From Streptomyces sp. NBC_00539 (GTDB taxonomy: Bacteria > Actinomycetota > Actinomycetes > Streptomycetales > Streptomycetaceae): a DNA stretch of 64,000 nucleotides. The notes under the pieces are model-generated. The model did no database searches. It had not been told where the DNA came from and saw only the letters and a program-made list of their open reading frames with translations. Positions within the stretch are counted from its first letter, which is position 1, and every line of letters begins with the position of its first letter. Location of the stretch: positions 124,001 through 188,000 of the forward strand of contig NZ_CP107811.1 in assembly GCF_036346105.1 (NCBI RefSeq). Reading direction: 5' to 3'. The translations under genes and the position numbers were made by a program. This document shows positions 1 to 64,000 of this stretch, piece after piece.

Positions 1-1207
1 ACTCCTCAGCCGCCGTTCGTTCCGGTCCAGGTGGCAACGTCGCCACGTGCGCGCGGGCGGCTTCCAGATACTCGCCCAGGCGTGTCGCGCGGCGCCAAGC
101 AGCCTCTGGCAAGTCCAGCTGTCGGACACGGTAGTCCTCGGCGTACTGGTCGCGGACCTCGGCCATCGCGGCTTCCCAACGCAAGTGCTTCTGGAGTGCC
201 TGCTCAAGATCGGCCAAGCGCTTACGCTCGGCCGCCTCACCACGCAATCCGATCTCGTGGACGATCTCTGAGAGCTGCTCCTCCAGGAGACGCTCGGAGT
301 TGTCCGCCCACTCGGACCCATGGCGGGCATGGCCGCCTCGAAGGTCGAACCGCAGCCGATTGGAGGGTGTGTAGTCGTAACGGGGGATCATGACCCAGGA
401 GTACCTCTTGGCTTCTTCGAGTTCCTCGTCCGTCGGAACGTGCTCGCTGCGGTCCTTCTCCTGGACCACTCGGAACTCGACCGTCTCCCCCTGGGCTTTG
501 ATCGTGAAGTGTGGATCATGCGGAAGGCGGCGGTTATGCCGCGGTCCCGCGCCCACAGTGCCGGCAGCACAGGTGTGGCCGTTGCGTTCGACCGCGGTGA
601 GGAGCGCGTGCACGATCCGCAGAGCGCGTTGCTGGACTGGCCGTGTCAGCCCGAGCGGTTGCTTTGCCTTCCGCATCGCCTGGACGACGGCATGCGGACG
701 GGTCAGCCGTACCGGCACCACTACCGGTTCCAGAACCGTCAGGCGCCACGCGGGAATGTCCACGAGCTTGATCTCGACACCCTCAGGGCACTTCCAGTAC
801 TGCAGCTCTTTGGTCTCCTGGATCCGTCCGGATCGGCTCGCCGACGCGGCACGGCTCAACCAGGCGTCGGCGTCGGGGCCCGACCTCAGGATCCTGCCGC
901 CGGCTGCCTGCAGCTCCTCCAAGAGCTGATCGGTGAACGTCTTACGGGGCTGCTGCGGAACACCGGGTGGCGAAGATGGCGTGGTGACCTTGGGCAGCCG
1001 GGGGATGGGAAGCGCTCGCGTCGGGGATTTCGGTGCGGGGTAGGTGCCATGGGCCAGGTAATGGCGCCCAGCGTCGGTCAGGGCCGCCGTCCACACCCCA
1101 CTACGCCTGGATACCTTGACCAGTCCACGGTTCTGCAGGGCCTGGCAGCTCGTCTTGTACGTGGTGGCGGTCCCTTCGGAACATCCCTTTCCGACCCACT
1201 CCAGCAC
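1..1207 (-). CDS. Hypothetical protein with N-terminal winged-helix-like segment, C-terminus beyond window
   Basis: A continuous minus-strand frame runs from an in-frame TAG at 1241-1243 to the window edge. The first plausible start is GTG at 1207. The N-terminus reads LAVLEWV, a short helical region, LQNRGLVKVSRR and ALTDAGRHYL, which is the layout of a MarR/PadR-like winged helix. A Pro-rich linker follows, then a mixed region, and the distal part (about residues 270-400) is rich in Glu, Arg and Ala and probably helical or coiled-coil. I do not recognise the family with certainty; similar long hypothetical proteins occur in Streptomyces. No good Shine-Dalgarno precedes 1207, so the true N-terminus may be damaged. 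DNA binding is inferred from the N-terminal pattern only. Confidence 0.65.
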   Translation of the reverse strand, partial: MLEWVGKGCSEGTATTYKTSCQALQNRGLVKVSRRSGVWTAALTDAGRHYLAHGTYPAPKSPTRALPIPRLPKVTTPSSPPGVPQQPRKTFTDQLLEELQAAGGRILRSGPDADAWLSRAASASRSGRIQETKELQYWKCPEGVEIKLVDIPAWRLTVLEPVVVPVRLTRPHAVVQAMRKAKQPLGLTRPVQQRALRIVHALLTAVERNGHTCAAGTVGAGPRHNRRLPHDPHFTIKAQGETVEFRVVQEKDRSEHVPTDEELEEAKRYSWVMIPRYDYTPSNRLRFDLRGGHARHGSEWADNSERLLEEQLSEIVHEIGLRGEAAERKRLADLEQALQKHLRWEAAMAEVRDQYAEDYRVRQLDLPEAAWRRATRLGEYLEAARAHVATLPPGPERTAAEE

Positions 1208-1387
1208 CGCCAGTTGAGTGTCTGCTTCATCCCGTGCCTTCTACCGGTCGACAAGTTCGGCCCGGGACCCCGCCGTTCGGTGAGACCGGCCGGCAGCCGG
1301 TGAACTCGACAAGCCGCTCCAGGAGATCTGACCTCACCCACCGCGGAAGGTGATGACGCGGCACCCGCGCCGGCGAGGTGCTCGACC

Positions 1388-1660
1388 TCAGCGTCGGCGC
1401 CACCACCGGCGCGGCTCCTGCGGCCCGGCGGCCGGGGTGGGGAGGGAGGGTGGTGCGATCCGGTCCGCCTCCACGCCGAGCTTGTGGGGGTGAACGCACG
1501 CCGGGATGCCGTCGGCGGTGTACCGGTAGCCGTCGGCCGGGTCGAAGGGGCACTCCCGGGAGGGCCGGTCGTAGACGACGAACGCGGCACGCGGTAGCCG
1601 TAGCGCGGGGCAGGTCGCGCACGCGGGGTGGTCCGGGTCCGTCACGAACGGCGTCTGCAT
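1388..1660 (-). CDS. Small cysteine-containing hypothetical protein (90 aa)
   Basis: The protein starts MQTPFVTDPDHPACATCPAL and has a CxxC pair (C14, C17) plus C37 and C55 with nearby histidines, so a small metal-binding fold is possible. It ends in an Arg/Trp-rich tail. Codon use is typical of the window. The same frame stays open upstream into the PAP2 gene, but the translation there is a shadow, and a strong hairpin lies between. Function unknown. Confidence 0.5.
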   Translation of the reverse strand: MQTPFVTDPDHPACATCPALRLPRAAFVVYDRPSRECPFDPADGYRYTADGIPACVHPHKLGVEADRIAPPSLPTPAAGPQEPRRWWRRR

Positions 1661-1705
1661 GCCGGGACGGTAGCGGCACCGGCATCCGGCCGGAACACAT
1701 ACGGA

Positions 1706-1756
1706 ACACATGCGGAGAGGTCCCACCCGATCCGGGTGGGGCCGCTCCGCATGTGT
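1706..1756. terminator. Strong bipartite hairpin, probable terminator of the DedA/PAP2 operon
   Basis: Perfect 12-bp arms ACACATGCGGAG (1706-1717) and CTCCGCATGTGT (1745-1756) enclose a second hairpin, CCCACCCG (1722-1729) with CGGGTGGG (1733-1740). It sits 44 bases past the stop of the last gene of the minus-strand operon at 1800 and before the small gene starting at 1660. There is no clear U-tract, as is common for actinobacterial terminators. Confidence 0.6.
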
Positions 1757-1799
1757 GAAGGTCCATGGCACCACGGTGCGCCACCACACGGGACGCGGG

Positions 1800-2492
1800 T
1801 CAGACCGCGCTCCCGGACACCCGCACGACCCTGCGCATGACCGCGGGGGCGAGGGCGTAGCCGACGCCGAGCCAGACCAGGGCGTACAGCCAGCCGCCGA
1901 GGACGTCGCTGGGCCAGTGCACGCCGAGGTAGATCCGGCTGAGTCCGACGACGACGGCCCAGCAGGCCATGAGTGCGCAGCCGGTCCTGGCGAGGATGGG
2001 GCGGGTGCGCTGGAACAGGGCCCAGGCCAGTAGCCCGGCCATGAGCGCGGAAGTGCTGGTGTGACCGGAGGGGAAGGAGTAGCCGGAGGCCTGGGTGAGC
2101 CAGTCCACGGTGTCGGGGCGGGCCCGGTGGAGCAGGTGGAGCACGCCGTATCGGGCCGCCTGGGCGATGCCGAGGAAGAGCAGCGCGGCAGCTGCGGCCA
2201 GCAGCCGCCCGCGTGTGTCGCGGCCGACGAGGAGTCCGGCGGCGACAGCGCACAGGTAGGGGAAGGGCCCGGTCGCGGTCGCGGTGACGGTGCGCGCGAG
2301 CGTGACGACGGCGTCCGGCCGGTGGCGTGCGGACCAAAGGTGCATGCTCCGGTCCACCGGGTAGGGAACGCCGTGCCGGCTCGCGACGAGCGCGGCCAGC
2401 AGGACGAAGAGAGCGCCACACAGCGCCGCCACGCCCAGCGCCGCCCCGGTGCCGCGGCGGCCGCGGTCCGCCGGCGCGGCGTCCTGGTTCAT
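1800..2492 (-). CDS. PAP2-family phosphatase (second copy), membrane
   Basis: 230-aa multi-pass protein starting MNQDAAPADRG. It shows the PAP2 motifs PSGH (in SFPSGHTSTSAL) and SRIYLGVHWPSDV (SR-x5-H-x3-D). The first motif is altered: RARPD is present but the lysine expected seven residues before the Arg-Pro is replaced by a hydrophobic residue. PAP2 enzymes remove phosphate from lipid phosphates or pyrophosphates, including undecaprenyl pyrophosphate, at the outer membrane face. Its ATG overlaps the stop of the upstream PAP2 gene as ATGA, indicating translational coupling in the DedA-PAP2-PAP2 operon. The natural substrate cannot be read from sequence; the altered motif may change or weaken activity. 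Confidence 0.85.
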   Translation of the reverse strand: MNQDAAPADRGRRGTGAALGVAALCGALFVLLAALVASRHGVPYPVDRSMHLWSARHRPDAVVTLARTVTATATGPFPYLCAVAAGLLVGRDTRGRLLAAAAALLFLGIAQAARYGVLHLLHRARPDTVDWLTQASGYSFPSGHTSTSALMAGLLAWALFQRTRPILARTGCALMACWAVVVGLSRIYLGVHWPSDVLGGWLYALVWLGVGYALAPAVMRRVVRVSGSAV

Positions 2493-3094
2493 CTCGGGGC
2501 CACCAGTGGGCGCAGCCGAGTATTGCGCGCCCGCTCGACGAGTGGGGCGCCGCGCCGGGCGGTGCGGGTCAGGAGCCAGCCCAGAGCGGCCCCGACGACC
2601 AGGCCGAGGGCGACGTCGTGCGGGTAGTGGGCGCCGACCCAGACGCGGGAGAAGGCCATCAGGAGCGCCGCGGCGGCGGCGACGGCGCCGAGGCGGCGGT
2701 CGGTGAGCCAGATGGCGATCGCGGCGGCCGCGGCGATGGCGGCGTGGTTGCTCGGAAAGGACCAGTCGCCCAGAGGGGGGCACGCCTCCAGCGTGACGGT
2801 GTGCAGGGTCTGGCAGGGCCGCTGCTCTCGGATCACCGACTTGAGCAGGGTGTCGGCGGTGAAGGCCAGCACCACGGTGAGCGGCGCGGCCAACGCCATG
2901 GCGATCCGCCCCGCGTCTGTCGGCCGGGCTCGCCACCAGGCCGCCAGCATGAGCAGTGCGAAGAGCGCCAAGCCGTACGTCGACCACGCCGACATCAGAG
3001 AGTCCAGCCAGCCCGGCGCGCGGTGGGCGAGATCGGTGACGCGGGTGTAGAGGGGGCCGTCGACGGACGGGCCGTCCAGGGCGGTCAGGCTCAC
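2489..3094 (-). CDS. PAP2-family phosphatase (first copy), membrane
   Basis: 201-aa membrane protein with start GTG 3094, overlapping the DedA stop by four bases (GTGA). The three PAP2 motifs are visible: KSVIREQRP (K-x6-RP), FPSNHAAIAA (PSGH motif with Asn for Gly) and SRVWVGAHYPHDV. These form the acid phosphatase site with a catalytic His and a Lys/Arg phosphate clamp. By family it may dephosphorylate undecaprenyl pyrophosphate (BcrC-like) or another lipid phosphate. Its place in an operon with DedA and beside a BlaI/M56 pair supports a role in lipid-carrier recycling; this is inference. Confidence 0.88.
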   Translation of the reverse strand: MSLTALDGPSVDGPLYTRVTDLAHRAPGWLDSLMSAWSTYGLALFALLMLAAWWRARPTDAGRIAMALAAPLTVVLAFTADTLLKSVIREQRPCQTLHTVTLEACPPLGDWSFPSNHAAIAAAAAIAIWLTDRRLGAVAAAAALLMAFSRVWVGAHYPHDVALGLVVGAALGWLLTRTARRGAPLVERARNTRLRPLVAPR

Positions 3095-3759
3095 TGCGAG
3101 CCTCCGTTCGACGTCTTGCGGGTGCGCGCGCGGAGCATCTCCAGGGCCAGCGGGGTGAGGGAGACGAGCACCACGAGGGCCACGATGGGCAGTAGGTAGC
3201 GGTCCACATTCGGCACGGAGGAACCGAGCCCGTATCCGGCGAAGACGAGGAGGACGGTCCAGAGGAGGCCGCCGACGATCTGCCAGAGGGTGAAGAGGGG
3301 TGCGGGCACGTTCAGCGCGCCGGCCAGCGGGTTGAGCACGGTGCGCACGATGGGGACGAAGCGGGCCAGCACGATGGCCTTGGCGTGCCCGTAGCGCTCC
3401 AGCAGCTCCTCGGCGCGCTCGGCGCCCTCGTGGAGCTTGCGGCTGTGGCTGCGGGACAGCAGCGCCCGGCCGCCGCGCCGGCCGATCAGGTAGCCGGCCT
3501 GGGCGCCCAGCAGGGCTCCGGCGACCGCGGCGGCCAGCACTTGCGGGAGGGAGAGGTGCACGGGTCCGTGGTTGCCGGGCACGCACAGCAGTCCGGCGGT
3601 GAAGAGCAGCGAATCGCCCGGCAGGAAGAAGCCGACCAGCAGGCCCGTCTCGGCGAACATCACCGCCGCGATGCCGAGGGCGCCGAACGCCGAGAGCAGC
3701 GAGCCCGCGTCGAGGAGGTTCACGGCCTGCGGCGCTGCCGTCAGGGCTGATAGGGCCAT
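3091..3759 (-). CDS. DedA/SNARE-associated family membrane protein
   Basis: 222-aa DedA-type protein starting MALSALTAAPQAVNLLDAG. It has the family motifs ETGLLVGFFLPGDSLLF near residues 42-56, the GYLIGRRGG segment, and FVPIVRTVLNPLAG near 134-147 (F-x-P-x-x-R-T). DedA proteins include the undecaprenyl phosphate translocases UptA and others active in membrane homeostasis. It is the first gene of a tightly overlapping minus-strand operon with two PAP2 phosphatases. Its start lies 112 bp from a divergent BlaI-type repressor gene, with two BlaI-like operators in between that could control both directions. Confidence 0.9.
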   Translation of the reverse strand: MALSALTAAPQAVNLLDAGSLLSAFGALGIAAVMFAETGLLVGFFLPGDSLLFTAGLLCVPGNHGPVHLSLPQVLAAAVAGALLGAQAGYLIGRRGGRALLSRSHSRKLHEGAERAEELLERYGHAKAIVLARFVPIVRTVLNPLAGALNVPAPLFTLWQIVGGLLWTVLLVFAGYGLGSSVPNVDRYLLPIVALVVLVSLTPLALEMLRARTRKTSNGGSQ

Positions 3760-3810
3760 GATGTGCTGCTCCCATAATGTGAGTGGGCCAGGCCGGACCG
3801 GAACTCCGGC

Positions 3811-3847
3811 GTCTACAGTGAAGTAGACGGTCTACATTACTGTAGAC
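3811..3847. promoter_or_regulatory. Two tandem BlaI/MecI-type operators
   Basis: Two dyads lie side by side: GTCTACAGTGAAGTAGAC (3811-3828) and GTCTACATTACTGTAGAC (3830-3847). The second matches the BlaI operator core TACA-N-TGTA pattern almost exactly; the first is slightly degenerate. They fill the gap between the divergent DedA operon and the BlaI gene, so repression of both and autoregulation are likely. Confidence 0.82.
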
Positions 3848-3870
3848 GTAATTGTGTGGAGGGTCTTTCC

Positions 3871-4242
3871 ATGGGTGATACGAACGGGGAGCGGAGGCCG
3901 TCGGGCGAGCTGGAGGCGAGCGTGCTCGCCGCCCTGTGGGCCGCCGATGGTCCGCAGACCCCGGCTCAGGTGCAGCGGCTGCTGGGTTCCTCGCTCGCGC
4001 GGACGACCGTGACGACGATCCTGTCCCGCCTGTACGAGAAGGGGACGGTCACCCGTTCCCGTTCGGGCCGCGGGTTCGCGTACGTCCCGACCGAGGACGC
4101 GTCGGGCCTGACCGCCCGGCGGATGCACTCGGAACTGGAGAAGACCGAGGACCGGGGCGCCGTGCTGTCCCGGTTCGTCTCGCAGCTCAACGACGAGGAC
4201 GAGCGGCTCCTGCGGGCCCTCCTTGAAGGAGGCGCGACATGA
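3871..4242 (+). CDS. BlaI/MecI-family transcriptional repressor
   Basis: 123-aa winged-helix protein: ELEASVLAALW, TPAQVQRLLGSSLARTTVTTILSRLYEKGTVTRSRSGRGFAYVP is the canonical BlaI DNA-binding wing. The C-terminal helices (residues about 80-120) form the dimer region that a cognate M56 protease normally cleaves. The start at ATG 3871 is chosen because GGAGGG lies seven bases upstream; a GTG at 3856 would put the Shine-Dalgarno inside the gene. Its stop overlaps the M56 gene (ATGA). It should bind the two dyads just upstream. Confidence 0.92.
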   Translation: MGDTNGERRPSGELEASVLAALWAADGPQTPAQVQRLLGSSLARTTVTTILSRLYEKGTVTRSRSGRGFAYVPTEDASGLTARRMHSELEKTEDRGAVLSRFVSQLNDEDERLLRALLEGGAT

Positions 4243-5195
4243 TCTACATGGTGTGGCTGCCGCTGCTCGTCCCCTTCCTGGCCGGCCCGGCCGGCCGGCG
4301 GCTGGTCGCCTGCCTGCCCCCGGCCCAGGCGGCGTGGCTGTTGACGATCACCGCAGCGGGCCTTGCCCTCGGCAGCACCACCGCGCTTGCGCTGCTCGTC
4401 ATCCCCGGCGCCACCCGCCTGCACGCGGTGGCGACGCTGGGCAGGCTGCTCACCCCGCTCGCCACGGGCTCCCCCGACTCCGTCGTGGCCGTCGCCCTCG
4501 CAGCTTCGGGCCTGCTGGCGTGGTGCGCCTTCGTGCTGGTACGCGGGCTGTACCGGCGCCTGGTGCAGCTGCGCGAGGCGAGGCGGCTGGCCGCCCGGGC
4601 CGGCAGCGAGCTCGTCGTGCTAGCCGACGACTTTCCAGACGCCTACGCGCTGCCCGGCCGCCCGGGCCGAATCGTGGCGACCTCCGGCATGCTCCGGGCC
4701 CTGTCGCCCGCCGAGCGCGAGGCTCTGCTCGCCCACGAGCGTGCCCACCTCACGGGCCGGCACCACCGCTTCACCGCCGTGGTGGAGCTGGCCGCGCTGT
4801 GCCACCCCGCACTGCGGGCCCTGCGGGAACCGCTCGTATACGCCCTGGAGCGCAGCGCCGACGAGCACGCCGCCCACGCCGTCGGCGACCGGCGCCTCAC
4901 GGCGCAGGCCATCGGCAAGGCCGCCCTGGCCGTCCGCGCGGCCCGCGCCGCCTGTCCGGCCGCCGCGCGACGACGGCCCGGCATCGCGCTGGCCGCGACG
5001 GCGGGCCCCGTGCCCCGCCGGGTCGCGGCCCTGCTCGACCAGCACTCCGGGACCGCGCGCACTCGGCGCGACACCCGGATCGCCATCGCCGCCGCCCTGC
5101 TGGCTTGTCTGGCGCTGTCGGCGACATCGGCCGTGGAGGCCGCCGACGATCTGCACACAAGCATCGAAGTCGCGCAGGGCGAACTCCCTCGGTAG
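4239..5195 (+). CDS. M56-family membrane metalloprotease (BlaR/MecR-like, no sensor domain)
   Basis: 318-aa protein with hydrophobic segments near residues 4-20, 32-56 and 82-103, a cytoplasmic peptidase region, and a C-terminal hydrophobic segment near 285-302. The zinc site HERAH is at 166-170, with ERSAD at 204-208 supplying the probable third ligand. Family members cleave BlaI-type repressors. Unlike staphylococcal BlaR1 there is no C-terminal penicillin-binding domain; only about 15 residues follow the last membrane segment, so any signal must be sensed by the membrane part or a partner. It is translationally coupled to the repressor. Confidence 0.9.
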   Translation: MIYMVWLPLLVPFLAGPAGRRLVACLPPAQAAWLLTITAAGLALGSTTALALLVIPGATRLHAVATLGRLLTPLATGSPDSVVAVALAASGLLAWCAFVLVRGLYRRLVQLREARRLAARAGSELVVLADDFPDAYALPGRPGRIVATSGMLRALSPAEREALLAHERAHLTGRHHRFTAVVELAALCHPALRALREPLVYALERSADEHAAHAVGDRRLTAQAIGKAALAVRAARAACPAAARRRPGIALAATAGPVPRRVAALLDQHSGTARTRRDTRIAIAAALLACLALSATSAVEAADDLHTSIEVAQGELPR

Positions 5196-5816
5196 ATCAG
5201 CGGACCGTCCGGGTGAACCGCCACGACCGCCTGGAGCGCGTGGCCTCGTTCCCGCACACCCCCGCCCCCTCTCCCCCGGCGAGCGGCGCCGTCCGGCTGG
5301 CCGTCGCTGCCATCACCTGCGCCTTGACAAGGGCGTTGCGAGACCGAGTCCGGCTTCCCTGCCGGGCGCCGAGCACGGAGCCGCGTGCTGTCGTCCGAGC
5401 CCCATCGCCTCCGGGACGGCGGTCTCCACCACCCGCGCCCGCAACTGGGTACCGGTGTTCACTGGCGGGCGGATGGGGTGGCGTCCCTCATGACGCCACC
5501 TCCCTGCGTGGGGCATGCCGTGCTCGGTCCGGGTGGCGGGCGAGAACTCCGCAGGAGTGGGTGTCGGTCCATTCGCCGCGGATCAGATCGTCTTAGATGT
5601 CGTGTCCTTCGAGCCGGAATACCGCGCGTTCCAGGACTCGCTTGGAGCCGGGGCCGGTCCGGAACTCAGGGCGGGCTCGGCGCTGTTTTCGAGGCGGTGA
5701 TCGACCCCCGCACCGAGCGTGGCCAGTCCGCCCGTGATGCGACGTGACCACCCTCGGGGAGGCTCTCTCGGGGGCGACCCACACCATTGCCGACTGCGTG
5801 GACGGCGGGGTACCCG
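5196..5816. other. No convincing gene; degenerate intergenic DNA
   Basis: I find no frame with a recognisable protein, good ribosome site and consistent codon use. A short plus-strand stretch near 5570-5690 reads DQIVLDVVSFEPEYRAFQDSL and could be a scrap of a former gene. Confidence 0.4.
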
Positions 5817-6012
5817 CTATCCGATGACCTGATCGCACAAGCGCGGACCGCACTGCGCCACCTCGATGTCGCCAGGGAATCACTTCGCGCGCCGCGGGTG
5901 CTGGGCAAGCCACCCCAACACGGCCTCCCGCAACAACCTCGCCGCCGCATACCGGTCGGCGGGGGATCCGGGCCGGGCCAGCCCCCTGTACGAGCAGACC
6001 CTCACGGAGCTT
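5817..6012 (+). pseudogene. TPR (NB-ARC/TPR-type) protein fragment
   Basis: The plus strand encodes HPNTASRNNLAAAYRSAGD followed by GRASPLYEQTLTE, a textbook tetratricopeptide unit of the TPR_12 type found in actinobacterial NB-ARC/TPR proteins. The preceding half (ALRHLDVARESL) is in another frame. Homology stops abruptly where a minus-strand gene tail begins, so this is a truncated, frameshifted remnant. Confidence 0.55.
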
Positions 6013-6021
6013 CTACTGCAC

Positions 6022-6438
6022 TCAGCGCACGAAGTTCGTCACTGTGCCGTGGTTGTGGGTCAGGCCCCAGAGGAACAGCCCCACGATGATCGCCAGCAGG
6101 ACCAGCCCCGGCACGTTCTCGGACCCCCAACTGACGGGCTGCCAAACCGGTGCGCCGGGTGTGGCGTCGTCGTGTGCAGCGTCGGAGTCGGCGCGCTGCC
6201 GGGGCGCGACATCGGCCTCACCCCGGGCGATCCGAACGGCGACTTGGCGCACGTCGGCCGCGTGGTAGGTCGGCTCGCGGGTAAGGTCCGGGGAGGGCGC
6301 AGCCGAGGTACGTACGCTGTTGGCCAGCGCCACGGCCGTGATACTGATCGGCCTGATCTGCGGCCAGGCCTTTTGGACTTCGGCCTTCGTCAGCCAGCCT
6401 TCCCCCTCCTCAAGGTCGGGCTCGTCCGCTGCCCCCAT
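6022..6438 (-). CDS. Hypothetical single-pass membrane protein
   Basis: 138 aa starting MGAADEPDLEEGEGWLTKAE. The N-terminal half is soluble and acidic; one membrane helix, VPGLVLLAIIVGLFLWGL, lies close to the C-terminus, followed by the short tail THNHGTVTNFVR. This tail-anchored layout suggests a cytoplasmic domain. A longer form starting at 6486 is possible; ATG 6438 is preferred because a GAGGGGG stretch precedes it. No family recognised. Confidence 0.55.
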   Translation of the reverse strand: MGAADEPDLEEGEGWLTKAEVQKAWPQIRPISITAVALANSVRTSAAPSPDLTREPTYHAADVRQVAVRIARGEADVAPRQRADSDAAHDDATPGAPVWQPVSWGSENVPGLVLLAIIVGLFLWGLTHNHGTVTNFVR

Positions 6439-6525
6439 TCGAAGTCCGCCCCCTCGCTCGCCGGTCACCCTTGGCTTGATACCCAAACCGCCGAAAGATC
6501 ACCCGCCAGGCAGTCACACTCGAAC

Positions 6526-6780
6526 TCACGCCCACCGCGATCGGTAGAGAAACGACTCCTCAGAGGCGTTTTCGTCTGGACTGCCACATTTCCCGCTTCT
6601 CGGGGTGCGGGATGGTGGCGCACGTGAGGTTGTGGAGGCGGTCGATGCCCGTGGGGCACGGGGGGCTGCGGATGGGGTAGAAGACGGCGCTGCCACCTGC
6701 GTCATCAGCACCGGCGAAAACGTTAGTGCTGCTGCGGCAAGCGGGCCCGCCATGACCGCGACAATTCGATTCGCGGGCAT
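6526..6780 (-). CDS. Small secreted Ser/Pro/Ala-rich protein
   Basis: 84 aa with AAGGAG seven to eight bases before ATG 6780, which fixes the start. MPANRIVAVMAGPLAAAAL and the next dozen residues form a signal peptide with likely cleavage after TQVA. The mature part is rich in Ser, Thr, Pro and Arg and ends GSPDENASEESFLYRSRWA with one Cys. No known family. The good start signal and signal peptide argue for a real gene; the downstream part may be degraded. Confidence 0.5.
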   Translation of the reverse strand: MPANRIVAVMAGPLAAAALTFSPVLMTQVAAPSSTPSAAPRAPRASTASTTSRAPPSRTPRSGKCGSPDENASEESFLYRSRWA

Positions 6781-6849
6781 AGCTTTCGTCTCCTTCGAGA
6801 GGGAGCGGTAGCTACACCGCGATGCGGCGGGCACCATGCAGGCCGGTAG

Positions 6850-7332
6850 ATTCCGGCTTGCACCGCTGCCGACAGCCTCGCCGAGGCGGTGGAGGAGGCC
6901 TTCCGCCAGCACCCGGACGCAGAGGTGCTGCTGAGCTTCACCGGTCTTGGTGTCCAGCTCGCCGCCCGTGTTCTGTCCCAGGTTGGGGACGACCGCACGC
7001 ACTTCGCTGACGCCCGCGGTCTCAAGGCCTACGCCGGCTCCTCACCCGTCACCCGCGCCTCGGGCAAGAAGTCCGCCATCACCAGACGGTGGGTGACGAA
7101 CGACAGACGCAACCACGCCGGCTACCTATGGGCCTTCTCCGCGCTTCGCCACTCGCCAGGTGCCGGAGCCCACTACCGACGCCGACGCGAACAAGGCGAC
7201 TGGCACACCACCGTCGCCCTGCACACCACCATCGGCCGGGTCCGTATGCCGATGGAGATGAGCGCCATCGACCGCCTGCCACCACCCCGCACACTCACAG
7301 GAGAGGGCACCCCACAAGTGCCAAAAAGGTGA
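6850..7332 (+). mobile_element. IS110-family transposase remnant (C-terminal half)
   Basis: The frame opens after a TAG at 6847-6849 and reads LLSFTGLGVQLAARVLSQVGD, ARGLKAYAGSSPVTRASGKK, then AGYLWAFSALRHSPGA. This is the Transposase_20 (C-terminal, serine-containing) domain of IS110 elements. The N-terminal DEDD catalytic domain is absent, and past about 7200 the sequence departs from the family. I see no ends or target duplication. It is an inactive fragment. Confidence 0.8.
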
Positions 7333-7533
7333 CAGGCCGGCAGCTCGGTAGGGCTGTCCGTCGTACGTGGACCACTGCACGTGCCGAGGGCGACGGCCAC
7401 CGGCCGGTTCAGCGACTCCCACGGACACCTACCGTGAGCCACTTGGGTGTGCGCAGTTGATTGTGTCCGGCCTTCGAGGGATCAGCATGTTAGAGATATA
7501 GAGACATCGTCGGAAAACAGGAGGTATCTAGTG

Positions 7534-7803
7534 ATGCGTGCTCATCTTCTCCGCATGGCGGCTGTCGTCGGTGCCGCCGCTGTCATGACCCTCGGCGGCG
7601 CCGCCGTGGCAAGCGCCGACGGGGGTGTCGGCAATGCGGGTATCGGTAACTCCGGCGTAGGCAATGCGGGTATCGGCAACTGGGGTGTGGGCAATGCCGG
7701 CGAGGTGAACGGGGGGCTGGGCAATGCCGGCATCGCCAACTCCGGGATCGGTAGTGCTGGAATCGGCAACGCCGGAGTCGGCAGCGCGGGTATCGGCAAC
7801 TAA
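7534..7803 (+). CDS. Small secreted protein of about 12 GxGNx pentapeptide repeats
   Basis: 89 aa. An AGGAGG at 7519-7524 precedes ATG 7534 (an in-frame GTG at 7531 is an alternative). The signal peptide is MRAHLLRMAAVVGAAAVMTL followed by GGAAVASA. The whole mature protein is a five-residue repeat: GVGNA GIGNS GVGNA GIGNW, GVGNA GEVNG GLGNA GIANS, GIGSA GIGNA GVGSA GIGN. This period and composition resemble the NxGxGNxG repeats of mycobacterial PPE-MPTR proteins, without a PPE domain. It lies inside decayed DNA but has an intact start, signal and stop. Function unknown; a surface or matrix role is a guess. Confidence 0.72.
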   Translation: MRAHLLRMAAVVGAAAVMTLGGAAVASADGGVGNAGIGNSGVGNAGIGNWGVGNAGEVNGGLGNAGIANSGIGSAGIGNAGVGSAGIGN

Positions 7804-8417
7804 GGCGACTCCTTGGGCGCTGTTCCGCAGGTAGGCGCCGGTTGGAGGACTACCGCGTCCGCGAGGGTTTGCGGCAGGCCTGCGTGGTGTGTCCCCGGGC
7901 CGCCGTCTCAAAGCGCGGACCGGGGCGCCCGTGCTCGTCCCGATTCCACAGGGGGCGCCGACCGGTGCCCCTACTGCCCTCTCTTCGGGTGTACCCGTCT
8001 CCCCGGGTTTCCGGCACCTCTCGCCCCAGGCGCAGTCGGCTATCCCGGCTCGGCGTCCGATGATGTCACTGCGGCGACGCCACACCCTCAGCACCTCCGC
8101 CAACGTGGCCGTCCTCGGCATCGCTGAACGCAACCGCCGACCCATCGCCTTACAGCAGTGCACCAAACGGCCTCATCGTCACCACCGTGACCACGACTCT
8201 CGCGGCCCTCTGCTTTTGGGTACGCTGCTTCGCCCTGGCAATTGGCCCCGACCGGAGCGGGTGACAGACCACGCTATGACGGGCCTCCCCTTTCCACAGT
8301 CCACACCGTCAAGACATCTGCCGCCAGCCCACTTCACCCACAACCAGGGGGAGGCCACCGCCTCAGCTCCCGTCCAGAAGCCTCAGGACCGGCCCCTCGA
8401 CGCCGTCCATCGGCCGA
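7804..8417. other. No recognisable gene
   Basis: Several frames are open across this GC-rich stretch on both strands, but none gives a known motif, a convincing ribosome site or consistent codon bias. It probably belongs to the same block of decayed mobile DNA as the transposase scraps on either side. Confidence 0.4.
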
Positions 8418-8487
8418 CGCCAGGGGAAAGAAGCACCCGGCGATCCTGCGGCTCTGGGAAAACGCCTGGGAAACAGTTCCCGCACTT
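8418..8487 (+). mobile_element. IS256-family transposase scrap
   Basis: The plus strand encodes GKKHPAILRLWENAWETVPA, matching the conserved KYPAI-x-RLWENAW segment near the C-terminus of IS256 (mutator) transposases. Only about 20 codons are recognisable. The IS5-like scrap follows immediately in a different frame. Confidence 0.5.
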
Positions 8488-8519
8488 GCATCAAACGGTG
8501 CGGACCCGCCGGCCCCGCA

Positions 8520-8707
8520 CCCGTCCGGCCCGGGTGGTCGGCGAGAAGGACTACAGCTCGCACAAGATCCGCGCCTACCTCCGCAGACGCGGCATCGCCT
8601 GGACCATCCCCGAATGCGTCGACCAGATCAGCGGGCGCCGCGGCGCGGCGAGAGTCTGTGCCGTCTCCGAGCTGGCCCCCGAAGCCGGGGGCACCTGGCG
8701 CCGATAG
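8520..8707 (+). mobile_element. IS5-family transposase scrap
   Basis: The plus strand encodes RPARVVGEKDYSSHKIRAYL followed by RRRGIAWTIPECVDQ, the DKAYSS-x-KIRAYLRRRGI-x-x-xIPE signature of streptomycete IS5 (IS1647-like) transposases. The upstream catalytic part is missing and the frame ends at a TAG (8705-8707). Inactive remnant. Confidence 0.6.
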
Positions 8708-8772
8708 GTCTCTGGTAGCCACTGGCGGTCACGCCCAGGCTTGACGCCGCGGAGCGGTACCTGAAACTGCTG

Positions 8773-9138
8773 CTACTTCGTAGGAAGGGAACTCAACGGA
8801 ATCTGTATCAGTGCCCAGCGCGTAAAGGTGGGCAGAGCCTCGCCGGCGATGTCCTCAAGCCGGTCGAAGCCCTCTGGCAGCACGTCAAGCAGGGAGTGGC
8901 CTAACTCCCGGTCGGCTCGCCAACGCGGGAGCAGTAACAGGGCTTGGGGGATCTTCAAGAAGGATCTTCGCTCGCAGAGACCCCCCGTCGCATCGTAGGC
9001 CAAGTGCTGATCAAGCCATCCAGGGGTGTGACCGAGATGCGCGCCAAAGGCGGGACGGGATGGGTTTGAAGCCCTGAGCGCCGGGCCCGTTCCGTATTTC
9101 AGAGGGACACCTACGCTGTTCTGCCCGCGGCAGAACAC
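8773..9138 (-). CDS. Hypothetical protein, possibly a remnant
   Basis: 121-aa frame with a plausible soluble sequence toward the C-terminus (LERSLLDVLPEGFDR-like helical segments, ending TRWALIQIPLSSLPTK) and slightly lower GC than its neighbours. No family recognised and no good ribosome site seen. It lies between transposase scraps and an intact hydrolase gene, so it may be the tail of a lost gene. Confidence 0.35.
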   Translation of the reverse strand: MFCRGQNSVGVPLKYGTGPALRASNPSRPAFGAHLGHTPGWLDQHLAYDATGGLCERRSFLKIPQALLLLPRWRADRELGHSLLDVLPEGFDRLEDIAGEALPTFTRWALIQIPLSSLPTK

Positions 9139-9177
9139 CGGCCGGACCAGGCTCGACGATCACTACAGTCCAGTCTC

Positions 9178-9915
9178 ATGACGACGATTACGACGCGTAC
9201 GGTCGAGTACCCGGCCGACGGTTTGACGATGGTCGGGCACCTCGCGCTCCCGGCCGGTGTCGACCGCCGGCCCGCGGTGCTGCTCGGACCAGAGGGCATG
9301 GGGCTCAGCGACGTCGAGCGCCGCCGGGCCGACGCTCTCGCCGAGCTGGGATATGTAGCTCTGGCCTTCGACCTTCACGGCGGGCGCTACTTGGGTGACC
9401 CCGAGGAGATGCTGGCCCGTTGCCTGCCACTGCTCGCTGATCCCGACCGGATGCGGCGCATCGGCCACGCGGCACTCGACGAGTTGCGCACCGAGCCCCG
9501 GACCGACCCCGACCGGATCGCCGCCATCGGCTACGGCACCGGGGGCGCCATCGCGCTGGAACTCGGGCGCGACGGCGTCGACCTGCGCGCGATCGGGACA
9601 GTCAACGCAACCACCACGGGCCGACCGGGCGAGGCAGCGCGCATCCGCTGCCCGGTGTGGGCCGGGGTCGGATCGGAAGACCCGATCATGCCGCCCGCCC
9701 AACGAAACGCGTTCACCGCTGAGATGCAGGCCGCGGACGTCGACTGGCGCCTCACGGTCTATGGCGGCGCCCTGCACGCCTTCCACCACCCATCGGTCGA
9801 CCACCCCGTGGTCCCCGGTGTCGGCTACCACCCCCCGCACGCCCAGCGAGCCTGGCGCGACGTCGTCGATCTACTCGCCGAGTGCCTGCCGGTGACGGAG
9901 GACCTGGGGGCATGA
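9178..9915 (+). CDS. Dienelactone-hydrolase-family protein with Gly at the nucleophile position
   Basis: 245-aa alpha/beta hydrolase starting MTTITTRTVEYPADGLTMVG. Family landmarks are LLGPEGMGLSD, the YVALAFDLHGG strand, the nucleophile elbow IGYGTGG (118-123), Asp in GSEDPIMP (D168) and His in GALHAFHH (H200). In active dienelactone hydrolases the elbow is GYCxGG or has Ser; here residue 120 is Gly, so normal ester cleavage is unlikely unless another residue substitutes. It is monocistronic. Two reading possibilities are a non-catalytic binding protein or a shifted mechanism. Confidence 0.85.
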   Translation: MTTITTRTVEYPADGLTMVGHLALPAGVDRRPAVLLGPEGMGLSDVERRRADALAELGYVALAFDLHGGRYLGDPEEMLARCLPLLADPDRMRRIGHAALDELRTEPRTDPDRIAAIGYGTGGAIALELGRDGVDLRAIGTVNATTTGRPGEAARIRCPVWAGVGSEDPIMPPAQRNAFTAEMQAADVDWRLTVYGGALHAFHHPSVDHPVVPGVGYHPPHAQRAWRDVVDLLAECLPVTEDLGA

Positions 9916-9983
9916 CCCAGGCAAACGTGCTGGCACCAGGACTGATCAGCGTCGCGCACTGACAGCCTCCTCCCCTCAAGCCC

Positions 9984-10181
9984 TCACAGCAGAACCACAT
10001 TCAGGCAGTTGTGCAGGCCATCACCACCGCGAACCCTTGCGAGGGCTAACCAGGTAAGAGATGTGAAGCCGTCGTCCACGATCGCGCCGACGTTCCAGGG
10101 CTTGAACGCGGTGCGGACATAGCCTTCGAGGGACTCCGGTGGGGCGGGGTCCGGTCGGTGCACGGTCGTGGACGGTCGAAG
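9984..10181 (-). pseudogene. Unidentified gene tail
   Basis: A minus-strand frame just downstream of the PucR gene reads PESLEGYVRTAFKPWNVGAI then VDDGFTSLTWLALARVRGG and ends at a stop (9984-9986). It looks like genuine coding sequence but has no start or upstream body. I do not recognise the parent protein. Confidence 0.3.
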
Positions 10182-10187
10182 AAGGCG

Positions 10188-11327
10188 TCAGCTGACCCGA
10201 AGACCGACCGCCAGCGTCAGTTCAAGGACCCGGTGCGGCGACCTGAGATCCGGATACAGCTCCCGCAGCTGCGACATCCGGTACCGGACGGTCTGGGGAT
10301 GGACGAACAACGCCGCCGCCATCTCGTTCCGCCGGCCATGGTGCAGAAGCCACGCCCGCAACGTCTCCTCCAGCCGCCGCGAGGTCGCGACAGGCAAGGT
10401 CTGCAACGGTGCGAGGGCTCGGGCACGCAGGTCTGCGAAGGCGTCCACGTCGGCGCTCAGCACCAGCTCGGGCAGGTGCTCCTCGGTGTCGCGAATATCA
10501 GAGGAGAGGGAGCGCGCGCGGACGGCTCGTGCGTACGAGGCGGACGCACGAGTCCACGGGCGGGCCGGGCCGACCACGGCGGTGCGGTCGGTCAGTTGCC
10601 TCAAGAGATGTGATCGGTCGGCATCTGGGACGAGCAACACGCCGGAGGCGTCCGGCAGATCGTCGAGGACGAGGGTGCTCGGGTCGAGCGCGCGGTAGGC
10701 AGGCCGGGCCTGGGCTGCGGGCAGCAGGACCGCGGTCAGTGAAACCGGAGGCTGCCACCCGGCCCGTTGAGCAGCGGCAAGGAGCACGTCCGGGTTCGCG
10801 CCGGCGAGGAGGTCACGGACCAGTTGTTCCAGGTGGCGCTCATGAGCCCGGCCCTGGGCGGCCAGTTCGTCGGCGTGGCCCGCGGCGCTCGCGGCGGAGA
10901 GCTCGTCGATGTAGGCGAAGGTCAGCTCGGCGAACTTCGCGACGTCGGCGGCGGGCAGACCTGCCGGTACGGCACCCGCGGCCAGGCATCGCCAGGCCAC
11001 GCGGGCGCCGACGCGGTAGGCGCTGAGCAGGGCGTCCATCGAACGGCCGTCGCGCACCTCGCCGCGACCCAGCTCGTAGGCTGCGTCACCGGCGTCGCCG
11101 CCCGTGGCGTTTCCGCTCGCGAGGTTCAGGTAGTGCCCCAGGGCGGTGCGGACGGCTCGGCGGATGGTGGCGCCCATGCGGCCCGAGAGGGCGTTGGCGT
11201 AGGGAGGGACCTCGTCGATGATCGCCTGGACGACCTCGTCGGCGGTGGTCTTCAGCGTGGCCCGCAGTGCGGTGACCGTCGTCTCGTCCAGGGCCAGCTC
11301 GGTGGCCCTCCGGGTTGCATGGCTCAT
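10188..11327 (-). CDS. PucR-type helix-turn-helix regulator, divergent from desaturase genes
   Basis: 379 aa, start ATG 11327 with AGGGAA six bases upstream (an earlier in-frame start at 11366 lacks one). The N-terminal two thirds is a regulatory region (ELSAASAAGHADELAAQGRA helix near 165-185) and the C-terminus is the PucR HTH: LRAWLLHHGRRNEMAAALFV and HPQTVRYRMSQLRELYPDL. Proteins of this type often sit beside and control lipid or purine genes. The divergent ferredoxin reductase/desaturase pair starts 86 bp away across a GTCCTG dyad, making it the likely target. Confidence 0.88.
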   Translation of the reverse strand: MSHATRRATELALDETTVTALRATLKTTADEVVQAIIDEVPPYANALSGRMGATIRRAVRTALGHYLNLASGNATGGDAGDAAYELGRGEVRDGRSMDALLSAYRVGARVAWRCLAAGAVPAGLPAADVAKFAELTFAYIDELSAASAAGHADELAAQGRAHERHLEQLVRDLLAGANPDVLLAAAQRAGWQPPVSLTAVLLPAAQARPAYRALDPSTLVLDDLPDASGVLLVPDADRSHLLRQLTDRTAVVGPARPWTRASASYARAVRARSLSSDIRDTEEHLPELVLSADVDAFADLRARALAPLQTLPVATSRRLEETLRAWLLHHGRRNEMAAALFVHPQTVRYRMSQLRELYPDLRSPHRVLELTLAVGLRVS

Positions 11328-11366
11328 CTTTTGTTCCCTGCGAACAATCCAGCCGATCAGTTTCAC

Positions 11367-11382
11367 GTCCTGCGGACAGGAC
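11367..11382. promoter_or_regulatory. Inverted repeat, candidate operator of the PucR-type regulator
   Basis: GTCCTG-CGGA-CAGGAC is a perfect 6-bp dyad with a 4-base centre, placed between the divergent regulator (start 11327) and reductase (start 11414). Its position suits control of one or both promoters. Binding is inferred. Confidence 0.5.
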
Positions 11383-11413
11383 TTTACGCCCTGAGGCGCA
11401 CCAAGCTGGAGTC

Positions 11414-12469
11414 ATGACGAGTGCAGCCCTCCGCAGTAGGGCGTGGAAACTGCTGGAGATGGTCACGACGCCGCTGCTGCCGTCGGACTACCTGGACCTG
11501 GTCAGCCCGCTGCGTGCGGGCGCCGACCTGCGGGGGCGCATCGAGGCCGTGCACCCCGAGACGGATGACGCCGCGACCGTCGTGATCAGGCCGGGACGGG
11601 GCTGGCGCGGTCACACAGCCGGTCAGTACGTGCGGATCGGGGTCGACGTCGACGGGGTGCGCCTGTGGCGTGCCTACTCGCTCACCTCGCCGACGAACCG
11701 CCGGGACGGCCGCGTCACGATTACGGTGAAGGCGATCCCGGACGGCAAGGTCAGCAATTACCTGGTCCGCAGGGCTAAACCGGGAACGTTGGTCCAGCTC
11801 GACCAGGCGAGCGGTGATTTCGTGGTGCCGCAGGCCAAGCCAGCCAAGGTGCTCTACCTCACGGCCGGCAGCGGCATCACGCCAGTGATGGGCATGCTGC
11901 GCGACATCGAGCTCGACGACGTCGTCATGGTCCACTCCGCGCCACGGCCGCAGGACGTGATCTTCCGCAACGATCTGCACGACCTGGTCGCGGACGAGAA
12001 GCTGCGTCTCACCGAGCTGCACACCGACACGGACGGTCCGCTCGACATCGCCCGTCTCGACGAACTCGTCCCCGACTGGGCCGAGCGCGAGACCTGGGCT
12101 TGCGGGCCCGCGGGCCTGCTGGACGCCGCCGAGGACCACTGGACCGAGCACGGCGTCCGGGAGCGCCTGCACACCGAACGCTTCCGCCCCGGCATCGTCG
12201 TCACCGGCGACGGTGGCGAGGTCACGTTCAGCACCACCGGCAAGACCGTCGACGCGGACGGCGCCACGCCGTTGCTGGACGTCGGCGAGGAGGCCGGCGT
12301 GCTCATGCCGTCCGGGTGCCGCATGGGCATCTGCTTCGGCTGCGTCACGCCGCTCAAAGCCGGCGCCGTCCGCGACCTGCGCACCGGTGAGATCACCGAA
12401 GCCGAGCCGGGCGTCCTCATCCAGACCTGCGTGTCCGCCGCCGCGGGCGCCTGCGACATCGAACGGTAG
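11414..12469 (+). CDS. Ferredoxin reductase (flavin + 2Fe-2S) for the acyl desaturase
   Basis: 351 aa. Domains in order: FAD-binding RAYSLTS (86-92), NAD-binding TAGSGITPVMG (150-160) with ACGPAGLLD near 229-237, and a C-terminal plant-type [2Fe-2S] domain with ligands C302, C307, C310 and C339 (C-x4-C-x2-C-x28-C). This is the architecture of mycobacterial Rv3230c, which feeds electrons to the DesA3 desaturase. The desaturase gene follows seven bases after its stop, so the two are surely cotranscribed. Start ATG 11414 was chosen by homology; the GGAG at 11407 is close to it. Confidence 0.92.
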   Translation: MTSAALRSRAWKLLEMVTTPLLPSDYLDLVSPLRAGADLRGRIEAVHPETDDAATVVIRPGRGWRGHTAGQYVRIGVDVDGVRLWRAYSLTSPTNRRDGRVTITVKAIPDGKVSNYLVRRAKPGTLVQLDQASGDFVVPQAKPAKVLYLTAGSGITPVMGMLRDIELDDVVMVHSAPRPQDVIFRNDLHDLVADEKLRLTELHTDTDGPLDIARLDELVPDWAERETWACGPAGLLDAAEDHWTEHGVRERLHTERFRPGIVVTGDGGEVTFSTTGKTVDADGATPLLDVGEEAGVLMPSGCRMGICFGCVTPLKAGAVRDLRTGEITEAEPGVLIQTCVSAAAGACDIER

Positions 12470-12476
12470 GAGCACC

Positions 12477-13595
12477 TTGACCGCCATTGACCCCACCGCC
12501 CACTTGACCGCGGAGCAGATCGAGGAGCTCGGCCGTGAGCTGGACGCAATCCGCGACGAGGTGATCGCCAGCCGCGGCGAGAAGGACGCGGCCTACATCC
12601 GCAAGGTCATCGCGGCGCAGCGCAAGCTGGAGCTGGTCAGCAGGGGCGTGCTGCTGTTCTCGATCTTCCCGCCCGCGTGGCTGATCGGCACCGCCGGTCT
12701 GTCCGTGGCGAAGATCATGGACAACATGGAGATCGGCCACAACATCCTGCACGGCCAGTGGGACTGGATGCGGGACCCGAAGATCCACTCCACCACCTGG
12801 GACTGGGACCACGTCTCGCCGGCCGATCAGTGGAAGCACTCGCACAACGAGCTGCACCACACGTACACCAACGTGATCGGCAAGGACAACGACCTCGGCT
12901 ACGGCATCATGCGCGTCGACGAGGACCAGAAGTGGCACCCGCTCCACCTCGGCCAGCCGCTGTGGAACTTCATCAACGCCTGCTTCTTCGAGTACGGCAT
13001 CGCAGCGTACGACCTGGAGCTCGGCAAGAACCTGAACAAGCGCCGCCGCAAGAACCCGGAGTTCCGCGCGCGGGCCAAGGCCGTGGGCCGCAAGATCCGC
13101 AAACAAGTGCTCAAGGACTACGTGATCCACCCGCTGCTGTCGGGCCCGTCGTTCCTCCCCACACTCGCCGCCACGTTCACCGCCAACCTGGTCCGCAACA
13201 TCTGGACCCACTCGGTGATCATGTGCGGGCACTTCCCCGAGGGCGTGCAGGTCTTCGAGCGCCGGTCGATCAAGGGCGAGACGCGCGGCCAGTGGTACCT
13301 CCGGCAGATGATGGGCTCGGCGAACATCAGCGGCAGCAAGGCCATGCACTTCATGACCGGCAACCTGTCGCACCAGATCGAGCACCACCTGTTCCCGGAC
13401 CTGCCGAGCAACCGGTACGCCGAGGTCGCGGTGAAGGTGCGCGCGCTGTTCGAGAAGTACCAGCTGGAGTACGTCACCGGGCCGCTGCCCAAGCAGGTGT
13501 TCTCCGCCTGGCACAAGGTCTTCCGGCTCTCGCTGCCGAACAAGAAGCCCATGGTCAAGACGCCGGTCCGCGAGCAGGAGCTCGTCGCGGCCTGA
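12477..13595 (+). CDS. Membrane acyl-CoA (acyl-lipid) desaturase
   Basis: 372 aa, start TTG 12477 behind AGGAG (12468-12472). The three histidine boxes of the di-iron desaturases are present: GHNILHGQW (H88, H92), HSHNELHHTY (H121-H128) and SHQIEHHLFPD (H299-H304). Hydrophobic segments lie near 55-80 and 225-250. It resembles DesA3-type delta-9 stearoyl desaturases and is coupled to its ferredoxin reductase; together they would insert a double bond into membrane acyl chains. Control by the divergent PucR-type regulator is likely. Regiospecificity cannot be read from sequence. Confidence 0.92.
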   Translation: MTAIDPTAHLTAEQIEELGRELDAIRDEVIASRGEKDAAYIRKVIAAQRKLELVSRGVLLFSIFPPAWLIGTAGLSVAKIMDNMEIGHNILHGQWDWMRDPKIHSTTWDWDHVSPADQWKHSHNELHHTYTNVIGKDNDLGYGIMRVDEDQKWHPLHLGQPLWNFINACFFEYGIAAYDLELGKNLNKRRRKNPEFRARAKAVGRKIRKQVLKDYVIHPLLSGPSFLPTLAATFTANLVRNIWTHSVIMCGHFPEGVQVFERRSIKGETRGQWYLRQMMGSANISGSKAMHFMTGNLSHQIEHHLFPDLPSNRYAEVAVKVRALFEKYQLEYVTGPLPKQVFSAWHKVFRLSLPNKKPMVKTPVREQELVAA

Positions 13596-13626
13596 TTCGC
13601 GGTATTGGTTCAGATCTTTCAGCCGT

Positions 13627-13644
13627 ACCGGCGGCACCGCCGGT
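13627..13644 (+). terminator. Hairpin after the desaturase gene
   Basis: ACCGGCGG and CCGCCGGT face each other and are followed by TTTCGGT, 31 bases past the desaturase stop. A short but GC-rich stem; a plausible terminator. Confidence 0.45.
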
Positions 13645-14634
13645 TTCGGTGAGATCCAGCGGCTCCCCCGCGCATACGCGGGCTGCGCCCGCACGAGGGG
13701 GCGCGCCCAGGCCATCCGTGCTCGGCAATGCACGTGAGACCTGGGCGTAGCCGTGCCGTCGGGCGGCCGAGGCCGCTGCGGGCCCGCGGGGCTGCTGTGA
13801 TCTTCTGCGGCAGTTGGGGCCTCACTGGTCATGTCCGGTACACGGTGAGCTCCCCAACGGTGTGTGGGGCGCTGCGTCGCAGCCGGAGGGCGACACCAAG
13901 GGCTACGCATCGACGTTCACATGGCCTCCGTGGCGCGGTAGCACCGGCCCGTCCGGCCCGTGCACCTGGGCGACGACCAAGGGCCCCACCGTACGGCTCC
14001 GTCTCGCTTGCGTAGCAGCCTGGCGGCACGGTCGCCGGTGACGGGCCCGGCTCATCGGCGTGCCACCACGCGTAGGAGGGAACCTCGGGTACTTCGGGCA
14101 GCCGGGTGAGCGGCACCTTCAGGGGACGCCGCATGTAGCGCACACGAACACCACCGCGTCGGCCCCTGCGGCCCCGTCTGTGAGGTCAGCAGACAGTGCC
14201 GCCTGGGTGTTCCGACGTGCGGACGCCTTGATCCTCATCTCGCTGATCACGCATGTGCTGACCCTCGGCACGCTGCGAGGCGCGCTCCGGGCAGACCGGC
14301 ACACGACAGCTGTCCGAATCAAGCGATCAGGTACTGCAGAAACCCAGCTGCCTAATCCTCGACAAAGTCGCCGCCTACTGCCACCGAATCTCTGACTCAG
14401 GTCACTAGACGGTACGCGCAAGATCCACAGGCCGGGAAGGCGAGACCGCTCCTTCTGAGGAACATTGAGGTAGCTCAGCAGCCGGTGCGGCAGGCCGCGT
14501 CGCGAGCAGTTCAGGTGAGGTCGGTCCACGGGATCGGCACCGCCTCGAGCAGCCGCGTCGAGCGGGTGGGCGCTGCGGGTGCACAGGTCAGCTAGCGACC
14601 CACGCCAAAAACGATCGCCACGAGCGGCCGCCGG
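13645..14634. other. Long gene-poor stretch
   Basis: About 1 kb without a convincing gene. A minus-strand frame near 14143-13950 begins MRYMRRPLKVPLTRLPEVPE and looks protein-like for about 50 codons, then degenerates. GC falls near 14210-14400. Likely decayed DNA. Confidence 0.4.
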
Positions 14635-14802
14635 CCTCTGGGGTGCTCCGCGGGCGCCGGCTACGAGGAATCCGTGGCCGGCCCCGACCACGCACGCGCC
14701 CACTTCACCGGCCCCTGGGAGTGGCCCCTGGCCGAGGACCAAACCCGCCCTGCCTGGTTCGAACTCGGCTTCGTCGGCGACCGGCTGGCTCCCTCACCAT
14801 GA
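14635..14802 (+). pseudogene. Unidentified gene tail
   Basis: The plus strand encodes GYEESVAGPDHARAHFTGPW, EWPLAEDQTRPAWFELGF and VGDRLAPSP before TGA. Codon bias and the ordered hydrophobic pattern indicate real coding sequence, but the frame lacks a start and upstream body. Family unknown. The 300 bases after it to 15110 hold nothing recognisable. Confidence 0.4.
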
Positions 14803-15110
14803 GCGTGATTCCCTGGTCGGTCCGACTTCTCCACGAGGTGCCGACGACCCCAGTGCCGCGACCAACAGATAGGCGTACGCCGAGAGCACCGCCGTCGCCG
14901 CTCGGGCCACGACACGACCCCTGAGCGCATCGAGCAGCTCTCCGCCATGGGATGCGGTGGGCATAGCGGGGTACGGACAGCGGCCTCGGGTAGTCCTGGC
15001 GACCCGCTGGTCAAAGACCGGCACGGTCACCCGCTGACAACCAACCGCCACGTGGCCCCCATTACGCCTTCGTGACGACAACCGCCAGGGAGAGGTCTGC
15101 CTCCAGGGGT

Positions 15111-16346
15111 TCAGAAGGCGTATCGGATCCGGAGCCAAGGGGCGTGGGTGGTCACGAGCGTGCGCATCCGTTCGACGGCCTCCGCCTTCACTGCGTTGCG
15201 GTAGCGGACGTTCCAGCTGCCGTTCTCGGAACGCTTGGGCTGCTGGAGGTCGGGCCGCCACAGGACGTCCTCCGCACGCGGGTGCCAGCCGAGGTTGAGG
15301 TCGTGCAGGTCCTCGTTGTGCGTCAGCATGATCACCTCTGCGGCCGCCTGGTCCTTCACCGGACGGGGCAGGACGTCGTCCATGTGCCGCAGCAGGAGGC
15401 ACCAGTCGCGTTCCCAGCCCGGGCGCAGAACGACGGGTGAGAGGTTGAAGTGGACCTCGTACCCCGCTTCCAGGAAGTCCCCAGCGGCGGCGATGCGGCT
15501 CTCCACCGGGCTGGTACGGATGTCCAGCAGCTTGGAGTCCTCCTGCGGCATGACGGAGAACCGCACTCGGGTACGACCACGCGGATCCAGCAGGAGGAGG
15601 TCCGGGTTGACGAACTTGGTGGCGCAAGAGGCCTTGGCGGAAGGCCACCGGGAGAAGGAACGGACAAGGTCGGCGACGTTGTCACTGATCAGGGCATCGA
15701 CGGAGCAGTCGCTGTTCTCTCCGATGTCGTAGACCCACGCAGTGGGGTCGCACTGGTTCGGCTCTGCCTTGGGGCCGAGGCGCGCGAGTTGCCGCGAGAG
15801 GTGGGCGATGATGCGCTCGATGTTGGTGAAGACGGTGATCGGGTTGGCATAGCCCTTGCGGCGCGGGACGTAGCAGTAGGCGCAGGCCATGGCACAGCCA
15901 TTGGCGGGGCCAGGGGCGATCCAGTCCGCGGAGCGGCCGTTGGGGCGGGTGGTGAGCGTCTTCTTCTCCCCCAGGACCAGAACTTCCCTCTTGATCCGGA
16001 CCCAGCGGTCGATGTTCCCCTCGTTGCCGTGGAGGGCGGGGATCTTCCAGTGCGAGTCCACGGTGATGATGTCGGCGTCGGGAAAGCGGGCGATGATCTG
16101 CCGGCCGCGCGGGGAGGCCGCGGCCGCGGGTTCCGCGTGGATCGCCCGTACGGACAGCAGTCGACGTGCGGTCGGGGAGTCGCGGAACAGTGGGCCGACG
16201 ACGGCCGGGAAGTGGTGCTTTTGCCCGGTGTCGATGTCCTCCATACCGAACAGGGCGTCCGTGGGGTCGTCCGGTCGGCCTGGGTGAAGGCTGGTCGCCC
16301 ATGTGCGTCTCCTGTATACGTCTCCTGTGTACGTCTCCTGCGACAT
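15111..16346 (-). CDS. Spore photoproduct lyase-like radical SAM protein
   Basis: 411 aa from ATG 16346. The radical-SAM cluster C151-x3-C155-x2-C158 lies in ANGCAMACAYCYVPRRKGYA. Other family segments are LHGNEGNIDRWVRIKRE, LTTRPNGRSADWIAPG, WVYDIGENSDCSVDA and EVHFNLSPVV. Spore photoproduct lyase reverses UV-induced thymine dimers using SAM; non-spore-former-type relatives are widespread in actinobacteria and their substrate is less certain. The start is ambiguous: three 13-bp repeats, each with a Shine-Dalgarno, fall inside the first 15 codons, and the ATG best placed after them (16302) is in another frame. An MSMEG_6728 gene lies upstream on the same strand. Confidence 0.85.
   Translation of the reverse strand: MSQETYTGDVYRRRTWATSLHPGRPDDPTDALFGMEDIDTGQKHHFPAVVGPLFRDSPTARRLLSVRAIHAEPAAAASPRGRQIIARFPDADIITVDSHWKIPALHGNEGNIDRWVRIKREVLVLGEKKTLTTRPNGRSADWIAPGPANGCAMACAYCYVPRRKGYANPITVFTNIERIIAHLSRQLARLGPKAEPNQCDPTAWVYDIGENSDCSVDALISDNVADLVRSFSRWPSAKASCATKFVNPDLLLLDPRGRTRVRFSVMPQEDSKLLDIRTSPVESRIAAAGDFLEAGYEVHFNLSPVVLRPGWERDWCLLLRHMDDVLPRPVKDQAAAEVIMLTHNEDLHDLNLGWHPRAEDVLWRPDLQQPKRSENGSWNVRYRNAVKAEAVERMRTLVTTHAPWLRIRYAF
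16302..16340 (-). repeat. Three tandem 13-bp repeats carrying Shine-Dalgarno sequences
   Basis: On the minus strand the unit CAGGAGACGTACA occurs three times (16328-16340, 16315-16327, 16302-16314) with changes only at two positions. Each copy holds AGGAGA. Because 13 is not a multiple of three, gain or loss of a unit would change the frame linking ATG 16346 to the radical SAM body. Confidence 0.85.
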
Positions 16347-16603
16347 TGCCCCACGTGGAACTTCCACTGTAGGCGAGCCAGAGGACGAACCCGTGCGTCG
16401 TTCGTGTGGAGGCTGGGACGCGGCGTGCCGCCGGACGGCGCTACGGGTGCCAGGACGGTGGGGAAAGGACATGGACGGCACGCCGACCTCGCGCCGCGCC
16501 GTCGACGCCTCCGACCGGCAGCCGCAGGAGGAGGGAGAGACGGCGGGGCGCGTCCGCCGTGCACAAGCCCATGTGAGCAGGAGGGCCTGGCGGCGGGCGT
16601 CGG

Positions 16604-17086
16604 TCAGAGGGGCTTGGGGCCGGTGTCGCGGTCGGAGGGGGGCCAGATGTACGGCAGGTCATCCGGGACGTCGGGGAAGTGTCGGCGGTAGAAGTCAGCG
16701 TCCTTGCGTACCAGCGCCGACTGGTGGCTGCGGTGGAAATCCGGGTCTCCCAACCACGGCGGCAGGTTCCCCTGGGCAGCGAGTTGTTCCTGCGTCCTCG
16801 GCTGTCCGCCCGGCAGCCATGCCCGGAAGTCCTGTAGCAGGGTGACGGCGCATGTGTCTTCGCGCCCTTCGGCCGTCCAGACCGCACAGACGTCCAGTCC
16901 GTAGCGCACGAGGGCCTCCTCGAAACCCGACCACATCCGCACAGCGGGATGTCTGCGCCAGCCGTAACCGGGAACGATCAGTCCTCGCAGCACCTGCAGA
17001 GCCTCGACCCGTTGCTTTCCGAGCCGCCGCCCGTCAAGCACGGTGGCGGAAGCCTGGAAACACGCGAACGGAAGGAACGTCTGCAC
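16604..17086 (-). CDS. MSMEG_6728-family protein (pyrimidine-dimer glycosylase-like)
   Basis: 160 aa starting MQTFLPFACFQASATVLDGR, then RLGKQRVEALQVLRGL, HPAVRMWSGFEEAL, and LGDPDFHRSHQSALVRKDADF. This is the compact actinobacterial MSMEG_6728 family, which annotation groups relate to the pyrimidine-dimer DNA glycosylase/endonuclease V fold. If so it would nick DNA at UV dimers. It precedes the spore-photoproduct-lyase-like gene on the same strand (gap about 260 bp), so the two may form a UV-damage pair. The enzymatic role is inferred from family naming, not from a visible active site. Confidence 0.8.
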   Translation of the reverse strand: MQTFLPFACFQASATVLDGRRLGKQRVEALQVLRGLIVPGYGWRRHPAVRMWSGFEEALVRYGLDVCAVWTAEGREDTCAVTLLQDFRAWLPGGQPRTQEQLAAQGNLPPWLGDPDFHRSHQSALVRKDADFYRRHFPDVPDDLPYIWPPSDRDTGPKPL

Positions 17087-17193
17087 TGCCTCTCCTCACC
17101 TTCTGCAGCATGAGTCGCTGCCGAGGTCATGTCCCGTGAAGTCCGGCATCCCGAAACACGTAACCCGGTGGGGAACGATTCCGGCCCGCCTGG

Positions 17194-17424
17194 GTGAGGA
17201 GGTCCTCGACCCCCCTGCTCGTCGTCGCCGGCAGCGAGGCCGGATCGCTGTGGTTGTCCACCGAACTCCACCGCCGCGCCCGCACCCCCAAGAAGTTCCG
17301 CATCGTCGAGGGCGGCACGCACATGGACTTCTACGACGTCCCCAAGTACGTCGACCAGGCCATCGCCGCGGCCGTCCCGTTCTACAACGAGCACCTCGCG
17401 GCCAAGCCGGCCGACGAGGGCTGA
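17194..17424 (+). pseudogene. C-terminal fragment of an alpha/beta hydrolase
   Basis: The frame reads TPLLVVAGSEAGSLWLSTEL, TPKKFRIVEGGTHMDFYDVP and VDQAIAAAVPFYNEHL before the stop. This is the last third of an alpha/beta hydrolase, with the acid-bearing strand and the catalytic-His loop (GGTHMDFYD). The nucleophile half is missing, so the gene is truncated. Confidence 0.7.
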
Positions 17425-17545
17425 CATCCGCCCGTTACATGACGGCGGCGGCCGGGCATCCATGTCGGGCCGCCGCCGCGCGACACCTGGCCAGCCCGAT
17501 TCGGCGGGCGCCCAGCCCGCCACCTTGGTTGAGGAGATTCCGACC

Positions 17546-17755
17546 ATGAGCAGCGTGCCCGAGTCGTTGAGACTGCGGCGGGAAGTGTCTCCGTTGGAGC
17601 TGTTCTACGACCTCGTCTTCGTCTTCGCGGTCTCCCAGCTCTCCCACCACCTCCTGGAGCACCTGACCAGGCGCGGCTCCGCGGAGACGGCCGTCCTGCT
17701 GGTGGCGGTGGAGGACTGCCCCACCACAACCGTCGCCTACGAGCCCGCCCCCTGA
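17546..17755 (+). pseudogene. N-terminal fragment of an LtrA-type membrane protein
   Basis: Starts MSSVPESLRLRREVSPLELF, then YDLVFVFAVSQLSHHLLEHL, the signature of low-temperature-requirement A (LtrA) proteins, which are about 370-400 aa with many membrane helices. Here only about 57 codons match, then the frame runs into unrelated sequence and stops. Non-functional. Confidence 0.75.
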
Positions 17756-18214
17756 CCGGCATCCTGGCTCCGTCTGCGGCTATCCCTGCGGGTCGCAGAC
17801 GGACCGGGCTCGCTCCCTCATGGGACGGCTGGTCGGGTGACCTGGGCCGTGGGTACCAGCTGTGCAGCACCTCTGCAGCCCCAGCCTGCCAGCATGCACG
17901 ATGCCACGATGCCTGCCGGCCTGGACTGCGGAATCAACGCCACAATCACCGAAAGCGTGAATTGTCTGACGGAAGTGACGCGCTACACGGGCTGGAGGTG
18001 TCGCGCCGACGCTTGGCGGGCGAGACTGTCACCGACTGCACGAACCCGGTCGGCTACACGACCGGACGCACGGAGGAATGTGGCAAAGGGTCGTGGCCGC
18101 TCGTGCGGTTGCGGCTCACGTGCTCGTGGGCCGAAAGAGCCCAGGGCTCAGAGAGCGCTGACGTGGGCGGGCGCAAGAACGCCGCGTACCGCCTTCGTTG
18201 ACCGGGAGAGAAAT
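17756..18214. other. No gene; upstream region of the cupin gene
   Basis: No frame shows a known domain. It presumably contains the cupin promoter; no clear -35/-10 pair was identified. Confidence 0.4.
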
Positions 18215-18691
18215 ATGACCATCAAGGACATCGGGCCGGAACCTCAAAGCTTCGACCTCGAGAAGGCGACGCTCGAGAACACGAACTATCGTGCGGTCGC
18301 CTGGTCCGGTAAGTACCTCCAGTTGACTCTCATGTCTATCCCGGTGGGTGAGGACATCGGCTTGGAGGCCCACCCGGAAACTGACCAATTCCTACGACTC
18401 GACGCGGGCCGGGGCCGCGTCCAGATGGGCCGCACTAAGGATCGACTCGACTTCGACCGGGAGGTCGAAGATGGCTGGGCGATCTTCGTACCCGCCGGCA
18501 CGTGGCATAACGTCACCAACATTGGTGACGAGACCCTGCAGCTCTATGCCGTATACGCGCCGGTCCACCACGCGTCGGGCAAGATCCATGCGACATCCGT
18601 CGACGCGGAGCGCGACGAGGACTCGGGCAACGACGCGCCACCACCCTGGTCGGTCCAGCCTGCCCAGCAGCCATCGGACAAACACGCCTGA
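18215..18691 (+). CDS. Cupin-domain protein
   Basis: 158 aa; start ATG 18215 behind GGGAGAG. The single cupin barrel shows motif 1, PVGEDIGLEAHPETDQFLRL, and motif 2, WAIFVPAGTWHNVTNIGDE, with conserved His residues for a metal (H in EAHPE, H in TWHN) and Glu. The C-terminal 35 residues are polar and Asp/Pro-rich. Such small cupins include oxalate decarboxylase-like and mannose-isomerase-like proteins; substrate unknown. GC is slightly lower than in neighbours. No operon partner. Confidence 0.85.
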   Translation: MTIKDIGPEPQSFDLEKATLENTNYRAVAWSGKYLQLTLMSIPVGEDIGLEAHPETDQFLRLDAGRGRVQMGRTKDRLDFDREVEDGWAIFVPAGTWHNVTNIGDETLQLYAVYAPVHHASGKIHATSVDAERDEDSGNDAPPPWSVQPAQQPSDKHA

Positions 18692-19104
18692 CCAGCAAAG
18701 GCTTGTCGCGATCGGCGAGGCCCAGAGGGTTGCGAGGACAGCCGGGGCTCCGTCCCGGAAGCAGGTGCGAGGGTGCGTCGGCGATTTGTCCCGGTGTGCC
18801 GGCGTACTCGGGTGGCGAGAAGGGCTCTTGTAGCAGCACCGCCTGGACCCACTACCAGGCGGTCAAGGCCTTCGGCCTCTCCCTGCAGGATCCGCCCGCC
18901 GCCTGGTCCCCGTCGTGGCCAAGGGCGCACGGGTCTATGGCCGCCGCCCCTTCCGCTGTGGTGGAGGGGGCGGCGGCCGGACGGGTCAGGCGAGGTGGCG
19001 GGCCACCACGCGGGCGATGGGTGCGTCCCGGCGTAGTGGCCGCGAAGAGCAGCAGGGATCCGTCGAAGACCCCGGCATCGCGGCTTCCGCGCAGGTTGGA
19101 CATT
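18692..19104. other. No recognisable gene
   Basis: Open frames exist on both strands but show no family, ribosome site or signal sequence. Possibly decayed DNA. Confidence 0.35.
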
Positions 19105-19367
19105 GTGCGCGTCCGCTCTCCCTGCTTGCAGCCTGCTGGCCGCAGCGGCCCTTTCCGCCGCCACGCCTCCCTTTCGCCGACCACGACAGCAACGTCGGTA
19201 ACGGGGCAAACGCAGCGAGCTACTGGAACTTCACCGCCGCTGAGGTGTGTCTCCAGGAACTCGCCGTAGTGGCCGCCCTGAGCGATTGGACTGACGACCG
19301 CAAGAACAACTGCTCCAACCGCAACGTCATCGACCACTCAAGTGCCGCGCTGCCACCCGACCACTGA
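19105..19367 (+). pseudogene. Small secreted protein with a frameshift
   Basis: One frame gives a signal-like segment, SLLAAAALSAATPPF (19131-19175). One base out of frame from about 19176 the sequence continues ADHDSNVGNGANAASYWNFT, AAEVCLQELAVVAALSDW and RKNNCSNRNVIDHS, ending TGA at 19365. Joining the two frames would give a conventional exported protein of about 80 residues with two Cys. No start codon with a ribosome site was found. Family not recognised. Confidence 0.45.
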
Positions 19368-19521
19368 CGAAGCACGCAGCGGAGCCCCGCCCGGGGCCTC
19401 GGCTACCGGTGCAACCAGCGAGTTCCGCAACCGGGGCCCTCCACAACCACGGGCGGGGCCGCATCACGGAAAGTGCCATAGCCCGAGATGGCTCTGGCAC
19501 AGCTTTTGTGGTGGGCCGCTT

Positions 19522-19905
19522 TCACCAGGGATACTTGCTCGTGGGCTCCGCGGTGTCGTGGATCAGCTCGGCGAGCTGGAGCAAAAGCCCGTACGTAGCC
19601 ATTCGGCCGTGGATACGGAGGAAGTAGGACCTGCTGGAGCACTTGAAGATCTCTCGTCGGTTCACCTTCCAGAGCTTGTGCTCGTAGGTGTTCGCCGCCT
19701 CCAGCAGGGCCGATTCGGCTTCCTCCGTACTGCCGTCGAATTCTGCGAGCGTTCGTGCGTTTCGATCCGTCTCGCTGACACCGTCGACGGGTATGGCAAG
19801 CACAGTCCATCTGGACAAGCTGAGATCCGTTCTCTCCCGCACCGCCGGTCGCGGGGCGCACCGTCCGAGTGTGGCAGGCGCACCCTCACACCCATCCGGC
19901 ACCAC
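19522..19905 (-). CDS. Hypothetical soluble protein
   Basis: 127 aa at most. The convincing part begins near WTVLAIPVDGVSETDRNART and continues LAEFDGSTEEAESALLEAAN, TYEHKLWKVNRREIFKCSSR and YFLRIHGRMATYGLLLQLAE. Lower GC and a balanced residue composition point to a real protein. The first 30 residues are doubtful and the true start may be a GTG/TTG near 19810. No family recognised. Confidence 0.5.
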   Translation of the reverse strand: MVPDGCEGAPATLGRCAPRPAVRERTDLSLSRWTVLAIPVDGVSETDRNARTLAEFDGSTEEAESALLEAANTYEHKLWKVNRREIFKCSSRSYFLRIHGRMATYGLLLQLAELIHDTAEPTSKYPW

Positions 19906-19989
19906 AGAAGCTGTGCCAGAGCCTGAGAAGCGACAGCACGGCGTTCGCCGATGATCGGAGCGCCGAACCAGGCGTGGGGGCGCCGCCCG

Positions 19990-20103
19990 CTACTGGATGC
20001 TCCAGCGGTGCGGATGGTCGGGGTCGAAGGGGCAGGCGAAGACGTTCAGCTCACCGAATCGGCCCACGACTACTTCGGTGGGGTGTAGCCCCGGGGCCCG
20101 GCG
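19990..20103 (-). pseudogene. Unidentified C-terminal fragment
   Basis: Minus-strand frame reading TEVVVGRFGELNVFACPFDP then DHPHRWSIQ before TAG (19990-19992). It abuts the flavodoxin-like gene and has no start. Parent protein unknown. Confidence 0.3.
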
Positions 20104-20685
20104 CTACGCCTCGTAAGGGAAATGGGCGAGCGGCGCCTCGCGGGCGAAGAACGCTTTGGCCCGTTCCGCCGCCCGCTCGTCGGCGAGCACGTGTCCCGGC
20201 CGGGTACCGTTCCCGAGCAGCACCCCGCCGAACCGCATGCCCATGTACGCCGCCGTGTGGTGAAGGGTGAGCCGCAGCGGCTCCGCGACCACCTCCTGCT
20301 GGTGCGCCATGGCCGTCACGCCCCAAAGCGTCCTACCGGCCATCTTCGCCTTGAAGCCGGGGTCCGGTGTGGCGAGCCACTTGGACCAGTAGTCCAGGTA
20401 GCGCTTGGCGTATGAGGACACCGAATACCAGTAGAGCGGCGAGACGATGACGATGTCCGAGGCGTCGAGGGTGGCCCGGTGCAGCGCCGCCTCGACCTCG
20501 TCCCCGTCGGTGGCCCCGCCCGGCGCATGCCGCTCGTCCACGTAGTCGGTCAGGGAAAGCTGCGTCAGGTCCAGCCACGTCTGCTCCGTGCCCGCTCCCA
20601 ACTGCTGCGCCGCGGCCCGCGCCAGCAGCTCGGAATTGCCATCCGGGCGGGCGCTAGCGAGGAGGAAGAGGAAAGAACGGGACAC
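20104..20685 (-). CDS. Flavodoxin-like NAD(P)H-dependent oxidoreductase
   Basis: 193 aa, start GTG 20685 with GGAG five bases upstream. It opens VSRSFLFLLASARPDGNSEL, the FMN phosphate-binding loop of the NADPH-dependent FMN reductase / flavodoxin-2 fold, followed by LYWYSVSSYAKRYLDYWSKW (flavin-ring loop, near 90-110) and GRTLWGVTAMAHQQ. These enzymes reduce quinones, azo dyes or iron chelates with FMN. A lipoprotein gene lies upstream on the same strand after a 262-bp gap, so it probably has its own promoter. Confidence 0.85.
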   Translation of the reverse strand: MSRSFLFLLASARPDGNSELLARAAAQQLGAGTEQTWLDLTQLSLTDYVDERHAPGGATDGDEVEAALHRATLDASDIVIVSPLYWYSVSSYAKRYLDYWSKWLATPDPGFKAKMAGRTLWGVTAMAHQQEVVAEPLRLTLHHTAAYMGMRFGGVLLGNGTRPGHVLADERAAERAKAFFAREAPLAHFPYEA

Positions 20686-20947
20686 GGGCGCTCCAAGGTC
20701 GGTCCAGTGACGATCAGCGCTGCCAACCACCGCCCCCTGCAGGCTATTCCGCACCGTCGGCCGGCCCGGGATCGTCGCCAGCACATGTGTGGCGACGCGG
20801 AACAGCGCCGTGTCCTGCGAGAACCCGCCATCAGTGCGCCACACCGTCACCGTGAAGCAGCCACCGCTGTCCGTCGCGTCCCGAGCCGGATCCCCGGGAA
20901 GGCGCCGTACGGCCGAGGCCGGCCCCCCGGGGAAACGACGGACCGGG

Positions 20948-21712
20948 TCAGCCCAGCTTCGTGAGCTGGATGTCCATGAGGTCGCCGGGGAACTTCGCGG
21001 CGGTGCCGAATGTGTAGAAGGTGGCCAGCGCGTTGCCCTTGCGTACGGCCACCAAGTGGCCGGTCGACTTCTCGCCGTCGCCCAGGTCCATGACCACGGT
21101 GTAGTGCACCGCCTCGTCACGGGCCTGGACGGGGCCCGGGGTGACGCTGTCGAGCTTGGTCTTGTCACCCTGGTAGGTCACCGTGTACCCGCCGGAACAC
21201 GCAGCGCCTGCGGCCTTGACGGACGCGAAGGCGTCCTCGGCGCCCTTGCCGTCGTACGAGGCGACGGTGATCAGGGTCTGGTCCCCGCCGAGCGCCAGCA
21301 GGCCGGCCTTGAGCTTGTCCTCGGCGGAGGCTCCCGCGGGGAGTTCCTGCGGCTTGGCCTTGGCCGAGGTGCGGCCGAAGCCGGTGGGCGCACCGACCTT
21401 CTGCGCCGTCTGCACCTGGGCGAGCGGCTTGCAGGCGGCGTTGTCGACCTCGGCCGGGACCGCGGCGGCGCCGGCCGCTCCCTCGGCCGACACGATCTGG
21501 TCCTTGACATCGGCCTGGGTGACGAGCAGCGCTGCCGTCTCCGCGTCCGACTTGCCCTTGGCGGCCGGGGCGGCGGACGTCGCGGCAGCGCTCGCGGACG
21601 GCTTGTCCCCGGCCTTGTCGTCGCTGCCACCGGAGCCGCAGGCGGAGGTGAGCAGGGCCAGCGACACGGCGGAGGCGGTCAGGACGGTACGACGGACGAG
21701 CGTGCTGCGCAC
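20948..21712 (-). CDS. Secreted lipoprotein, Ala/Lys-rich
   Basis: 254 aa, start GTG 21712 behind GGGGGA. N-terminus VRSTLVRRTVLTASAVSLAL then LTSACGSGGSDDKAGDK is a lipoprotein signal with the lipidated Cys after SA. A low-complexity Ala/Ser linker follows, then a compact domain with paired Cys (AACKPLAQ, AACSGGY) and a C-terminal sheet-like region (VMDLGDGEKSTGHLVAVRKG). This matches the many PknH-like or sensor-type surface lipoproteins of Streptomyces, of unknown function. Confidence 0.82.
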   Translation of the reverse strand: MRSTLVRRTVLTASAVSLALLTSACGSGGSDDKAGDKPSASAAATSAAPAAKGKSDAETAALLVTQADVKDQIVSAEGAAGAAAVPAEVDNAACKPLAQVQTAQKVGAPTGFGRTSAKAKPQELPAGASAEDKLKAGLLALGGDQTLITVASYDGKGAEDAFASVKAAGAACSGGYTVTYQGDKTKLDSVTPGPVQARDEAVHYTVVMDLGDGEKSTGHLVAVRKGNALATFYTFGTAAKFPGDLMDIQLTKLG

Positions 21713-22183
21713 GGTGTTTCCCCCAGGAGAAAGGAGCGATGGAACAGCGGCACGCCACGCGCCCCATCGGGCGGGCGGTCGGCGGCTGCGGTGATCCACA
21801 CCGTACGGGACCCAGGGCCCCTGACCTGCGCTGAGCCGGTCTGCCGCACGCATCGTGATCCTGTCGAAACCGCACATGCCCGTAATCGAGACAACTGCCC
21901 GTACAACCAGCAGGCCCGGCCGCGTATCCGCCGCTCCGGAAGTCCGGAACGGGCCGGCCCGGGCCGGGGGAACGGCCATCACCGGACCGGGCGCCCGCCG
22001 GCAAGGCGCACCCGGAGGAGCTGCGAGGGCGCGGTACGCGCGACGAGCCGTTTCCTGCGCGTGCCACACTTCGCCTCCGGCGTCCTGCCGTACGGCGGCG
22101 AGAATGTGCGGGTAGTCCGACGGCAGAGCCTTCGGCGTCAGTGCGGCCGCAGCCCGCTCCCCGGCGAGCCGCTCACTCGCGTC
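21713..22183. other. Intergenic region without a gene
   Basis: About 470 bp upstream of the lipoprotein and downstream of the esterase. No protein-like frame with supporting signals. It should hold the lipoprotein promoter; none is obvious. Confidence 0.4.
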
Positions 22184-23875
22184 TCACTGGGACAAGCGGT
22201 CCCAGAATGAGCATCCGTGTGCGGAATAGGCGTCGGCGGGGTGGATCCCGCCCGGTCCCGGAGCCAGCGACTGCACCGGTGCCGCGTGAGCGAGCGAGGC
22301 AGGGAGGGCGGGCCAGAACGCGGCGGCGGCGGTGTTCGGGTTACCGGTGCGCGCGAAGTTCGTCCAGTAGCCGACCATTTGGTCTGACAGGGCGCGCTGG
22401 CCGTCGTTCAGCGGTCGTTCGGTGGGGAGCGAGGTGAACAGGTAGGGCATCTCGAAGCCGTGCGCCGCACCGTAGGGAAAGCCCGGGTCCGCCGGCAGGC
22501 CGGCGAGCACGGGAGCGTTCTGATCGTTGAACTCGTAGCCGTAGAGGGGGACACCAGGGGCGTGCGCCGCGATGGCCCGGCCGGCTGCCAGTGTGGTGCA
22601 CGTGAAGGACCGATCGGACAGCACCGCTGCCCAGGCCAGCGCCGGAGAGGGATGGTGTGCTGCCGGATATCGCGCTTCGACGGCAGGGGCCGCGGCCCCG
22701 AAGGCCTCCGCCAGGCGGGCTCGGTAGTCGCCCTCGGTGCGGATCGGGAAGGCGGCGAGCGACAGGCCGACGAACATGCGCATCTCATCGTGGTTGGTGC
22801 CCAGGATGACCGGCACGCGGTGGAAGCGTCCCGATGCCAACGCCTGAGCAGGTGCCATGGGCAGCAGTCCGTTGCCGAAGGCGGGCCGGTTGAAGGACTG
22901 CATCAGTTGCGCGGTGGCGAGACGATCCGTGCTCTGCCCGCGCAGACACGCCAGAACTTCGTCCCCGCCGCCCTCTGTACAGCCCAGTTGCCGGGCGGCT
23001 TCCGCACCGGCCGACTGGACCTCGGCCTGTGAGGCGAACGGCTCGTACGCCGGTGTTCCCGGGGCGAGCGCGCCGCGCGGGAAGGAGGTGAGGCAGGAAC
23101 CGCTTTGCAGGACGGCCCGTTGGAAGAGTCCGGCGGCCGTCGGCGAGGTGAGGTGGGCACAGATGCTGAGGGCGCCTGCGGACTCACCGAACAGCGTGAC
23201 ACTGCCCGGATCTCCGCCGAAACGCGCGGCGTTCGCCCGAACCCAACGGAGAGCGGCTTGCTGGTCCGCCAGGCCGAACGGCGGGGCGGCGTCCAAGCCG
23301 GAGTGGCCGAAGTATCCGAAGATCCCCAACCGGTAGTTGACCGTGACGACGATGGCGTCACCCTGGACCGCCAGCCGTTCAGCACTGTAGTCACTGCCAG
23401 AACCGCCCAGGAACGCACCGCCGTGCATCCACACCAGGACGGGCCGCCTCTTCGCTGTCGGCTTCGCCGCCGGTACCGTGACGTTGAGGTAGAGGCAGTC
23501 CTCCGAGCCGATGACCGCGCCCGCACCTGGTGCGGGCATCTGCATACAGCGCTGACCGGGCCTCGTTGCGTCCCGGACACCCTGCCACGCGGGGGCAGGC
23601 GCGGGGACGCGCCAGCGCAGCGGTCCGACCGGCGGCGCGGCGTAGGCGATGCCGTCGAATGCGGTGTACGAGTCGTGGGCCATGCCGCGTACCAGGCCCT
23701 GCTCTGTCCGTACGACGGTGCGGCCCTTCTGCTCGGAGTCCGGGGACCCGGGGCCTGCGCCGGCCGCGGGCACGGCAGTGACCGACAGCAGTACCACGGT
23801 GCACAGCGAGGTGAGGAGCGCCGCGCGGAGTCCGGCTTTCCCGTGCGGACGCGGGGCTGTCATGGTCGTGGGCAT
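22184..23875 (-). CDS. Secreted type-B carboxylesterase
   Basis: 563 aa from ATG 23875. A signal peptide (GLRAALLTSLCTVVLLSVTA) precedes a full carboxylesterase domain: SEDCLYLNV, the oxyanion motif WMHGGAF, nucleophile elbow FGESAGA, acidic residue in GTNHDEMRMF, and His in GAAHGFEMPYLF. Two Cys pairs typical of the family are visible. It would hydrolyse carboxyl esters outside the cell. A MerR-type regulator is encoded divergently 187 bp away and is its probable controller. Length fits the family. An alternative start is ATG 23863. Confidence 0.92.
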   Translation of the reverse strand: MPTTMTAPRPHGKAGLRAALLTSLCTVVLLSVTAVPAAGAGPGSPDSEQKGRTVVRTEQGLVRGMAHDSYTAFDGIAYAAPPVGPLRWRVPAPAPAWQGVRDATRPGQRCMQMPAPGAGAVIGSEDCLYLNVTVPAAKPTAKRRPVLVWMHGGAFLGGSGSDYSAERLAVQGDAIVVTVNYRLGIFGYFGHSGLDAAPPFGLADQQAALRWVRANAARFGGDPGSVTLFGESAGALSICAHLTSPTAAGLFQRAVLQSGSCLTSFPRGALAPGTPAYEPFASQAEVQSAGAEAARQLGCTEGGGDEVLACLRGQSTDRLATAQLMQSFNRPAFGNGLLPMAPAQALASGRFHRVPVILGTNHDEMRMFVGLSLAAFPIRTEGDYRARLAEAFGAAAPAVEARYPAAHHPSPALAWAAVLSDRSFTCTTLAAGRAIAAHAPGVPLYGYEFNDQNAPVLAGLPADPGFPYGAAHGFEMPYLFTSLPTERPLNDGQRALSDQMVGYWTNFARTGNPNTAAAAFWPALPASLAHAAPVQSLAPGPGGIHPADAYSAHGCSFWDRLSQ

Positions 23876-24031
23876 ACGTACCACCGTTCTTGAATCGGGA
23901 CGGCACAGCACGGGACTCGATGGCTCGATGGCTCGCGGTAGTAAGCGGCCGCCACCAGTCCGGGCCGTGCTGAACGAGCTCTGAGGTGTGGGAACGGCGC
24001 GAAACCGACCCGTCAGCGGTCAATACGCTAG

Positions 24032-24053
24032 GACCTCCCGTGCACTGGAGGTT
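24032..24053. promoter_or_regulatory. Dyad in the MerR-regulator promoter
   Basis: GACCTCC (24032-24038) and GGAGGTT (24047-24053) form an inverted repeat with an 8-base centre, just before the MerR gene start at 24063 and between it and the divergent esterase. Spaced dyads of this kind are typical MerR-family sites; autoregulation is inferred. Confidence 0.45.
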
Positions 24054-24062
24054 CAAGGGACT

Positions 24063-24977
24063 GTGACGCACGACACGTGGAGCATCGGTGAACTCGCGGC
24101 CGGAACGGGCTTGCCCGTCAAGACACTCCGCTACTACTCCGACAGCGGTCTGCTGCCGGTGGCCTCTCGTAGCACCGGTGGTCATCGGCGCTACGGCCCC
24201 GAGGCGTGGGAGCGGATCCAGCTCATCAGACGTCTGCGGGCGCTGGACACCCCGATCGCGACGATCACGCAGGTCGTCACGGGGGAGCGCACGCTCGGGG
24301 AACTGGTGACGACCGAGCTCGAAGCGGTGCAGGAACGACTGACCGAACTGCGGTGGCGCGAGGCCACGCTGAGGTCACTGGAGGACTGCCCCAGCGAGGA
24401 ACGGCTCCGGCGTCTGGAGATACTCTCCCGCGTGCAGCGCCTCCCCGAGGCCCACCGCAGGCTCACTGATCATTGGTACCGCCAGCTGTCGGCGACCATG
24501 CCCAAGCACCGGCTCGACATCATGGTCGCCATGCTGGCTCCCGCCCCACCGCACGATCCCGTCCCCGCCACGGCCCTGGCCTACGCCGAGCTGCACCTGC
24601 TCACTTCCACGCCCGGTTTCACCCGCTGGACCCAGGACCACGACGAGGAGATGCGGGACGGCCCGGCCTTCTACGCGGAGATCGACGAAGCCGCCGCGCT
24701 GACGGCCGCCGCTCTGGCCCAAGGCCTGCCGCCCGGTGGCGACGCGGTGAACGCGTTCGTCTCCGCCCATGCGCGAGCCCGACGAGAGTCGGACACCCCC
24801 GCCTTCCGCGCACACCTGCACCGGGTGGTGTCGCGGTCATCCGGCTTCGATCCCCGACTGCAGCGGTATTGGGCCCTGGTCAGCACCGCAACGGCCGGGC
24901 GCGTCCTGAACATGACCGTGGCACATCGATGGCTCACCGACGGGCTGTCGCTGTCGATCGCCCCAACGAAGACCTGA
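24063..24977 (+). CDS. MerR-family transcriptional regulator
   Basis: 304 aa, start GTG 24063. The N-terminus WSIGELAAGTGLPVKTLRYY, SDSGLLPVASRSTGGHRRYG is a canonical MerR winged helix, followed by RIQLIRRLRALDTPIATITQ and a dimerisation coiled-coil near residues 80-115. The remaining 180 residues form a helical effector domain with no Cys metal site, so a small-molecule or drug-like ligand is more likely than a metal. It faces the secreted esterase gene and probably regulates it. Confidence 0.9.
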   Translation: MTHDTWSIGELAAGTGLPVKTLRYYSDSGLLPVASRSTGGHRRYGPEAWERIQLIRRLRALDTPIATITQVVTGERTLGELVTTELEAVQERLTELRWREATLRSLEDCPSEERLRRLEILSRVQRLPEAHRRLTDHWYRQLSATMPKHRLDIMVAMLAPAPPHDPVPATALAYAELHLLTSTPGFTRWTQDHDEEMRDGPAFYAEIDEAAALTAAALAQGLPPGGDAVNAFVSAHARARRESDTPAFRAHLHRVVSRSSGFDPRLQRYWALVSTATAGRVLNMTVAHRWLTDGLSLSIAPTKT

Positions 24978-25160
24978 CGGGTCGGTCCGAAGTCTTCGTC
25001 AGTGATCGCAGGCACTCAGTGCGCGGGCGGGGACAGGGGCGTTGCGACGGCGGCAGCTGCGACAGCGCCGCTTCATGATCTGATCTTGTGTTCGGTAAAG
25101 TTCCGCGTGCGTCGGGCAGGTACCGCCGCGCGGGCCGAAAACGACTGTGGGGGAATCGAG

Positions 25161-26825
25161 TTGGACACCGTCTTTCATCCGCTGGAGGGCGACGACCCGC
25201 GGTCCGTGGCCGGATACCGCATCGTGGCCAGGCTCGGCGCAGGCGGCATGGGCAAGGTGTACCTCTCGTACACTCCGGGCGGACGGCCCGTCGCGATCAA
25301 GGTGATCCGGCCGGAGTTCGGCGAAGACGCCGAGTTCCGCCGCCGCTTCCAGCAGGAGGTGCGGGCCGCCGAGCGCGTGCAGGGGCTGTACACCGCGCCC
25401 GTGATCGACTCCGACACCGAGGGCCGCCACCCCTGGCTTGCCACGGCCTACGTCCCCGGGCCCTCCCTGGCCGACGCCGTGCAGCGGCACGGCGGACTGC
25501 CCGTGCCCACCGTGCTGCTCCTGGTCGCGGGCGTCGCCGAGGCCCTGCAGGTCATCCATGGGGCCGGCATCGTCCACCGCGACCTCAAGCCGTCCAACGT
25601 GCTGCTCGCGGGCGACGGGCCCCGCGTCATCGACTTCGGCATCGCACGGGCCGCCGACGCGACCGCCCTCACCGGCAGCGGCGTCACCATCGGCACCCCG
25701 GCCTTCATGGCACCCGAACAGGCTGCGGGCGATGCGGTCACCCCGGCCACCGACATCTTCGCGCTCGGCCAGGTCGCAGCGTACGCGGCGACCGGCCTGC
25801 CCGCGTTCGGCGAGGGCACCTCGCACGGGGTGCTCTACCGCATCGTCCACGAGCAGCCCGACCTCACCGGACTCCCGCCCCAGCTCCAGGAGTTGGTGGC
25901 CCACTGCCTCGCCAAGGAGCCGGCGGCCAGGCCCTCGGTCGACGAGGTTCTCGCGCTGTGCCGGGCCGCCAACGGTGACGCGCCACTGCGCCGCCCCGAG
26001 GCCTGGCTGCCCGGCGCGGTCGCCGCCGACATCACGCTGCGCACGGCGGCGCCCGCACCGCCCGAGGTGACCCGGGTTCCCGCGGCCCCGGCACCGGCGC
26101 CGCCCGGCCACGAGCCGACGGTGACCGCCGCGCCCGCCGCGCCGCCCGCCGTCCAGGGCGCGTACGGACCGCCGACGCCTCCCCCTCCGGGCCCCTATGC
26201 CCAGCCTTCGATGCCACCGGGCTACCCGCCCCAGCCGTCCGCGCCGGGCCGCCCGACCCGGCGGCCGGGCATGGCGGTGGCGTTCGGGCTCGCCCTGGCG
26301 CTGCTCGCCGGCGGCGGCGTGTACCTCGTGAGCCGCAACTCCGGCACGGAAGAACAGGCCGCCGGGAAGGGGAAGGGGGCCTCGTCCACCCCGAACGCCT
26401 CGCAGTCGCCGGCCGGCGCGACCAAGGCGCCGGAGCCGGTCACCCGCACGGGCATCAACCTGCCGGAAAACTACACCCTGAGGTTCGGCGACGGTGAGCT
26501 GCGGCCGCAGGAGTCTGGCGGCTCCGTCGGCGACCTGGAGTTCGGCGGGCACTCGCTCCCGTACCGCGTGCTCACCCAGGCGGGCAACCACCTCGTGCTG
26601 CTCGACCCGGAGCAGGCCGGATCCCTGGAGACCTGCCGCGACGAGACGCGCTTCGCCGACTACATCCCCCTGGACAAGTTGTCCCCGGGCGCCCAGTTCT
26701 GCGTCCTCACCAAGGCGGGTCACATCGGTCTGATCACCTTCCGGGGGCAGACGGCCAACACCGACCCCGCCTTCCACGTCACCCTCGACGCCACCGTCTG
26801 GCGCCGGGCCGTCGCGCCCTCCTAG
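25161..26825 (+). CDS. Membrane Ser/Thr protein kinase (PknB/PASTA-less type)
   Basis: 554 aa from TTG 25161, which follows a GGGGG stretch. Kinase motifs: GAGGMG loop (26-31), Lys47 (AIKV), HRDLKPSN (139-146), DFG (158-160) and APE (184-186), so the kinase should be active. A Pro-rich linker (about 290-365) leads to one membrane helix (GMAVAFGLALALLAGGGVYL), then an extracytoplasmic domain with GINLPENYTLRFGDGELRPQ and a Cys pair. No PASTA repeats. The outer domain presumably senses a ligand. No cotranscribed partner is evident. Confidence 0.93.
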   Translation: MDTVFHPLEGDDPRSVAGYRIVARLGAGGMGKVYLSYTPGGRPVAIKVIRPEFGEDAEFRRRFQQEVRAAERVQGLYTAPVIDSDTEGRHPWLATAYVPGPSLADAVQRHGGLPVPTVLLLVAGVAEALQVIHGAGIVHRDLKPSNVLLAGDGPRVIDFGIARAADATALTGSGVTIGTPAFMAPEQAAGDAVTPATDIFALGQVAAYAATGLPAFGEGTSHGVLYRIVHEQPDLTGLPPQLQELVAHCLAKEPAARPSVDEVLALCRAANGDAPLRRPEAWLPGAVAADITLRTAAPAPPEVTRVPAAPAPAPPGHEPTVTAAPAAPPAVQGAYGPPTPPPPGPYAQPSMPPGYPPQPSAPGRPTRRPGMAVAFGLALALLAGGGVYLVSRNSGTEEQAAGKGKGASSTPNASQSPAGATKAPEPVTRTGINLPENYTLRFGDGELRPQESGGSVGDLEFGGHSLPYRVLTQAGNHLVLLDPEQAGSLETCRDETRFADYIPLDKLSPGAQFCVLTKAGHIGLITFRGQTANTDPAFHVTLDATVWRRAVAPS

Positions 26826-27355
26826 CCCGACTGACCCGCCCGCCGTAGCCCAGACAGATCCCCGTCGGGGGTACGGATTTCCTCCGCGCCCGGCGACTCC
26901 ACCACCGCGCGCAGGGCCAGGGTCGGCCTCTGCGGGGGCGGTAGACGCGCACCGTGCGCTCCGCGACGGTCAGGCGCCTGTTGGCCAGGGTCATGGTGCG
27001 GGGTGCCGCCATGGGGGTAGCGCAGATCGGTGATGGCGACCAGGCCGCCGCCGGTCAGGACCTGGCCCCGACGCGCAGTTCGGAGGGCGGCACATCCACC
27101 GGCATCCGCCCCGCCGGGACCCGCACCCCGACCCGGGCCTCGTCGGCAGCCGATGCCGGCCGGTGGCGGTGCGGCGGGCTCGCAGACGACGGTGCGGGCG
27201 ATCCACAGCTCTTCCAGGTCCTGACGGAGCAGGAGGAGAAGAACAGCGTCGTTATCGCCTCGAACGAGTCGTTCGGCAAAGCGCACACGTTCCGGCGAAC
27301 CTGTGCCAGGCAGCGCCGAAACTTCACGGGTATCGGCAGGAACGCGGAGGCTGCA
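26826..27355. other. Decayed coding DNA, no intact gene
   Basis: Short protein-like scraps on the minus strand (MAAPRTMTLANRRLTVAERT near 27012; LALRAVVESPGAEEIRTPDG near 26870) fall in different frames and are not recognisable. No intact gene. Confidence 0.35.
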
Positions 27356-27510
27356 GCCGGTGATGGCGCCGATGATCGCCTCGGTGGTGTCCCGCCGCCT
27401 GAGTTTGTGCCAGTCCCTGTATCTCGGCCGGTAGGGCTGGTTCATGGCTTTGACGACGATGCGTTCGAGGCCGGGGACCTCGGTCCAGGACTCCGGCCAT
27501 CTCCGTTCCC
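27356..27510 (-). pseudogene. ATP-dependent DNA ligase fragment
   Basis: The minus strand reads PESWTEVPGLERIVVKAMNQ then PYRPRYRDWHKLRRRDTTEA and IIGAITG. EGIVVK is motif IV and W-x-K-x-R-x-x-D is motif V of LigC/LigD-type ATP-dependent ligases, and IIGAITG is the start of the OB-fold. Sequence on both sides departs from the family, so this is an isolated remnant. Confidence 0.6.
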
Positions 27511-28036
27511 GCGCCCTCGACGACGCGCACCGGCACCAGGTTCCGAGCCCGGAGCTCGATGCCCGCGGTCGCCAGAGCGAAGACGTCCCGCCAGGCGGGG
27601 CCTTCTCATGCGGCCGCGAGGGCCATCACACGCCGCTGGGGCGGCAGCGCACCAGAATACGGGCCGGATCGCACCGCCGATCCCGACACCGGCACCGCAA
27701 CATCGCCGCGCGCGATGGCGCTGCCCGACCCCCGCGGGGCCGGAGCGCGTCAGGTGCCGAGGAGCGAGAGCAGACGCTCCGCTACACCGACGGCCGCTTG
27801 GTCGTCACGGCCCGCGCCCCGGGACGGTCCTGTCCCGACCCGGGGCGCCCCGGCATCGTGCCTGGCGGCGTCACTCCGGATCGTTCCGGGTTAACGGGGC
27901 CACGCGCGTGTGGGTGACTGAGGGCCGAAGGCGCTCGGCCGTCCGGCCGAGCGAAACGGTTGCTTGGAGCCGGCCACTGCGGGCCCGGGCGATCACCTGC
28001 CCCCAGGAAGCACACCCGAAACCGCAGGAAGTGACC
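27511..28036. other. No gene; leader region of the secreted multidomain protein
   Basis: No frame has a recognisable protein. The final part should contain the promoter of the gene at 28037; no clear boxes seen. Confidence 0.4.
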
Positions 28037-29629
28037 ATGAAGAGGCATATGACGAGCGCTGCGAGACTCCTCAGCGCGCCGGCTGTCGCACTGGCCCTCC
28101 TGGGCTCCGTCCTCGCCGCGGCACCGGCGGGCGCCGCGACCCCGGTCAGCGCCGCCGGGACTGACGCCTACACCTTCACCAACACGGACGGCACCCTCAA
28201 CGCGACGGGCACCGGCGACGGGAACCAGATATCCGTCACCCCCGACGGAACCAACTTCCCGACCTGGCGCCTGATCAAGCTCAGTTCCCCCGGAACCTTC
28301 AACATCGCCAGCATCTCCTCCGGCAAGTGCGTCTACGCCTCCCAACCTGCCGTGCAGCAGTCCTGCGGCAAGGACGGCGAGCAGTGGAACTTCCGCCCGG
28401 TCGACGGCAAGCCCAACTCCTTCGGCATCGTCCGGCGCGACGAGAGCAGCGGGGCCGAGTACTGCATGGACAACCGGGGCGGCCTGCACCTGTGGGGCAT
28501 CCTCGCCCAGCCCAACCCGTGCAACGGTAGCGCGAGCCAGGAGTGGACGGTCCCCGCCGCGAAGGCGGCCGAGGCCAGGAGCCTCGCGCTCGACTACTAC
28601 AGCGACCTGTGTTCCAAGAAGATCTCCTCCTGTTCGTGGACACAGAAATACGAGGGCCGACCCGAGGTGCTGCCGCGCCAGCCCGCATCGTCGGTTTGGT
28701 ACAACGACACCAGCACCACGATGAAGCAGATCTTCACCACGATCTACCACTCCGGCTGGGCCCAGTCGTTCTCCGCCGGGCTGTCGACGTCGGTCGGCGT
28801 CACCACCCCGATCCAGGCCATAATCAGCAACCAGCTGACCGCGACGCAGACGTACACCTCGGACGAGTCGACGATCAACGGGATCGCGGTCGAGGTCCCC
28901 TCCAAGAACTACGCCTGGGTCGACTTCGCGGCCGTGGGCAAGAAGGTCACCGGCACCTGGACCTTCGACACCGACAACCAGCCGTGGACGACCGACGCCA
29001 CCGTCACCGTCCCCGTCATCAACTCGACGGCCGGCTCGACGATGTACGTCGCCCACACCGGCGCCACACCGCCGGGGAGCGACACCGCAAGCCCGGACGT
29101 GAAGCCCACCGCCCTGGCGAAGACCGCTTCGGGCACCGTGGACCTTCCGGCGGGGACCGAACTGGCCGCAGTGCAGGGCGGCATTCAGGTCAGTGACGCG
29201 AACGGCGCCGTCATCGCGACCGTGCAGCCCGGCACCGTCACGGACACGAGCGGCGCGGCCCACAAGGTCTTCCTCGCGGTCAACGGCGCCACCGTCACCC
29301 AGACCATCGAAGGCGTCACCGGTGAGACCGTCACCGGCACCATCTCACCCCCGACCTTCTCCCTGGGCACGACCGCCGCCTCTCCGGCCGCCGCGACGAA
29401 GGCGGCCGGAATGATGACGACCCACATGATGACGACCGCCTCCTTCAAGGCCTCGCCCACTGCGGCGAGCAGCGACGCCCACGACAAGTGCATGGCCAAG
29501 GAGATCGGCAGCGGCATCGTCAGCGGAGCCCTCGGTGGTCTCGTGGGCGGCCCCCAGGCGGCGGCCGGCGGAATGCTCCTCGGCGCGGTCACCGGCATCG
29601 CCAAGGGCATTGTTAACTGCCCGAAGTAG
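28037..29629 (+). CDS. Secreted protein: ricin-like lectin + beta-rich (pore-former-like) + Cys-bracketed glycine zipper
   Basis: 530 aa; AGGAAG precedes ATG 28037. Signal peptide to about residue 34 (PAVALALLGSVLAAAPAGAA). Residues 40-175 resemble a ricin-B/beta-trefoil domain (GKCVYASQPAVQQSCGKDGE; YCMDNRGGLHLWGILAQPN; SQEWTVP). Residues about 215-345 are Ser/Thr-rich with alternating polar and apolar residues (FSAGLSTSVGVTTPIQAIIS; NQLTATQTYTSDEST), as in aerolysin/ETX-MTX2 beta-pore toxins. After a second beta-rich region and a low-complexity linker, the C-terminus has C485 and C528 bracketing a GxxxG-rich hydrophobic stretch (GSGIVSGALGGLVGG), like pore-forming bacteriocins. Monocistronic. 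Toxin or defence activity is inferred, not shown. Confidence 0.75.
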   Translation: MKRHMTSAARLLSAPAVALALLGSVLAAAPAGAATPVSAAGTDAYTFTNTDGTLNATGTGDGNQISVTPDGTNFPTWRLIKLSSPGTFNIASISSGKCVYASQPAVQQSCGKDGEQWNFRPVDGKPNSFGIVRRDESSGAEYCMDNRGGLHLWGILAQPNPCNGSASQEWTVPAAKAAEARSLALDYYSDLCSKKISSCSWTQKYEGRPEVLPRQPASSVWYNDTSTTMKQIFTTIYHSGWAQSFSAGLSTSVGVTTPIQAIISNQLTATQTYTSDESTINGIAVEVPSKNYAWVDFAAVGKKVTGTWTFDTDNQPWTTDATVTVPVINSTAGSTMYVAHTGATPPGSDTASPDVKPTALAKTASGTVDLPAGTELAAVQGGIQVSDANGAVIATVQPGTVTDTSGAAHKVFLAVNGATVTQTIEGVTGETVTGTISPPTFSLGTTAASPAAATKAAGMMTTHMMTTASFKASPTAASSDAHDKCMAKEIGSGIVSGALGGLVGGPQAAAGGMLLGAVTGIAKGIVNCPK

Positions 29630-29901
29630 TACCCCCACGCGCCATCGCAACCAGCGGGCTTCGCCCTCTCGGCAGGACCGTTCAGCGATCGGACAGCGAG
29701 CGGGGCCGTTGCCGCCAGGCAGCGGCCCGCCGTACGTCGCGGTGCGGCCGTTGAGCGACGAGCGGGTCTCCCCCGGTTGAACGCGCGCTCCAGTCCCACC
29801 GGACGGGCAACGGCCACATCGCCACCGGTCGGACCGGATCGACAGCAACGGCATCTTGGGAACCGCGAGAGTCGGCGCTCGCCGTAGGTGCCGGGGGTGC
29901 G

Positions 29902-30333
29902 TCAGGTCGCGGGACACATGGTCGCGCGCAATGCGGCGTTGATGGCCTTGCCCTGGGCGTCGGTGAGAGGGTGGGCGTCGTTCCCGAATCGCTGCGCCGC
30001 GGCATGGTCAGGGTTCTGGGCACCCCCGTTCAGCGCGGAGCACTGATTCCGGCCCGCGTCGATGGCCTTGTCGGGGTCGGCGGCGGTGTTGGGCGCAACT
30101 ATCGTGATCGCGGCGAGGTACGCGTCGCGGGCGGCGCCGGTAGGCCTCGGCGGCATGCCATTCGACGGCTTGACCGCCGACGCGCTCGCCGAAGGCGTGG
30201 CCTGCCCCGCGGGCGTGCCGACGGCCGTAGGTGCGGTCGGTGCCGCCTTGTCATCGCTGCTGTCTCCGCAGGCGGTGAGCGAGGCGGCGAGGGCGGCCGT
30301 GATCGCGATGGCGGCGGCGGTTGTGCGCTTCAT
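29902..30333 (-). CDS. Small secreted lipoprotein
   Basis: 143 aa; start ATG 30333 behind AAGGGGAA. MKRTTAAAIAITAALAASLT then AC gives a lipobox with lipidated Cys. A Thr/Pro/Ala linker is followed by a helical domain: ARDAYLAAITIVAPNTAADP, AIDAGRNQCSALNGGAQ and AINAALRATMCPAT, with two Cys probably paired. The DUF732-like pattern (Cys-bracketed helices with YLAAI) is possible but not certain. Upstream 30334-30681 has no other gene. Confidence 0.75.
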   Translation of the reverse strand: MKRTTAAAIAITAALAASLTACGDSSDDKAAPTAPTAVGTPAGQATPSASASAVKPSNGMPPRPTGAARDAYLAAITIVAPNTAADPDKAIDAGRNQCSALNGGAQNPDHAAAQRFGNDAHPLTDAQGKAINAALRATMCPAT

Positions 30334-30681
30334 GATTCCCCTTGTCCCGAACGTGTGTCGTGTGTGTGTGTGACATGCGGGCGCCCTGTGGGGTTGTACG
30401 CGCCCGTGCCGCCGTTGCCAGAGGGGATGACAACCGGGGGCAGGCCTGCCTGGGCTCCTTCCCGGTCCTGCGGCAGCACCCGAAGCTGCCCCCACCCTGG
30501 AACCCATCGCGCTGCGCGACGCCGTCCTCGCCGCCGTGGAACCCGTCATCGGGCCGGGAGGCCGGCCCCGGCGCAGCCTGCCGGGCCTGAGGAGGAGGCT
30601 TTCTACGAGCAGTCGGCGGTCGTCGTAGAGCGAGGTCGGGGAGGTAGGGGCTCGTGGGGTGGGGAGCCGGTCTGGCTCGCA
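30334..30681. other. No gene
   Basis: About 350 bp between the lipoprotein and STAS genes. A plus-strand scrap near 30500 (LEPIALRDAVLAAVEPVIGP) is protein-like but has no start or stop context. Confidence 0.35.
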
Positions 30682-30975
30682 TCACGCTCCGCGTTCGTGG
30701 ACGGTGGCGAGGTCGGCGAGACCGGAGATCGTCAGTACGGGAATCAGCAGCGGGGTGGCGATGATTTCGATTCGGCCGGCATGAGTGAACAGGACGCTCA
30801 CGCCGGCGCTGTCGAGGTATTCGACTTCGGTGAGGTCAACGAGCAGTTTGCCTGGAAGGGAATCGAGAGCTGAGGTGAGCGTGTCGGTGTTGCTCATGTC
30901 GATTTCCCCGACGGCCTTGAGGACTGTCGTGTCATCCGGTCGGCGCGCGGTGGTGAGGGCGAGAGGGGTGGTCAT
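30682..30975 (-). CDS. STAS-domain anti-sigma-factor antagonist
   Basis: 97 aa. The STAS fold is clear: VGEIDMSNTDTLTSALDSL, LLVDLTEVEYLDSAGVSVLF, with the phospho-acceptor Ser in LDSAGVS. Its GTG/ATG start overlaps the stop of the giant kinase/phosphatase upstream (ATGA at 30972-30975), so the two are translationally coupled. In such modules the SpoIIE-type phosphatase dephosphorylates the STAS protein, which then binds an anti-sigma kinase and frees a sigma factor. Confidence 0.9.
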   Translation of the reverse strand: MTTPLALTTARRPDDTTVLKAVGEIDMSNTDTLTSALDSLPGKLLVDLTEVEYLDSAGVSVLFTHAGRIEIIATPLLIPVLTISGLADLATVHERGA

Positions 30976-33900
30976 CAGGTGATCCTCGTGTGCATGTCGA
31001 CGGTGGTACCGGCTTGGTCGGATGTGATGTGGACGGTCTGCATCAAGGCGCGCATGAGGGTGACGCCGCGGCCCCGGTGGGGGTTGGCCTCGGGTTGTGG
31101 TGTTTTCCAGCGGCCGGTGTCTGTGACGGTGAGGTGGAGTGCGTCGGTGAGGGTTTCTGCTCGTAGGCGGACGGTGTCGCCGGGGGTGTGGCGGTGGCCG
31201 TGTTCAATGGCATTGGCACATGCTTCCCCGGCGGCGACCAAGGCGTTCTGGACGGTGTGCGGGGGCAGGGCGCACCGGTCGAGCCACCCGCGTAGGGCTT
31301 GGCGGACCGGGGCCAGCTGGGCGGATTCGGCGGGGAAGCTGATGTCCAGGGGGGCGGGGTATCGGTATAGCAGGAGTGCGACGTCGTCGTCGTAGCCGTC
31401 GGCTGGCGCCAGGCTGGTCATGACGTCGCCGGCGAGGTCGTCGATGGGGGTGTCGCGTCCTTCCTGGAGTGCTCGACCGGCTTGGTGGATGCCGTCGGTC
31501 AGTGGGCGGCGGCGGCGTTCGACCAGTCCGTCGGTGTACAGCAGCAGGGTGTCGCGGGCGGCCATGGTGCATGTGCCTTCGGGGCGTGCCGCGCCCGGGG
31601 TGATGGCCAGGGGGGTGGAGCGGCCGTCTTCGAGGAGGCAGGTCGCGCCGTCGGGGCGGGCGAGGATGCCGGGCGGGTGTCCGGCGCTGGAGTAGATGAG
31701 GTGGCCGCTTTCCGGGTCGAGGATGCCGCAGAAGACCGTAGTGCACAGGGCTCCGGGGATGCCGGCGGCGAAGTGGTCCAGCGCCGTGAGGACCTGGGCG
31801 GGGCGGGGGTTCTGCAGGAGGAGTGCGCGGCAGGCGCTGCGCAGTTGGCCCATGACAGCGGCTGCTTTCAGGCCTCGGCCGACGCAGTCACCGACGACGA
31901 TGCCGATGCGTCCGTCGGGCAGGGTGACGGTGTCGTACCAGTCCCCACCCACTTCGAGGGGCGGGGTGGCGGGCTCGTAGCGTACGGCGAAGCCTGCGGG
32001 TAGCTCGGAGGGGCCGAGGATGGCCCGCTGGAGGGCAAGGGCTGTTTCGCGCTGCTGGTCGTTGTGGTGGGCGCGGGCCAGTCCCTGTGTGAGGTGACCT
32101 GCCAGGAGTGACAGCAGGAGTTCGTCTTCGCCGGTGAACGGGCGGCTGTCGCCGAGGTCGATCCACAGCGCAAGGGGGCCGTCGGGGTGTTCGAGGGTGA
32201 CGCCGGCTCCGCTGCCGCGCGCTGCTGCGGTGAGGGTGGATTGCCGGCGCTGGTCCGTCAGCAGGTGGCGGTGTTCGGGGGACAGTTGCTGCCAGTGGGT
32301 CGGACCTGCGGTGGACGTCACGATCGGTTCGTTATGGCGTGGGAAAACGGCCGCCAGGACGTGTTCAGCCCGCCACAGGGCTTTGAGTTCGCTGAGGGCG
32401 CCGGTAAGCGCTTCGGTCAGGCTGCCGGCTTTGGACAGTCGAGTGCTGAGGGCTGCGAGCGCGGTTTCGCGCTGGATGGCGTAGTGCTCGGCGGTGATGT
32501 CGCGGAAGGTGCCGACGATGATGTTGCGGCCGGTGGCGGGGTCTTTGGCTTGGGCGAAGGTCGCACGGACCCACACCCGGTGTCCGTCCCGGTGGGTGAC
32601 GGGGATGGAGTAGGAGCCCCTCTGGTGCCCCAGCAATTGGGCGAAGGCCTTCTCCACCTGCCGATGTGCGTCGGGGTCGATGCTTGCGTCCGGCCACCAT
32701 GGGTGGATGGGTGCGTAGGGCAGGCCCTCGGTGCCGTACCCGAGGATGTCGGTGAAGGTGGAGTTGATTTCGGTGATGGCGCCGGTCTCGTCACAGACGA
32801 AGAACGCCTCTTGTAGGGAGTCCACCAGAGCGGTACGCCAGCGGGCCTGGTGGTTGCGCAGCCGCGCGAGTTCGACGTTCGCGCGGATTCGGGCGAGGAG
32901 TTCGGCGGCTGCGAAGGGTTTGACCAGGTAGTCGTCGGCGCCGGCCTGAAGGCCTTCGATGGAGGCTTCCTGCCCGGCCCTGGCCGATAGCAGCAGGACG
33001 GGTACGGCCGCGGTACGAGGGTCGGTGCGCAGCGCTGCGACGAGGGCGAGGCCGTCGAGACGGGGCATCATCACGTCGCTGACGACGAGGTCGGGCATGT
33101 GCGTGCGGATGGCGTCGAGGGCTTCCATCCCGTCGGTGACGCCCTGGACTTCGTAGCCGGCGCCGGTCAGCAGACGGGCGAGGTACTCGCGCATGTCGGC
33201 GTTGTCGTCGGCGATGAGTACGCGCGTGGGCAACGCCCCGGTGTCAGCGGCCGAAACCTCGTCTGTTTCGGTGGTCTCCTTCTGCGCCGGCGCGGTGCGG
33301 TCGCTGGGCAACCAGCGGAGCGCCTCTGCCGTGTAGGCGCTGGAAGCACGGGGGCCGGCCGCGGCGGTCGCGCCCTCGCGCACGGCTGAGTCAGGGGGCA
33401 GGTGCGCGGTGCCGAAGGGCAAGCGGATGGTGAAGGAGGTGCCGACTCCCTCGGTGCTGTCGGCTGTGATGGTGCCGCCGTGCAGGCCCACCAGTTCTTG
33501 GACGAGGGCCAAACCGATGCCACTGCCTTCGTTGGAGCGGGAGCGGGCGCTTTCGATGCGGTGGAAGCGCTCGAAGAGGCGCGGCATCTCTCCGGCGGCC
33601 ACACCGATACCGGTGTCCGAGACGGTGACGACGACCTCGGTTGCCTCCTTTCTCACGCTGACGCCGATCGACCCGTCGAAGGTGAACTTCAGTGCGTTGC
33701 TGAGGAGGTTGAGGACGACCTTTTCCCACATCTGGCGGTCGATGTACACCTCTTGCCCCAGGGGCGGGCAGTCGACGTCGTACCTCAGACCGGCCTTGTC
33801 GATGGCTGATCGGAACACGCCTGCCAACTCGGCCGTGAACGTGGCGAGGTCCACGGGCTCACAACTTGCCTGCATGCGGCCGGCCTCGATACGGGAGAAG

Positions 33901-35138
33901 TCGAGGAGGGCGTTGACGAGCTTGCCGAGCCGTAGTCCGTTGCGGTGGATGATCTCCACATCTTCATAGGACTGGGGGTCGTCGATCAGACGGCTGCGGA
34001 GCTCTTCCAGGGGGCCCATGATCAGTGTGAGAGGGGTGCGGAACTCGTGGCTGATGTTGGAGAAGAACGTCGTTTTGGCGCGGTCCAATTCGGCGAGTTC
34101 CTCGGCCCGCTTCTGCTGGGCCTGGTAGCTGCGGGCGCTCGCGATACCGGCGGCGAGATGACCGGCAACCAGTTCCACAAAGCCACGGTAGCCGTCGTCC
34201 AAGGGCCGGTACCGGTTCACGCCGGCCACGAGGAAGCCATACGGGGCACTGCCTTTCCCGAGCAGCGGCACGACAAGCGCGCGCGTGGGAGGCTCGGGCC
34301 ACGGACCACTCGGGAGATCGGTCGATGCCACGTCCTGCAGTGTCGTCACCGTCGTCTCCCCCAAGGCTGCCGCCCGGAGCGGCCACCGCGCGGACGCGTC
34401 GTCGGCCGAGAGCACCAGTGGCGCCGCCGCGTGCCCGGCATCGATGCCGGTGGTCGCCGCCAACCGCGCCGTGTCCGCGTCCTCGAACAGATAGGTCAGC
34501 GTGAAAGGCAGATCACGGGCGTTGTGCCGCATCTGCCGGCCTGCGAAGGCGAGCATCTCCTGCTCGGTGAGTACCGCGCTGGGATCGGAGCCGAGGTCCC
34601 GCAACGTGGCCATCCGCCGCTCACCGATCACCCGCTCCGTCTCCTCGCTGACCACGCACAGCATCCCGACGATCGTGCCGTCGTCGTCGCGCAGCGGGCT
34701 GTACGAGAAGGTGTGGTACGTCTCCTCGGTGAAGCCGGAGCGTTCCAGAAACAACAGCAGCGCCTGGTCCCACGTGGCCTCGCCCCTGCTGAGGACGTTG
34801 TCGATGCGAGGACCGATGTCGTTCCAGATCTCGGCCCAGACCTCGCTTGCCGGCCTTCCCAACGCCCATGGGTATTTGCGACCCAAAGTGTCGCGCCGGT
34901 AGGCCGCGTTGCAGAAGAACGTAAGGTGCGGTCCCCAGGCCATCCACATGGGAAACCGCGAAGAAAGCAGGATGCTCACCGCGGTACGCAGACTCTGCGG
35001 CCAGCCCCCCGGCTCGCCCAACGGGGTAGCCGCCCAGTTCACGGCGGCGAGGTCCCGGCCCACTTCCGCATCGCAGGCGAACACTTCGTCCAGAGCCGCC
35101 GACGCCGGACCGCGCTCAGTGCCTTCGCACCCCACCAC
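30975..35138 (-). CDS. Giant hybrid sensor: PAS-GAF-histidine kinase-receiver-PAS-GAF-SpoIIE phosphatase-HATPase
   Basis: About 1387 aa. In order: PAS (55-170), GAF (190-340), HisKA with SHEFRTPLT (His364), HATPase (NLLSNALKF, 477-485; G-boxes to 575), receiver (DD644-645, phospho-Asp688 in VVSDVMMP, Lys740), PAS (770-885), GAF (900-1030), PP2C/SpoIIE phosphatase (GGDWYD 1064-1069, GDCVGRG 1083-1089), and a C-terminal anti-sigma-like HATPase ([12 protein letters not shown]). It therefore combines histidine-kinase phosphorelay with the partner-switching enzymes. The start is uncertain: GTG 35138 lies five bases after AAAGGG, while open frame extends to 35330. A STAS gene is fused in translation downstream and another lies divergently upstream. 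Confidence 0.92.
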
Positions 35139-35230
35139 TGCCACCCTTTCACCCGGGCTGCATCCGCAGGCCGGCGCCAACCGCGGCACGCCGCAGCTCC
35201 CCATGTGCACGTAGCCGCTCGTCCCCGTTC

Positions 35231-35250
35231 CTGCCGTTTCGAAACGGCAG
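35231..35250. promoter_or_regulatory. Perfect 20-bp palindrome between the sensor and STAS genes
   Basis: CTGCCGTTTCGAAACGGCAG is a perfect palindrome without spacer. It lies 93 bp before the giant sensor start and 210 bp before the divergent STAS gene. A palindrome this exact is a strong candidate for a dimeric regulator's operator. Confidence 0.6.
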
Positions 35251-35459
35251 CATCCCCGTGGGCGCGCTGTGTAGGATATGCAGACCACGTCTGCCTCCCG
35301 GCGCGCGGGCAGACGGATGGGCGGTGGCACGGCGAGTACCGCCGAAGCTCACAGCCGCACTGGTTGCATGGCAGGGGAGCGACTCGGGGTGGGCGACGCC
35401 GGCGTGTGCCCGACCCCGCCCGTCACCACTGCACGACAACCTCTGCATAGGAGAAACCG

Positions 35460-35816
35460 GTGACCGAAGGAACCCTTGCCGTCACCCGAAACACCCACTC
35501 TTCCGGCGCCACCGTGCTGACGGTGACCGGGGACCTCGATCACCACACCGCACCCCAGCTTTCCGGTCCCCTGGGTGCTATACGGCTCGCACCGGATGAC
35601 CACCTGGTGATGGACCTGACCGGTTTGGAATATTGCGACTCCACCGGAGTGACCGTACTCATTACGGCCTACCAGCATGCGCAAAGCGCGAATTGTCCCC
35701 TCACCCTCGTAGGCGTGAACGACAACCTGCGACGCATCTTCCGCATCATCGGACTGGAGAGCATTTTCACCTTCCAGCCCACCATCGAGAATGCCGTACA
35801 AACGACATCTGCGTGA
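35460..35816 (+). CDS. STAS-domain anti-sigma-factor antagonist
   Basis: 118 aa; AGGAG nine bases before GTG 35460. Sequence shows VLTVTGDLDHHTAPQLSGPL, LVMDLTGLEYCDSTGVTVLI with the phospho-acceptor Ser in CDSTGV, and the C-terminal RRIFRIIGLESIF helix. It is transcribed away from the giant sensor and is a second possible substrate of its SpoIIE domain. Two STAS proteins around one phosphatase suggest a branched switch. Confidence 0.9.
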   Translation: MTEGTLAVTRNTHSSGATVLTVTGDLDHHTAPQLSGPLGAIRLAPDDHLVMDLTGLEYCDSTGVTVLITAYQHAQSANCPLTLVGVNDNLRRIFRIIGLESIFTFQPTIENAVQTTSA

Positions 35817-36008
35817 GTCTCCGCTGCGACAACGCCGGGCCACGGCCCTCCTGCAGCGGTCGACGCCGCCCAGACCGCGAGCCATCCCCTGCGGTGGTTT
35901 TGTCCACGAGATTCGAGAGCACCAGCAAGGGACGGCCGGGGTGGGCACCGAGTCCTGACGTACGTTCGAACCTATGACGCGCACCCTGAGATCCCGGCTC
36001 GTGGCCCA

Positions 36009-36479
36009 GTGAGCGACTGGTGGGCCTACCTGGAGGAACGGGCCTGCCGAGAGGTCGATGCCGACGTGCTGCGCGACCGCCGACTGCTGGCGGTCAAGTC
36101 CGTCTGTGAGGCGCTGCGACCGCTGGGGATTGGCCTGCACGAAGCCGAGCAGGTGGTCCACGCGCGATACGAGGCTCTGTGCGACCGTGTGCAGCGCACG
36201 CCGCCTGCTCCACTGGACCTCCCCTCGCCCCCAGCCCGCGCCGCAGCTCTCCTCCAGTTGCGCGCCCGCGGCCTTCAACTCGGCGGCCGCCCCCCTGCCC
36301 CCCTCCCGGAGCCCGTCGAGCACCCCGACGACCTCCTCACCGACACCGAGGCGGGCGCCGTCCTCGGCGTCCCCGCGGGCACAGTCCGTTTGCCGGGCGA
36401 GCGGGACCCGGCGCCGAGCCCGGGGCCTGGCCGCAGGGGCCCGCGGACGGCACCCGCAACCGCCCCGCCGCCTGATAGC
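36009..36479 (+). CDS. Hypothetical protein with possible excisionase-like HTH; 3' end unclear
   Basis: Starts MSDWWAYLEERACREVDADV, continues LGIGLHEAEQVVHARYEALC, and near residue 115 reads LTDTEAGAVLGVPAGTVR, a MerR/Xis-like helix-turn-helix beginning. After this the frame becomes Pro/Arg-rich nonsense and stays open into the next gene, whereas a neighbouring frame stops near 36475. A frameshift close to 36390 is likely. DNA binding is inferred only from the HTH start. Confidence 0.5.
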
Positions 36480-36704
36480 ACGCGACCGGCGAGCATGCCA
36501 CGGCCGGCCCACAGTCTCGGCGCCGGCCGACTCGACGCACGCGGCCGGCGACCTGCTGCTTGGCGTCCGACGCGTCACTCGCCGGCCTGGGCGAGGTGCC
36601 AGTGGTCGGTCGTAGCTCCGGTGCCGAGAGGTAGCTCTCGTGGGGGAGGCGGATCCTCCCTGCGGATGACGTACGGTCATCGCGGTGCGAACCATGATCG
36701 AGTC

Positions 36705-37319
36705 ATGTCACTCATGCCTTCCCCGGACGACGCGATGCGTCCCCTCCCCCACCGGACAATACGCCTCCACCTGAGCAAATGGCCTGGCTACGCCGCTGCG
36801 GCATGGGGGATCTTGTTCGCGGTACCCAGTTTTGTCTGGGCGACGGGCAATGCCTTCGGCGCGCAGTCGACGGTGGCGCCGTCCTTGGTGAAGCTCGCTC
36901 GCGACGGCGTGCCGTGGTTCGTGGCCGTCCTGGTGGTAACCGGCTTCCTGAAGCTCTTCGGCGCGCTGGTCGGCCTCGGCCTGACGCGACCGCGGGGCTT
37001 GCGGATCAGCCGGCTCATCGTGTTCTGCGGTGGTGGCGCGGCGACCCTGCTCATGTGGCATGGCGGCCTCTTCGTCGTCCACGGTGTGCTGGTCAAGGCC
37101 GGGGCAGTCTCGGTTGCGCCAGATCTGGCTCCGCTGACCGATTGGTACCTCTACCTGTGGGGGCCGTGGTTCATCATCGGCGGGCTGGCCTTCGCCGGGG
37201 CCACCGCGCTGCATGCCCGCCAACGCGATGATCGGTACAAGCTGCGACTCTACGGCGCTGCGGGTGCACTCGGAGCCCTACTGCTGTCGCTGGCCTCGAC
37301 GGCTACCGGGATCGGTTGA
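36705..37319 (+). CDS. DUF3995-type integral membrane protein
   Basis: 204 aa from ATG 36705. Four or five membrane helices: GYAAAAWGILFAVPSFVWAT, VPWFVAVLVVTGFLKLFGAL, RLIVFCGGGAATLLMWHGGL, LWGPWFIIGGLAFAGATAL and a C-terminal helix. The pattern fits the DUF3995 family of unknown function. The preceding frame is open without a stop, so a fusion is formally possible but not believed. Weak ribosome site. Confidence 0.8.
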   Translation: MSLMPSPDDAMRPLPHRTIRLHLSKWPGYAAAAWGILFAVPSFVWATGNAFGAQSTVAPSLVKLARDGVPWFVAVLVVTGFLKLFGALVGLGLTRPRGLRISRLIVFCGGGAATLLMWHGGLFVVHGVLVKAGAVSVAPDLAPLTDWYLYLWGPWFIIGGLAFAGATALHARQRDDRYKLRLYGAAGALGALLLSLASTATGIG

Positions 37320-37374
37320 GAGTCGTCACGTAACCGCAGGCCGAGAGTGAGACGATCTCGCATGGCTGGTGTGC

Positions 37375-37764
37375 TCATTCCACTGCTTCGGGTTCCCCCT
37401 GCTCGAATGCGACGCGGCAGCGTTCTACCTGATCGGCCACGTGCTCCATGTACCAGCGCATCACCTCGTAGGGGACGACGCGACCGTCAGGGCTCCAGAA
37501 GCGGACAGTCGGTTGCAGGTTCGGATCCTCGTCCGGGACGTGTGTCACCAAGAAGGCAGGGCCGGGCAAGTGGGCCACCGCGGCGTCGGGGGTCGCGGCC
37601 CCCTCGGCCGATGCCGGCTTGGCTTCGCTCAGTTCCACCGACCAGGCGTCGTTGGGCAAGGCGTAGCGGAACAGGACGGCGTAGTGGCGACCTGCGTGTT
37701 CCTTGAGTTCCCATGGCATGTCGGCAGGCTGCCACAGATGTTCCTGTTGCAGGCTCGCGGGCAT
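37375..37764 (-). CDS. Hypothetical soluble protein
   Basis: 129 aa: MPWELKEHAGRHYAVLFRYA, DAWSVELSEAKPA, AFLVTHVPDEDPNLQPTVRF, VVPYEVMRWYMEHVADQVER. Balanced composition and good codon bias support a real gene. The start at 37764 follows CAGGG closely; ATG 37719 is an alternative. No family recognised. It stands alone between two genes in other states of decay. Confidence 0.65.
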   Translation of the reverse strand: MPASLQQEHLWQPADMPWELKEHAGRHYAVLFRYALPNDAWSVELSEAKPASAEGAATPDAAVAHLPGPAFLVTHVPDEDPNLQPTVRFWSPDGRVVPYEVMRWYMEHVADQVERCRVAFEQGEPEAVE

Positions 37765-37838
37765 CCCTGGGCTCGCCTGGGTGCAACCCGCCCAGCGTTT
37801 GCGGGACAGCCCTCAGGCCAATGGGCTGGTGGTAACGA

Positions 37839-38319
37839 TCAGCCTAGGACCGCGGCGAGGTCCGGGGCGTGGGCCAGGTAGTCCTGGTGATCGGCGTTCT
37901 GCGGCTGCTTGTGCAAGTACAGCAGGTCTTGTCGGTGACCGGCGCCTGGATCAGACCGGTCAGCCCCGGATCGCCGGCGGCCAGACCGCCCCTGAAGGCG
38001 TCGGCGCCGGCCACGGCACGCGCCCCGCCCGACGTCTCCACGACGATGAGCTCGTGCTCGGCCGTGATGGTCTCGAACAGCGATGGAAGTCGCTGTTCCA
38101 TGCGCAGCGCCGTCTGTCGCTGGTCCTGGGCCCCGCGGCCGGAGAGGTTGCCGTAGCCGGTCGCCGAGGCCGCGCCCAGCAGTGACCGCACTTGCCGGCC
38201 CAGTCGGGCACCGAGGCCGGGACGGGCCGCTCGCGCGCGGATGCGCTGCCCGTGGCGGAGAGCGGGCCGACGGCCAGGGAGACGGCGATGGCGGCGGAGA
38301 GGCGGGCGGTGCGCTTCAA
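37839..38319 (-). pseudogene. Secreted protein broken by two frameshifts
   Basis: A TTG at 38319 behind GAAGG starts KRTARLSAAIAVSLAVGPLS, a signal peptide. The body continues in a second frame (RQVRSLLGAASATGYGNLSG; MEQRLPSLFETITAEHELIV; VETSGGARAVAGADAFRGGL) and the end in a third (LLYLHKQPQNADHQDYLAHA) to the TGA at 37839. Together they make a plausible exported protein of about 160 aa. No family recognised. The shifts may be decay or sequence error. Confidence 0.6.
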
Positions 38320-38521
38320 GGCGGACCTTCGGGTCCTCCCGGTCTGCCGGTCGGCAGGGTGGGTCCACCGCACGTTCGCCCCGGGGCCGGAAAGTCGCGC
38401 CCACGTCCGGTCGTGGCCCCGGATGAACGACGGCTGAACGACCTCTGCCCGGGCGGGTCCCGAAGCGCTCCCCGGTCACGCGGGGACCCGCGGATCGGCG
38501 GGCCCGTCCGGGAAGCCGTGT

Positions 38522-40339
38522 TCAGCGGTGGAGGGCATCGAGTGCCTCGTTCAGAGTGGTCGCCGCCATGATGAGCGACAGGTGGGTGAAAGCCTGGGGG
38601 AAGTTGCCGAGTTGCTCGCCGCTGGGGCCGATCTCCTCCGCGAAGAGACCGACGTGGTTGGCGTACGTGTGCATCTTCTCGAAGGTGTAGCGGGCCTGCG
38701 GCAGCCGTCCGGCGCGGGCGAGGGCGTCGACGTAGAGGAACGTGCAGAGGCTGAAGGTCCCTTCCGAGCCGCGCAGACCGTCGGGAGAGGCCTGGGGGTC
38801 GTACCGGTAGACCAGGCTGTCGGAGACCAGGACGCGGTCCATGGCGTCGAGCGTGGACAGCCAGCTCGCGCTCCTCGGCGCGAGGAACCCGACCCGGGGA
38901 ACCAGCAACAGCGAGGCGTCGAGGACGTGGCTGCCGTAATGCTGGACCAGGGACCGTTCCTTGTCGCTCCAGCCGCGTTCCATGACCTGTTCGAGGATGT
39001 CGTCGCGGGCCTTGGTCCACAGGGCGGTGTCCGCCGGCCTGCTGAAGTCGGCGGCGATCTTGATTCCGCGGTCGAAGGCGGCCCAGCACATCACGCGGCT
39101 GTAGGTGAAGTCCTTCCGGCCGCCCCGGGTCTCCCAGATGCCCTCGTCGGGCCGGTCCCAGGAGTCGGCGAGCCAGTCCAGGGTCCGGGCGAGCGCCTTC
39201 CAGCCCTGGTAGTCGGCTTGTCCGGCGACCTCGCGGCCCTGTGACAGGGCGTACAGCGCCTCGCCGTAGATGTCGAGTTGCAACTGGTCCATGGCCGCGT
39301 TTCCGGCCCGGACCGGGTACGAGCCCCGGTAGCCCTCGAAGTGTTCGAGGATCTCCTCGGTCAGGTGAGGGTCACCGTCGACCCGGTACATGATCTGGAG
39401 CGGCTCCCCGTCGCGACCCTCATGGGCGCTCAGGCGGTCGCCGAGCCAGTGGGTGAAGCGGGTCGCCTCCTCCACGAAGCCGAGGTCGAGCAGGGCACGC
39501 ACGGACAGGGACCCGTCCCGTACCCAGGTGAAGCGGTAGTCCCAGTTGCGTTCGCCGCCGACCTGCTCGGGAAGGCCCATGGTGGCGGCCGCGACCGGCG
39601 CGCCCGAGGGGGCGTAGGTGAGGAGCTTGAGCGTGATGGCCGAGCGGTACACCATCTCCGCCCAGCGGCCGTGATAGCGCGAAGTGCGCACCCACTTCTG
39701 CCAGTAGTCGATCTGTTCCCAGATCTCCTCGGTGATCCGGTCGCCGTCCGGGGGCTGCGGCGCCGCTCCGTCCTCGGCGTCGGTGGTGAACACCGCCGCC
39801 GCCACCTCACCCGCGTTGAGCGTGATCGACGCCCGGACGTCCTGGCCGTCGCGTTCGAGCGGGAAGGTGCTCTGCAGGAACGCGGTGACCCCGGGGGCCC
39901 GGAAGGTCGCCGTGTTCCCCGCCACGTCGAGTCGGTGGGTCGCCCGCGCGTAGTCGAACCGGGGGCGGCATTCGAGGGTGAAGTTCACGGTGCCGCGTAC
40001 CGTGCGGATCGCACGCACCAGGGTGTGCCGGTCGGACGCGGTGAGACCCCGGTGGACCGGCATGTAGTCGATGATCTCCCCGACCCCGTCGGGTGACATG
40101 AAGCGGGTCACCACGACCGCCGTGTCCGGGTAGTAGAGCTGTTTCCACGTGCCGTCGCCCTGTTCCGGTGCGAGCAGGAAGTAGCCGCCCCCGTCGTGGT
40201 CGAGCAGCGAGGCGAAGATGCTGGGGGAATCGAATCGTGGTGCCGCGAACCAGTCGACGACTCCCTTGGACGACACCAGGGCGGCGGTCTGCAGATCCCC
40301 CACGAGTCCGTGCTCGGCGATGGGCGGGTAACGGTCCAT
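38522..40339 (-). CDS. Glycoside hydrolase family 15 protein (trehalase/glucoamylase type)
   Basis: 605 aa, start ATG 40339 behind GGAGGAG. The N-terminal beta-domain begins IAEHGLVGDLQTAALVSSKG with VDWFAAPRFDSPSIFASLLD, and the (alpha/alpha)6 barrel contains NWDYRFTWVRDGSLSVRALL, NAAMDQLQLDIYGEALYALS and EGIWETRGGRKDFTYSRVMC. This is the actinobacterial GH15 group that includes mycobacterial and streptomycete trehalases. It should release glucose from trehalose or alpha-glucans in the cytoplasm (no signal peptide). It is followed on the same strand by a GMC oxidoreductase gene upstream of it, and lies in a glucose-oxidation neighbourhood. Confidence 0.9.
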   Translation of the reverse strand: MDRYPPIAEHGLVGDLQTAALVSSKGVVDWFAAPRFDSPSIFASLLDHDGGGYFLLAPEQGDGTWKQLYYPDTAVVVTRFMSPDGVGEIIDYMPVHRGLTASDRHTLVRAIRTVRGTVNFTLECRPRFDYARATHRLDVAGNTATFRAPGVTAFLQSTFPLERDGQDVRASITLNAGEVAAAVFTTDAEDGAAPQPPDGDRITEEIWEQIDYWQKWVRTSRYHGRWAEMVYRSAITLKLLTYAPSGAPVAAATMGLPEQVGGERNWDYRFTWVRDGSLSVRALLDLGFVEEATRFTHWLGDRLSAHEGRDGEPLQIMYRVDGDPHLTEEILEHFEGYRGSYPVRAGNAAMDQLQLDIYGEALYALSQGREVAGQADYQGWKALARTLDWLADSWDRPDEGIWETRGGRKDFTYSRVMCWAAFDRGIKIAADFSRPADTALWTKARDDILEQVMERGWSDKERSLVQHYGSHVLDASLLLVPRVGFLAPRSASWLSTLDAMDRVLVSDSLVYRYDPQASPDGLRGSEGTFSLCTFLYVDALARAGRLPQARYTFEKMHTYANHVGLFAEEIGPSGEQLGNFPQAFTHLSLIMAATTLNEALDALHR

Positions 40340-40398
40340 GTCTCTCCTCCTCCGGACGCCTCAGTCGTGCTCGGCCGTCGCGGCTCGGCGGCGCCCGG

Positions 40399-41979
40399 TC
40401 ATCGCAGTCGCTCCGCGAGGTGGTCCCCCACACGCAAGGCGTTGGCGATCGCCGTCAGCGAGGGGTTGACCGCGCCGATGCTCGGGAAGAAGCTCGTGTC
40501 GACGACGTAGAGGTTGTCGAGGTCGTGGGCCTTGCAGTCGACGTCCAGGGCGGAGCTCTGCGGGTCGTGGCCGAAGCGGACGGTGCCGGCCTGATGGGCC
40601 GTGGCGCCTATGGGCATGCCCTTGTGCAGGTAGATGCTGTGTGACAACAGATGGTGTTCGTGCATGCCCAGATGACCGAGCATGTGCTGCAGTTTGCCCC
40701 GCAGCCGGTCCAGGCCGGCGATGTTGTTCTTCTCGTCGAGGGCGAGGTGGATGCCGCCGTCCCCGTCGAGGGTGACCCGGTTGTCCGGCGTCGGCAGGTC
40801 CTCACCGCACAGCCAGAAGTCGACGGCGTGGTGTGCGAGCACTTCGAAGGGCATGTCCGGGGTGACGGCGCCGGCCCAGCGGGGTGCCTCGCCGTGGATC
40901 TGCTCGGAGTCGGATTTGCCGAGCATCTGGATGCCGCCGAGGGGGTAGTCCCAGTCGTCGGATCCCAGGTACCAGTCGTGCAGCGCCAGGGTCTTCTGGA
41001 ACCTGGTGGGGTTCGGTTCCTTGGAGACCGCCATCAGGGCCAGGTTGTTGTGCCGCATGTAGTGCCGACCGACCACGTCCGAGCTGTTGGCCAGGCCGCG
41101 AGGGTGCCGGTCGTCTGCCGAACGCAGCAGCAGGGCGGCGGAGTTGACCGCCCCACAGGCCACGACCACGATGTCGGCGGCGAACCGGACGGTCGAACCG
41201 TCCCCCAGTTCCGCGACGACCGTGGTGACGCTGCGCCCGTTGGCGTCCGTTTCGAGCCGCCGCACATCGGCGCGGGTGAGCAGTTCGACGTTGGCGTGTT
41301 CCAGGGCCGGGTCCACACAGATGACCTGGGCGTCCGACTTCGCTCCCATCAGGCAGGGGAAGCCGTCCACACGGTCGCAGCGGATGCAGGCGCTGCCGTG
41401 CGCCGCCCGCCCTCGCTCGTCCTGGAGCAGATTCACCCCGATCGGGAGATGAAAGGGGTGCAGGCCCCGCTTCTCCAGGTCGTCGCTCAACTGCTGGATG
41501 CGCGGCTCGTGTCGCACGGGCGGGTACGCGTACGGGGCACTGGCCGGCCCTTCGGTGGGGTCCTCGCCGTGCCTGCCGTGGACGAGGTAGAGGTGCTCGG
41601 CCTGCGTGTAGTACGGCTCCAGGTCGCCGTAGTCCAGTGGCCAGGCGGGCGAGATGCCGTCATGGTGGCGGATCTCGCCGAAGTCCTCCGGGCGCAGGCG
41701 GAACAGCGCGGCGCCGTAGAACTTGGTGTTGCCGCCGACGTAGTAGTTCACCTCGGGCGGGAACCGCTTTCCGTGCCGGTCGTACCAGAACTCCGGTGCG
41801 CGGTACTTCGCCTTGACGAAGACCTGGGTGGAGTCCCAGTTGTCCCGTTCGCGCGGCAGGTAGTCGCCGCGTTCGAGGAGGAGGATCCGTTTTCCGGTGG
41901 GTGCCAGGCGGTGGGCGAGCGTGCCGCCGCCGGCACCCGTCCCGATGATGATGACGTCGTACTGCCGCGCCTCGGTCAT
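40399..41979 (-). CDS. GMC-family FAD oxidoreductase
   Basis: 526 aa, start ATG 41979. FAD-binding YDVIIIGTGAGGGTLAHRLA at the N-terminus; YYVGGNTKFYGAALFRLRPE; a Cys-rich segment GSACIRCDRVDGFPCLMGAK; ACGAVNSAALLLRSA; and the C-terminal GMC end YVVDTSFFPSIGAVNPSLTA with IANALRVGDHL. It resembles glucose/choline/gluconate-type dehydrogenases that pass electrons to quinones or cytochromes rather than to oxygen. No signal peptide. It is 60 bp upstream of the GH15 gene, likely one transcript. Substrate is inferred to be a sugar or polyol from context only. Confidence 0.9.
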   Translation of the reverse strand: MTEARQYDVIIIGTGAGGGTLAHRLAPTGKRILLLERGDYLPRERDNWDSTQVFVKAKYRAPEFWYDRHGKRFPPEVNYYVGGNTKFYGAALFRLRPEDFGEIRHHDGISPAWPLDYGDLEPYYTQAEHLYLVHGRHGEDPTEGPASAPYAYPPVRHEPRIQQLSDDLEKRGLHPFHLPIGVNLLQDERGRAAHGSACIRCDRVDGFPCLMGAKSDAQVICVDPALEHANVELLTRADVRRLETDANGRSVTTVVAELGDGSTVRFAADIVVVACGAVNSAALLLRSADDRHPRGLANSSDVVGRHYMRHNNLALMAVSKEPNPTRFQKTLALHDWYLGSDDWDYPLGGIQMLGKSDSEQIHGEAPRWAGAVTPDMPFEVLAHHAVDFWLCGEDLPTPDNRVTLDGDGGIHLALDEKNNIAGLDRLRGKLQHMLGHLGMHEHHLLSHSIYLHKGMPIGATAHQAGTVRFGHDPQSSALDVDCKAHDLDNLYVVDTSFFPSIGAVNPSLTAIANALRVGDHLAERLR

Positions 41980-42111
41980 GCCGCCACCGTCTCCGGAGCA
42001 CGGTGTGCTCCTGTCAGGTGAGTTGGGTCCGCTCGCATCCACTGCGCTCGCATCTACAACGTAGCCCCGCACGTGTGGCCCGGCGAGTCGGCTCGGCCGG
42101 GGCTCCGCCGG

Positions 42112-43044
42112 TCACAGGACCGCCAGCGGATTGACGGGGGAACCGGTCGCCGCCGGCAGTCGTAGCGGCGCGATCACGCAGAGGAACGACCAGCGCCCCT
42201 CGTCCGCGCAGAGGCGCGCCAGTTCCTCGAGCCGCAGGTAGTCGAGCAGGTGCAGTCCCATGGCGTGGATGGCCAGTACGTGCACCGGGTACGCGACGCC
42301 CCGCACGGCGCTGGGGGCCGTGTCGTTGTTGCCGTCGCTGCCGAGGACGGCGACCCGGCGGTCGGCCGCATGACGCAGAGCCGTCGGATGGAGCCCGGCC
42401 CGCGCGGCGGTCGCGTCCCAGGCACCGAGTTCCTCGCGCCTGCGGCGGTGCCCGACGCGTACGAGGAGGATGTCGCCCGCGCCGACCCGTACTCCCTGTC
42501 GCGCCTCGGCGGCGGCGAGGTCCCCGGCGGTGACGTGCGATCCCGGCTCGAGCCACTCGGTGCCGTGCAGACGCGGGATGTCCAGGAGCACCCCCCGGCC
42601 CACGATCCCGTCGCGGGCCAGGTCGATGGTCAGGGCCCCCGATCCGTCCGGGGACAGGACGTCGGCCGCGGGCACGCGGCCGTGCAGGGTGCCGTCGTAG
42701 ATGACGTGGCAGAGCGCGTCGATGTGGCTGTCGGCGTCGCCGTGGATGTTCAGGGCGACGCGGTCCCGGGCGAACTGGAGGCCGTGCGGGTCCGGGACGC
42801 CGCCGGCGGGGGCGGTGAGCCGGTGCACGGCCGGTTCGGGGTTGTCGGGTCCCTCGCGGGTGTCCAGGGGCGCGGCGAGCGAGACCGTACGGCCGGAGCG
42901 GACCTCGCGGACGGCTGCCAGGGTCCGTTCGGGGGTGAGGGTGACCAGGGCTCCCCGGGGCGCCCGGCCGCCGGGCGCCTTGTCGCGCAGTTCGCGATAG
43001 AGCGACCGGAATGCGGCCTCGCTCATCTGGTCGGGCGCACCCAT
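42112..43044 (-). CDS. Cyclase-family metal-dependent hydrolase
   Basis: 310 aa. The signature SHIDALCHVIYDG (metal ligands His, Asp, His; the kynurenine-formamidase/isatin-hydrolase pattern) follows LNIHGDAD. Other conserved parts are GRGVLLDIPRLHG, VGAGDILLVRVGHR and YPVHVLAIHAMGLHLLDYLR. Start ATG 43044 behind GAGG is chosen over 43062. The family hydrolyses amides or opens rings and lactones with Mn or Zn. In this cluster a lactone-opening role is conceivable but unproven. Confidence 0.85.
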   Translation of the reverse strand: MGAPDQMSEAAFRSLYRELRDKAPGGRAPRGALVTLTPERTLAAVREVRSGRTVSLAAPLDTREGPDNPEPAVHRLTAPAGGVPDPHGLQFARDRVALNIHGDADSHIDALCHVIYDGTLHGRVPAADVLSPDGSGALTIDLARDGIVGRGVLLDIPRLHGTEWLEPGSHVTAGDLAAAEARQGVRVGAGDILLVRVGHRRRREELGAWDATAARAGLHPTALRHAADRRVAVLGSDGNNDTAPSAVRGVAYPVHVLAIHAMGLHLLDYLRLEELARLCADEGRWSFLCVIAPLRLPAATGSPVNPLAVL

Positions 43045-43295
43045 GCCCTCACCATCGTGCACACCGGCGGTTCGCGCGCGCCGAACGGCGAACCGGCCGA
43101 ACCCGAATTGCCGAGCCCCGGGGGCGCCGGGTTAATGGACGAGCGGCCCGCGTCCGGGCCCCGCGCACCCGTGCGCCTGCCTCTCACATGCGGAGATCCG
43201 CTTGGACATGCTGCAGGTTCGTTCCCGTCGCCGCCGGACACCGCCGTGCTGATGCCGGTCGGAACGGGGGCACGCGCCTGTCGGTGGGCCGGGCC

Positions 43296-45061
43296 GTGAG
43301 CGCCGCCTCCGCCCTTTCGGACGACCAGGTGCTCCTGGGACTCGGCCTGATCGTCGTGCTGGCCGTGGGCTCCCAGCTGCTGGCGAGCCGGCTACGCGTC
43401 CCCGCGCTGATCATCCTGCTGCCCGTCGGGTTCACCGCCGGCGCGCTGACCGATGACGTGAACCCCGAGGAGCTGCTGGGTGCCGGCTTCTCCCAGTGGG
43501 TCTCGCTGGCCGTCGCGGTGATCCTCTACGACGCCGGGCTGGGCCTGGACCTGAAGCGGTTCAGAGCGCACACCCGCACGGTGGTGGTGCGGCTGATCTG
43601 GTGCGGCGGGCTGCTCACCGCGGTGTCGGCGGCCCTGCTCGCCCGGGCCCTGCTGGGGATGTCCGTCGGTGCGTCCGTGATGCTCGGGACCATCCTGATC
43701 GTGTCCGGACCCACGGTCGTCGGACCGTTGCTCCACTTCGTCCGTCCCACGGACCGGCTCCAGCACGTCCTCATCTGGGAGGGGACGCTCATCGACCCCG
43801 TGGGGGCCGTCTTGGGCGCCCTGGTCTTCCACGGTGTGGTGGCGGGAAAGCGCAAGGGCCTGGGGAGCGAGCTGCGGAGTTCGCCGTCAGTGCCGCGGTG
43901 GGCCTGGCCGGCGGCGTCGTGGGGACCGCGGTGCTGGTGACGCTCCTGCGCAGGCTGCGCCCCGGGGCGGTGCTGGGTACCACCGTCCAGTTGGCCGCAG
44001 TGATCGGTGTGACGGCGGTCTGCGGTGTGATCCGGGACGACACGGGCCTGATCGCCGCCGTCCTGATGGGGCTGGCGGTGGCGAACCTGCCCGGCTCCGT
44101 TGTCGCCGCCCGGGATCCCTTCTTCGAGACCCTGGTCCATCTGATCATCGGCCTGCTGTTCATCTCCATCTCGGCCACCGTCAGCCCGCAGTCGCTGCGG
44201 CACGTGGTGCTGCCGACCCTCGGCCTCGTCGCGGTCCTGGTCCTGGTGGTCCGGCCGCTCGTGGCGGCCGTCGCGTCCCTCGGCACGGATCTGACCCGCG
44301 GGGAGCGGCGGTTCCTCGGGTGGATGGCGCCGCGCGGCATCGTGGCCGCGGCCACCGCCTCGACGTTCTCCGCCACCCTGGCCGACAAGGGCGTGGGCGG
44401 CGCCTCGAAGATCCTTCCCGCCACGTTCCTGGTCATCGTGACGACCGTCACGCTGTACGGGCTGACCGCCGCGCCGGTGGCGAAACGATGGGGGGTCGTA
44501 CGCCCGTCGCGCTCCAGGCCGCTGCTCGTGGGCGATGATCTGTGGGTGGTCGATCTGGGAGTGGCCCTGCGGTCGGCCGGGCTGGAGGTCGTCATGTGGG
44601 CGGGGCACGACGCGCAGCGGGAGCGGATCGCCGCCGCCGGGCTGGAACTCGCCCCCGGGGAGCTGTTCGCCGCGGCCACCGGCTCGGGCGCCGAATTGGA
44701 GGGCCTCACCGGCGTCCTGCTCCTGACCGACGAGCCCGACTTCAACGCCCTGGCTTCCGTCAGCCTCCAGGGCGGTGTCGAGGGAGCCGTGTACCGCCTC
44801 GGGCCCGCCGCCGACACCCAGGGGGTCGTCGCCCCGTACACCGGTGGCCAGGTGCTCTTCGACGCCCCGCTGACCGGAGCCGAGCTGGCCCGCCGCTACG
44901 ACCTGGGCGCCCGCCTCGTCACGCGTCGCCTCGACGGTCCGGTCCCCGCCGGACACCACCTGCTGTTCCTGGTGCGCCCGGACGGCACACTGCTGCCCGT
45001 GACCCGCTCCGGAGCTCCGACGCCGCGCTCGGGCGACATCGCCGTACTCCTGGGCGGCTGA
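43296..45061 (+). pseudogene. Cation:proton antiporter (CPA type) with an apparent frameshift
   Basis: Frame one from GTG 43296 gives antiporter helices LGLIVVLAVGSQLLASRLRV, PALIILLPVGFTAG and VSGPTVVGPLLHFVRP. Around 43865-43885 the reading moves to a second frame, continuing AEFAVSAAVGLAGGVVGTAV, DDTGLIAAVLMGLAVANLPG, LIIGLLFISISATVSPQ and MAPRGIVAAATASTFSATLA, then a C-terminal TrkA-N-like cytosolic domain. Total length is one base short of a full frame (588 codons). Both halves show intact conservation, so this is a recent single-base loss, a sequencing error, or programmed shift. It faces the cyclase gene. Confidence 0.8.
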
Positions 45062-45085
45062 CCCCGGCCGGGAAGAACCGGTTCC

Positions 45086-45625
45086 TCACCGCTGCGGCCC
45101 CCCACCGAGGCGGGCGACGGCGCCGCGCGCCCGGGCCACGGTGTCCTCCAGGGCCGCCGTGGCGTCGACGGTCGCGCCGGGCTCGTCCGGTTCCAGCGGG
45201 TCGAGCGCCTCGAATTGGGAGTCGACCAGCAGGGCGGGCATGAAATGGCCTGGACGCCGGGAGACCCGCGCCCGGGCGGTCTCGCGGTCCAGCGCCAGGT
45301 AGAGGAACCAGACGTTCGGGGCGGCTCCGCGGAGTTCGTCGCGATACGCGCGCTTGAGCGCCGAGCAGGAGACCACCAGCCCCCGGCCCGCCCGGGAGGA
45401 CTGCCGAATCCGCTCCCTGAGCACGCCGAGCCAGGGGGCGCGGTCCGTGTCGTCCAGGGAGCGGCCGGCGGCCATCTTGGCGATGTTCGCGCCGGGATGT
45501 ACGTCGTCACCCTCCAGGAACGGCACCCCGAGGGCCTCTGCCAGGGCTTTGCCGACGGTGCTCTTCCCGGCGCCGGAGACGCCCAGCACCACTACGATCA
45601 CCGGTTCGCGCCCGGGCCCCGTCAC
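45086..45625 (-). CDS. gntK: Gluconokinase
   Basis: 179 aa with P-loop GVSGAGKST (15-23), LEGDDVHPGANIAKMAAGRS, DDTDRAPWLGVLRERI, VVSCSALKRAYRDELRG and HFMPALLVDSQFEALDPLEP. These are the standard GntK/IdnK features. It phosphorylates gluconate to 6-phosphogluconate for the pentose-phosphate pathway. The cydB gene ends 53 bp upstream on the same strand, so it may be last in a cydA-cydB-gntK transcript. This link to glucose oxidation is notable. Confidence 0.93.
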   Translation of the reverse strand: MTGPGREPVIVVVLGVSGAGKSTVGKALAEALGVPFLEGDDVHPGANIAKMAAGRSLDDTDRAPWLGVLRERIRQSSRAGRGLVVSCSALKRAYRDELRGAAPNVWFLYLALDRETARARVSRRPGHFMPALLVDSQFEALDPLEPDEPGATVDATAALEDTVARARGAVARLGGGPQR

Positions 45626-45677
45626 GCGTCACCCGCTCTGTCCGCATCGGCCCCGACGGCTGTCCGCCGAGGCCCGG

Positions 45678-46736
45678 TCACGACGGTGGGGTGCCGGACC
45701 CACCCCGGTCGGCGGCCGTGCGCCGCAGGTCGTTCTCGGCGAGGGGTTGCAGGGCGCCCCCGGTGTCCAGCCGGTAGAGCAGGACCAGGGGCGGTCCGAC
45801 GAGCACCACCGCGATGGCCGTGACGAGGAGCAGCCAGCGCAGTGTCGTCGACGCTCCGGCCGCCTGATCCACGGTCAGCGAGGTGGGGATGAGATACGGC
45901 CGTTGGGCCAGCCCCCAGGCGACCACGACGAGGGCGACACTGCCGACCGCCGTCAGCCTCGCCCAGCCGGTCGCGGTGCGGTACAGCAGTCCGGCGGTGG
46001 CCACTGCGCTGACCGCGGCCGCGACCACCAGGGCCAGGCCGATGCCGCCGGTGAGGCCGTCGTAGACGTAGCGCGCATCGTGCCGGGTGACGGCGAGGCC
46101 GACCACGGCGAGAACGGCGATGACCGCGAGGCTGCACCAGGCCCGCAGCCGGAAGTAGCGGACGAGGTCGGGGGCGTCGAAGCGGCGGGCGTCGGCGGTC
46201 AGGAACACCGCGCCCAGGAAGGCCGTCGCCGCGACGGTGAGCAGCCCGGCGAGCACGGAGGTCCCGTTGGACCACGCGTCGGCGGAGGCCTTCGTTCCCG
46301 GAGCGACCCGGCCCGTGGCCAGGCCGCCGACCACTGCTCCGAGGAAGAAGGGCGTGAGCAGTGAGGAGACGGCGAAGGCGGCGCCGTAGATCCTGCGCCG
46401 CGAGAGGCGTGTCATGGGCTTGCGCAGGGCGAAGCCCGCACCGCGCAGGACGAGCCCGACGGCCGCGAGCGCCAGGGGCAGCCACATCGCCGTGAAGACG
46501 GTCTGGAACAGGACCGGAAACCCCGTCCACATGATCACCAGGACGAAGATGAGCCAGACGTTGTTCGTCTCCCAGACCGGCTCCATGGCGTGGTCGATCA
46601 ACCACCGGGGACGCTTGCCCCGTTCGGGGCCGCCCGCGAACAGGTCCCAGAAGCCCGCGCCGTAGTCGGTCCCGCCGGCGCAGGCGTAGGCGGCCACCGC
46701 CGCCAGCAGCACCCATGCGACGACGTCCTCGATCAT
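45678..46736 (-). CDS. cydB: Cytochrome bd-type quinol oxidase subunit II
   Basis: 352-aa protein with eight or nine membrane helices; characteristic segments are AYACAGGTDYGAGFWDLFAG, WLIDHAMEPVWETNNVWLIF (helix I-II loop) and WTGFPVLFQTVFTAMWLPLA. It forms the heme bd oxidase with CydA, oxidising quinol and reducing oxygen to water. ATG overlaps the cydA stop (ATGA), so coupled. The C-terminal tail after the last helix is short and polar. Confidence 0.93.
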   Translation of the reverse strand: MIEDVVAWVLLAAVAAYACAGGTDYGAGFWDLFAGGPERGKRPRWLIDHAMEPVWETNNVWLIFVLVIMWTGFPVLFQTVFTAMWLPLALAAVGLVLRGAGFALRKPMTRLSRRRIYGAAFAVSSLLTPFFLGAVVGGLATGRVAPGTKASADAWSNGTSVLAGLLTVAATAFLGAVFLTADARRFDAPDLVRYFRLRAWCSLAVIAVLAVVGLAVTRHDARYVYDGLTGGIGLALVVAAAVSAVATAGLLYRTATGWARLTAVGSVALVVVAWGLAQRPYLIPTSLTVDQAAGASTTLRWLLLVTAIAVVLVGPPLVLLYRLDTGGALQPLAENDLRRTAADRGGSGTPPS

Positions 46737-48205
46737 GGCCCTCCTCCGTCATCGTGCGCGGTGCCGTGGTCCGGTGCCGCCGCGGCGGCCGACCGGCGCG
46801 GACCGTAGGGCGTGTCGCCCTCCGGGGAGCCGTCGGGGTGGGAGCCGACCAGTTGTTCGTCGGCGGCCCGCCACCGGGTGCGCATCGTGAGCAGGACGGC
46901 CAGGAAGGTGCCGAGGATCAGTGTGTAGACCACGACGACGATCGCGAGCATCGCCCACAACGACGCGGCCCGGGTGTCCGTGACGGCTTCGGACACCCGC
47001 ATGTTCTGGTAGACGATCCAGGGCTGGCGGCCGACTTCGGTGGTGATCCAGCCGCATTCCACCGTCACCAGGCAGGCCGCTCCGGCCACCGCGGCACACC
47101 GGAAGAACCAGGGTGAGCGCGGCAGTTCACGGCGGCGCAGCCAGCACCAGCCGTACCAGAGCGCGAGCAGGACGAGCAGGCTCCCGATCGTCACCATGAT
47201 GTCGAACGCCCAGTGGGCGATCGTGGCCTGGGTCGCCGTCGGGCGGTCGCTCGCGGGCACCGCCGTCAGTCCCGTCACCCGGGTGTCCGGGCTGAAACCG
47301 GCGAGGATCGAGTCCAGTTGCGGGATCTTGATCCCGCCGGAGATCGACCCGTCCGAATGCAGGCGGCCGAACATGTACTCCGGTACGTGGGTACCGGTCT
47401 CCCAGACGATCTCGGTGGCCGCGAACTTCACCGGCTGCTTGTGGAAGACGGAGCGGGCGATGGAGTCCCCGAGCACGAACTGAACGGGGGTGAGGATCGC
47501 GGCGACGGTGAACGGCACGGTGAAGCCGAGCCGGTGGTAGCGGTCTCGCCGGCCGCGCAGCCAGCCGACCGCGTACACCCCCGCGACGACGTACCCGGCC
47601 GTGAGGACGACCCCCGCCACGAAGTGCCAGTACTCGGGCCCGAACATCGGCGTGAAGATAGCCCTACGCACGTCGACGTCCACGGGGTTGCCGGCCGCGT
47701 CCAGCGTGAAGCCCCGCGGCGTGTTCATCCAGGAGTTCGCGGCGATGATGCCGAACGCCCCCATCAGCGCGGTCAGCGGCAGGGGCAGACCCAGCCAGAA
47801 GTGCGTCCACGGCTTGAGCCTGCGCCAGCCGTAGAGGTAGATCGCGATGAGGACGGCTTCCAGGAAGAAGGCCCACGCCTCGACCCCGAATCCGAGGCCG
47901 AAGACATCACCCCAGCGGCCCATCAGTCCCGGCCACAGCAGGCCGAACTCGAAGGAGAGCACGGTACCGGTGACGATGCCGATGGCGAACTGCACGGCCA
48001 TGACCGCCGACCAGCGGCGGGCGAGCAGCAGGGCGACCGCGTCGCTCTTGCGCAGCCCGCGGTAGTGCATCAGGAGGGTGATGGCCGGCAGGGCCACGCC
48101 GAAGGGCACGAGCAGGATGTGGGAGGCCAGGGTGAAGGCCATGAGCTCACGGGCGGGGAGCAGCTGCGGCGGGGTGTCCGCCATGATCGCGATCGCGCTG
48201 TTCAT
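46733..48205 (-). CDS. cydA: Cytochrome bd-type quinol oxidase subunit I
   Basis: 490 aa, nine membrane helices. Recognisable parts: AFTLASHILLVPFGVALPAI (heme-ligand His), WGDVFGLGFGVEAWAFFLEA (conserved Glu residues), FGPEYWHFVAGVVLTAGYVV (His ligand), and GRQPWIVYQNMRVSEAV. The quinol-binding loop is short relative to E. coli CydA, as in the CIO-like actinobacterial group. An alternative start is ATG 48184. It heads the cydA-cydB pair and lies 45 bp downstream of the glucose dehydrogenase gene, both on the minus strand. Confidence 0.93.
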   Translation of the reverse strand: MNSAIAIMADTPPQLLPARELMAFTLASHILLVPFGVALPAITLLMHYRGLRKSDAVALLLARRWSAVMAVQFAIGIVTGTVLSFEFGLLWPGLMGRWGDVFGLGFGVEAWAFFLEAVLIAIYLYGWRRLKPWTHFWLGLPLPLTALMGAFGIIAANSWMNTPRGFTLDAAGNPVDVDVRRAIFTPMFGPEYWHFVAGVVLTAGYVVAGVYAVGWLRGRRDRYHRLGFTVPFTVAAILTPVQFVLGDSIARSVFHKQPVKFAATEIVWETGTHVPEYMFGRLHSDGSISGGIKIPQLDSILAGFSPDTRVTGLTAVPASDRPTATQATIAHWAFDIMVTIGSLLVLLALWYGWCWLRRRELPRSPWFFRCAAVAGAACLVTVECGWITTEVGRQPWIVYQNMRVSEAVTDTRAASLWAMLAIVVVVYTLILGTFLAVLLTMRTRWRAADEQLVGSHPDGSPEGDTPYGPRRSAAAAAPDHGTAHDDGGGP

Positions 48206-48250
48206 GTGGGCCTTGGCGGTTTCGTGTCGGACGGCGGGCGGACTGCGGGC

Positions 48251-49090
48251 TCAGCCGCCGGTGGCGAAGCCGGGGAACAGCGTCATTCCCCCGTCCACGA
48301 AGATCGTCGTCCCCACGACGTAGTCGAGCAGGTCGGAGGCGAGGAGGGTCACCGCGTTCGCGATGTCCTCGGGGTCGCCCACGCGGCGGTACGGGATGAG
48401 CCGCAGCAGGTCGGCCTCGGCTTCGGGGGTGTCCCAGGCGCTGCGGTTGATGGGGGTGCGGATCGCGCCCGGAGCGACGGCGTTCACCCGGATCCGCTGC
48501 GGGGCGAGTTCCTGCGCGAGCGTCTCCATGAGCATCTGCACGCCGCCCTTGGACGAGGCGTAGTTCACGTGCCCGGCCCAGGGGATGACCTGGTGCACCG
48601 AACTCATGCAAATGATCTTCCCGGCGGAGCGGGACACTTCCGGGACGACGCCGCGGCGCAGGAACTCCTTGGTCGCCTCGCGGGCGCACAGGAACTGACC
48701 GGTGAGGTTGACCTCCAGCACCTTGCGCCACTGGTCCATGGTCATGTCGGTGAACGCGGCGTCCCTCTGGAGACCGGCGTTGGCCACCATGACGTCGATG
48801 GTCCCGAACTCCTCCACCATCCGGGCGACCATGTCGACGACCTGGTCCTCCTGCGACACGTCGGCCTCGTGCGCGTAGGCGCGGACCCCGAAGCCCTCGA
48901 TCTCCCGGACCACCTCCTCGGCGGCGTCCTTCCCGGCGACGTAGTTCACGACCACGTCGGCGCCCGCCCGCCCGAGGCCGATCGCGGTGGCCTTGCCGAT
49001 GCCGGAGTTCGCTCCCGTCACCAGCGCCTTCTGCCCCTTGAGGATCTGGGGAACAAGGAGCGTTGGACCGTCACTGCCGCTGGCTTCCAC
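48251..49090 (-). CDS. Glucose 1-dehydrogenase (SDR)
   Basis: 279 aa, start GTG 49090 five bases after GGGAGAG. NAD(P)-binding TGANSGIG (25-32), NAG (104-106), catalytic Ser164, Tyr177 and Lys181 (YASSK). The C-terminal segment RVNAVAPGAIRTPIN and the ending VGTTIFVDGGMTLFPGF match Bacillus glucose 1-dehydrogenase (which ends ITLFADGGMTLYPSF) much better than ordinary SDRs. It should oxidise beta-D-glucose to gluconolactone. It lies just upstream of cydAB on the same strand and faces an aldose 1-epimerase gene. Confidence 0.88.
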   Translation of the reverse strand: MEASGSDGPTLLVPQILKGQKALVTGANSGIGKATAIGLGRAGADVVVNYVAGKDAAEEVVREIEGFGVRAYAHEADVSQEDQVVDMVARMVEEFGTIDVMVANAGLQRDAAFTDMTMDQWRKVLEVNLTGQFLCAREATKEFLRRGVVPEVSRSAGKIICMSSVHQVIPWAGHVNYASSKGGVQMLMETLAQELAPQRIRVNAVAPGAIRTPINRSAWDTPEAEADLLRLIPYRRVGDPEDIANAVTLLASDLLDYVVGTTIFVDGGMTLFPGFATGG

Positions 49091-49378
49091 TGAATCTCTC
49101 CCTGAGTGCCGACGGGGACATGCAATCCGCGACACCACCAGAGCATCGCAGCTCTGCCCCGGCCCGGTGGCACGACTGCGTCTGCCCCTATGGAGTGCTC
49201 CCCCCAGCCGAACGGCTCAACGGCGGCTCGGGAGCCCCGCCGGCGAACGCGCCCACGGCGGGGCCGCCCCGGCCGGGGTGCGCCGCGATCCGGCCGGTGC
49301 TGCAATGGAACCACCCGGTGTGCGGGCTCCACGTGCTGTTGCCCCGCATCCCGACCGCCACCGGCGAGGACGGCGAAG

Positions 49379-50293
49379 ATGCATCGGACGGGTGCCCAGT
49401 TCAGGCTGACCTGTGGTCCACAGACCGTCGTGGTCGTGGAGTTGGGCGGCGCCCTGCGCCATTACGCGGTCGCCGAGCGCCCGATCGTCGACGGCTTCGA
49501 CGCCGACGACCCGATCGAGGGCGGACGCGGTCAACTCCTCATGCCGTGGCCCAACCGGATCGGGGACGGCCGGTACCGCTGGCGCGGGCGGGAACTCCAA
49601 TTGCCCTTGAACGAGGTCGAGCACGCCAACGCCATCCACGGCCTGCTGCGCTGGACGTCGTGGCAGCCTGTGGAACAGACGGACGGCCGCGTGGTGCTGA
49701 CGACCACGCTCTGGCCCCAACCGGGGTACCCGTTCCACCTGGTGGCCCGGGCGGAGTACGCCCTCGACCGCCAGGGCCTGACGGTCACGCTGACCGCGCG
49801 GAACGTCGGCGACGCCCCCGCGCCGTACGGAGTGGGCCAGCACCCGTATCTCGCCGTGGGACCCGGCACGGTCGACGACACCCTGCTGACCGTTCCCGCC
49901 CGGACCTGGCTGCGCACCGACGACCGCGGCCTGCCCGTCGCGACCGAGGCGGTCTCGCAGACCTCCAACGACTTCGGCGCGCCCCGGCCCATCGGCCCGC
50001 AGCAGCTGGACACGGCCTTCACCGACCTGCGACGGTCCGCCGACGGGCGCGCCGTCGTACGTCTGTCCGAGCCGTCCGGTGCGTACGGTACCGATCTGTG
50101 GCTCGGCCAAGGTGCCGACTTCGTACAGGTGTACACCGGGGACACGCTGGCCGAGCCCCACCGGCGCCGGAGCGTCGCCGTGGAGCCGATGAGCTGCGGA
50201 CCCGACGCCTTCCGCCGCGACCCGGCCCAGGTGCGCCTCGAACCGGGGGCCCGGCACACCCTGCGGTGGGGGCTCGTACCCTGGCGAGGGTAG
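49379..50293 (+). CDS. Aldose 1-epimerase
   Basis: 304 aa from ATG 49379. Mutarotase landmarks: LLMPWPNRIGDGRYRWRGRE, NAIHGLLRW (His87), GVGQHPYLAV (His155, the proton shuttle), DTAFTDL and SVAVEPMSCGPDAF (catalytic Glu). It interconverts alpha and beta anomers of hexoses. It diverges from the glucose dehydrogenase gene, whose enzyme needs the beta anomer, which supports a shared role. The 288 bp between them carry no gene. Confidence 0.9.
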   Translation: MHRTGAQFRLTCGPQTVVVVELGGALRHYAVAERPIVDGFDADDPIEGGRGQLLMPWPNRIGDGRYRWRGRELQLPLNEVEHANAIHGLLRWTSWQPVEQTDGRVVLTTTLWPQPGYPFHLVARAEYALDRQGLTVTLTARNVGDAPAPYGVGQHPYLAVGPGTVDDTLLTVPARTWLRTDDRGLPVATEAVSQTSNDFGAPRPIGPQQLDTAFTDLRRSADGRAVVRLSEPSGAYGTDLWLGQGADFVQVYTGDTLAEPHRRRSVAVEPMSCGPDAFRRDPAQVRLEPGARHTLRWGLVPWRG

Positions 50294-50327
50294 GGGGTCG
50301 GGGGCGCCCACATGGGGCGGGCGGGAA

Positions 50328-50432
50328 GTGTTCGCCTTCGAGCAGCGCCGCAACCAGGTCATATTCGACATCTACCGGCACAACCGCAACCCGTTCATCG
50401 ACCACCCGGAGGGGGTCGACTCCATCTGGTAG
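50328..50432 (+). pseudogene. Endonuclease I C-terminal fragment
   Basis: The frame reads VFAFEQRRNQVIFDIYRHNR then NPFIDHPEGVDSIW and stops at 50432. This is the last 34 residues of the secreted endonuclease I (EndA) family, whose typical end is RRN-x-VI-x-x-x-Q-x-NRNPFVDHPEW. The catalytic part is absent. Confidence 0.8.
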
Positions 50433-50454
50433 CAGCCCGGGGGCGCTCGGCGTG

Positions 50455-50898
50455 CTACTTGACGTAGATCTCGTCGAGGGTGTCGATGACCCCCGCCGCG
50501 TTCAGGTGGTAATGGAAGGGGGGCCCCTTGTCCGGGTGGGTGTCCAGCCACCCGGTCAGCTCGCTGGTGGAGATCGGCTTGCCCGTCACCGTGGAGGGCC
50601 CGAGGATCGGCGCCGTCGCGGTGATCTTTGCCGTCTCCGCGATCGGGAGGTACGTCCACGGGCCCGACGGTTCGAAGCGCCCGGGGCAGCCGTACGTGCC
50701 GTGCTGGACGATGAGACTGGTCATACCGCCCTCGGGCGTGTAGCGGTGCACGGCGATCGTGTCGGGCGAGACCGGCATCCTGTGGTCGGCGCCGCAGGTC
50801 GGCGCGGGGGGCGGGGCCGGGGCGGGTGGATTCTTCCCCGCCGGGGTGGCGGTCGCCGAGGGCTCGGGCGCCGCGCCGGTCATCGAGGGGGCCGGCAC
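50455..50898 (-). CDS. Hypothetical protein, probably exported; N-terminus uncertain
   Basis: 147 aa. A Pro/Ala-rich lead (PAGKNPPAPAPPPAP) is followed by a compact domain: SPDTIAVHRYTPEGGMTSLI, VQHGTYGCPGRFEPSGPWTY, and LTGWLDTHPDKGPPFHYHLN, ending VIDTLDEIYVK. Two Cys remain. The frame is open about 170 bases further upstream but without a signal peptide; the true start may be lost or in another frame near 51089. Family unknown. Confidence 0.5.
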   Translation of the reverse strand: MPAPSMTGAAPEPSATATPAGKNPPAPAPPPAPTCGADHRMPVSPDTIAVHRYTPEGGMTSLIVQHGTYGCPGRFEPSGPWTYLPIAETAKITATAPILGPSTVTGKPISTSELTGWLDTHPDKGPPFHYHLNAAGVIDTLDEIYVK

Positions 50899-51266
50899 GG
50901 CGATTGCGGAGTGCGGACCTCCGCCCCGGCCCGCGGACGCCCGTGACCGCCCACCGGTCGGGGGCAGGGGGCCAGGCGGCCGGCGAGGGCCTGGAACTGC
51001 GGCCAGGCGGCCTGCGGCGGGCAGGGGTCCCAGAGCTTCTGGGAGAGCGCGGCCAGCGGCACCCTGCGCTTATCGCACCCCGATGTCATACCCCAGGGAT
51101 CAAGGTCCCCAGGACCTACGACAAGGCGAGTTCAACCCGAATAAGCGGACAGGGTCCATGGGGCCGCCGGCACCGGGACGCCGAGTTCCGCTGCCATCCC
51201 GGGAATTGCTCCGACGGGCCGACGAACCGTTGCCCGACACCGTCTCGGTGCACTATTCCTGGTCGG

Positions 51267-52229
51267 ATGGACGAGACCGCGTTACAGCCCTCCGGCATAC
51301 ACAGCGTCGACGCCTTCATCGCAGCCCTGCGGGCGCTCAAAGCCCGTTCCGGCTTGACCCTGCGACAGTTGGAGAGCCGGGCCAAGGCCCAGGGGGACGT
51401 GCTGCCCCGCAGCACCGTCGCCGACCTGCTGCGCAGGAGTACCCTGCCCCGCCGTGAGACGGTCTCCGCCTTCGTCCGCGCATGCGGGGAAGAGGCCGGA
51501 TCGGCGGAGTGGTTGCAGGCCTGGGAGCGCCTGGCGAGAGCGGACCCCGCCGCGGACGCCGGCGGCGACGGGGGCGGCGCCGAGGAGCAGACGCGGCCTG
51601 CGGGAGCCGGGATCCGGGGGAGAGCCGTGCTGGTGGTGGCCGCCGTGGGGCTGGCGGGAGCCGTCGCGGCGGGCGTTCTACTGAACCGGGATCAGGCCGC
51701 CCCTGGGCCGCCCGCGACGGGTGCCACTGGAAGCCGCCTTCCCGGGCTCCTCTCCGTACCCTCTGCCGGGAGCTGGGGCCGCATCCGCCCCGCGCGGACT
51801 CCGGAGCTGTGCCTCTCGGCGGGCAAGGAGCGCTCCGGGCGGTACGGATCCGAGATCGCGGTCCAGCGCCCCTGTGCGGAGCCCGGCCCGCGCACGTTCC
51901 TGCAGCCTGTCGGAGACGACCTGGCCTTCATCAAGTGGGAACATCCCACGAGCAAGGTGATGGGCTGCCTGACCATCCTCGACAGCGGTCCGGCCAAAGG
52001 GTTGGTGGAGCCGCAGGACGACTGCGGTGACGGCAGGGACGCGCAGCTCTTCCGGATCGAACGCTTCGGCGCAACGGCGGAGGGCTACCGGCTGAGGAGC
52101 GCCCGCACCGCACTGTGCCTGGGCGTCCTCGACAGTGAGACGGTCGCCGGAGCCGAGGTCGTCCCCCAGGCGTGCGGCGATCTGCCCGCCCAGCGCTTCC
52201 TGGTGGACCTCCTGTCCCTGACGTCGTGA
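51267..52229 (+). CDS. Transmembrane protein with cytoplasmic XRE-type HTH and extracytoplasmic lectin-like domain
   Basis: 320 aa. The N-terminus (DAFIAALRALKARSGLTLRQ; LESRAKAQGDVLPRSTVADL; LRRSTLPRRETVSAFVRACG) is the XRE-type helix-turn-helix common in Streptomyces. A membrane helix (RAVLVVAAVGLAGAVAAGVL) lies near residue 120. The outer part has CLSAGKERSGRYGSEIAVQR, MGCLTILDSGPAKGLVEPQD and LCLGVLDSETVAGAEVVPQA, a QxW-like beta-trefoil pattern with Cys pairs. The layout suggests a one-component sensor or a surface protein. It converges on a CHAP-domain gene across a strong hairpin. Confidence 0.8.
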   Translation: MDETALQPSGIHSVDAFIAALRALKARSGLTLRQLESRAKAQGDVLPRSTVADLLRRSTLPRRETVSAFVRACGEEAGSAEWLQAWERLARADPAADAGGDGGGAEEQTRPAGAGIRGRAVLVVAAVGLAGAVAAGVLLNRDQAAPGPPATGATGSRLPGLLSVPSAGSWGRIRPARTPELCLSAGKERSGRYGSEIAVQRPCAEPGPRTFLQPVGDDLAFIKWEHPTSKVMGCLTILDSGPAKGLVEPQDDCGDGRDAQLFRIERFGATAEGYRLRSARTALCLGVLDSETVAGAEVVPQACGDLPAQRFLVDLLSLTS

Positions 52230-52257
52230 CAGCACCCGTTTGCTGTTGGAGCGTCAG

Positions 52258-52298
52258 GCCGGTGGCCCGCTGCCCTGGTAGGGCAGCGGGCCACCGGC
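52258..52298. terminator. Perfect 18-bp hairpin, bidirectional terminator
   Basis: GCCGGTGGCCCGCTGCCC (52258-52275) pairs perfectly with 52281-52298 around the loop TGGTA. It sits between two convergent genes (stops at 52229 and 52305) and would end transcription from both. Confidence 0.85.
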
Positions 52299-52304
52299 GT
52301 GGGG

Positions 52305-52883
52305 TCAGCGGGCCACCGGGGTGACGTAACCGCTGATCTTCTGGGTGCCGTTGACCACGGTGCCCACCTTGTAGGACGGCCAGTGGTGGGCGCTCACACT
52401 GCCCGGCTTGCCCTGGTTGCCGCCCACCACGGTGATCTTCTGGCCGGAGATGGCCACCACGATGGCCACGTGGTCGTTCTCGAACCTGCCGTCGCCCAGG
52501 TTGTAGAGGATCGCGTCGCCGACCTTCGGGGTCCCGTGCAGGGAGCCGTAGTCGGTGAAGCTGGCGGCGCCGTCGGTGAGCTCGTTCATCCTGCCGCCGA
52601 CGCCGTTCTTCCACCACACCCAGCCAACGAAGTCGGCGCACCAGGCGTGCGCTTCGGTGTGGTGGGGGCCGCAGCTGCCCGTCTGCTTGGTGCCCCGGCC
52701 CCAGTAGCTGCCCTTGTTGTTGAGGCCGCAGGGGCCGGCGCCTATCTGTCCCTTGGCGGTGGCGGCGATGTTCGCCCCCAGTGAGGCGGCCTGGGCGTTG
52801 CCGACGCCCGTGACCGATAACGCGGTTCCGGCGAGCAGGGTGACTACGGCGCCGTTGGCCGCGAGGGAGGTGAGCTTGCGCAT
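52305..52883 (-). CDS. Secreted CHAP-domain protein
   Basis: 192 aa; ATG 52883 is six bases after GGAG. Signal peptide (MRKLTSLAANGAVVTLLAGT) ends near NAQA. The CHAP domain shows the catalytic Cys in HAWCADFVGWVWW and His in FENDHVAIVVAI, with VGDAILYNLG between. CHAP enzymes cut peptidoglycan amide or peptide bonds. No cell-wall-binding module, so small and diffusible. It ends against the hairpin shared with the transmembrane HTH gene. Confidence 0.88.
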   Translation of the reverse strand: MRKLTSLAANGAVVTLLAGTALSVTGVGNAQAASLGANIAATAKGQIGAGPCGLNNKGSYWGRGTKQTGSCGPHHTEAHAWCADFVGWVWWKNGVGGRMNELTDGAASFTDYGSLHGTPKVGDAILYNLGDGRFENDHVAIVVAISGQKITVVGGNQGKPGSVSAHHWPSYKVGTVVNGTQKISGYVTPVAR

Positions 52884-53191
52884 GGCTGACTCCATGGTCG
52901 AGAGCCGTGGTTCGCACGGCAGTTCGCTGGGATGGCAGAACTCTCGACGGGGCAGCCGGCGCAGCCAAGAGAACCCGCTGTCCGGGACTGTCCGGCCCTG
53001 TCCGCGCCGCTGTCCGTGCAGGCCAGCTGGTGTGTACCGGACGTTCGTCAGCGGTGCGCCGGACGGCCGCCCGGTTGTGCGGTCGCTCTGCCGGCGGATT
53101 CCTCTCGTCCGATAGCCCGAGGAGGAACCGCCGATCGGCCGGCCCGTACAGGGGTGCCCTCAGCTGGGGCCGGGATACGCGTCGAAGGGGC
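52884..53191. other. Upstream region of the CHAP gene
   Basis: No gene seen. It presumably carries the CHAP promoter and the edge of the helicase-domain remnant. Confidence 0.4.
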
Positions 53192-53350
53192 ACCTCACAG
53201 GCCCGGCCCCACGTCGAACACCTCCCGGACGGAACCGCCCACCGCACCGGGGTGTGGATCGTCAACCAGAAGCAGCGGCGCGAGCGGCGCGGCCAGGACC
53301 AACTCGCCGCCCGGGCCGCCCTCGGGGTGGAGTGGGCGGAGTCCAGCTAG
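53192..53350 (+). pseudogene. Helicase-associated domain fragment
   Basis: The plus strand reads ARPHVEHLPDGTAHRTGVWI, VNQKQRRERRGQDQLAARAA and LGVEWAESS before a TAG (53348-53350). This is one unit of the helicase-associated domain (PF03457: HVE-x-LPDG-x-x-x-GVWI-x-NQK-x-RR). The rest of the protein is missing. Confidence 0.65.
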
Positions 53351-53443
53351 ATGTACTGGGGGGCTGCGACGCGACCCTGACCGGCGATGCCCCAGAGTTC
53401 AGCCGGGGGCTGACAGGGCAGCGGGCGGTGGGAGGATTGCCGT

Positions 53444-54442
53444 GTGACGGCAACAACCAGTGATATCGAGAAGGCGGCCGGCGTGCTGCGCGCCGGGGGC
53501 CTGGTGGCGCTGCCCACCGAGACCGTTTACGGTCTGGGCGCCAACGCCGAGGATCCCTCCGCCATCGCGCAGATCTTCCAGGTCAAAGGGCGTCCGCCCA
53601 CGCATCCGCTGATCGTTCACATCGGCGGCGCGCAGCAGCTGGACGACTGGGTGGATGAGGTGCCCGCGACGGCGCGCCTGCTGGCCGAGCATTTCTGGCC
53701 CGGGCCGCTGACGCTGGTGCTGCGGCGTGGTCGCCGGGTGCCGCTGGAGGCGACGGGCGGGCTTGAAACGGTGGCGGTGCGCGTGCCCGACCATCCCGTG
53801 GCGCTCGCGCTGCTGGCGGCGTTCGGCGGCGGCGTCACGGCTCCGTCCGCCAACCGCTTCGGCTCCGTCAGCCCCACCACCGCCGGGCACGTCCGTGCCG
53901 AGCTCGGAGACGCGGTCGACTTCATCTTGGACGGCGGGTCCTGCGAAGTCGGCGTCGAGTCGACCATCATCGACGTCACGGCGGAGATTCCTGCGATCCT
54001 GCGGCCCGGCGGGGTCACCCGCGAGGACCTCCAGGCGGTACTGGGTATCCCGGTCCAGGTTCCCGCCTCCAGCGGCGTCCGGGTGCCGGGCCAGCACCCC
54101 TCCCACTACGCGCCGCACGCTCGGGTGGTCCTCGTCGAGCCGGAGCAGGTCGTCGCCGAAGCCGAGCTCGCCCAAGAGCAGGGGCACCGGGTCGGCGTCT
54201 TCCTACCGCCGTCTTCGTCCGGCAACAAGGTGAAGGCGCACGCCGTGGTGCCCCTGCCGGGCGCGGTGGACGTCTACGCCCAGGGGCTGTACGGGTACCT
54301 GCGCGAGCTCGACCAGCGGGGCTGCGACCTCATCGTCGCGTCCCTACCCGCAGAGGAAGGGCTTGGGCTCGCCATCGCCAACCGGCTCCGCCGCGCCGCC
54401 GGCCCACGCCCCGCCGTCGAATCGCCCCCCGGGGCCGTGTGA
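53444..54442 (+). CDS. L-threonylcarbamoyladenylate synthase (Sua5/YwlC, long form)
   Basis: 332 aa, start GTG 53444 five bases after GGAGGA. The YrdC-like domain shows LVALPTETVYGLGANAEDPS, VKGRPPTHPLIVHI, FWPGPLTLVL and APSANRFGSVSPTTAGHV, with VESTIIDVT. The C-terminal Sua5 extension (residues 215-325) distinguishes it from short TsaC. It makes threonylcarbamoyl-AMP for tRNA t6A37. Most genomes carry a separate core copy, so this accessory copy may be a paralogue. Confidence 0.9.
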   Translation: MTATTSDIEKAAGVLRAGGLVALPTETVYGLGANAEDPSAIAQIFQVKGRPPTHPLIVHIGGAQQLDDWVDEVPATARLLAEHFWPGPLTLVLRRGRRVPLEATGGLETVAVRVPDHPVALALLAAFGGGVTAPSANRFGSVSPTTAGHVRAELGDAVDFILDGGSCEVGVESTIIDVTAEIPAILRPGGVTREDLQAVLGIPVQVPASSGVRVPGQHPSHYAPHARVVLVEPEQVVAEAELAQEQGHRVGVFLPPSSSGNKVKAHAVVPLPGAVDVYAQGLYGYLRELDQRGCDLIVASLPAEEGLGLAIANRLRRAAGPRPAVESPPGAV

Positions 54443-54496
54443 AGCGGCCCGGGCGCCGTGTGAGCCGGCCGTGGTGCCGGGACGCCGCCGGGGCGG

Positions 54497-55138
54497 TCAG
54501 GACGCGGCGAGGGCCTCGGCGTCCAGGCCGCGGGTGGTGACGAGCTGAGCGCTGCCGTCGGCCAGGCGGTAGGACATCCCCACGACGCCGAGGCGGCCGG
54601 CGGCGACGGCCTCGGCCAGGATCCGGGAACGTTCCAGCAGCAGGTCCACGGTGTGCTCGATGTGCTCGGCCAGGATCTCCTCGGCGCTCTCGCGTCCGGC
54701 GGCGCGGGCGGCCAGCACGCTCGGGGTCACCCGTTCGACCACGTCTCGGACGAAGCCGCCCGGCGTCTGGCCGTCCTGGAGGGCGGAGCAGGCCGCGGCG
54801 ACCGCGCCGCACGAGTCGTGGCCCAGGACGACGACCAGTGGCGCGTTCAGAACACTCACGCCGAACTCGATGGACCCCAGGACCTCGGTACCGGCGACAT
54901 GTCCGGCGGTGCGTACCACGAACAGGTCGCCCAGACCGCGGTCGAAGATGATCTCGGCGGCCAGGCGGGAGTCGGAGCAGCCGAACATCACAGCGAACGG
55001 CCGCTGGGACGGCGCGGTCTCCGTACGGCGCACGGCGTCCTGGTTCGGGTGCTGAGGTGTGCCCGCCACGAACCGTTGATTACCGGATATCAACAGGCCG
55101 AAGGCTTCACGGGGCGTCGGAGTCTTGATCTCGTTCAT
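54497..55138 (-). CDS. Beta-carbonic anhydrase
   Basis: 213 aa from ATG 55138. Zinc ligands sit in FGCSDSRLAAE (Cys, Asp-Arg dyad) and VVLGHDSCGAVAAA (His, Cys). RTAGHVAGTEVLGSIEFGV and the C-terminal GMSYRLADGSAQLVTT complete the fold. It hydrates CO2 to bicarbonate. Convergent with the Sua5 gene. The weak ribosome site leaves the start slightly uncertain. Confidence 0.92.
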   Translation of the reverse strand: MNEIKTPTPREAFGLLISGNQRFVAGTPQHPNQDAVRRTETAPSQRPFAVMFGCSDSRLAAEIIFDRGLGDLFVVRTAGHVAGTEVLGSIEFGVSVLNAPLVVVLGHDSCGAVAAACSALQDGQTPGGFVRDVVERVTPSVLAARAAGRESAEEILAEHIEHTVDLLLERSRILAEAVAAGRLGVVGMSYRLADGSAQLVTTRGLDAEALAAS

Positions 55139-55263
55139 GGACGGCAGCCTACGAGCCGGCACCATCTCCCGCACCACCTGGTCCCACCCCCGCCCTGCGG
55201 GAAAACCACCCAGCGGCTCGGGCGGCACCCCAAGACGCCGGGACAGGTGCGAAGCAGTCGTGG

Positions 55264-55434
55264 TCAGGACTCCCTGCCGGCCAGCACCCGGTCGGCGAGA
55301 TAGTGCGGACACGTCCTGTCGTGCCAGGTGACCGTCAGGCGCCCTCCCCAGACCGCGAGCGAACGGACCATGTCATCGGCAGGACCCGCCTCGCAGAAGG
55401 AACACACCACCGCCTGAGGCCGAAGACCATCCAC
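55264..55434 (-). CDS. Small putative zinc-binding protein
   Basis: 56 aa from GTG 55434 behind GGGAG (a longer form starts at 55455). It contains VVCSFCEAG (CxxC) and HDRTCPHYLADRVL, giving Cys/His ligands for one metal. Small zinc-ribbon proteins of this sort are common in Streptomyces; function unknown. Confidence 0.5.
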   Translation of the reverse strand: MDGLRPQAVVCSFCEAGPADDMVRSLAVWGGRLTVTWHDRTCPHYLADRVLAGRES

Positions 55435-55455
55435 CCGATCCGCTCCCTTCCGCAC

Positions 55456-55855
55456 CTCTCGCGCACCCGATCGAGACCACCTCTACCAGAAGCTCCGGGG
55501 CCACGGACCCATACCCGCAAGTAGGGCGCTCACCTCAGAGGGCGGCCCGGCTCGCTGCCCGGCAGATGCACTGCTCCCCGGGCCGTGCTCAGCGGCAGCG
55601 CTGCACTGCACGGCTCCTGTCACCTATCGCATGGTCCACGCCCAGATCGCCACTGGCTTTGTTCATGGGTTGTGAAGCCGTGCCTTCGGGAGGCACCCGC
55701 CAAGGCTGGATGTCGATGTTCACGAGAACGGGAGGCAGTGCTCCACACGGGCCCGCGAGACGGCGGCGGAGCTGCACCACCGATCACCTGACTCCGTAGC
55801 CAGCGCCTTTGTCCCTGGCATCCCGGCTTCCCGGCTTCCGTGGCCGCATCCGTCG
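55456..55855. other. No recognisable gene
   Basis: About 400 bp of degenerate sequence. A short scrap, TYRMVHAQIATGFVHGL before TGA near 55670, might be the end of a lost gene. Confidence 0.35.
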
Positions 55856-56191
55856 TCATCGGTATAAAGTCCAGGGGGCTGTCAGGGCGTGGTCGGTAAG
55901 CAGGGCCTCCAGGCGGCGCTCCGCATACGGCAGGTGGAGCAGTTCCTCGCCCTCCTGCTGCAAGTTCTGCCAGGAGGATTGGGAAGACCACGGCTGATCT
56001 GAAAGAGGCATCCCGCCTGGGACTTCGACGACGGTGACCAACGCACCCGGCGACTGCCCTGACAGGTTGCTCTGTACGATCACCGCATACTGGGCGCTGG
56101 TCAGCCTGTCCTGTGCGGAGATCAGCAAGTGGTGCCCTGTCCGGACAGTTGAAGGAGGCGGCGGGTGTCCGCTTTGGACTTCTACGCTCAC
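55856..56191 (-). CDS. Hypothetical protein
   Basis: Up to 111 aa. The clear part reads ISAQDRLTSAQYAVIVQSNL, SGQSPGALVTVVEVPGGMPL, WQNLQQEGEELLHLPYAERR and LEALLTDHALTAPWTLYR, a plausible soluble protein of lower GC. Its first residues overlap the divergent gene starting at 56165, so the true start is probably lower. No family recognised. Confidence 0.42.
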   Translation of the reverse strand: MSVEVQSGHPPPPSTVRTGHHLLISAQDRLTSAQYAVIVQSNLSGQSPGALVTVVEVPGGMPLSDQPWSSQSSWQNLQQEGEELLHLPYAERRLEALLTDHALTAPWTLYR

Positions 56192-56683
56192 GTCGCCGTT
56201 CGCGGTGAGGTTCTGGGAGTTGGCGTTGGCGCCGACCCGGAAGCCTGGGAAGCCGCTCTGGGGGCGACATGCCTCGATGTGCCCGGTGGTGGCCTACTGC
56301 GGCGGGACTACGGGCTCGTGGAAATCAACTTCTCGCCGGACCAGCCAGGGCGGCAAGGGCAGATGTCGTGCTTCGGCTTCGGCGTGAAGGTCCAACGACT
56401 GCTCTACGACCAGTCCCCGAGCACCGTGCCGTCCCCGCTCTCGCGGGAATACGGGGAATTCGCACCCAGAGTCCCCTTCGAGGAATTGCAGACCGCCATC
56501 CTGGCCCTGGGCCACACGATCGAACTCGACAAGCACCACACGTCGCGTGACGTGGACTGCTTCCGCGTATCCGCGTCCGCCGCCCGTATTCACGTCGTCG
56601 CTGACCCTGCCCCGTACGGGTCAGGCGACCCAGATCCAGACGGACATCAAAGGGGCGACGTCTGGTCCGTCGACGTGTGGTGA
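56165..56683 (+). CDS. Hypothetical protein
   Basis: 172 aa from GTG 56165, preceded by GGAGGCG. DFYAHVAVRGEVLGVGVGAD, LLRRDYGLVEINFSP, MSCFGFGVKVQRLLYDQSPS, VPFEELQTAILALGHTIELD and ARIHVVADP. The mixed alpha/beta composition resembles small immunity-type proteins, but I cannot place it in a family. The neighbouring hypothetical gene is divergent. Confidence 0.62.
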   Translation: MSALDFYAHVAVRGEVLGVGVGADPEAWEAALGATCLDVPGGGLLRRDYGLVEINFSPDQPGRQGQMSCFGFGVKVQRLLYDQSPSTVPSPLSREYGEFAPRVPFEELQTAILALGHTIELDKHHTSRDVDCFRVSASAARIHVVADPAPYGSGDPDPDGHQRGDVWSVDVW

Positions 56684-56742
56684 CCAGCCGGCGGCCTCCC
56701 AGCAGCGTCCGCGATACTCCGCACGCTCCTGAGTGGCGTGGA

Positions 56743-57816
56743 TCAGGGCTTGTTCAGGCCTAGATTCTGTGTGGTGGTGTTGGCAGCGCCGGGACTCTTG
56801 ATGTTGTTGTTGGTGCTGATGTTGTTGAACGCCGTGAGGATGCCGCTGAGGTTGATGGGCAGGATTGACCCGGTGCCTCCGCCGTTGCCTCCACCGTTGT
56901 TCCCGCCGGTCTGTTCGTAGGTGATGGTCACAGAGGCCGGTCCGGTGGCGGTTCCGGAGGTACCTCCCGCCGGGACGCGGTTGGACCCGCCACCGCCGCC
57001 ACCGGGCCCATACGTCCCAGCGGAGATGGAGTCGCAGCCGCCGCCTCCGCCTCCGCCGAACCAGCCGGCACCGCCGCCTCCGCCGGAGAAAGGACCGCCG
57101 CCCTTGCCGCCGGTACCGCCGCTACCGGGGCTGCCCGGCGTGGCGGGTACGGGGCCGCCGGTGGCAGGGCATGCGGCCCCACCGGCGCCGGGGGTCGTCT
57201 GAGTTCCCCCTCCGCCTCCGCCGCCGCTGTTGGGCCTGCTGCCGCCGGTCTGACCGGTGACTCCGGCGTCTCCTCCGATGGCCTCGGGGTTCGGGTACGG
57301 GTCGAAGCCGGCTCCTCCGCCTCCGCCGCCGCCCGCGACGATCAGCCGGGGGTCGGTGGCGGTGTTGCCGGTGAGGAAGCAGCTGGCGCTGGTGGAGTCG
57401 CAGGTGCGCACATCGCTGGCCCCGCCGCCGGCGCCGCCCTCTTCGAACGAGCCGCCTGCGGCGCCTCCGCCTGTGTCGACGTTGACGTAGAGGGTGGTGG
57501 TGCCCGACGGCACGTTGACGGTGCCGGTGACGGTGGAGCCGTCACCGCCCACTCCTCCGTCGGTCCCGTTCTGCCCTGCGGCGCCGGTGGCGGTGATGGT
57601 CAGTTGGGTGATGCCAGACGGGACGGTGAAGGGCTGGTTGGCGCCGGGGGTGAAGGTGACACTCACGGGCGCCGCCGCGGCGGGTGTGGCCAGGGGCACC
57701 CCCAACGCCGCCGGCAGCGCCACCATGGCGAGCAGGAGGGCGCTGCGCCGGACCGGAGGCCGCAGCCGTTCGGCGCCACGTCGTGGGGATACTGCATTGT
57801 GCATGGTCAGTCTCAC
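56743..57816 (-). CDS. Secreted glycine-rich protein (ALK/LTK-type glycine-rich domain)
   Basis: 357 aa; GTG 57816 lies eight bases after GAGGAG (ATG 57804 is an alternative). Signal region SALLLAMVALPAALGVPLAT ends at PAAAA. Then VTFTPGANQPFTVPSGITQL TITATGAAG, GGAGGGASDVRTC and LIVAGGGGGGGAGFDPYPNP match the bacterial glycine-rich protein family (PF12810), followed by a long (G)n-rich region with two Cys and an Asn-rich tail. These are surface or matrix proteins of unknown function. No operon partner. Confidence 0.82.
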   Translation of the reverse strand: MRLTMHNAVSPRRGAERLRPPVRRSALLLAMVALPAALGVPLATPAAAAPVSVTFTPGANQPFTVPSGITQLTITATGAAGQNGTDGGVGGDGSTVTGTVNVPSGTTTLYVNVDTGGGAAGGSFEEGGAGGGASDVRTCDSTSASCFLTGNTATDPRLIVAGGGGGGGAGFDPYPNPEAIGGDAGVTGQTGGSRPNSGGGGGGGTQTTPGAGGAACPATGGPVPATPGSPGSGGTGGKGGGPFSGGGGGAGWFGGGGGGGCDSISAGTYGPGGGGGGSNRVPAGGTSGTATGPASVTITYEQTGGNNGGGNGGGTGSILPINLSGILTAFNNISTNNNIKSPGAANTTTQNLGLNKP

Positions 57817-58230
57817 GCTCGGGACTCCTCGACCAGGGATGCCGATTGGGTTGGATGTTCCGGTGCTGCCTGGGACCGCCCGACGATCAAGCCACAACAG
57901 GCCGGTGCCGGAGATGCGGACACACCGTCACATCACGCCGCATGAATAGTCCTCGAGTCGGAGAAACCCGCTGCGTGGCTGGAGAATACGAGGGCATTGC
58001 GGGCACACCCTTGACAACGCAGCCGGCCTGGCCGGCGACGGGGGGCGCCCGGCCGGTCCGCGTCACCGTTTGCGGCGAGGCCGCGCCGGAGGCCGCCCGC
58101 CCGGCTTTGACGTCGAGGCATACAAGAGGCGCGACACATCGGCGACCCCGTCCACTGACACCCACCACCCACACGAGCACGCCGCCGGAGCCAAGCCCCG
58201 GCGGCGTACGCACATCCACCCCTCAACAAC
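57817..58230. other. Upstream of the glycine-rich gene; no gene
   Basis: About 410 bp without a supported gene. From about 58140 the plus strand becomes strongly C/A-rich, a change that continues through the next gene. Confidence 0.4.
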
Positions 58231-59349
58231 TCACCGGCACAACACCTGATCCACCAACCCCTCCAACCGCTGCGTCACCGCGTAATCCGCCGGATCCGTC
58301 GTCACCGCGATACTCACCGCACGACCCTCCGACGTCACCCCACCCCGCGTCTCGAACCCCGTGATGTCACCGCCGTGCCCCCAATACACCCCACCGCACG
58401 ACAACGGCCGCCTCATCAGCCCCAACCCGTACCCCGCCCCCGAATCACCGATCGGCACGGTCGTCAACATTGCCTCCTGCTGCGCCGCCCGCAGCAGCCA
58501 CCCCTCCAGCAAGGCGGTGAAGAACCGGTTCATGTCCGAGTTCGTCGACACCATCTGACCCGCAGCCCATGCCGCCGACGGATCGATCTCCGTCACATCC
58601 CGCAGCCGGCCACCGGCCCCCTCCTGGTGATAAGCGCGCGGATGCGCCTCACGGATGGTGCGGTCACGCGGCGCCGGAAAATACGTGTGCCGCAACCCGA
58701 GCCGCTGCACCACCCGCCGGCCGATCTCCTCCGCCAACGGCCGCCGCGCCACCTTCTCGACGATCAGCCCGGCCAGCACGTAATTCGTATTGCTGTAGTG
58801 GAACGTCTTCCCGTCCCGGGACGTGGCCCCATGCTTGAACGCGATCTCCAGCAACTCCCGCGGCTCCATGTACCGCCCCTGCGTGATCGCCTCCTCCACC
58901 TCCGCCTCGTAGTCCGGAATCCCACTCGTGTGCTGGAGCAGCTGCCGCACCGTGACGGTCCGCCCGTCGAACCCGTCCCCCCGCACCACACCCGGCAGAT
59001 ACTCCTCCACCGTGTCATCCAGCCCCAGCCGCCCCTCACCCACTAACTGCAACACCACCACAGCGGTGAACACCTTCGTATTGCTCCCGATCCGCACCTG
59101 CCCATCCCGAGGCACCGCCGCGCCCGAAGCCAGATCACCGACCCCAGCGGTATACGTCCGCGTACGCCCCTCCCCATCCGACACGGACGCCAACGCCCCC
59201 GGCACCCCACCCTCCCGCACCAGCCCGTCCAGCCCCTGCTGCACCCCGTCCGGCCGACCAGCAGCAATCGCCACCGGCTGCCCGACCACCCCCAAGGCCA
59301 CCACCCCGACCGCCACCGCGGCCACCATCCGCCTCGCCACCACACCCAT
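58231..59349 (-). CDS. Secreted serine beta-lactamase / DD-carboxypeptidase-like hydrolase
   Basis: 372 aa, start ATG 59349 behind GGGGG. Signal peptide MVAAVAVGVVALGVVGQPVA. Class C/DD-peptidase motifs: SNTK (Ser-x-x-Lys, in RIGSNTKVFTAVVVLQL), YSNTNY (Tyr-x-Asn) and HGG (in YWGHGGDITGF). LLQHTSGIPDYEAEVEEAI is the standard following loop. It may hydrolyse D-Ala-D-Ala peptides or esters; beta-lactamase activity is uncertain. The coding strand is unusually G/T-rich (plus strand C/A-rich), unlike neighbours. Confidence 0.88.
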   Translation of the reverse strand: MGVVARRMVAAVAVGVVALGVVGQPVAIAAGRPDGVQQGLDGLVREGGVPGALASVSDGEGRTRTYTAGVGDLASGAAVPRDGQVRIGSNTKVFTAVVVLQLVGEGRLGLDDTVEEYLPGVVRGDGFDGRTVTVRQLLQHTSGIPDYEAEVEEAITQGRYMEPRELLEIAFKHGATSRDGKTFHYSNTNYVLAGLIVEKVARRPLAEEIGRRVVQRLGLRHTYFPAPRDRTIREAHPRAYHQEGAGGRLRDVTEIDPSAAWAAGQMVSTNSDMNRFFTALLEGWLLRAAQQEAMLTTVPIGDSGAGYGLGLMRRPLSCGGVYWGHGGDITGFETRGGVTSEGRAVSIAVTTDPADYAVTQRLEGLVDQVLCR

Positions 59350-60084
59350 GGGCCAACCCCCAGCAATCGCAGGAACACCGTGCTCCACGCACCATCCCCC
59401 GCCCACGCCCACCCACGGCATCCCGCTACCCACCCACCCCAGGTGGGGCAAACCCCCCTAACTGGCCTGAGCGCCCTGCTGACCGCCCACCCCATCGCGG
59501 CCCACGCCCGTGTCGCGCACACCCGCAGCCAGGACACGGCCCCCGCGTAACCACCCGCGGTGGCCGCCAGGCAAAGGTGGCCACCGCAGCTGCAAGGATG
59601 GCGCCGTCCCGAGTGTGTGCCGCGCCGGATCAACCGGCAGCGACCTGTTCGTCGCCAGCGCCGACCCGTGAGGCGCATGGCGCCCGCTCAGGCGTCCACG
59701 CCGAACGGCTTCGTTTGGGGCCGGTCTGGCGTTGGCGGCAGGCCGTCGATCAACGGCCCTTGCTCCAGCACACTGGCGCGCGTGCAGCCGCTTGGCAAGT
59801 AATCCGTTGCGCCATGGGACTTTGACAACGAATTTAGTGGCATGTCTGGTCATCTAGTTACCATTTCGCTAGTCTCTGGTCCGACCCTTCTCCAACGACT
59901 TGCTCAGGTACGGCTGTTGCCCGGCGTATGTCCCGCACCTGTTCCGTGCCCTCCTGCGCGGAGACCGGACCGCTCCGGGCCTGCCGGACGGGCCGCCGAC
60001 CCCTGCGAAACGCCGCACGCGGCACTCCTGGCACTCGCGGCACAGCGATGAGCGGCCCTGACAGTCTCGACGGAAAGACCCGAT
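59350..60084. other. No convincing gene; upstream region of the PNPOx-like gene
   Basis: About 730 bp. A minus-strand frame (59853-59458) is Arg-rich and unconvincing. An AT-richer segment at 59795-59885 includes TTGACA (59822-59827) and may hold a promoter, though no well-spaced -10 was found. Confidence 0.35.
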
Positions 60085-60765
60085 ATGACCGAGCAGACGC
60101 CCAGCTCTGACCTGCAAGAGACGGAACGCACCCGCCATCGCCGCTTGCGAGAGCAGGGCAGTGTGAGCCGGGCCGATCTCGACGCCATCCTGAAGGCCGG
60201 CTTCCTGTGCCACCTCGGTGTGGTCGTCGACGGCACCCCCATGGTGGTTCCGACCGTGTACGGCGCTGACGAGAACACTCTGTACTTCCACGGCTCGGTC
60301 GCCAGCCGAAGCCTGATCGCATCGCCGCGGGCCACGATCTGCCTGACGGTGACCCACGTCGACGGCCTGGTCCTGTCCCGGTCGGTATTCGAACACGGAG
60401 TCAACTACCGCAGCGCCATGGTGTATGGAGTGCCCCGGACGGTCACCGATCCCGAGGAGAAACTCGAGGGCCTGCGGCTGCTCACCGAGCACACCGCGCC
60501 TGGTCAGTGGGACTATGCGCGCCGACCCAACCGCAAGGAGCTCGCCGCGACCGCGTTGCTCGCGCTGTCCCTGGACGAGGCATCGGTGAAGGTGCGTACC
60601 GGTCCGCCGGAGGACGGCGACGGGCCTGACGCCGAACTGGGAATCTGGGCAGGCGTCATCCCCCTGCACACCGTGTGGGGCGCCTTGGACCCCGACCCCT
60701 TGCTTGACGAGGGCATCACGGCACCGGCGCACCTCGTCGCGCGGGCCCACCAGCACCTCGGGTAA
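60085..60765 (+). CDS. Pyridoxamine 5'-phosphate oxidase-family protein
   Basis: 226 aa from ATG 60085 behind GGAAAGA. Split-barrel flavin/F420 fold: ILKAGFLCHLGVVVDGTPMV, VPTVYGADENTLYFHGSVAS, ATICLTVTHVDGLVLSRSVF, and NYRSAMVYGVPRTVTDPEEK. The N-terminus (RTRHRRLREQGSVSRADLDA) is typical of the NimA-like, FMN-binding relatives of PNPOx in actinobacteria. Function is likely a flavin-dependent reductase; substrate unknown. Confidence 0.88.
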   Translation: MTEQTPSSDLQETERTRHRRLREQGSVSRADLDAILKAGFLCHLGVVVDGTPMVVPTVYGADENTLYFHGSVASRSLIASPRATICLTVTHVDGLVLSRSVFEHGVNYRSAMVYGVPRTVTDPEEKLEGLRLLTEHTAPGQWDYARRPNRKELAATALLALSLDEASVKVRTGPPEDGDGPDAELGIWAGVIPLHTVWGALDPDPLLDEGITAPAHLVARAHQHLG

Positions 60766-62090
60766 CCCTCGCGTGAGCCTCCCGGTGGGTCCCTCGACCC
60801 GCTTGGCCCTCATGGGCCGCAATCGCATGGGCGCATCCTGCCGTCAGTGCGGCTCCAGGGCGCAAGGGAAGTGGCGGCCGGGACACGCTCCCGCGGCCGG
60901 AGACGCCGTGCCGCAACCCTCCGCCTCGCGCTCAGCGCCACTTTGACTGTTCGGCCCGACTCCCGTGGGCTGCCGAGCCGGTCCATAAGCGGCGCGTCGG
61001 GCGTGTCACCCCGCACGCCGTCCACCGCGTGCGGATCACCCGCCGCGATCTCCCACGCCAGACGCTCGGCCTGGAGCGCTACGCGGGCGATGGTTTTCAA
61101 CGGGGCGCAGGTGGGCGGCCGGATCGTCGCAAGGGGGCAGGGACCGCTCCTCCACGAACAGGATGACGACCGGCCGCAAAATCCTCGGCCGTCGCGGAGG
61201 CCTTGCCGGTATGGCGTTCGGTCACCGCCGCGGCGGCGCCGGCCGGCCGGAAGATCCGTGAGCTGGAGGGACGGGTGATCGGCGGAGCCGCCAAAGACAG
61301 CAGAGCGCACCGCTGTGCCGGGACCACGGCTGAGCAGAGTCATCCCCACCGGCGCGGCGGCAAATCGCCGCACGGTGTCGAGGACGTCGTCGGTGAGCAT
61401 GCGCTGCTCGTCGGTGAGGACGCTGACCAGCCCGATCCGGTGGCCCCATCGCCGTCATTCGTCGTCGACTTCTGCCGAGCTCTGGGCATCATGCATCGAA
61501 GATCCCAGCCCGAGATGGGCAGCTCGGCTGTGATCCCGGACCTGCTGTCGTACTCATCGAGGCGGCCAGTGTCGTGGCCCTGCTGTTATTGGTCGAGCGA
61601 CGCAGCTGCGATCGGCGTCAGCTCCGGCCCTTGGAGTTCGACCTGCCGGGCCACCAAGCCTTCGGCGTCAACCTCGAATTAGAACCAGATGTCTTCCTCG
61701 TCCCAGTAGCAGCGCATCCATGTGGTCACCGGTCCAGCTGATCGCCCCGCCCCGCTCGAGGAACTTCTGTTCCAGGGACCGCTGCTGGTGCTGTGGCTCC
61801 CAGCCGGTGCCCGGCCCGGTCAGGGCGGCTGGCTGGTCGAGCAGCGGGAGGGCCTGGCCGTAGGAGAGCCGTGACAGGTCCGCACCCGGACAGACATCCC
61901 GGGCAGTGAGCGCCTTGCCGGGGCCGGGCCTCGCCCGTGCCAGCCCCCCACTGTCGACGGTCTCGTAATCCCCCGGGCAATCGTCATGCAACTCCCCAGG
62001 TGTCCGGGGGCAGTGGCCGGTGGGCGCCGGGCCGTCCGGCGTGCTCGGAGCGGCGCGACTCATATCGCAGGTCCCGACGTCCGACACCTC
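60766..62090. other. Decayed region with possible integrase scrap
   Basis: Minus-strand scraps: MLTDDVLDTVRRFAAAPVGM (near 61400), VALQAERLAWEIAAGDPHAV (near 61070) and LSRLSYGQALPLLDQPAALT followed by GPGTGW (near 61880). The last resembles the region just before the HxLRH motif of Streptomyces tyrosine integrases, but the catalytic residues are not preserved. No intact gene. Confidence 0.35.
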
Positions 62091-62094
62091 TAAG

Positions 62095-62148
62095 CGGATA
62101 GTTCATCCGCTTGTGTGTTACCGTCCGGGTAAGCGGATGAACTATCCG
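62095..62148. promoter_or_regulatory. Large inverted repeat upstream of the SDR gene
   Basis: CGGATAGTTCATCCGCTT (62095-62112) and AAGCGGATGAACTATCCG (62131-62148) are perfect 18-bp complements, and each arm is itself a near dyad (AGCGGAT...ATCCGCT). It precedes the SDR start at 62170 by 22 bp, the place of a TetR operator; a TetR gene follows the SDR gene. Confidence 0.8.
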
Positions 62149-62169
62149 AATATCTGGGTGGAGGGGCAC

Positions 62170-63061
62170 ATGACGAAGACAGCTGTGGTCACAGGGGGGG
62201 ACGGCCGGCATCGGACTGGAGACGGCCATGGGACTGGCCGACGCCGGGTTCTCGGTCACCGTGGTCGGACGCAATGCCGACCGCGGTGCCCGGGCGGTCG
62301 ACCGGATCAACGCAACGAACCCGGCGCATCCCGGACGTTTCCTGGCCGCCGACCTCGGCTCGCTCGGCCAGGTGCGCGCGCTCGCCGACCGGATCGCCGC
62401 TGAGCACACCGCCTCCGGCGACCCGCTGACCGTGCTGGTCAACAACGTCGGGGCGATGTTCCGGCAGCGACAGACCCTGGACGGCATCGAAGCGTCGTTC
62501 GTCGTCAACCACCTCTCGTCGTACCTGCTGACGGAACTGCTGCTGCCCACGCTGACAAGCGGGGCGCCGAGCAGGATCGTGAACGTGACCTCGGGCGCGG
62601 TGGGGCTCGCGAAGAGAACCTTCGACGCCGTCGAGCCGCCCGGCGGCTACTACGGCTTCCACTGGTACGGCCGCGCCAAGCTCGCCAACCTCGCCTACAC
62701 GCTCGACCTGGCGAACCGGCTGAAGGGCACGGCCGCCTCCGTCTTCGCCGCCGACCCGGGAGGCGCCGCGACCGACATGACCAACGGCACCATGTCCGAC
62801 CCGAGGATCGTCGCACCGGCCCTGCGACTGCTGTGGCCGCTGGTGCACCGCAAGTTCGAACGCTCCACCTCGGGTCCGGCGTCCGTGGCTGCCCGGCCCT
62901 CGATCGTCGCCGCCACTGACGAAGCCCTCGCGGGCCGGACCGGCATCGTCATAGGGGCCCAGGCGCACCCGGTGACGCCGCTGCGCGCAGCGACCGACCC
63001 CCGCATCGCCCAGGACGTGCGCCGGCTCAGTGAACGGTACGCACCACTCACCCTCACCTGA
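62170..63061 (+). pseudogene. Short-chain dehydrogenase with a frameshift at a G7 tract
   Basis: ATG 62170 follows GGAGGGG. The first frame reads MTKTAVVTGG and then derails at GGGGGGG (62194-62200). Removing one G would restore TGGTAGIGLETAMGLADAGF, the Rossmann motif, continuing into the long frame with VVGRNADRG, LVNNVGAMF, and YGFHWYGRAKLANLAYTLDL (catalytic Tyr-x3-Lys). The body of about 277 residues is otherwise intact. Protochlorophyllide-reductase/retinol-dehydrogenase-like SDR by pattern. It may be error, decay, or phase variation. Confidence 0.85.
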
Positions 63062-63119
63062 CCCGCCAGGCGGTGCGGATGCTGTCGGCGGCGTCATCCG
63101 GATGGAGAATCCGGTTAGC

Positions 63120-63707
63120 ATGTCCCCCATGACGATGCCCCTGCGCAAGGATGCGGCCCGCAACTGGGACCGGATCGTCGCGGTCGCCCGCGCGCTGGTC
63201 GACCAGGGCACACCACTGCAGCTGAACGACGTCGCCAGCCGCGCCGGACTCGGAGTCGGCACCGTCTACCGGCACTTCGCCACCCCCGAAGCGCTACTGG
63301 AGACCGTCGCCACTCCCTGCCTGGAAGCCCTGGCCGGCCACGGCCAGCAGGCTCTGACCGGTACCGACCCCTGGCGCGCACTCGAAGGCTTCCTGTTCCG
63401 CACCGTCGAAGCGCAGGTCACCGACGCGTCCCTCGCCCCGGTCACCGCGGCAGCCACCGACACCCTGCCGCGCACCACGGAACTCAAAGAGACGCTTCGA
63501 GCGGTCGGCACCGCACTCCTCGGCCGGGCTCGCGATGCCGGAGCGGTCCAACCGGACCTAGCCGCCGCCGACCTCCTCCCGCTCATGTGCGGCATCGCCC
63601 ACGCCGTCAACGTCCACGGCGGCACACCCGCCGAACGGATCGACACCGCACATCGCTACCTGGCCACACTCCTCGAAGGACTGCACACTACGCCGCAGCA
63701 CCCGTGA
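63120..63707 (+). CDS. TetR-family transcriptional regulator
   Basis: 195 aa from ATG 63120. The TetR HTH is clear: RNWDRIVAVARALVDQGTPL, QLNDVASRAGLGVGTVYRHF, ATPEALLETV. The C-terminal helical ligand-binding part carries DLLPLMCGIAHAVNVHGGTP. It is 58 bp downstream of the SDR gene on the same strand and probably binds the large dyad upstream of it; a smaller dyad (CCGGAT...ATCCGG, 63098-63113) sits before its own start. Ligand unknown. Confidence 0.9.
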   Translation: MSPMTMPLRKDAARNWDRIVAVARALVDQGTPLQLNDVASRAGLGVGTVYRHFATPEALLETVATPCLEALAGHGQQALTGTDPWRALEGFLFRTVEAQVTDASLAPVTAAATDTLPRTTELKETLRAVGTALLGRARDAGAVQPDLAAADLLPLMCGIAHAVNVHGGTPAERIDTAHRYLATLLEGLHTTPQHP

Positions 63708-64000
63708 GAACACCGCCCGCGGACCAACCGGGGCGATCCATACCTGCCGCCACGACCTGTATGGCACACCGGTCTGCGATCACTGCCAGGGAATCGTGAC
63801 CACGAGCATGGGCAATTCCCTGACGCGGAAACGGTCGAAGATGGGGAATTCCGTGACCGCCGACACGCCCCGTCAAACCTGCGCAGCGCAGGAGGGCATC
63901 GCCGCGCGCCACCTGCCGCGTGCGGGCCCCCAGCGCTAGTTCAGAGAACGACCAGGCCAAAACTGATCGCACCTGGCCGAATGAGACGCATATGCGCTTC
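63708..64000. other. No gene seen at the right edge
   Basis: About 290 bp. Two related short segments containing GGGAATCGTGACC (63790) and GGGAATTCCGTGACC (63844) recur, but no frame has a recognisable protein. Confidence 0.4.

Follow-up and report, generated by a model that had tools for sequence, protein, structure and literature searches.

In this study, we analyzed a 64,000-nucleotide stretch of Streptomyces sp. NBC_00539 (contig NZ_CP107811.1, positions 124,001 to 188,000; hereafter the window), in which positions 1800–5195 likely represent a local copy of an actinomycete module governing the recycling of undecaprenyl phosphate, or of another polyprenyl phosphate, as the lipid carrier of cell-wall parts. 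Carrier recycling as one output of this module is well supported, and in Streptomyces and some related soil bacteria the repressor/protease pair probably controls the adjoining carrier-recycling genes. A BlaI repressor and a sensorless BlaR1-type protease are encoded divergently from a DedA-PAP2-PAP2 operon of overlapping genes, and two dyads separate the two gene sets; this arrangement was described in the first-pass annotation and is confirmed here in the window sequence:

1800–2492, minus strand: PAP2-b, PAP2-superfamily membrane phosphatase, 230 aa (PF01569, E 2e-20)
2489–3094, minus strand: PAP2-a, PAP2-superfamily membrane phosphatase, 201 aa, GTG start (PF01569, E 6e-21)
3091–3759, minus strand: DedA protein (VTT domain), 222 aa (PF09335, E 1e-21)
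3811–3829, unstranded: BlaI-type dyad 1, GTCTACAGTGAAGTAGACG, whose partner dyad at 19 bp is conserved
3830–3848, unstranded: BlaI-type dyad 2, GTCTACATTACTGTAGACG, a perfect box and the 19-bp partner of dyad 1
3871–4242, plus strand: BlaI/MecI-family repressor, 123 aa (PF03965, E 1e-22)
4239–5195, plus strand: BlaR1/M56-type membrane zinc protease, 318 aa (H166-E167-x-x-H170, E204)

An alternative in-frame GTG start of the repressor is possible at 3856. No promoter or terminator was found in a scan of 3650–3950, a scan that is uninformative for Streptomyces.

In the circuit we propose, BlaI dimers on the two 19-bp-spaced dyads would repress both divergent operons, including their own, until an envelope signal activates the membrane protease, whose transmembrane and zinc-protease body is that of BlaR1 but which lacks the beta-lactam sensor. 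The activated protease would cut or release BlaI, and derepression would then provide an outer-face pyrophosphate phosphatase (PAP2-a here, with UppP taking this role in sister modules), together with a DedA flippase to return the monophosphate to the inner face. The BlaI binding, protease cleavage and enzyme activities in this scheme are predictions from sequence, as is the signal, for which a shortage of envelope or carrier is the most likely candidate, ahead of a beta-lactam.

The conserved synteny that the first-pass annotation had proposed as a check was found, and the absence of the gene set elsewhere, which it had named as evidence against its reading, did not materialize. In family loci, selected largely for their resemblance to the window protease, 39 of 58 BlaI-M56 pairs have a DedA gene no more than 4 kb away, and DedA was near the pair in 19 of the first 20 loci examined. 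These loci comprised the 20 best matches after the window's own (a contig-end match, G021, was skipped), 35 hand-picked lower matches and five regions of the window's own genome. Of 80 named loci, 31 have DedA at a distance of up to 5 kb, including ones from Kitasatospora, Peterkaempfera, Amycolatopsis and a Catenulispora bin, and all 31 also have a PAP2 or UppP gene. PAP2-b is an accessory, present in only 18 of the 80 named loci. As the window's own genome has seven DedA and 12 PAP2 genes in 7.5 Mb, we estimate such closeness by chance at ~1%.

None of the recycling genes was near 15 of the 58 family pairs, 42 of the 80 named loci or, outside the family, 13 of 19 BlaI-M56 pairs; of the remaining six, L232 shows no more than a weak match to PAP2. 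Twenty class loci were hand-picked from the top matches outside the family, where 65 of 296 class genomes had a match. The close form of DedA is patchy, since matches as close as E 1e-50 occurred in only four of 296 phylum genomes, three of the four from the window's genus, and were missed in other genomes of that genus. We rejected, as a full account, a single ancestral operon fixed by linkage. The reason is that at L068, L092 and L102 DedA and PAP2-a flank BlaI-M56 from either side, each with its own box, and that boxed copies of these genes are also found with no BlaI adjoining the box.

The strongest evidence for the predicted role in carrier recycling comes from the exchange of one enzyme for another. 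In loci that share the box and the protease family, UppP, an undecaprenyl-pyrophosphate phosphatase unrelated to PAP2, stands in place of PAP2 or next to it. UppP lies beside BlaI-M56 in the window's own genome (C1:406767), and it also lies beside DedA in other families: UppP and DedA are divergent from BlaI-M56 at three loci (L231, L247, L250), and at L331 separate boxes or tandem dyads precede UppP, DedA and the beginning of a PAP2-a gene. All four UppP proteins tested pass their NCBIfam cut-offs (356/308, 468/394, 454/394 and 375/308 bits). With this exchange, recycling of the undecaprenyl carrier becomes a much more probable role than phospholipid metabolism in general; together with the synteny, it bears out the earlier suggestion of a lipid-carrier recycling gene set next to BlaI boxes. 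The first-pass interpretation is supported in part, the response to cell-wall antibiotics that it also proposed being a prediction.

The catalytic residues of the predicted enzymes are largely intact. PAP2-type undecaprenyl-pyrophosphatases have a three-part catalytic motif, which is present in PAP2-a (K85, R92-P93, P114-S-N-H117, S149-R150, H156 and D160; 0.92–1.00 conserved in 51 rows). Its best NCBIfam model is the undecaprenyl-diphosphatase SepP, at 68 bits under a cut-off of 250; PAP2-b scored 45 of 250 bits against the same model. The PAP2 superfamily has KX6RP as its first motif, and PAP2-b lacks the lysine, as the first-pass annotation had observed, with Leu or Met there in 15 of 15 rows. 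An arginine four residues before that position, R114, is invariant in the same number of rows (15/15), PSGH and SR-x5-H-x3-D are intact, and the nearest solved relative is YodM/PgpB (5jki, E 5.6e-13). In DedA, residues E37, D49, R133 and R139 (1.00, 0.98, 1.00 and 1.00 conserved in 49 rows) are those given for COG0586 undecaprenyl-phosphate flippases in the available text of PMC10127716. The acidic E37 and D49 lie on the first re-entrant helix and the two arginines on the second, at the spacings (12 and 6, respectively) which that text gives for carrier flippases. We refer to a DedA protein rather than a UptA equivalog because its scores against both curated UptA models are far under the cut-offs (NF052604, 54.7 of 250 bits; NF052605, 32.8 of 300).

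The repressor belongs to the BlaI/MecI family, its Penicillinase_R domain (PF03965) spanning residues 12–119 of 123, and its nearest solved relative is 2g9w (E 5e-11), which we take to be M. tuberculosis BlaI. The M56 protein has the membrane zinc-protease body with HExxH of the BlaR1/MecR1 transducers. Since its profile matched, among solved chains, two M48-type proteases and one unrelated-looking entry, a fold comparison was needed, in which its AF2 model (mean pLDDT 87.3) superposed on BlaR1 residues 3–290. Pfam revealed no transpeptidase or beta-lactamase-like domain in its 318 aa, in agreement with the first-pass annotation. We do not file it as BlaR1 because the C-terminal penicillin-binding sensor domain is absent.

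The dyads are unlikely to be fortuitous. Of 52 cases, scanned from tblastn match positions rather than annotated starts, 34 had a second dyad offset from the first by exactly 19 bp, and any other offset occurred in at most two cases; chance dyads were rejected on this recurrence. A box adjoins DedA, PAP2 or UppP in 26 of 60 regions among the matches listed, compared to seven of 854 control positions, and in another sample, drawn from the window's genus, seven of 34 boxed regions among the matches listed had a recycling gene versus eight of 463. The 60-region sample excluded most sites inside already examined DedA loci, plus two others. The 40 further regions (34 from the window's genus and six from a second genus) were hand-picked among the matches listed, several multi-box clusters being excluded. 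No recycling gene was found in 34 of the 60, 27 of the 34 and six of the six regions, respectively, among the matches listed. LytR-CpsA-Psr genes stand behind the box in one of 60 and one of 34 regions, and an FtsW/RodA gene in one of 60, again among the matches listed; genes for a secreted phosphodiesterase, FTR1 and other proteins are also boxed.

The protease tree, built from 148 of 157 loci after short or missing protease matches were dropped and stop signs inside matched stretches deleted, groups proteases by partner. The carrier-recycling label changes 16 times on the tree of 148, compared to 48.0 in shuffles (none of 500 as low). One clade of 87 rows has 69 labeled recycling and 18 labeled none (none of the genes sought), another of eight rows is entirely recycling, and seven of 84 recycling rows fall outside these two clades. 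A sister clade linked to ter stress genes shares the same box; its 33 rows (SH-aLRT 100) include 17 ter, 16 none and no recycling. As the ter-linked proteases are separate and have no recycling-linked member, the box is shared and the switches look specialised.

These observations bear on four other explanations. That the module is a general envelope or cytoplasmic stress regulon, with DedA/PAP2 as one branch and the carrier pool neither controlled nor sensed, appears rather unlikely to us: among the matches listed the same box does precede TerD genes (7/60, 9/34 and 3/6 regions) and DUF347 genes (8/60 and 1/34), and TerB-like, Spo0M-like and TatA-like neighbours were seen by eye, but the ter-linked proteases form the separate clade described above. 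Turnover of phospholipids, with PAP2-a and PAP2-b as phosphatidylglycerophosphate or phosphatidate phosphatases and DedA as a phospholipid scramblase, would fit the breadth of the PAP2 superfamily and the YodM/PgpB relatives of PAP2-b. We consider it improbable, as the UppP that substitutes for PAP2 passes carrier-specific family cut-offs and DedA has all four carrier-flippase residues, some of which a putative phospholipid subfamily lacks according to the text available to us.

A decayed accessory copy on the chromosome arm, i.e., a duplicate without a present role, might be suspected from its location ~126 kb from the contig end, adjoining a transposase-like fragment (by eye), and from the second DedA (79% identical) and second PAP2-a/PAP2-b pair (76%/68% identical) elsewhere in the genome. 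All five frames and both dyads are nevertheless intact, as are the catalytic residues save the PAP2-b lysine, which the whole PAP2-b group lacks, and decay is thus very improbable. Least probable of all is a classical switch that senses beta-lactams and controls resistance, which we rejected. Despite the BlaI-family repressor and BlaR1-like protease body, the protease has no sensor domain (318 aa versus 531–556 aa in full-length BlaR1 entries), and no beta-lactamase or penicillin-binding protein was recognised among the boxed genes examined by eye and blastp, and by Pfam for 20 proteins.

The proposed carrier-recycling module has partial counterparts in known systems. BlaR1-BlaI and MecR1-MecI (S. 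aureus, B. licheniformis) likewise encode a BlaI-family repressor with a membrane zinc protease, and have dyad operators. Their proteases possess a penicillin-binding sensor domain and their targets are beta-lactamase or PBP2a, whereas the window protease lacks that domain and the module's predicted targets are carrier-recycling genes. M. tuberculosis BlaI (Rv1846c) is paired with its neighbour Rv1845c, and its structure, which we take to be 2g9w, is the nearest solved relative of the window repressor. The targets named for it in the available text of PMC8265638 are blaC, sigC and atpH, and not DedA, PAP2 or UppP. DedA-PAP2 fusions join flippase and phosphatase in one protein (PMC9876793, PMC10127716), whereas here separate genes form one operon adjoining a repressor/protease pair; the available text of those papers does not mention repressor/protease regulation.

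How cells maintain the lipid carrier supply for wall synthesis is under active study, and in Bacillus one regulatory pathway, that of SigM, has been worked out. TagT and TagU are LytR-CpsA-Psr proteins. In B. subtilis one regulator, SigM (YhdLK), serves bcrC (undecaprenyl-pyrophosphatase), uptA (flippase), tagT, tagU and rodA, according to the available text of PMC11081497. The boxed UppP/PAP2 and DedA genes and, rarely, LytR-CpsA-Psr and FtsW/RodA genes parallel those targets, but control here would be by repressor and protease rather than sigma and anti-sigma factors, and any sensing of the carrier is putative here. Potentially, the sensorless protease detects the carrier directly within the membrane, or an immediate effect of carrier shortage there, as an actinomycete counterpart of the SigM pathway, while sister switches, distinguished by partner, run carrier recycling (with PAP2 and UppP interchangeable) and ter genes from a shared box code; we offer these two proposals jointly and tentatively, as doubtful rather than expected. 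In actinomycetes, a conserved switch coupling pyrophosphatase to flippase would represent a second control logic, unrelated to SigM; its promoter could serve as a carrier-stress reporter, and it would suggest a candidate signal for sensorless BlaR1-like proteases. No description of such a feedback circuit for wall building was found in the literature searched, nor, in a search covering few subscription papers, any match naming BlaI with DedA or TerD; by title, none of the literature naming BlaI and uppP concerned such a module. Published S. coelicolor data are mixed, SCO7047 (bacA) being unresponsive to three wall antibiotics and bcrC homologues being induced.

The window's own genome has further boxes. 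The third perfect box of this genome, at C1:6944918, lies at a frame-broken polyprenyl-synthase-like ORF (by eye) and at no recycling gene; the site did not match module genes strongly, and none of the loci was related to it in DNA. Beyond the window and the UppP locus, seven places have only two-mismatch boxes. Six of them are at no recycling gene (by eye) and look like noise, and the seventh, C1:3086068, is upstream of the second DedA (C1:3086176). Our counts exclude a weak box, with four mismatches, that precedes the second PAP2-a.

Our analyses confirmed the gene set and dyads first described at window positions 1800–5195, in which an operon of DedA and two PAP2 genes diverges from genes for BlaI and an M56 protease. 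The comparative sequence evidence gives good support to the conclusion that recycling of the polyprenyl phosphate carrier lies beside, and probably under, BlaI/M56 control, for which no description was found in the literature searched. The synteny check proposed in the first-pass annotation showed that the arrangement recurs. The 55 family loci retrieved, whose choice rested mostly on similarity so that the fractions are not population estimates, contained 58 BlaI-M56 pairs: a DedA gene lay within 4 kb of 39, a PAP2 gene near 40, both near 36 and no recycling gene (DedA, PAP2 or UppP) near 15. The window's own genome has 7 DedA and 12 PAP2 genes, and chance proximity is estimated at about one per cent. 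The best 80 named loci, from 425 relatives found in genome contigs, had DedA within 5 kb in 31, PAP2-a in 32, PAP2-b in 18 and UppP in 6 (any recycling gene in 38, none in 42). Proteases resembling that of the window occurred in 182 of 200 family genomes (E up to 1e-10), a count including several sister classes. The close form of DedA is patchy: of 296 phylum genomes only 4, including three from the window's genus, gave a match as close as E 1e-50. In three loci (L068, L092 and L102) DedA and PAP2-a flank BlaI-M56 on opposite sides with an operator box at each, an arrangement which argues for selection on co-regulation and not mere linkage.

The identity of the output is indicated by the interchange of PAP2 with UppP, an unrelated family catalyzing the same reaction. 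In the window's own genome a second BlaI-M56 pair (C1:406767) adjoins UppP with a perfect box between, and in Streptomyces sulfonofaciens (L274) DedA, PAP2-b and UppP, the last with its own box, surround one pair. UppP, DedA and the beginning of a PAP2-a gene all occur in a Catenulispora bin (L331), each preceded by a box or tandem dyads of its own. Outside the family, recycling genes were found near 6 of 19 pairs and none near 13: UppP and DedA in L231, L247 and L250, DedA and PAP2-a in L238, DedA in L241, and in L232 only a weak PAP2 match. In L231 these genes are divergent from BlaI-M56, with a box, and DedA is split over two frames by a frameshift in the gene or the assembly. Amycolatopsis alkalitolerans (L315) has DedA and PAP2-a near BlaI-M56 without a box of the form searched. 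All four UppP proteins tested passed the NCBIfam equivalog cut-offs for undecaprenyl-diphosphate phosphatase. Because these two families alternate beside a flippase under one switch, an output other than carrier recycling would be hard to reconcile with the sequences.

A tree of 148 proteases, built by a quick method that left many forks open, placed the window protease in an 87-row clade (69 recycling-linked, 18 with no link) and most UppP-linked proteases in an 8-row clade, all recycling-linked and from four families by label (SH-aLRT 92 and 88 for these two clades). Proteases linked to ter stress genes grouped apart from these, in a clade of 33 rows (17 linked to ter, 16 with no link, 0 to recycling; SH-aLRT 100). 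Seven further recycling-linked rows, some of them long-branched, fell outside these clades. On this tree the recycling label required 16 changes versus 48.0 in shuffles, none of 500 being as low.

The window DedA retains the acidic pair E37 and D49 and arginines R133 and R139, counterparts of residues reported as essential for carrier flipping. The PAP2-a catalytic set is conserved at 0.92–1.00 (51 rows). As aligned, all 15 rows of the PAP2-b group (window gene 1800–2492) lack the lysine of the first motif, whereas an arginine four positions before it is invariant; PAP2-b thus has a variant active site and is probably not a dead enzyme. Neither PAP2 protein nor DedA reached the equivalog cut-offs of curated models.

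A box with at most 2/12 mismatches was present within 400 bp upstream of 52 of 63 BlaI genes in loci L047–L106; 34 of the 52 had a second dyad (at most 4/12 mismatches) at exactly 19 bp, and any other offset between 10 and 45 bp occurred in at most 2. Exact boxes were present in 71/101 family genomes, 37/61 of the window's genus and 41/41 of a second genus, versus 2, 1 and 2 for a reversed pattern in the family, second genus and window's genus, respectively. In the first survey of 60 box regions, DedA (7), PAP2 (9) or UppP (10) started within 450 bp, reading away, in 26, versus 7/854 control positions; repeating the count with a broader reference set again yielded 26, with controls at 4/837. 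The genus sample had 7/34 versus 8/463 control positions, and the second genus 0/6. The sequences indicate that the regulon extends beyond carrier recycling, since the box also precedes TerD (7/60, 9/34 and 3/6 in the three samples), DUF347 membrane proteins (8/60 and, in the genus sample, 1/34), a secreted phosphodiesterase (3/60), FTR1 (2/60), polysaccharide deacetylase (2/60), LytR-CpsA-Psr (1/60 and 1/34) and FtsW/RodA (1/60). A second BlaI/M56 subfamily of Streptomyces and relatives (L078–L086, L386–L425) has the same box preceding ter genes, one example being identified as TerD by Pfam and others by eye as TerB-like, Spo0M-like and TatA-like; its proteases make up the 33-row clade of the tree.

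If the system works as BlaR1-BlaI does, BlaI would be cut or released by the protease, freeing both operons. A beta-lactam signal is unlikely because the protease has no sensor, and no beta-lactamase was recognised among the box-linked genes examined. A close functional parallel is Bacillus subtilis SigM which, according to PMC11081497, is activated by carrier shortage and controls bcrC, uptA, tagT, tagU and rodA. The rare boxes upstream of wall-assembly genes for FtsW/RodA and LytR-CpsA-Psr (L193:2553–3977 and L194:4063–5574 by Pfam; L412 by blastp, 35%) recall that regulon. Expression data from Streptomyces coelicolor are mixed: in PMC3123327, SCO7047, a homologue of bacA, showed no response to bacitracin, vancomycin or moenomycin, whereas unnamed bcrC homologues responded to bacitracin plus one or more of the others.

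The third BlaI/M56 pair of the window's genome (L090, G000:C1:1855848–1862851) adjoins genes that by eye are copper-handling- and CsoR-like, with only a four-mismatch box; ~4.3 kb away lies another PAP2-a/PAP2-b pair, whose members share 76% and 68% identity with those of the window. A perfect box at G000:C1:6944918–6944933 (L089) faces no intact candidate gene; it lies inside the end of an ORF that by eye looks like a polyprenyl-synthase gene with a broken frame. Near the module, ORF 6889–7332 resembles by eye a truncated transposase C-terminus, which we take to be of IS110 type and which suggests mobile-element activity next to it. Positions 7534–7803 encode a small exported-looking protein with a signal-peptide-like start followed by GVGNAGIGNSG-type repeats to its end.
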